Shown one piece after another: positions 1-20,763 of a DNA stretch of 20,763 bases. Each line of letters begins with the position of its first letter. Within the stretch, counting starts at the first letter, position 1. The DNA is from a virus: positions 1 through 20,763 of the IMG/VR virus record IMGVR_UViG_3300017971_000854. The stretch is one strand, 5' to 3'. The notes beneath the pieces were generated by a model, which was given only the letters and a program-made list of their open reading frames with translations, was not told the DNA's origin and searched no databases. Both the position numbers and the translations under genes were made by a program.

Positions 1-422
1 ACCATGGGAAAGTGCGGGGAGTCGTCTCCCGGCACTTTGAATTCTTTGCCAGCGGTGAACGTCCACCTCGACCTCCCCTTGTAGTAGTTGCCGTCATGGC
101 GAGCGGTGAGGTCGAGTCCGACTGCATCCGATGCCAGATCGAGCGCAGCGACGATCTCGGCATTCGGAATCAGTCGGTAGGTCTTGGGAGTGACGGTGTT
201 CAGTACGTTCCCGTACTGATCCACCAGAGCTCCGAATCGGCTGGGCGCAAACATGCGTTCAGCCGAGTCTTCGCCCTCGCTCAGCATGAGCGTGTGGCGC
301 TTCTCGGGATCGTTGTTGCGAATCGTCGTGCCGCGATCCGATGCCGGATCGACGGTGCTGGCGATGTACATCGGCATGATCTCGACGTTCACGGTCCTGA
401 TGTCCTCACGGTTCTTAATCAT
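1..422 (-). CDS. DUF932-like phage/plasmid protein, C-terminus cut by window edge
   Basis: An open leftward frame starts at ATG 422-420 and runs off the left edge after 140 codons without a stop. A good ribosome site (AAAGGGG) lies about 7 bases before the ATG. The visible part reads through NVLNTVTPKTYRLIPNAEIV and later VPGDDSPHF, which resemble the N-Y-R-x-I-P-N and I/V-x-G-D-(D/E) signatures I associate with the DUF932 (TIGR03299) family of phage and plasmid proteins. The function of that family is not established, so no role is assigned. It is the most downstream gene of the leftward operon seen here and overlaps the preceding gene by 8 bp, indicating translational coupling. The family call is from memory of motifs and is moderate; the existence of the gene is well supported. 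Confidence 0.62.
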   Translation of the reverse strand, partial: MIKNREDIRTVNVEIMPMYIASTVDPASDRGTTIRNNDPEKRHTLMLSEGEDSAERMFAPSRFGALVDQYGNVLNTVTPKTYRLIPNAEIVAALDLASDAVGLDLTARHDGNYYKGRSRWTFTAGKEFKVPGDDSPHFPM

Positions 423-714
423 CGTGCGTCCCCTTTAGGGCTGGGTGGTTTTCGGTGACTGGGTAGATGGACAGATGTGCGAACCTTCGTTTCGGCCAGC
501 TGTCGTAGCAGACGTCCACATCAAACACGTCTTCTCGTCGGTCTACCCAGGCTTCGACCAGAGGCGCGTCCTCTGGTCTGCAAGCCCAGGCAGCAACGGA
601 GATGCCGTCTGCGGCCTGACCCCATCCGGAGAGGAAGGAGTCAGTGCCGTAGACGAGCACGGTCAACGTGTTGATCTGATCGTCAGATCTTCTATCGTTG
701 ACTCGCGACTTCAT
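415..714 (-). CDS. Hypothetical phage protein, 99 aa
   Basis: I do not recognise this protein. The start at 714 was chosen over an upstream in-frame ATG (828) because it follows a GGAGG site by about 10 bases and because the longer form would lie deep inside the upstream gene. The N-terminus (MKSRVNDRRSDDQ) is charged; the rest alternates hydrophobic stretches such as LTVLVYGTDSFLSGWG with acidic segments and has no membrane segment or recognised catalytic motif. It overlaps its upstream neighbour by 23 bp and its downstream neighbour by 8 bp, so it belongs to the same transcript. Confidence 0.75.
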   Translation of the reverse strand: MKSRVNDRRSDDQINTLTVLVYGTDSFLSGWGQAADGISVAAWACRPEDAPLVEAWVDRREDVFDVDVCYDSWPKRRFAHLSIYPVTENHPALKGTHDD

Positions 715-1429
715 GGTTGAATTGCCTCCGCATGTAGATGATTCGTTGTCCCTGGAATCGGAGGAACCGGCGCATCGCGTTGATGATAATCTCACGCGAG
801 AATGCGTTGTGCGATCGCTTCCATCCATGCCAGTGGATTCCGATTCCGCTCTCGTTGTAGCCTGCGTGCAACAACGCGCGGTAGATCAGGGAGCCGTGGA
901 TGTAGTTCTCCTCAAGGTGGCTCCATACACAGTCCTGACCCATGGGGTACTCATTGTTCTCAGTCTTCATCAGACATCCCCAACAGTCCCCGTTGCTGGG
1001 TTGCGGAAGCTCATCGAGCTTCTTCAACGATCGGATCATGCGATCGATCATCTTCTTGAGATGCTTCTCATCGTCGACCGCAGAGCTCGCATCGTCTTCG
1101 CTCGCGTTCGTGATTGCTCCGTGTTGGTCGACGATCATGCCGTCGAAGAACGGCGTGTCTTCGTAGCCAACGTACCACACGTGGTTGTGCTGGTAGACAC
1201 GCGCGGGGGTGAACCGGTTGATGCGGTCCTTGGTCGTGTACGTTCTCCAACCCCCGGAGTTTAACACGTACGTGCCGTCTTGTCGAACGATGATGATCTC
1301 AGTGGCATGCAGAATGATGCCGATTGAGTCATCTTCTTTGCGGTACGCGTACGTGTTGTTGGCCAGCTTGCGCCGGTCCAAGTGCGGATACTGGTCCAGC
1401 ATCCGGTCTAGCTTTGCGTAGGTGTGCAT
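692..1429 (-). CDS. Conserved phage hypothetical protein with LNSGGWRT motif, 245 aa
   Basis: The N-terminal half (about residues 1-80) contains the strand-rich segment LANNTYAYR...ILHATEIIIVRQDGTYVLNSGGWRTYTTKDRINRF. I recall this NSGGWRT(x)TTKxRIN pattern from many phage hypothetical proteins (a DUF family whose number I am not certain of). The central part (about 105-135) is acidic and lysine-rich and probably helical. The C-terminal half has a CWGC pair near residue 150 and a basic end (RRFLRFQGQRIIYMRRQ). No enzyme signature is visible. The start at 1429 has a GGGAG site about 9 bases upstream and lies 3 bases after the previous stop, as expected in a tight operon. Confidence 0.82.
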   Translation of the reverse strand: MHTYAKLDRMLDQYPHLDRRKLANNTYAYRKEDDSIGIILHATEIIIVRQDGTYVLNSGGWRTYTTKDRINRFTPARVYQHNHVWYVGYEDTPFFDGMIVDQHGAITNASEDDASSAVDDEKHLKKMIDRMIRSLKKLDELPQPSNGDCWGCLMKTENNEYPMGQDCVWSHLEENYIHGSLIYRALLHAGYNESGIGIHWHGWKRSHNAFSREIIINAMRRFLRFQGQRIIYMRRQFNHEVASQR

Positions 1430-1432
1430 TGC

Positions 1433-2038
1433 TTAGTCTCCCTTCTGGATGGTGACGATCTGCGGGGTGATGTCAGTGTTGTGCACCATGTTGATGCTGT
1501 TGATCAGCTGGAGCGCCTCATCGGTGTTCAGCCAGTTTTCAGCGTGCACGCGTTCGACGAAGTACTTGTGGACGTACACCGGTCCGATCTTGGGCGTGAA
1601 CAGCTGGATGGGCATGCCAGCGGTCTTCCGCGTCATGATCATGATTGACTGCCGGTTCGTATCGACCTCAACAGTATCGAGTTCCATGTCATCGTTGTTG
1701 ATCGAGCGGACGATGATCTCCCAGTTGTTTTCGATGTCGTGCTTGAGATCATCGTAGCTACAGGAACTGCATCCATCGATGCTGACTTCCAGTTCACCGT
1801 AGGAGAAGGAGAACGAATCCACGTCTGGATCGTCACCGCAGCGTGAGCAGGTGACGGTGCATGACGTGTTTTCGATCTCCTCTCGGACGAGCTCATCCCA
1901 GTCGAGTTCCCGTTCCATGTCGAGATTCATCTCGATCTTGCGGCATACCGCATCGGTGAGGTTGCTGATCTCTTCCGAGACCACGGTACGAACGAAGTCA
2001 CTGATGTTGTCGCGCAGCTGGTCGAAGTTGATGCTCAT
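1433..2038 (-). CDS. Hypothetical protein with zinc-ribbon-like cysteine pairs, 201 aa
   Basis: The protein begins with an acidic, helix-prone region (residues 1-58) and then shows two CxxC pairs, C64/C67 and C90/C93, separated by 22 residues containing short strands. This is the arrangement of a treble-clef or zinc-ribbon metal site, so zinc binding is inferred. The remainder (about 100-201) is mixed alpha/beta with no recognised active site. The start at 2038 has a purine-rich AGAGGAAG site and forms an ATGA-type overlap with the upstream gene, so the two are likely translated together. Function unknown. Confidence 0.82.
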   Translation of the reverse strand: MSINFDQLRDNISDFVRTVVSEEISNLTDAVCRKIEMNLDMERELDWDELVREEIENTSCTVTCSRCGDDPDVDSFSFSYGELEVSIDGCSSCSYDDLKHDIENNWEIIVRSINNDDMELDTVEVDTNRQSIMIMTRKTAGMPIQLFTPKIGPVYVHKYFVERVHAENWLNTDEALQLINSINMVHNTDITPQIVTIQKGD

Positions 2039-2364
2039 GATTCTTCCTCTTTCGTGAGTTTGCGCAATTCGATGTAGTCGAATCGCTCGGTGGTGCTCAT
2101 CTCTTCCAGCGGCATGTCGTAGTACATGTCGATGAGAGCTTGAGCGGCTTCGGCTTCGGTCTCATGGACCGACCACTCGGTCGCGTCCATGTACCCACGG
2201 GCACTCAGTCGTGCGCCGTATCCTTCCACGCGTTCGATCATCTCGACATCGTTCCATTCGATGTCGAGTAGAACGTCTTCCGGGACGGCGTACGACTCGC
2301 CGCAGCGAGTCGTCACCTCCCAGAACGTGGATTTACTCGTGATTACTGGTCGCATGAACGACAT
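2035..2364 (-). CDS. Hypothetical acidic phage protein, 109 aa
   Basis: A small acidic protein with many Glu and Asp residues, especially after residue 65, and a lysine/glutamate-rich tail. I recognise no domain. The chosen start (2364) follows a purine-rich AAGAAAGAAGAA stretch rather than a classic GGAGG; a second ATG three codons in (2355) has no better site. Its stop overlaps the next start (ATGA) and its 5' end overlaps the upstream gene by 32 bp. This tight packing is the main evidence that it is real. Confidence 0.72.
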   Translation of the reverse strand: MSFMRPVITSKSTFWEVTTRCGESYAVPEDVLLDIEWNDVEMIERVEGYGARLSARGYMDATEWSVHETEAEAAQALIDMYYDMPLEEMSTTERFDYIELRKLTKEEES

Positions 2365-2737
2365 TGGTTTCTTCTTTCTTCTTTGCGCGAGCCAGTTCGC
2401 TATCGAGACGTGCCCACACGTTCTTCATGAACTGGTTGCGCGTGTACTTGTTCGCGTTGGTGACCAGCCCGATGTAATCGAGGAGATCCTGGCGGGTCAT
2501 CGGCGCGTCGACGCATTTGCCGTCGACATTCTTGGTGCGCAGGCAATCGAACACGCGTTCGTAGATTGCCAAGCGTGCCATCCACTCATCCACGTTCTCT
2601 TCGGTCAGCGTAGGCAGGCCGATGGGGATGGTGTAGAAGGTGAGCGCGTAGAGGGTGGGATGCATGTGCGTCTCACCCTCAAATTCGTAGACGCGCTTAT
2701 CTTCGGGGATCTGGGTGTGGTTGTAGTGCAGTGCCAT
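2333..2737 (-). CDS. Hypothetical phage protein, 134 aa
   Basis: The N-terminal half includes a hydrophobic strand pattern (YALTFYTIPIGLPTLTEENV), followed by a helical region (ERVFDCLRTKNVDGKCVDAPMTRQDLLDYIGLVTNAN) and a basic helix ending in ARAKKKEE. There is no signal peptide or membrane segment. The start has an excellent GGAGG site about 10 bases upstream and lies 3 bases after the stop of the DUF7007-like gene. I do not recognise the family and assign no function. Confidence 0.8.
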   Translation of the reverse strand: MALHYNHTQIPEDKRVYEFEGETHMHPTLYALTFYTIPIGLPTLTEENVDEWMARLAIYERVFDCLRTKNVDGKCVDAPMTRQDLLDYIGLVTNANKYTRNQFMKNVWARLDSELARAKKKEETNVVHATSNHE

Positions 2738-2740
2738 TCC

Positions 2741-3070
2741 TTACACCTCCAGGTTGAACGTGTCGAAGATTTCCTTGGCCAGCCGTTCGCGCGAGTAGAC
2801 CGGCACCTGGAAGAGCTCGTCGTAGAAGAACCACAGCGGCATGGCAACCTCGCAGTCTTCTTCGTACCACCCGTCGTGCGAACGGATGTGCTCGGGCATC
2901 CGCTTCAACTGCTCGGGTGCCACCCAGATGCCTCCGTGGCGAGCGGTGCTGACCATGATGAGACCAGTGCCGATGTGCTTGGTCTCTTGGATCTCGCCCC
3001 ACGGCGAGTGCTGGTAGGTGCGCGGGGGGAACTGGCTGGCGGGTCCATCGTGGTACGGGCTTTCAAACAT
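2741..3070 (-). CDS. DUF7007-like domain protein, 109 aa
   Basis: The sequence carries the pattern SPWGEIQETKHIGTGLIMVS followed by TARHGG, a RMPEHIR segment and GGWYEEDCE-like DGWYEEDCEVA. I associate this combination (SPWG, STA-x-HGG, RMP, GWYEEDC) with the DUF7007 family found in phages, plasmids and mobile elements. Its role is unknown. The conserved His, Trp, Tyr and Glu-Glu-Asp-Cys cluster suggests a binding or catalytic pocket, but that is inference. The start at 3070 has a GAGGAG site and overlaps the upstream stop by 8 bp. Confidence 0.82.
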   Translation of the reverse strand: MFESPYHDGPASQFPPRTYQHSPWGEIQETKHIGTGLIMVSTARHGGIWVAPEQLKRMPEHIRSHDGWYEEDCEVAMPLWFFYDELFQVPVYSRERLAKEIFDTFNLEV

Positions 3071-3314
3071 TGCGTAACTCCTCGTTTAGTAGTGACTTGG
3101 CCTTCTCGCAGAACTTCTCCCAGCCCCGATCGAACTGGTCGTGGTAGTGCCCATGTACGCGGAACATGTTCCCGTCATGGTTGAACACTTCGGTGTGGAC
3201 GATGTAGGGTGTGACGACGTTTTGAGCATCGTGGTAGAACACGATGCGTCGATCGCGCAAGCCATCCACTCCTTTCACGACTCTGGTTTGCGCGATGTAC
3301 GCGATGTTACTCAT
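3063..3314 (-). CDS. Hypothetical phage protein, 83 aa
   Basis: A short mixed alpha/beta protein with strand-like segments near IAYIAQTRVV, RRIVFYHDA and TPYIVHTEVFN, a histidine-rich stretch (RVHGHYHDQFDRGW) and a C-terminal lysine/glutamate helix. The frame is open farther upstream, but the start at 3314 is chosen because it follows a GGAAGGAG site and sits in an 8-bp overlap with the upstream stop. No family is recognised. Confidence 0.75.
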   Translation of the reverse strand: MSNIAYIAQTRVVKGVDGLRDRRIVFYHDAQNVVTPYIVHTEVFNHDGNMFRVHGHYHDQFDRGWEKFCEKAKSLLNEELRNV

Positions 3315-3642
3315 CCTCGTCTCCTTCCAGGTTGAAGGACACGGTGTGGCATCCATACGGGCAGACGTACGCGTCATGCCCGCCATTCGAACACTCACGA
3401 AGGTTGAAGACGTGTTCGATCACCGTGTCCTGGATGAGATCCTTCATGCCCTTGTCGATGAACATCCGAGCAGTACCAAGGGCACGGTCATACTGCTTGG
3501 GGTTGAACGAATATCCGTTGGATGACCTGCTTGATGCCGACCACTCGGCATAGATGATGGCCAGCGTTTCGTCTTTGATCCGCCGGATGTTCTGTTCAAC
3601 ATTTCTCTCACCGGTGGCGGTGTGGCTCCATTCCCACGTCAT
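3307..3642 (-). CDS. Hypothetical protein with C-terminal Cys/His cluster, 111 aa (possibly N-extended to 3840)
   Basis: The 111-residue form starts MTWEWSHTATGERN after an AAAGGAAA site. Residues 10-80 look helical. The C-terminus has a Cys/His cluster (C84, H89, C94, C98, H99 in CSNGGHDAYVCPYGCHTV), suggesting a small zinc site. The same frame stays open upstream to another ATG at 3840. That ATG has its own AAAGGAAA site and lies 11 bases after the stop of the preceding gene, so a 178-residue product is possible. The extra 67 residues are Arg, Ser and Gly rich, cross a G5-C-G5-C-G5 tract and use rare-looking TTA codons, so I prefer the shorter form without certainty. Confidence 0.72.
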   Translation of the reverse strand: MTWEWSHTATGERNVEQNIRRIKDETLAIIYAEWSASSRSSNGYSFNPKQYDRALGTARMFIDKGMKDLIQDTVIEHVFNLRECSNGGHDAYVCPYGCHTVSFNLEGDEDE

Positions 3643-3851
3643 GACATTTCCTTTCGTTGGCGCACTTTCGACCTCACCTAATAACCCCCGCCCCCGCCCC
3701 CTGCTTAATCGGCAGTGCCCGACCTGCTGAGTTCCGTTGATGCAGAGGGGGCGTTGCTGGGAGCGGTTGGCCCCCCTGCCCGACTGGATTGCCGGGTTCA
3801 GGGAGGCCGTGCTGGTGGCGGTGAGGTGTCGGTTGTTCATGGCTTTCCTTT

Positions 3852-4127
3852 CTATCGGGGGTCGATGAAGACCATGAACATGGCGTTGGCACTGGCGGCA
3901 CTGAGTGTGGTCCAGAACAGCGCCTCGTTCTGCGTCTGCGTGATGGTCCACATGCAGAGCATGAACAGCGGGACAATCAGCACCAGGGACACCCTGAATG
4001 CCCAGAGCCTCTTACGGCTCGGGCCTTCGATTTCCTTTGCGCAGGAGGCGCAGGTCCAGCCGAGGCGGGTGTCGATCATCGTCTTCGTGTTGGCGTGGCA
4101 GAGGGGGCAGCAGTTCTGGTTCGACAT
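3852..4127 (-). CDS. Small zinc-ribbon membrane protein, 91 aa
   Basis: The N-terminus has two cysteine pairs (NCCPLCHANTK and WTCASCAKE, about residues 5-30), a compact zinc-ribbon pattern. It is followed by a basic linker (GPSRKRLWAF) and two hydrophobic segments, about residues 45-62 (VSLVLIVPLFMLCMW) and 69-88 (ALFWTTLSAASANAMFMVFI), long enough to span a membrane. I infer a membrane protein with a cytoplasmic metal-binding head. The start at 4127 has a GGAG site about 8 bases upstream; the frame is open farther upstream but without a better start. Function unknown. Confidence 0.75.
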   Translation of the reverse strand: MSNQNCCPLCHANTKTMIDTRLGWTCASCAKEIEGPSRKRLWAFRVSLVLIVPLFMLCMWTITQTQNEALFWTTLSAASANAMFMVFIDPR

Positions 4128-4154
4128 CGGATTCTCCAGTCTCAAGGGGTGAGT

Positions 4155-4180
4155 GGCGGGGACCGGAAGTGGCCCCCGCC
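4155..4180. other. Intergenic inverted repeat (7-bp stem)
   Basis: GGCGGGG (4155-4161) and CCCCGCC (4174-4180) can pair around a 12-base loop in the 64-bp gap between two leftward genes. No T tract follows on either strand, so it is not a convincing terminator. It could modestly affect RNA stability or translation of the downstream gene. Confidence 0.35.
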
Positions 4181-4191
4181 TATCGTGGCGG

Positions 4192-4443
4192 TTAAAACGG
4201 CAGGTCGTCTTCCTGCAGCGGCATCTCGAACTGCAGTGTGAGCGGCTCGTGGTCTTCTTCGAAGTAGTCGTTGCGCATGACGTCGTGGTCATCGCCCCCG
4301 CAGCTGGGGCAGGGGATCAACCCGCTGCAGGCGGTCAGTTCAGCTTCAGCGGCAATCGAATCATCGGCAGCGACGTGGGTGGCGGTCAGAATCACGGCTT
4401 CGCACATTACGCAGTAGAGTTCGAAGTTGCTGTAGAGGCTCAT
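4192..4443 (-). CDS. Small zinc-ribbon protein, 83 aa, first gene of the leftward operon
   Basis: Cysteine pairs C11/C14 (CVMC) and C45/C48 (CPSC) frame an alanine- and acid-rich helix, consistent with a zinc ribbon. The C-terminus is very acidic (DYFEEDHEP, QEDDLPF). The start at 4443 follows an AGAGGAG site. The frame remains open upstream as far as 5076 (an ATG at 4671 would give 159 aa), but the upstream part coincides with long RNA-like inverted repeats, lacks a ribosome site and reads as low-quality protein, so it is not included. No leftward promoter is obvious in the next few hundred bases. Function unknown. Confidence 0.75.
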   Translation of the reverse strand: MSLYSNFELYCVMCEAVILTATHVAADDSIAAEAELTACSGLIPCPSCGGDDHDVMRNDYFEEDHEPLTLQFEMPLQEDDLPF

Positions 4444-4483
4444 TCTCGTTCTCCTCTTTGGGGTGGGTTCTGATAGGCAGTGC

Positions 4484-4670
4484 TGACTGCTACTGCTGAT
4501 GCACGGGAGGAGGACACTCATGGCAGGGATTGTCAGCTGAAGAATCCTGTAAAATTGCTTCAATTTTGCGGGATTCTTTGGTTGACAAAGGGGGCGAAAT
4601 TCGGGCTTCCCGAATTTTGCTCCCGGCCCAACATGTGTGTCATCATCGCGGGCATCAGTAGTAGTAGTCA
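4484..4670 (+). repeat. Imperfect palindrome folding as a closed three-way junction
   Basis: Outer arms 4484-4522 and 4632-4670 pair at 34 of 39 positions (32 Watson-Crick, 2 G-U). They continue after a small internal loop with GGGA 4526-4529 against TCCC 4621-4624. Inside are two hairpins. One has arms 4530-4557 and 4561-4588: 28 consecutive pairs, 5 of them G-U, loop CTT. The other has arms 4594-4605 and 4609-4620: 12 pairs, 1 G-U, loop CTT. The helices abut with only 4589-4593 unpaired. Both hairpins carry the same G-CTT-C cap. Counting is by eye. Confidence 0.72.
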
Positions 4671-4679
4671 TTGCGAGGC

Positions 4680-4740
4680 GAGCGGGTGGGGGGACGCTCT
4701 TCGGGTGGGGTGTCGAGCCTGGAGAACTAGAAAGCGACAC
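4680..4740 (+). other. Two short hairpins within the structured region
   Basis: GAGCG 4680-4684 pairs with CGCTC 4695-4699 around a G-rich loop. GTGTCG 4710-4715 pairs with CGACAC 4735-4740, enclosing a second helix CTGG 4719-4722 / CTAG 4727-4730 capped by AGAA with one G-U pair. They lie between the three-way junction and the long hairpin and are probably part of the same folded RNA. Confidence 0.45.
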
Positions 4741-4765
4741 ACAGTGCCTACAGTCTAAAATCCGA

Positions 4766-4842
4766 GCCCGGCGCAGCGGGTTCGCTTTGCGTGTGGTGCA
4801 GTACCCTGTTGTGCTACATCGCGCGGTTCCGCTGTGCCGGGC
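4766..4842 (+). other. 77-nt long hairpin
   Basis: The outer helix pairs 4766-4785 with 4823-4842: 19 of 20 positions pair, with G-U at 4773/4835, 4780/4828 and 4782/4826 and a single T-T mismatch at 4781/4827. After a small internal loop (4786-4790 and 4820-4822) an inner helix pairs 4791-4803 with 4807-4819, with six G-U pairs and a CCC loop. The inner helix is weaker evidence because it depends on G-U pairs. The outer helix is strong on its own. Confidence 0.62.
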
Positions 4843-4855
4843 GGAAACGAGGGGA

Positions 4856-4936
4856 GCGAGCTTGTCGAGCGGACCGAAGTTAGTGCTATCCTCTAACAAG
4901 GTCGCGAGCTTGTCGAGTCGACCGAAGTTACTGCTA
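4856..4936. repeat. 48-bp-period direct repeat, two copies
   Basis: Copies at 4856-4888 and 4904-4936 share GCGAGCTTGTCGAG, then ACCGAAGTTA, then TGCTA, matching at about 30 of 33 bases with a 48-bp offset. Each contains CGA-GCTTG-TCG, which can form a small hairpin. The second copy also has GTCGA-G-TCGAC and can be enclosed by GGTCG/CGACC and TAAC/GTTA helices (4894-4930). The GAGCTTGTCGA core resembles extragenic palindromic repeats seen in some bacterial genomes, but here it fits best as a repeated RNA module or a pair of protein-binding sites. Confidence 0.6.
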
Positions 4937-5009
4937 GATCTGCAGTTGCGGCAGTGACGAATGGACAGCGCGGGGGCTGGGCCTTGCAGAACAGGAGCGA
5001 CAAGCGACG

Positions 5010-5024
5010 GCCCACGGAGTGGGC
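5010..5024 (+). other. Perfect 6-bp hairpin
   Basis: GCCCAC (5010-5015) and GTGGGC (5019-5024) pair around GGA. No T tract follows, so it is not a terminator. It is one of the smaller elements of the structured region. Confidence 0.35.
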
Positions 5025-5161
5025 TTCTGCATGGGCCAGTTTCCGGGCTGGGAATGAGGAACGTGGTGCAGCACATGCTGTCGAACGTGCACCGGGTCTT
5101 GGCCTTATCTAGCTCTGTAGAACGTGCGTGCCCGGCAGCCTAGCCTATTATGGTGCCCCAA

Positions 5162-5433
5162 TACTGAGGTGCTGGCAGTGATGGGGGTTGGTTCTACATC
5201 TGAGTGGGTTCCAGGAGCGATGTAAGTGGTGCTGGTAGCAGTGGGTTAGCATGGAGAGATGGTAGTGCTGGTAGAGATAGGGAGTATAAACCCTTCCAAT
5301 ATAATAACTTATAGCTACTGAGTAATGGTACTGAGTAACATACCTGTACTGTTATGTAGAATGTTACTGAGTTCCCTTCTACAATACTGAGTGTAATGTT
5401 TTGCAATGAGGTACCCCCCTTAAGTTACTGAGT
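5162..5433. repeat. TACTGAGT repeats (iteron or operator-like)
   Basis: The octamer TACTGAGT occurs exactly at 5316, 5329, 5365, 5385 and 5426, always in the same orientation, with a near copy (TACTGAGG) at 5162. The copies at 5316 and 5329 continue as TAA; those at 5365 and 5426 are preceded by GT and followed by T. Spacings are 13, 36, 20 and 41 bases. Same-orientation clustering of a specific word in AT-rich DNA is typical of replication-initiator iterons or clustered operators. No initiator gene is identified here. Confidence 0.65.
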
Positions 5434-5670
5434 TGCTACCCCTATAGCGTCCCCTGGTGACGGATCGATAAAGGTAATTATCTATGTAATTCCATTTCCC
5501 TAATTCCATTTCCCTAATTCCATTTCCCTGAATTAACTTATGTAATTCCATTCCCGTAATTCTATTTCCTTAAACTTAGTTACGTTCTACATATAGGTAA
5601 TTCTAGTAACGTTCTACATTAAAGTAATTATAGTAATTCCAGTAACGTTCTTCATTCTACATCCCCAGTA
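5281..5670. other. Candidate replication origin or divergent control region
   Basis: This AT-rich stretch lies between the leftward operon and the rightward late operon and contrasts with the GC-rich flanks. It holds the three short-repeat families described separately and no credible gene. A 70-codon leftward frame here (5194-5406) crosses the repeats and has no coding character. Repeats plus an AT-rich tract at a divergent junction fit a phage origin or regulatory hub. This is inference. Confidence 0.42.
5487..5570. repeat. TAATTCCATTTCCC tandem repeats
   Basis: Three perfect 14-bp units are contiguous at 5487-5500, 5501-5514 and 5515-5528. Degenerate units follow at 5543-5555 (13 bp) and 5557-5570. 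Related GTAATT words continue at about 5474, 5597, 5622 and 5631. The units are T/C-rich on this strand and AT-rich overall, like the easily melted part of an origin. Confidence 0.75.
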
Positions 5671-5694
5671 CCTCCCCCAATACGCCATTAGCGC

Positions 5695-5735
5695 GCCACG
5701 CGCGTAACGCACGTACGCGCGCGTAAGGGGCTGCC
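5695..5735. other. Alternating purine-pyrimidine CG-rich tract
   Basis: The stretch contains CACGCGCGTA and ACGCACGTACGCGCGCGTAA, mostly alternating purine and pyrimidine with many CG steps and short self-complementary runs. Such DNA can adopt Z-form under negative supercoiling. It sits directly upstream of the late promoter. Confidence 0.4.
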
Positions 5736-5748
5736 GCGATTTTCCCCC

Positions 5749-5777
5749 TTGACGCCCAGCCCCTCCCCAGCTATTCT
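5749..5777 (+). promoter_or_regulatory. Sigma70-like promoter of the late operon
   Basis: TTGACG (5749-5754) and TATTCT (5772-5777) are separated by exactly 17 bases, matching 5 of 6 and 4 of 6 consensus positions. Predicted transcription starts near 5784, leaving a leader of about 155 bases before the small-terminase ATG. AAGGGG (5725-5730) can pair with CCCCTT (5745-5750), overlapping the -35 element. No alternative promoter is seen before 5941. Confidence 0.6.
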
Positions 5778-5855
5778 GCCCCCCGTGGCCAGTTCCGGTG
5801 ATCCCCGGTCGCAGAAAGGATCGCAGTGCTCCGACCGATTCCCAGCCTGCTCGCT

Positions 5856-5896
5856 CCGAAACGACGGTTTCGGCCCATCCGCCCCGGCCAGGGCGG
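5856..5896 (+). other. Two hairpins in the late-operon leader
   Basis: CCGAAAC (5856-5862) pairs with GTTTCGG (5867-5873) around GACG. CCGCCC (5879-5884) pairs with GGGCGG (5891-5896) around CGGCCA. Both lie in the untranslated leader 45-85 bases before the first gene. They could protect the 5' end or modulate translation; neither is followed by a T tract. Confidence 0.5.
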
Positions 5897-5940
5897 GGGA
5901 AGCGCGACTGGAACCGGCCACACCACCCGGAGGAACGCAA

Positions 5941-6624
5941 ATGGCCGGTAACCGCCGCAAACGCCGCAAACGAGGAATCCTGGCCAATCGGCCCAATCGC
6001 CGACTGACGCCCCTCCAGAAAGAACTCATCATCCAAACCTACGCTGCTTGCGGCTCGAAAGCCCGCACCAGCAAAGAACTTGGGGTGACGGAGAACACAA
6101 TCCGCAACGTGCTGCGGGAGGCCGAAACCGATATTTCCCTCCAGCGAGCTCGCGGCAGAGCCCTGGAGTCCCTGGCCGGGAAAGCCACAGCCGAAGCCGA
6201 ACGGGTGCTGGGCTCCATCGACGACGACGACCTCCAATCCGGCCAATTGCCCACTTACCACTCCAACGGAGCATTCCGCTCGGTCCAGGAAGTTGGACCC
6301 GGATTGCTCGACAAAGCCCGCGCTTTCGGCATTTTCGCCGACAAGGTGGCGGCACTGCAGCAGGCCCGTGCTGCGAATCTCCAGGGTTCCTCCGACACCA
6401 GCCAGCCTGGGGATACGGGTCTGCTGCTGCCCCAATCAGTCGAAGACGCAAAGCGCCAAATCGCCCAGAAAGTGCGACGTCTCCGCATCGTCGACGTGTC
6501 GTTCTCCGAGGGCGAGACCGGACAACGACTCGACGATTTGGCGCGAACCGCGCGGATTACCGACCAGGACATCGAAGAAGCGGATTACGTCCCGTTCGGT
6601 ACTGGACCGGATCCGTTTGATTAA
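5941..6624 (+). CDS. terS: Probable small terminase subunit (DNA-recognition), 227 aa
   Basis: The basic N-terminus (MAGNRRKRRKRG) is followed at residues 23-62 by a helix-turn-helix: LTPLQKELIIQTYAACGS, then ARTSKELGVTENTIRNVLRE. The middle is helical and the C-terminus acidic. Length, HTH and position immediately before the large terminase fit a small terminase subunit, which binds phage DNA as an oligomer and delivers it to the motor. The ATG at 5941 has a GGAGGA site 7-8 bases upstream; a longer in-frame reading beginning at 5749 starts inside the promoter and is rejected. The functional call relies on context plus HTH, since small terminases diverge strongly. Confidence 0.8.
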   Translation: MAGNRRKRRKRGILANRPNRRLTPLQKELIIQTYAACGSKARTSKELGVTENTIRNVLREAETDISLQRARGRALESLAGKATAEAERVLGSIDDDDLQSGQLPTYHSNGAFRSVQEVGPGLLDKARAFGIFADKVAALQQARAANLQGSSDTSQPGDTGLLLPQSVEDAKRQIAQKVRRLRIVDVSFSEGETGQRLDDLARTARITDQDIEEADYVPFGTGPDPFD

Positions 6625-6685
6625 TTCGCGGGGGTATCAACCTTGGGTGGGGTCGACTAGCTGCATGCTGCAGCACCCCCGCGAA
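6625..6685 (+). other. Strong stem-loop directly after the small-terminase stop
   Basis: TTCGCGGGGGT (6625-6635) pairs perfectly with ACCCCCGCGAA (6675-6685). The loop contains a second helix GCTGCA (6660-6665) / TGCAGC (6669-6674) around TGC, stacked on the right arm. It begins one base after the TAA. No T tract follows, so attenuation, an RNase processing site or mRNA end protection is more likely than intrinsic termination. Confidence 0.62.
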
Positions 6686-6713
6686 CGTACTCCGGGAGGC
6701 TACGGAGTGAACC

Positions 6714-6857
6714 ATGGAGCCGCTGATCGACTGGACAGCATTCTTTGACGGCCTGAGCGACTTCATGCTGAAAGTTGGTTGGTGGAACGCCGCGCTCGCA
6801 AGTGCGGCGTTGATCGTTTGGAAGCACGGCTATCCGTGGCGTAAGGACAAGCCATGA
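6714..6857 (+). CDS. Small membrane protein, 47 aa
   Basis: A short frame reads MEPLIDWTAFFDGL, then a hydrophobic segment at about residues 19-36 (KVGWWNAALASAALIVWK), then a basic tail (WRKDKP). It has a CGGAG site about 8 bases before the ATG and its stop overlaps the large-terminase start (ATGA), strong evidence of translation. A single membrane segment with basic C-terminus is compatible with a holin-like or other membrane-associated peptide, but nothing identifies its role. Confidence 0.68.
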   Translation: MEPLIDWTAFFDGLSDFMLKVGWWNAALASAALIVWKHGYPWRKDKP

Positions 6858-8449
6858 CGTCCCTGACCGGTGCGCACACGCTGCAAGAACTCCACGAGAT
6901 CCTCCTGGAGTTGCACCGGTACGAGCAGGCGTTCCAGCAACAGAAGATCGTGTTCTTCAAGCCGAACCCCCAAGGCCAGCAGGAAGACTTCTTCGAAGCT
7001 CAGACGAGCACAGTGCGCCTCGTTCTCGGCTCTAACCGCTCCGGCAAGTCCGTCGTCGGCTGCATGGAAGCGATCTCGCACGCACTGGGATTTCGCCCCT
7101 GGTACCCCGAAGACCACCCACTGCGCGTTGTGCGGCTCTCGGACGGCAATCCGATCCCGGTGCCGAACGTAGGACGCATCATCGCCCAGAACTTCGAACA
7201 AGCCATTCGCCAGACCATCATGGAGAAGCTGCGCGAATGGATGCCGCACGGCATCGTCAAGAACACCGAGAAGAACACACGCGGCATCACAACGTGCTAC
7301 AATCTCTACAACGGCTCCAAAATCTACCTGATGTCGAACGATCAGGACGATATGGCGTTTGAGGGACCAAACGGCCACTGGTTCTGGGCAGACGAGCCGA
7401 TCGACTACCGCAAGTACACCGGACTCAAGCGTGGCCTCGTTGACTTCAACGGCCACTGCTGGATGACCATGACGCCGTTGTCCCAGCCGTGGATCAACGA
7501 TGTGATCGTTCGACGTGCCAATGAGCCAGATTCCGGCGTGACGATGTTCAAGTTCTCCGTTTGGGACAATTGCATTGAAAACGGCGGACATCTGTCGCGT
7601 GCTGCAATCGAGGAGTTTTTGGCCGATTTGCGCGAAGATGAGCTTGAAGCACGTCTGCACGCACGTTTTCTGCATCTGGCCGGTCTCGTCTACAAAACCT
7701 GGGAACCTCGCCCGCCATATTGGATCGACCCGTACGAAATCCCCGACAGCTGGCCACGGGTGCAATTTGTCGATCCGCACGGACGCAAGCCGCTTGCCCT
7801 CATGTGGGCAGCCGTATCGCCGGAGAACCAACTCGTCGTGTACCGCTCCGTGTTCAAACGTGAGTTGCGCACGGTGGCGCAGGCGGCTTCGTACATCAAG
7901 CACGTAGAAGGTTGGGGCGAGAACGACATCGCTCCGCCAGTCGAAGCAGAAAACGTGGTGCTGCGCATCATCGACTGGTCGGCTGAAGAAGAAGAACGTA
8001 CCTCCGGCACCTCTATTCGCACCAAATTTGCCGAACACAACCTGTTCTACGTCAAAGCGAAGAAGCACAACTCCGCGTACGGCTACGACGCTATCCACGA
8101 AGCTCTGCGGATGCCGGACTACGAATGGTCCCAGCCGGGTATGGTGGTGTTCAACACCTGTCACGATGTGAAGCAGAACTTCATGAACTTCTGCTACGAC
8201 GAGCACCAGTCGTCGCGGCAACGCGACATCAAGGGCGAGAAAGAGTCGTATGTGAAGAACAACGACGATTTCATCGATCTGATCCGTTATTACTACCAGC
8301 ACCGGCTCACGTACAACATGCTTGCTCGCGAATCGCGCAAGATGTACGATGCACGCGACAAGTGGGAAGAGAAGCAGCTGGAGTCGGCTGGTAACTCGTT
8401 GTTCAAGCGTCCCGGCGTACATACCGGGTACGGCGCAGGAGGATACTGA
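6854..8449 (+). CDS. terL: Terminase large subunit, 531 aa
   Basis: This is the ATP-driven DNA-packaging motor and headful or site-specific nuclease. The Walker A motif is GSNRSGKS (residues 59-66) and Walker B is FWADE (177-181), followed by a WMTMTPLSQ coupling-type segment near 203-211. The C-terminal RNase H-like nuclease shows candidate metal ligands D307 (FVDPHGRKP), D374 (RIIDWSAEE) and the DDFIDLIRYY segment (D471, D472, D475). Length is typical of the family. It overlaps the 47-aa membrane gene by 4 bp and its stop overlaps the next ATG, so packaging and head genes are one transcript. Confidence 0.96.
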   Translation: MTSLTGAHTLQELHEILLELHRYEQAFQQQKIVFFKPNPQGQQEDFFEAQTSTVRLVLGSNRSGKSVVGCMEAISHALGFRPWYPEDHPLRVVRLSDGNPIPVPNVGRIIAQNFEQAIRQTIMEKLREWMPHGIVKNTEKNTRGITTCYNLYNGSKIYLMSNDQDDMAFEGPNGHWFWADEPIDYRKYTGLKRGLVDFNGHCWMTMTPLSQPWINDVIVRRANEPDSGVTMFKFSVWDNCIENGGHLSRAAIEEFLADLREDELEARLHARFLHLAGLVYKTWEPRPPYWIDPYEIPDSWPRVQFVDPHGRKPLALMWAAVSPENQLVVYRSVFKRELRTVAQAASYIKHVEGWGENDIAPPVEAENVVLRIIDWSAEEEERTSGTSIRTKFAEHNLFYVKAKKHNSAYGYDAIHEALRMPDYEWSQPGMVVFNTCHDVKQNFMNFCYDEHQSSRQRDIKGEKESYVKNNDDFIDLIRYYYQHRLTYNMLARESRKMYDARDKWEEKQLESAGNSLFKRPGVHTGYGAGGY

Positions 8450-8835
8450 TGGCTGATGACCTCAAGTTCACGGCCAGAGTGCGCGTGTGGCTGGAGAAGA
8501 ACGAATCGACGATCGTCAACCAGGAATACCTGACTGAGGATCAGACGTTCACCGAGCTCACGAATCAGCGTGTAGTCATCGCGGTCACATCTTCTACGAC
8601 AGCTGGTCTGGTCCAGGAAATCGATTTGGGCGGCGTCGATACCGGATACGGCCTGTTCGTGGAATGTGACCGCTCAATCTTCGTCGGTGTGGACGACAGC
8701 ACCAATCTCATCTCTATCGGTGACAATGGTTCGATGTTCCTCACCGGCAGCTTTACGCACGTATATGTGCGGAATGACAGCACTACGTATCAGGCCACAG
8801 CTACGGTGCTGGTGTTCGACAGGAGCACGTCGTGA
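8449..8835 (+). CDS. Hypothetical virion-associated protein, 128 aa
   Basis: A beta-rich protein without Cys motifs except one, with alternating hydrophobic strands (FTARVRVWLEKN, RVVIAVTSSTTAGLV, SIFVGVDDSTNLISI, YQATATVLVFDR). It resembles small immunoglobulin- or jelly-roll-type decoration folds only in general character. An AGGAGG site precedes the ATG, and its end overlaps the portal GTG start. Position between terminase and portal suggests a structural or assembly role; no family is recognised. Confidence 0.75.
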   Translation: MADDLKFTARVRVWLEKNESTIVNQEYLTEDQTFTELTNQRVVIAVTSSTTAGLVQEIDLGGVDTGYGLFVECDRSIFVGVDDSTNLISIGDNGSMFLTGSFTHVYVRNDSTTYQATATVLVFDRSTS

Positions 8836-11192
8836 TCGACATCACACAGGAATTCTCAGAGAAACGCGGTGCGGCACTGACCGAGTTGATCGAGAACGAC
8901 ATGCTCGACCACATGCCGCGCTACGATCGTGTGCGCGAGAATCGCGAACTGTACCACGGCACGGCCACGTCCATGATGCCGCTGCCGTGGGATGGTGCCA
9001 GCAACATCCATCTGCCGATTCTGATGGAGAAGGTCGAAACGCTGGTGCCGATGCTGCAATCTGCGTTCTGGGGTGTCGATCCCATCGTGAACGTGGAACG
9101 AGCCCCCGAGGAGTACTACGCGGAACAGACGCAAGACATTGAAACTTACATGAACTTCGTCATCCGCAAGGACATCCCCAACATCTACGAGACCTTCGAA
9201 TCCTGGTTCCGCAGCATCGGACTGGACGGCATGGGCCACATCTGGCCGCGTTGGAAGCGTACAACGCGCATGGTGTCGGAGGTCCATCGCATCAAGCGGC
9301 TTTACGACAAAGACGAACAGCAAGGGCAAGGCCGTATGCGCGCACCTGAGGCGCGCGAGAAGCGTGTCACCGAGTTGTTGGCGGACCTGTTCGGTGAGCC
9401 CAGCGCGCATACGGGCCTTGTCGATGCACGCCCGCTTGATGGCCCCAAAGATCCAACTGACGAGGAATTGGCACAGATGGAGGCCAATCCCTTCGACACG
9501 CGCTGGCTGGTACGTTTCACGGAGGATCGCATCCTGTACGTCGGGTATGTCGAGTTCCAGCCAGCGCGCCACCTTGACGAGATCGAAGTGCGCGTGCGTC
9601 GACGCATCATCGAACGCGAAGGCGTGGAGTTGTCGTGTGTGGAGTACGACAACCTCGTGTTGCCGTTCCGCGCACGTGACGTTCAGACAGCCGATCGTGT
9701 GGCTATGCGGTACTGGCTGACGATCGATGAGGTCGAGGAGAAGTACGAGTCCGGCGAGTGGCAGTTGACGCCGGAGGAGATGGAGATGTTGCGCGGGTTC
9801 GGCAGCCGCGAAGACGATTCATCGCATCATGATCCTGGTCTGCAGGACCAGAAGGACACACACACTGGTACGCGCAATGTGACGCAAGCCGAGAAGAAGG
9901 TGACGCTGCCTGAGGGCTACCGGGAGTACAACAAGAACAAGATTCAAGTGTTCTACGTCTGCTTGCGGGACGCACCAGAGGAAGGCGGCGAACGCTGTGA
10001 AGTCATCTACCAGATCGTACACCCGTTGCGCCGAATTGTGCGGGCCGATTATCTGGACGAGCTCTATCCTCATGGAAGACGCCCCTTCATTAGCGCACGA
10101 TATATCCCAGTATCTGATCGAGCGTATGGTCTGGGATTGGGTGATCAACTGGCAGCCATCAACCTGGAATGCAACACGATCATCAACTACGTGAACAACA
10201 CGCAGGAGTTGATTACCAACCCGTTCTTCTTCTACGAGCCCAGTGCGATGTCGAACGACGCCAAGGGGCTTGAGGGCATTGTGCCGGGCCAGGGCGTCCC
10301 GGTGATGAACGTGCAGGGAATTCTGTTCCCGCAGTTGCCGCAGCAGCCTGAGCGGAACATGGAGGTGATGACCAGCCTGCTGATGTTCGGCGACCGGCTG
10401 ACCATCACGCCGATGCACGGTGGTTCGACGCAGATGAAGAATGCGCCGCGTACGGCACGCGGCACTGGCATGCTGCTGGGCGAGGCGCATGTCAAGGTCG
10501 ACATGCTCATCACGCGCCTGCAGCTGGGTCCGTGGACGGAGCTCATGGAGCAGGTGCATGGTTTGCATCAGGTGTTTGCTCCGGACGAGAAGTGGTTCTA
10601 CGTCACGCGCGAGACCAACCGGGTGCCAGTGCGGCTGTCGCGCAAGATGCTGCGCGGTCGCTACGAGTTCTACTTCAAGGGCAACACGGCGAACACGAAC
10701 CGCTCTATGCTCCAGCAGCAGGCGCAGGTGCGCTATGCCACGCTGATGGTCAATCCGGATTACGCGACCGATCCCAATGCGCGGCGCGAGTTGACGAAGG
10801 ACTTCCTCAAGTACTGGGGTGACGGGGCTGACCCTGATCGGTTGTTGCCAGCTAAGCCGGGCGAGGGATCGTACCAGCATCCGCCCATGTCGCAGAAGGA
10901 CGAGAACCAAGTCATGCTGCAGGGTGTGCCGGTTGCGGTGCTGCCGACTGATGAGGATGCCGTGCATCTGGCGGACATGGACGCGTTCGAACGCACGCAG
11001 GCGTTTGAGATGATGCCGCAGCACGCAGTCGGATTGTACGCATCGCACAAGGCGGCGCACCAGGAGCAGCTGCGGCAGAAGATGCAGCAGCAGCGCATGA
11101 ACGTCAGCCCAGGTCAGGGCAACAACGTGCCTATCCAGACCGCAGAGCCTGGAGCCGACACCAACATGATGGAAGGTGGGCTGCAGCGATGA
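8832..11192 (+). CDS. Portal protein, 786 aa
   Basis: The portal forms the dodecameric ring through which DNA enters and leaves the capsid. The N-terminal region contains LPWDGASNIHLPI (about 51-63), a hallmark I associate with large phage portals, followed by an acidic alpha/beta body, the DQLAAINLECNTIINYVNN stem-like helical segment and a Gln-rich C-terminus (QEQLRQKMQQQRMN) typical of a barrel or coiled-coil crown. At 786 residues it is in the long P22-like or podovirus-like size class. It starts at GTG with CAGGAG about 7 bases upstream. It directly follows the terminase block and precedes the scaffold-like gene. Confidence 0.92.
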   Translation: MIDITQEFSEKRGAALTELIENDMLDHMPRYDRVRENRELYHGTATSMMPLPWDGASNIHLPILMEKVETLVPMLQSAFWGVDPIVNVERAPEEYYAEQTQDIETYMNFVIRKDIPNIYETFESWFRSIGLDGMGHIWPRWKRTTRMVSEVHRIKRLYDKDEQQGQGRMRAPEAREKRVTELLADLFGEPSAHTGLVDARPLDGPKDPTDEELAQMEANPFDTRWLVRFTEDRILYVGYVEFQPARHLDEIEVRVRRRIIEREGVELSCVEYDNLVLPFRARDVQTADRVAMRYWLTIDEVEEKYESGEWQLTPEEMEMLRGFGSREDDSSHHDPGLQDQKDTHTGTRNVTQAEKKVTLPEGYREYNKNKIQVFYVCLRDAPEEGGERCEVIYQIVHPLRRIVRADYLDELYPHGRRPFISARYIPVSDRAYGLGLGDQLAAINLECNTIINYVNNTQELITNPFFFYEPSAMSNDAKGLEGIVPGQGVPVMNVQGILFPQLPQQPERNMEVMTSLLMFGDRLTITPMHGGSTQMKNAPRTARGTGMLLGEAHVKVDMLITRLQLGPWTELMEQVHGLHQVFAPDEKWFYVTRETNRVPVRLSRKMLRGRYEFYFKGNTANTNRSMLQQQAQVRYATLMVNPDYATDPNARRELTKDFLKYWGDGADPDRLLPAKPGEGSYQHPPMSQKDENQVMLQGVPVAVLPTDEDAVHLADMDAFERTQAFEMMPQHAVGLYASHKAAHQEQLRQKMQQQRMNVSPGQGNNVPIQTAEPGADTNMMEGGLQR

Positions 11193-11293
11193 TCTGGGCG
11201 TTCTTGGGCGGCATGTTTGTCGGTAGCGTGCTGACGGTGCTCGGCAGCGTGATGGTTGTCAGCGGCAGATCAGACAAGGATTGGTGGGAATGA
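11189..11293 (+). CDS. Tiny single-pass membrane peptide, 34 aa
   Basis: The frame reads MIWAFLGGMFVGSVLTVLGS followed by VMVVSGRSDKDWWE: a hydrophobic segment of about 22 residues with small-residue GG, G and S positions, then a short charged tail. It overlaps the portal stop (ATGA) and its own stop overlaps the next start (ATGA), so it is embedded in a coupled gene string. A role in lysis or membrane-associated assembly is possible but unsupported. Confidence 0.62.
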   Translation: MIWAFLGGMFVGSVLTVLGSVMVVSGRSDKDWWE

Positions 11294-11493
11294 TGAAATT
11301 CCCGGAGCTTAGCCAGCATCCCGAATACCGAGAATTGTTGGCGTACGTCGGTCGTTTGGTTGACAGTGCGCGTGATACTGTGGTAATTGAATCTCAGCGC
11401 GGCGATTTGATTGACATCAAGTACGCTGCCGGACGACACGCTGCGTTGTACGACATTCTCAATTCGTTGCGAGGAGACGAACATGGCGTGTAA
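11290..11493 (+). CDS. Small helical hypothetical protein, 67 aa
   Basis: The protein reads MMKFPELSQHPEYRELLAYV, then GRLVDSARDTVVIESQRGDL, then IDIKYAAGRHAALYDILNSL. It is helical and resembles small phage proteins between portal and scaffold that share a (A/E)xxxGRxxALxxLL pattern. The ATG at 11290 is preferred because of the GGTGGGA site and ATGA overlap; a TTG at 11281 is less likely. Function unknown. Confidence 0.7.
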   Translation: MMKFPELSQHPEYRELLAYVGRLVDSARDTVVIESQRGDLIDIKYAAGRHAALYDILNSLRGDEHGV

Positions 11494-11539
11494 GAAGGGA
11501 AAGCCCAAGGGCAAGCCCATGGGCACGAAGAAGAAGTAA
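11483..11539 (+). CDS. Lysine-rich micropeptide, 18 aa
   Basis: An 18-codon frame reads MACKKGKPKGKPMGTKKK. It has a strong GAGGAG site about 7 bases before the ATG and overlaps the end of the preceding gene by 11 bp, the same coupling used by neighbours. Eight of 18 residues are lysine, with Gly and Pro between them, suggesting nucleic-acid or acidic-protein binding. Translation is plausible rather than proven. Confidence 0.5.
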   Translation: MACKKGKPKGKPMGTKKK

Positions 11540-11578
11540 CCACTCCATTCGCGGCCCGGCGTCAAGGGCAGGAGTAGC

Positions 11579-12469
11579 ATGGAAGCCAACATCAACCCCG
11601 CTCTGACACAGAGCGCACAGGACGTACCGCCGGACTCGTCCTCCGGACAAGGTGGGCAGCCGACCGGTGAGCCTCAGTCTGCCAGTACTCCCGCTCCGGA
11701 TGCGGGTCAGGGCGCTTCAAGCGGCCAGTCCGGTGATGCAGACTCGGGTCAGTCGAAGGAGCCACGGACACCTGACAATGTGCGGGGCGAGCTACTGCGC
11801 AAGATGGACCAACGGGACCAGCAGCTTGCGGAGAGACTCGCACGGTTGGAAGGGATGATGCAGCAGGCAGCGCAGGCTGCACCCCCCGCGAAGCCCGAGA
11901 CTTCTGCGCAGCCGACACGGGTGGAGGACATGACTTCTCAGCAGCTGGAGGCGTTACGCCCTCAGGTGCCGGAGGACAAGCGTCCTGAGCTCGACCGGCT
12001 GATCCAGCAACGACGTGTCGACGAGCAGGTCGCAATGCGTGTAGATGCGAGACTGGCTGACCAGAGTCGCCAGCAGATGCGCATCGAGGCAAACAAGACG
12101 GCCTACGGTCGGTGGCCGGAGTTGCGGGATCCCGGAAGCCAACTCTACCAGGTGACGAACCAAGTACTCAACGAACGTGGCAGCACGGTGAACAACGACC
12201 CGCGAGCTTTGCTCGACGCAGCCAACGAGGCAGGAATGCGTCTTGGGCTGCATGCCAAGTCTGTTGAACGTGTGTACGGTGCGGTCGATGTTCCGTCCGG
12301 ATCAGCGCCGGTGAACACTGGGGGTTCATCGCGCATGAGCAAGGACGAAGCAGCACAGATCGCGCAGCGACTGCAGAACGCGCTTCCAGGTGGAAAGAAG
12401 TTCAACCTGGATCGTGCCGCTGAGTTGCACAACCAGTACGTTGAGAACAAGGATCTCTACATCAAGTAG
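11579..12469 (+). CDS. Probable scaffolding protein, 296 aa
   Basis: The N-terminal 60 residues are disordered-looking and rich in Ser, Gln, Gly, Pro and Asp. Helical, Gln- and charge-rich segments follow (LLRKMDQRDQQLAERLARLE, EDKRPELDRLIQQRRVDEQV) and a shorter folded C-terminus with a basic helical end. Composition and position between portal and capsid genes match phage scaffolding proteins, which guide procapsid assembly and are then removed. The GCAGGAG site lies about 6 bases before the ATG. No protease motif is seen, so maturation by proteolysis is not indicated here. Confidence 0.72.
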   Translation: MEANINPALTQSAQDVPPDSSSGQGGQPTGEPQSASTPAPDAGQGASSGQSGDADSGQSKEPRTPDNVRGELLRKMDQRDQQLAERLARLEGMMQQAAQAAPPAKPETSAQPTRVEDMTSQQLEALRPQVPEDKRPELDRLIQQRRVDEQVAMRVDARLADQSRQQMRIEANKTAYGRWPELRDPGSQLYQVTNQVLNERGSTVNNDPRALLDAANEAGMRLGLHAKSVERVYGAVDVPSGSAPVNTGGSSRMSKDEAAQIAQRLQNALPGGKKFNLDRAAELHNQYVENKDLYIK

Positions 12470-12479
12470 GTGGTGAGCC

Positions 12480-13115
12480 ATGCCTAGTCTGGCACAACAG
12501 AAGCAGAAGCTGGAGACCGAGAAGGCCGAGTTGGAGCGCAAGCTGGCCGAGGCGGAGGAGCGCGAGCAAGCTGCTCTTCGGGAAATCGAAGACATGGAAG
12601 CACGCGCTGAGAACGCCGAAGCTGAACTCAAGGCCAAGACCAAGAAGATGGTCACCCACTCGGCACCAGCAGGCAACGCGCCGGTGCACGAGCAGTCGCA
12701 GCCTGAGCCGCAGCTGCTCTACGATCCCTTCGATTCCAAGAACCCGCACAAGATTGTGAAGCACCCCCCTGGCGTGAGGCTGGGGTGGAAGAATCCCACG
12801 TACCGGGAGAATCATCGTGGGTGGCGCGGCTGGATTCCCGTCAAGTACGATAGCGATATCGGGCGGAATCTGAAGTCGTACCTCCTCGACCCCCCGCGTA
12901 AGATGGCGCATCAGGACGATGACATGGTGCGCCGTGGTGATGCGATCTTGTGTTCGCTTCCTGAGGAGATGTGGCAGGCACGTCAGGCGGAGCGCGTTTC
13001 GCGTGCGAACCGCCAGCGGTCGGCTCATTCGCAGGATCTGCGGGCCGACAGTGCTTCCGAGCCTGCTTCGGGTCGTGACGCCAACAGCGTAGGGGGCCGC
13101 ACGATGACCTCCTAG
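12480..13115 (+). CDS. Coiled-coil structural/assembly protein, 211 aa
   Basis: Residues 1-60 form a clear heptad-rich coiled coil (LAQQKQKLETEKAELERKLA through LREIEDMEARAENAEAELKA). A compact aromatic-rich domain follows (about 90-150: GVRLGWKNPTYRENHRGWRG and DDDMVRRGDAILCSLPEEMW), then a basic and Ser-rich tail. Position within the head cluster suggests a capsid-assembly or internal virion protein. I do not recognise the family. Its stop codon lies inside the hairpin that covers the next gene's ribosome site. Confidence 0.72.
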   Translation: MPSLAQQKQKLETEKAELERKLAEAEEREQAALREIEDMEARAENAEAELKAKTKKMVTHSAPAGNAPVHEQSQPEPQLLYDPFDSKNPHKIVKHPPGVRLGWKNPTYRENHRGWRGWIPVKYDSDIGRNLKSYLLDPPRKMAHQDDDMVRRGDAILCSLPEEMWQARQAERVSRANRQRSAHSQDLRADSASEPASGRDANSVGGRTMTS

Positions 13116-13123
13116 TAGGAGGT
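13107..13123 (+). promoter_or_regulatory. Hairpin sequestering a ribosome site; likely translational coupling
   Basis: ACCTCCT (13107-13113) pairs perfectly with AGGAGGT (13117-13123) around AGT. The right arm is the Shine-Dalgarno of the GTG gene at 13130, and the loop contains the last two bases of the upstream TAG stop (13113-13115). A ribosome terminating there would melt the helix and expose the site. Confidence 0.62.
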
Positions 13124-13129
13124 TTGACC

Positions 13130-13711
13130 GTGGCTTACGACAACAGCAATAGGGGACTGCGCGGGCTCAGCCCGGTGTCCAGCGGCAAGGCTGGCACTGC
13201 CCCTCGCGTGCGAGAGTACGCGATCAACACGACCAATGCCGCATTGGTTGCAGAGGGGTGCCTGCTGTCTTACGACGGCACTACGGGCGTCATTCTGCAG
13301 GCTTCGGTGACCACTGGTCGGCCCCACACGCTTGGTGTGGCGGCCAATACTCCGGCCACCGGCGATAGCGTCGTCAAGGTGTTCGACGATCCCGATCAGG
13401 AATACGTCGTGCCCATCGATGGCACCATCACCACCACGGTGATCGCCAACATGCCCGGCCTGTTCACCGGCGTGGTGAGCAACACGCGCAATGCGACGAC
13501 GCTGCGCGCCAAGACGCGTCTGGACATCTCGGCGGTCACGTCGGCTGCTCTGGTGACCCAGGGCGATCTGATCCAGATCATCCGGATGGAAGACATTGTT
13601 GGCCAGACCAACAGTGGCACCAATCCGACGTCTCTCAACGCGCAGGTGCGAGTGCGGATTGCTCCGCATGCCCACATCTACGCCAGCAGTGCGCAGCTGC
13701 GCAACACTTAG
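13130..13711 (+). CDS. Probable head decoration/stabilisation protein, 193 aa
   Basis: A beta-rich protein with many Thr, Val, Ala and Gly residues (AINTTNAALVAEGCLLSYDG, VVPIDGTITTTVIANMPGLF, RVRIAPHAHIYASSAQLRNT). Located immediately before the major capsid gene, where decoration or capsid-stabilising proteins usually lie; this is inference from context and composition. The start is GTG 13130, seven bases after GGAGG. An in-frame TTG at 13124 would leave almost no spacing and is rejected. Translation appears coupled to the upstream gene. Confidence 0.72.
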   Translation: MAYDNSNRGLRGLSPVSSGKAGTAPRVREYAINTTNAALVAEGCLLSYDGTTGVILQASVTTGRPHTLGVAANTPATGDSVVKVFDDPDQEYVVPIDGTITTTVIANMPGLFTGVVSNTRNATTLRAKTRLDISAVTSAALVTQGDLIQIIRMEDIVGQTNSGTNPTSLNAQVRVRIAPHAHIYASSAQLRNT

Positions 13712-13721
13712 GAGGTGAGTC

Positions 13722-14636
13722 ATGGCTCTCGGAGGTAACCCGATGTTCCGGGCACAGTACGCCGATCTGTTCCTCAGTCGGCTCCCGTTCATCGATGAGA
13801 TTCTGTTCGAGCAGTTCGATGCGCCGTCGCTCACCTACCCTCAGGTGTTCCACGTGCGGAACTCGACTCGTGCGTTCGAAAACGTGACCGGTATCACCGG
13901 ATTCGGCACGTTCTCGTCCAAGAGCGAGGGCGATGTGGTCGACTACGACAAGCTGCTGCAGGGGTTCGACACGCGCTTCGTGCACACTACGTACGCGAAG
14001 GGCTCGCAGATCTCCATGGAAGCGGCGGACGACGACATCGATGGTGCAATCACCAACATCATGCCGCCTCTGGCGCGCTCGGCTCGTTCCTCGATCGAGA
14101 TCACGATCTGGAACGTCATCAACAACGGATTCGGCACCACCACCACTCCGGATGGTCAGGCGCTGTACTCCGATTCGCACGTGCTCGTCGGTGGCGGCAC
14201 GTACGACAACCTCGTCAGCGGCGACCTTTCGATCGCCAACCTGGAAACGGCGCTCAACATGTTCGATGACATGGTGGACGACCGTGGCCTGCCGATCGAG
14301 AACTCGGCTGCGATGATCGTGTTCCCCACCGATTTGCGGTGGTTGGTGCACGAGATCCTGAAGTCGGACTTGCGGTCTGACACGGCCAACAACGCCACGA
14401 ACGCCTTCAATCAGGTCGGCCTGGGCACCGTGATGTCGAAGTACCTCACGGGTCCGGACGACTGGTTCCTGTTCTCTGCTCCGGCGGATCACAGGGTGAT
14501 GGTGTACTGGCGTATGGAGCCGATGTCCGATCACACCATCGACTTCGACACTGGCAACTACAAGACGAAGATGACCTACCGTCTCTCCACCGGCGCTGCC
14601 GACTGGAGGAACACGGTGGGTGGTCAGGGTGCGTAA
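13722..14636 (+). CDS. Major capsid protein (HK97-fold type), 304 aa
   Basis: The protein matches a common phage capsid architecture. It has an N-terminal arm (FLSRLPFIDEILFEQFDAPS), a long-loop region (GFGTFSSKSEGDVVDYDKLL), a spine helix near residues 118-140 (ARSARSSIEITIWNVINNGF), then DGQALYSDSHVLVGGGTYDN, a feature I associate with Mu gpT-like and related HK97-fold capsids, and an A-domain (DDRGLPIENSAAMIVFPTDL). No N-terminal delta-domain or protease site is evident. It has a GGAGG site and lies between the decoration-like gene and the next small virion gene. Exact family within the HK97 fold is uncertain. Confidence 0.93.
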   Translation: MALGGNPMFRAQYADLFLSRLPFIDEILFEQFDAPSLTYPQVFHVRNSTRAFENVTGITGFGTFSSKSEGDVVDYDKLLQGFDTRFVHTTYAKGSQISMEAADDDIDGAITNIMPPLARSARSSIEITIWNVINNGFGTTTTPDGQALYSDSHVLVGGGTYDNLVSGDLSIANLETALNMFDDMVDDRGLPIENSAAMIVFPTDLRWLVHEILKSDLRSDTANNATNAFNQVGLGTVMSKYLTGPDDWFLFSAPADHRVMVYWRMEPMSDHTIDFDTGNYKTKMTYRLSTGAADWRNTVGGQGA

Positions 14637-14651
14637 CCAGGGAGGTTCGAC

Positions 14652-15068
14652 ATGAGTCTCACCCGGTTTTACGATCGCCAGACTGGCGTTGACGGGCCTG
14701 TGTCCGGCGCACTGGTAGTGCTGCCGGTCACTGTGGCTGCTTCCGGGGCAACCACCCCGGAGTACGTCGTCAACCTTCCTGCTGGCATGAGCTTTCAGGT
14801 CACTGATGTGCTCATGTCGGCTGCGGTCGTCACTGCTACCCCCACGATTGGCATCGGTGATACCGCCAGTGCGACGGCCATCGTCAATACGACGACGTTC
14901 TCGTCCACTGCGGCGGCTCTCACGGTTGCCGATGGTGCGGTGGCTGCCGGTGACATCATCAAGATCACCATCACGTCCACTGCGAGTGACCGGCTCCGTG
15001 AGGGCAACGTCACCATCGTGGGCTACGTGTCCAGCCCGCCCACTTCGGTGGGTACGCGACCCGCGTAG
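14652..15068 (+). CDS. Small beta-rich virion protein, 138 aa
   Basis: Ala, Thr and Val-rich strands dominate (TFSSTAAALTVADGAVAAGD, IIKITITSTASDRL), with a central PTIGIGDTASATAIVNTTTF segment. In general character it resembles the 144-residue protein at 18918, also small, strand-rich and Thr-rich. A head-decoration or tail-associated role is inferred from position right after the capsid gene. The GGAGG site is about 6 bases from the ATG. Confidence 0.72.
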   Translation: MSLTRFYDRQTGVDGPVSGALVVLPVTVAASGATTPEYVVNLPAGMSFQVTDVLMSAAVVTATPTIGIGDTASATAIVNTTTFSSTAAALTVADGAVAAGDIIKITITSTASDRLREGNVTIVGYVSSPPTSVGTRPA

Positions 15069-15093
15069 CTAGGTGTGATGCGTGAATGAGCGA

Positions 15094-15122
15094 GGGCCAG
15101 TCGGCCATTGGCTGGCTGGCCC
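15094..15122 (+). terminator. 13-bp hairpin between virion gene and glycosyltransferase gene (attenuator-like)
   Basis: Arms 15094-15106 (GGGCCAGTCGGCC) and 15110-15122 pair over all 13 positions, with two G-U pairs and an ATT loop. It is followed by ATCATCTTT, a weak T-rich run, then the ribosome site of the next gene. It could act as a partial terminator, lowering expression of the downstream genes, or as a processing site. Confidence 0.5.
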
Positions 15123-15144
15123 ATCATCTTTCGGGAGGCAAACC

Positions 15145-16644
15145 GTGAAAGAGTTTCATCCGAACGAACAACTGACGACAGACGTGGCGTTGACTGGATC
15201 GTCCGACACGATCGTGGCGCGCCGCAGTTCCATCAAGCTGTCAGACGGCCCGAAGATCATGGTGTGCATACCCATCGGAGCCAAGCCTGTGACGACGGTA
15301 CTGGAGTGCCCGCAGTGCAAAGAGCGCGGCGAGCCGAACACCAAGATGGAAGTGGATGAGGGGTTCCGTCCGCAAGGGATGGTGCCTTACCAGTTCATGA
15401 TCCAGCAGATGAACTGGTTGCCGCCGCTGAACGTGACGATGGCGTACGCCTTCAAGACTGGCATGCGGTCGGCCCCCGCGCGTCAGATCATGACCATGGA
15501 TGCGCTGCAGCATCCGACCGTCAAGTACATCTTCTACGTCGATGACGACATGATGATCCCGCCCATGGGTCTCTACCAGTTGTACAACCTGATGGAGCGC
15601 CGTCCCGATTGGGGCGCGGTCAGTGGCGTGTATACCACGCGGCAGGATCCCCCGGAGCCGCTGGTGTATACCGATCACGGCGAGGGTGCGTCCTGGGACT
15701 TCGAAATGGGACCGGGTGCCGAGCCTACCAAGATCATGGGCGCGGGGGCTGGCGTGCTGCTGGCGCGTGTCGAGGCCATTCGTTCGTGGATGGCGGCAAA
15801 CGAAGGCATCCCCATCTGGGCGGACACGTCGGAGTTCCCGGCTGCCAACGGCGGGCGTGTGACGTGGGGCCACGATGTGCGGTTCATCAGGAACCTCACC
15901 GAAGCTGGGTGGCCTTGCTATGTCGACGGCACGCTCATCTGCGGCCACTACGACATGAAGACCGGCAAGGTGTTCTCGGTGCCAGCTGACGCGCCCGGCT
16001 TCCGCAAGCGGGCGAAGAACAGTCAGTCCTACTGGGATGATGTGTACACGCGTGAGGGTGCTGACACGTGGCGCAAGTACCCTGAGATGTTCAAGCTGGT
16101 GCTGCGGGCCATCAAGGGCTCGTCGCCGTTTGGCGATAACGACGGGGTGTCGGTGTCCGACCTTTTCCATCGCCGGCTCATCTGTGAGCTCGGCTGTGGC
16201 CCAGGTGTGCTCGGCTCTCAGATCGTCGGCAAGTTCCCGGTGCTTTATACCGGCATGGACCTCAGTGGAGTGGCTGTTGCGCAATGCCATGCGCGTGGTC
16301 TTGACGCCGAAGTGGTCGATCTGAAGAAGCTGGGTGAGGGCCAGTCTGGGCACACACTCAATCAGGCGACGGATGTCGTGGCCACAGAGCTTCTGGAGCA
16401 TCTGGATGATGACGCCCTGACGTGTGTGATGGACCAGATTGCGAAGCGGAAGAACATCAAGCGGCTGGTGGTGACGGTGCCGGACGAGTGCATGCCTCCT
16501 GAAGAAGTGCCCGAACACGAGCGCATGTTCACGGTCGAATCCATGCGGCAGCTGCTGCTGCGGTATGGCTGGACGGACATCAACATCCAGCCGAAGAAGA
16601 ACGTGGACGGTGCGCACATGGTAGTGCTGGCGACCAGGGAGTAG
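15145..16644 (+). CDS. Fused glycosyltransferase (GT-A type) and class I methyltransferase, 499 aa
   Basis: Residues 38-280 look like a GT-A glycosyltransferase: strand KIMVCIPIG, the metal- and nucleotide-binding motif FYVDDDMMIPP (D133-D135), the acceptor-loop-like IMGAGAGVLLAR, WGHDVRF (D244) and GHYD (267-270). Residues 345-499 look like a class I SAM-dependent methyltransferase: motif I ELGCGPGVLGS (348-358), acidic strand TGMDLS and ATELLEHLDDDAL (post-II region). It probably modifies a virion glycan or the phage DNA or protein; the substrate is unknown. It starts at GTG 15145 behind GGGAGG; an in-frame GTG at 15082 would place the hairpin inside the gene and lacks a site. A C55/C58 pair may bind metal. 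Confidence 0.88.
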   Translation: MKEFHPNEQLTTDVALTGSSDTIVARRSSIKLSDGPKIMVCIPIGAKPVTTVLECPQCKERGEPNTKMEVDEGFRPQGMVPYQFMIQQMNWLPPLNVTMAYAFKTGMRSAPARQIMTMDALQHPTVKYIFYVDDDMMIPPMGLYQLYNLMERRPDWGAVSGVYTTRQDPPEPLVYTDHGEGASWDFEMGPGAEPTKIMGAGAGVLLARVEAIRSWMAANEGIPIWADTSEFPAANGGRVTWGHDVRFIRNLTEAGWPCYVDGTLICGHYDMKTGKVFSVPADAPGFRKRAKNSQSYWDDVYTREGADTWRKYPEMFKLVLRAIKGSSPFGDNDGVSVSDLFHRRLICELGCGPGVLGSQIVGKFPVLYTGMDLSGVAVAQCHARGLDAEVVDLKKLGEGQSGHTLNQATDVVATELLEHLDDDALTCVMDQIAKRKNIKRLVVTVPDECMPPEEVPEHERMFTVESMRQLLLRYGWTDINIQPKKNVDGAHMVVLATRE

Positions 16645-16647
16645 CAG

Positions 16648-18906
16648 ATGGCAACGTTTTGGGTCAGTACCTCTGGTGACGATGGCAATGCCGGTACTAC
16701 GTACGGTACCGCCAAGGCTACGCTCAAGGGCGCGCTCCTGATAGCAAGCCAGGGCGATACGGTTAACATGGTCAACGACGGAGTGCACGATGCGTATTCG
16801 TCGACTGATCGTGGTGCCGTAACCAATTCATTTATTGGCACCGACTTTGACACCGACCCAGCTATTATTATCCAGGGTACTGACTCAAGCGGAAATCCTG
16901 CCGTTACCACCATCGCGGCTGGTCCGACCAATACGTTCTTCGTAGTGATTGCATGGTTGGCGGCATACACGGTTATCCGAGGCTTGAAGTTCGACTACAG
17001 TGCGTTGGCCACGACGGCTGTTACAAGCCAGCAGCCTATTTACTGCAACGGACAGGTCGCCAGCATCAAGATAACCGAGTGCCAGTTCTGGGGAACATCG
17101 GCGCTGGGCGACTCTATTACTAACAGTAGTCTGCTCACAGCACCGATCTTCCTTGGTGCTTCTGCTGGAAATACGGCCGATCACGAGTTCGAAGTATCGT
17201 ATTGCTTGTTTGTCAACTGCAATGTGCGTATGCCTGGAGTTGGTCGTCTAGGACATAACTTTCATCACAATATCCTCATCAACGATGCAGACACTAGCTC
17301 TAACCTGTTCAACCTCAACATCCCATTCGGCACGTCGCTGTATAACAGGTACTACAACAACACTATTATCCAGAAATCCTACGATACGGAAGAAGCTAAA
17401 AGTATTATAACCGTAGCTGGCAACAACACAACGTTCGCTGCCTTCCACAGCAACTTCTTCTATGTAGACGCCGGTACAGCGGCAGGTGATGTCGATACAT
17501 TTTCTGGTCCAGTGCAAGCTGGCTACGTAGCCGCTACACAGACCACCAGCGTTATCACTATGGGCTATGACGCGTTCGTGTTCGGCCCCAATATCGCACC
17601 TGATTTCGGCAGTTGGGGTGCCAGTGATGGCTACGGTTCATATCAGTTCTCGCCAACGTGGAGGGCTGGAGGAGCCAACGACACGACTACACTGGAGCCG
17701 ACGTCGGTGTCTACGTTCAGCCAAACGTATGGAGACGTGTTTAACGATACGGCCAGCACATACCTGTGGGACACCGGCGACTACAGTGTAGTTCTGCCAT
17801 TTGATCTGCGGCCGACATTCGCGCGCGACGTGGGCCTTGACGGCAGGGCGGCTGGCGCATTGGCTGACGGACTCAACCTGTTGCCCGTCGTATCTGACTG
17901 GAACGGATTCTTTGACCGGCTGGAAGTGGTGGTTGGCGATACAGTGTCGGTGACGGCTGGTGACGGATTAGATACGTGCTGCTCCGATCCAGATGGCGAC
18001 ACGCTAACCTACAACGTGGTCGACGACGTGACCCACGGTTCGCTGACGTTGAACTCCAACGGGTCATTCTCATACACACCCAACACCACGTACGTTGGGT
18101 ACGACGCATTCTCGTTTGAGGCATGTGACGGCACCACCTGCATATCCGTCATTCCGGACAGTAGCACTAACCCGCAGGTGTACTTGTTCGTCAGCAATGC
18201 CACGCCGGTGATCGATAGCACGCTGTCGTACACTGTTAATCAGGGGCAAGTGTTGAGCGCCACTGCGGGTGCTGGGCTTCTGAGCAATGCTACAGACCCC
18301 GAAGGACTGACGCTAGTAGCAACAAACCTATCTACTCCCGCGCACGGCAGCGTGACTTTCAGCCAGACTACGGGAGCATTCACATACACGCCCAACACGT
18401 GGTTCGCTGGGAACGATTCATTCACATATCAGGTGTCGGACGGGGCCAATACGGCTGATGGGTCCGTGCTTATACAGGTGTTGCCGGTGGAGTCGCCTGA
18501 TGATCCTACGGTGCTCATCGATTCGTTCCCGTTCTTCAGGCCAGTACTCAAGGGGTATGCGTCGTCGCAAGTTCGTATTCAGCGTAATACGAACCGTGGG
18601 TACATTGATCGTCGGCACTATCTGGATGAGACATTCTGGAATGAGTCTACTGTCAGGTATCTCCAGGTGGATGCTGCAAGCAACGTGACCATGACGTTGG
18701 GTGGGGTGGCTGAAACACAAGCTCTAATGCTGCAGACGGACCAGCAACTGGCGGTGACGGTGGTGTGGAATACAGACTCCGGCACTGATTCCTTCCAAGC
18801 TACTGTCGAGGGATGCATGATGTTCGATCAAGCGCCCATCTCTAGTCTGAATGTGAGTAACACGGCGTCGACTACGGCGAACGTGCACCTGACGGTGTTT
18901 GAGTAA
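16648..18906 (+). CDS. Beta-helix tail spike/fibre-like protein with cadherin-like repeats, 752 aa
   Basis: The N-terminus FWVSTSGDDGNAGTTYGTAK plus LLIASQGDTV is the typical opening of right-handed beta-helix (pectate-lyase-like) proteins; repeated short strands continue to about residue 350. Residues about 430-512 and 515-612 are two copies of a cadherin-like (tandem-95/Big_9-type) domain, each with DPDGDTLTY or DPEGLTL, a GS[LV]T segment, [SA]FTYTPN and a final F-x-x-xSDG. The C-terminal 130 residues are unassigned. It is probably an adhesin or spike that contacts the host surface or its glycans. Codons include more A/T-ending choices than neighbours, suggesting recent exchange. The ATG follows the previous stop by 3 bases with a weak GGGAG site. 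Confidence 0.85.
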   Translation: MATFWVSTSGDDGNAGTTYGTAKATLKGALLIASQGDTVNMVNDGVHDAYSSTDRGAVTNSFIGTDFDTDPAIIIQGTDSSGNPAVTTIAAGPTNTFFVVIAWLAAYTVIRGLKFDYSALATTAVTSQQPIYCNGQVASIKITECQFWGTSALGDSITNSSLLTAPIFLGASAGNTADHEFEVSYCLFVNCNVRMPGVGRLGHNFHHNILINDADTSSNLFNLNIPFGTSLYNRYYNNTIIQKSYDTEEAKSIITVAGNNTTFAAFHSNFFYVDAGTAAGDVDTFSGPVQAGYVAATQTTSVITMGYDAFVFGPNIAPDFGSWGASDGYGSYQFSPTWRAGGANDTTTLEPTSVSTFSQTYGDVFNDTASTYLWDTGDYSVVLPFDLRPTFARDVGLDGRAAGALADGLNLLPVVSDWNGFFDRLEVVVGDTVSVTAGDGLDTCCSDPDGDTLTYNVVDDVTHGSLTLNSNGSFSYTPNTTYVGYDAFSFEACDGTTCISVIPDSSTNPQVYLFVSNATPVIDSTLSYTVNQGQVLSATAGAGLLSNATDPEGLTLVATNLSTPAHGSVTFSQTTGAFTYTPNTWFAGNDSFTYQVSDGANTADGSVLIQVLPVESPDDPTVLIDSFPFFRPVLKGYASSQVRIQRNTNRGYIDRRHYLDETFWNESTVRYLQVDAASNVTMTLGGVAETQALMLQTDQQLAVTVVWNTDSGTDSFQATVEGCMMFDQAPISSLNVSNTASTTANVHLTVFE

Positions 18907-18917
18907 AGGAGAGAATC

Positions 18918-19352
18918 ATGACGGCAAGACCGCATCGTACGAACCTGAATCGGCGCAGCAATCTGACGGAAGAAATCACTGTATCGTTCACGGCGGCTGG
19001 TACGGTGACGAGCACGTTAGACTTGCCTGCATCTGCTTGGGCTATCGGTCTGGGTGTGCTCGTGTCGACCAGTGATGGCACAGTGACGATCAAGGCGGCT
19101 CCGTGGGCTGATCACGACCAGACTGTTGCTGACGGCAACTTCAAGTTCCTGAAGACCGGTGCGACCACGGCGACCACGAACATCACGCTCGCGGCGACCA
19201 GCACTTCGCTCGGTTATACCGGCATGGTGGTCCCGGCTGGTGATCAGTACGGGGCGGCTGCGCCGATCATTTCTGTGCACGGCAGCCAGTTGACTATCAC
19301 GGCAGCTGGGACGGCCACGGTCGTCATCGGCTACACGGCGGCGGAGTGGTAG
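18918..19352 (+). CDS. Small beta-rich virion protein, 144 aa
   Basis: The basic N-terminus (MTARPHRTNLNRRSN) precedes Thr, Ala and Gly-rich strands (TVTSTLDLPASAWAIGLGVL, ATTNITLAATSTSLGYTGMV, TITAAGTATVVIGYTAAEW). This is the composition of small capsid-decoration or fibre-associated proteins. It has an AAAGGAGA site. It lies between the beta-helix protein and the adaptor-like gene. Function inferred only from context. Confidence 0.72.
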   Translation: MTARPHRTNLNRRSNLTEEITVSFTAAGTVTSTLDLPASAWAIGLGVLVSTSDGTVTIKAAPWADHDQTVADGNFKFLKTGATTATTNITLAATSTSLGYTGMVVPAGDQYGAAAPIISVHGSQLTITAAGTATVVIGYTAAEW

Positions 19353-19353
19353 C

Positions 19354-20361
19354 ATGAGAACAGGATTGCAGGTCATCCAGGAGATCCAGGACCGGCTGGG
19401 CGACCGGCAGGCTGAGACGATCGAGGGTGACGTCGACAAGAAAGTGCGTAAGCTGCTGCGGCTGCTGAATCGGGTGCTGAAGAATTTAGTCAGCGCCGAG
19501 CAGTGGCCCATGCTACGCACCGAGGGGACGCTGGTCACCAACGCACCGATCGAAGAGGATGTGCTGGTTGACCTGACGAACGGTTCTAACGTGGTCACCC
19601 TCTCCAGCTTCGACACATCCAGCGTCACGTTTGCTGCGAACTACGTCCAGTGGGGAATTCAGTTTGGCAAGGACACACCGATCTATCGCATCGATGAGGT
19701 GGTGTCCCCTACCCAAATCAAGTTGAACCGCCCGTGGCTGGGCGACACGGTGACCCCCGCGTCAGCAGACGATGACACTGTTGCATTGGTGCTGGCCATG
19801 GACCGGTATGCGCTGCCGGAGGATTTCGATCGTCCGACCGGTGCGTGGCAGGACTTCCTGTCCGCCTACAACATCAAGCCGCTTGGTCCGCAAGAGTTCG
19901 CAGAAATGCGCAACCGGCGCGGCAGGAACATCGACACGGATAACCCGTTGTACTACACGATCTACGGTCTTGATCCGTCGAATACGTACCAAGTGCTGCA
20001 CCTGGAGCCGTGGCCGTCGCAGCAAACGATGATGTCGTACGACTATCAGCGGGAGCACCCTGAGGTCGAGTTCGATACGGATCAGATCTTGTTCCCTAAT
20101 TCCCAGCTGTCGATCATCATCGAAGCCGTCATCTATCTGGCCAACCGCGACTACAAGGACGACCAGCGCATGGGTGCTGCGTTGACCGAGTACCTACAGC
20201 AGTACAACGCAGCACGCTCGCAGCAACGCGTCACCAGCGATCACAAGGCGTTCACGCCGTGGATGAAGAACCGTGCCAGATCAGTGCGGCAGTCGCGTGG
20301 CGGTGTGCGCATCGATTACGGCGACTACTTTGATGTTGCCGGTAATACGGAGTTGGACTGA
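19354..20361 (+). CDS. Probable head-tail adaptor/tail tube A-like protein, 335 aa
   Basis: The N-terminal helices (TGLQVIQEIQDRLGDRQAET, VRKLLRLLNRVLKNLVSAEQ) are followed by strands and a conserved-looking segment ALPEDFDRPTGAWQDF, then KPLGPQEFAEMRNRRGRN, and a long C-terminal helical part (LSIIIEAVIYLANRDYKDDQ). This alpha-beta-alpha layout and the (L)PEDF signature are what I associate with podovirus-like adaptor (gp11/gp4-type) neck proteins that join portal and tail. The ATG is one base after the previous stop, with CGGAG upstream; the stop overlaps the next start (TGATG). Confidence 0.72.
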   Translation: MRTGLQVIQEIQDRLGDRQAETIEGDVDKKVRKLLRLLNRVLKNLVSAEQWPMLRTEGTLVTNAPIEEDVLVDLTNGSNVVTLSSFDTSSVTFAANYVQWGIQFGKDTPIYRIDEVVSPTQIKLNRPWLGDTVTPASADDDTVALVLAMDRYALPEDFDRPTGAWQDFLSAYNIKPLGPQEFAEMRNRRGRNIDTDNPLYYTIYGLDPSNTYQVLHLEPWPSQQTMMSYDYQREHPEVEFDTDQILFPNSQLSIIIEAVIYLANRDYKDDQRMGAALTEYLQQYNAARSQQRVTSDHKAFTPWMKNRARSVRQSRGGVRIDYGDYFDVAGNTELD

Positions 20362-20763
20362 TGCCCGACACACGTCTTATGCTGGACATGATGCCGTTGC
20401 GCGCTGGCTTAGCCACAGCTGGCAAGCGTTCTACTATTGATGAACGCAATTTGTGGGCGTGTCAGAACACCTATCCTGATTTGGATGGTCTTGTACGCTC
20501 TCGGCCCGGCATCGTCCAGCAAGGACAGCGGTTGATGTACCCCGACTCCACGGCGTCGCGGGGGTACGTGTGGTACGAGCCGTTCAGCGACTTGAGCTCG
20601 TGGTCGCAAGAGGACAAGACCAGTGATGCCAGCGTTGGGGTGGTCAACGGCCTGCTGACCGTATCACTGTCTACTGGGTCGTACGAGTTGACGCACGTGG
20701 ACACTGGATCATCGGCTGGTGCTGGACAGTGCACCATACGGTTCACCGCCCGCATCACCAACC
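20361..20763 (+). CDS. Virion/tail protein, 3' end outside window (134 aa visible)
   Basis: The N-terminus MLDMMPLRAGLATAGKRSTI followed by ERNLWACQNTYPDLDGLVRS and RPGI resembles the opening of large podovirus-type tail nozzle or stabilisation proteins, which share a GG/AG, D-E-x-L, N-x-x-x-D-x-x-G-x-(L/V)-x-x-R-P-G pattern. From about residue 70 the frame reads WYEPFSDLSSWSQEDKTS and continues as strands, the usual start of a concanavalin/laminin-G-like binding module. The start is ATG with TGATG overlap. The family call is tentative because most of the protein is missing. Confidence 0.62.
   Translation, partial: MPDTRLMLDMMPLRAGLATAGKRSTIDERNLWACQNTYPDLDGLVRSRPGIVQQGQRLMYPDSTASRGYVWYEPFSDLSSWSQEDKTSDASVGVVNGLLTVSLSTGSYELTHVDTGSSAGAGQCTIRFTARITN

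Follow-up and report, generated by a model that had tools for sequence, protein, structure and literature searches.

An uncultured phage group keeps a palindrome-rich, AT-rich noncoding tract at one divergent gene junction despite complete sequence turnover, and we propose that this junction is a hypervariable cis-acting DNA hub, most likely working at the DNA level as a replication origin and/or divergent-promoter region, a reading to which we assign a probability of about one half. The DNA examined is a 20,763-base virus record from IMG/VR (IMGVR_UViG_3300017971_000854; "the window" denotes this whole record), in which a preliminary description had picked out 4480-5100 as a candidate large noncoding RNA comparable to GOLLD and ROOL. 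A GOLLD/ROOL-type RNA seems to us less likely than a rapidly evolving DNA control region, possibly an origin of replication, to which the segment would belong; it would make up the left half of a 1.3-kb hub between a leftward operon and the rightward terminase and structural genes. If the junction is an origin or switch, a control site can hold its architecture without holding its sequence; were it transcribed, the product would be a phage RNA of a new kind.

The leftward operon starts at 4443, the noncoding tract occupies 4444-5748, longer than the 4480-5100 noted earlier, and the rightward genes beyond it include the terminase large subunit (TerL), followed by a portal protein that matches an SU10-type Pfam family (Table 1). 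The segment does lie at a divergent junction, as first described, and the absence of a credible gene was likewise upheld, since throughout 4444-5748 no Pfam, PHROG or tblastn homologue was found and codon log-odds were negative whichever frame was read. A minus-strand frame in register with the first leftward gene does stay open for 232 codons (4444-5076), a length reached by 0 of 500 shuffles, and its codon usage is noncoding-like; together with the lack of homologues, this rules against a protein-coding reading of the palindromes. Both strands of the palindrome at 4481-4675 yield look-alike peptides (TDAREEDTH/TDARDDDTH, KNPVKLLQF/KNPAKLKQF and GAKFGLPEF/GAKFGKPEF), and 10 of its 14 non-Watson-Crick positions share a single codon phase (p ~0.012).

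Table 1. Features at and around the divergent junction (window coordinates; energies in kcal/mol).
Feature	Position	Strand	Remarks
First leftward gene	4192-4443	-	Cys-rich; weak, sub-threshold similarity to Lar restriction-alleviation proteins (159-aa read-through query)
Outer stem of three-way junction	4481-4528/4627-4675	+	40 pairs
28-bp hairpin	4530-4588	+	3-nt loop CUU; five G.U pairs, zero A.C; z -10.7
16-bp hairpin	4590-4624	+	3-nt loop CUU; two G.U pairs; z -5.3
77-nt hairpin	4766-4842	+	-53.8, z -7.0 (+); -38.8, z -4.4 (-)
33-nt direct repeat, two copies	4856-4888, 4904-4936		48 nt apart; 91% identical; no excess folding
85-nt branched hairpin	4966-5050	+	-53.0, z -6.2 (+); -37.0, z -3.1 (-)
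G-rich degenerate repeats (GGTGCTGG...), three copies	5168-5281		repeat family D4
Iteron-like cluster, TACTGAGT x5	5316-5433	+	at 5316, 5329, 5365, 5385 and 5426
14-nt tandem repeat TAATTCCATTTCCC	5487-5573		most AT-rich stretch, 29% GC
27-nt repeats with AACGTTCTACAT	5577-5657		contain two of the four TGTAGAAC words
Sigma-70-like site ATGAAG-17-TATAAT	5627-5655	-	best in window; faces leftward genes; consensus match only
Sigma-70-like site TTGACG-17-TATTCT	5749-5777	+	ahead of terminase genes; consensus match only
First rightward gene	5938-6624	+	HTH protein; likely small terminase by position
Terminase large subunit (TerL)	6854-8449	+	query used to find relatives

The strong structure first described in the segment was borne out, as three foldbacks (4481-4679, 4766-4842 and 4966-5050) each fold better than all 200 of the dinucleotide shuffles against which z-scores were calculated. 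The three-way junction is present on the top strand of 4481-4679, with a minimum free energy of -124.4 kcal/mol against -60.8 +/- 4.2 for its shuffles (z -15.2; bottom strand, -83.9), and a scan of all 20.8 kb placed the strongest-folding 160-nt window of the record at 4481-4640. Its outer stem is interrupted by five 1x1 mismatches (4503, 4506, 4509, 4512 and 4518), the first four spaced 3 bases apart. The 77-nt hairpin was recovered with the exact limits given in Table 1. The "repeated hairpin modules" of the preliminary description survive in part: the repeat exists, as a 33-nt direct repeat, and it folds like its shuffles (z -0.8), so that the modules are repeats and not hairpins. The outer stem with its long hairpin had also prompted a retron reading, which was dropped when no adjoining reverse transcriptase was recognised.

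To the right of the foldbacks the tract changes character. All five copies of TACTGAGT in the window lie within 118 bases of one another at the junction, where 0.35 would be expected window-wide, and the tandem arrays beyond them lie in the most AT-rich DNA of the window (GC minimum of 29% at 5481). The two TGTAGAAC words outside the 27-nt repeats lie at 5116 and 5191; this word occurs inside the junction in 4/4 copies in the window and in 2/2 and 1/1 copies in its nearest relatives (L002 and L003), and nowhere else in these three. The best promoter-like sites, which are matches to consensus only, flank or lie within the AT-rich part and point outward. In phage and plasmid replication origins of the iteron type, direct repeats cluster next to AT-rich DNA, and the junction shows this arrangement (TACTGAGT x5, tandem arrays, 29% GC). 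The hub would thus be ordered as large palindromes (4481-5050), G-rich repeats and then iteron-like repeats with the AT-rich tract (5316-5657), and promoter-like sites would point outward from it in both directions; proteins may bind the iteron-like repeats, the AT-rich tract may melt, and the palindromes may extrude or serve as roadblocks or recombination points. Such a hub may be an origin. The junction resembles phage and plasmid origins in its repeat clusters, AT-rich tract, palindromes and place between divergent operons; it differs in that neither an initiator gene nor a known origin motif was found and in that a large three-way-junction palindrome is not usual there. The leftward proteins and the relatives' neighbouring proteins gave no informative family match that would point to an initiator.

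We then compared the junction with that of related phages, found through TerL as dozens of uncultured phages and one short bacterial MAG contig; the small-terminase-like protein, the protein encoded at 1433-2038 and three DNA patterns, used as queries against viral contigs, returned zero relatives. Some two dozen of the TerL relatives likewise carry a noncoding tract at the corresponding divergent junction. Palindrome arm length is more than double that of shuffled sequence in 17 of 23 relatives, and in 19 of 24 loci (the window counted) no other stretch is as AT-rich as the tract, these counts being approximate because junction limits were set by hand from open reading frames. The tracts are filled with phage-specific repeats and palindromes, and neither sequence nor fold is common to the relatives: blastn found no significant match between the junction DNA and theirs, and the junction sequence had no match in phages and plasmids. 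In three of the six long records (G004, G005 and G007) the strongest fold of the record lies within the tract, and in G001 folds there rank 2-5, while in G002 and G003 the strongest fold lies away from the junction. Junctions crowded with CTAG-containing palindromic repeats were seen at L017:3990-4530, L027:2230-2500, L005:3200-3500 and L018:3680-4150, with 22 CTAG in one 500-base bin of G001, and the hairpin TGTCCTAAAAACAGGACACTAA is common to L018 and L059.

Because the common denominator of these junctions is architecture (position, palindromes, repeats and AT-rich tract) and not sequence or fold, a DNA origin or divergent control region fits better than a conserved RNA. Also favouring the DNA hub, five of six relatives (G001, G002, G003, G004 and G007) have the minimum of their cumulative GC skew, raw or detrended, no more than about 2 kb from the junction, an origin-like pattern that is confounded with divergent gene orientation; L039 and L050 (79% identical) differ in the copy number of a palindromic repeat at the junction; and mismatches in the palindrome arms of the pooled relatives show no strand preference (61 G.T : 55 A.C). 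Against it stand the window's own mismatches (14 G.T : 1 A.C), a bias not predicted if the region acts purely as DNA, the lack of a recognised initiator protein, the strongest folds of G002 and G003, the lack of a skew minimum at the junction of the window itself, and the junctions of L002 and L003, which have no strong palindromes; these two contigs begin inside the tract, and their equivalent of 4481-5050 may be missing.

A strong predicted fold in a single genome is insufficient for assignment to the GOLLD/ROOL-like RNAs, and the comparisons gave no ground for the membership first suggested. Rfam cmscan, run on the window with E up to 1 and on 4440-5760 with E up to 10, returned at the junction only miRNA hairpin models, rejected with scores far under their cut-offs; a structure model of the core fold (R1) found the window alone among 47 sources (658 kb, ~0.66 Mb); and the window contains no tRNA, let alone a tRNA array. 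GOLLD and ROOL occur in phages and prophages with conserved structures, often, though not obligatorily, near tRNA islands (PMC12286853). The junction shares with GOLLD, ROOL and OLE a size range and many helices; it differs in having no covariance match, in its long near-perfect palindromes and in a sequence and fold not kept in relatives, and no feature of these three RNAs was found in it. Since the helices are not conserved, with zero homologues of the core fold among the relatives, a result that the preliminary description had itself named as telling against the idea, the large-RNA reading is not established.

A possible, though somewhat unlikely, alternative is a lineage-specific structured RNA transcribed from the top strand of about 4480-5050, with three domains, serving as a protein-binding decoy, as an antisense over the start of the leftward operon or as a long leader. 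Its best evidence is the strand signal. Although inverted repeats were sought with a scoring that treats G.T and A.C alike, the arms in the window carry 14 G.T against 1 A.C mismatches (p ~0.004 against base composition), and because of this excess each of the three elements is more stable as RNA of the top strand (z -15.2, -7.0 and -6.2, versus -9.05, -4.35 and -3.1 on the bottom strand); G.U content has been used as a strand guide before, for the L17 downstream element (PMC2864571). This evidence is weakened by the pooled ratio in the relatives, where single phages lean to either strand and other junctions favour neither consistently, and by the possibility that strand-biased C-to-T mutation yielded the G.T, on a strand that is already G- and T-rich. 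In the alignment of L039 and L050 either strand can fold and the pair-preserving changes are similar for the two, so that it does not separate RNA from DNA; the near-identical pairs L027/L029, L006/L008 and L033/L034 hold too few differences for a pairing test.

Top-strand RNAs do occur in the group's neighbourhood, between junction and terminase: L017:4772-4976 (+) is a manA RNA (RF01745, 65.2 bits) that lies within the junction, ahead of the terminase genes, and L039 and L050 carry a tRNA-Met and tRNA-Ile pair between junction and TerL (L039:1913-2070 and L050:6871-7065, +), the only two relatives with tRNAs nearby. The manA family has been described in marine metagenomes, cyanophages and gamma-proteobacteria (PMC2864571). 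It is a genuine family of structured RNAs, here present at the corresponding junction of a relative; the window has no match to it. Also against a top-strand transcript, a consensus scan found no good plus-strand promoter ahead of 4480, no plus-strand terminator was found that would frame a transcript from the hairpins, and the fold has no homologue in relatives. The bolder form of this idea, a new phage RNA class in which a three-domain top-strand RNA (4480-5050) is built around a rigid, T-shaped three-way junction whose helices are nearly perfect, and other members of the group have foldback RNAs of their own in this place, equivalent to it but not related, we think unlikely.

Two further readings strike us as improbable. 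The hairpins might belong to a long 5' leader of the leftward operon, starting from promoters at ~5627-5655 or 5298-5326 and forming on the bottom strand an attenuator or mRNA-stability element; the window's best minus-strand sigma-70-like sites do sit to the right of the hairpins, minus-strand folding is still beyond chance, and the minus frame in register with the first leftward gene has its 232 open codons, but the wobble mismatches favour the opposite strand 14:1, the codon usage of the frame is noncoding-like, and the promoters are consensus matches only. Alternatively, and with as slim a chance, the palindromes could be inserted mobile or decaying REP/MITE-like repeats without function for the phage, as the hypervariable content, the 33-nt direct repeat and the short repeat words CGAGGCGAGCGG and GCCTACAGTCTA, which L003 shares with the window in opposite orientation and altered order, might suggest. 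Palindromes of this group, however, always lie at the same junction, and no further copy was found in the window, in viral contigs (three exact patterns) or in phages and plasmids (near or exact matches only). REP-type palindromic repeats (e.g. PMC3733652) are likewise noncoding and palindromic, but the foldback of the window is much larger, single-copy and phage-borne.

Two minor observations concern other parts of these genomes. At 17079-17165 (+) of the window, within a structural gene, a hairpin matches the mir-2024 miRNA model below threshold (E 0.0086), probably by chance. In L024 (7244-8730), the TerL frame is split into three overlapping pieces, reflecting frameshifts or sequencing errors.
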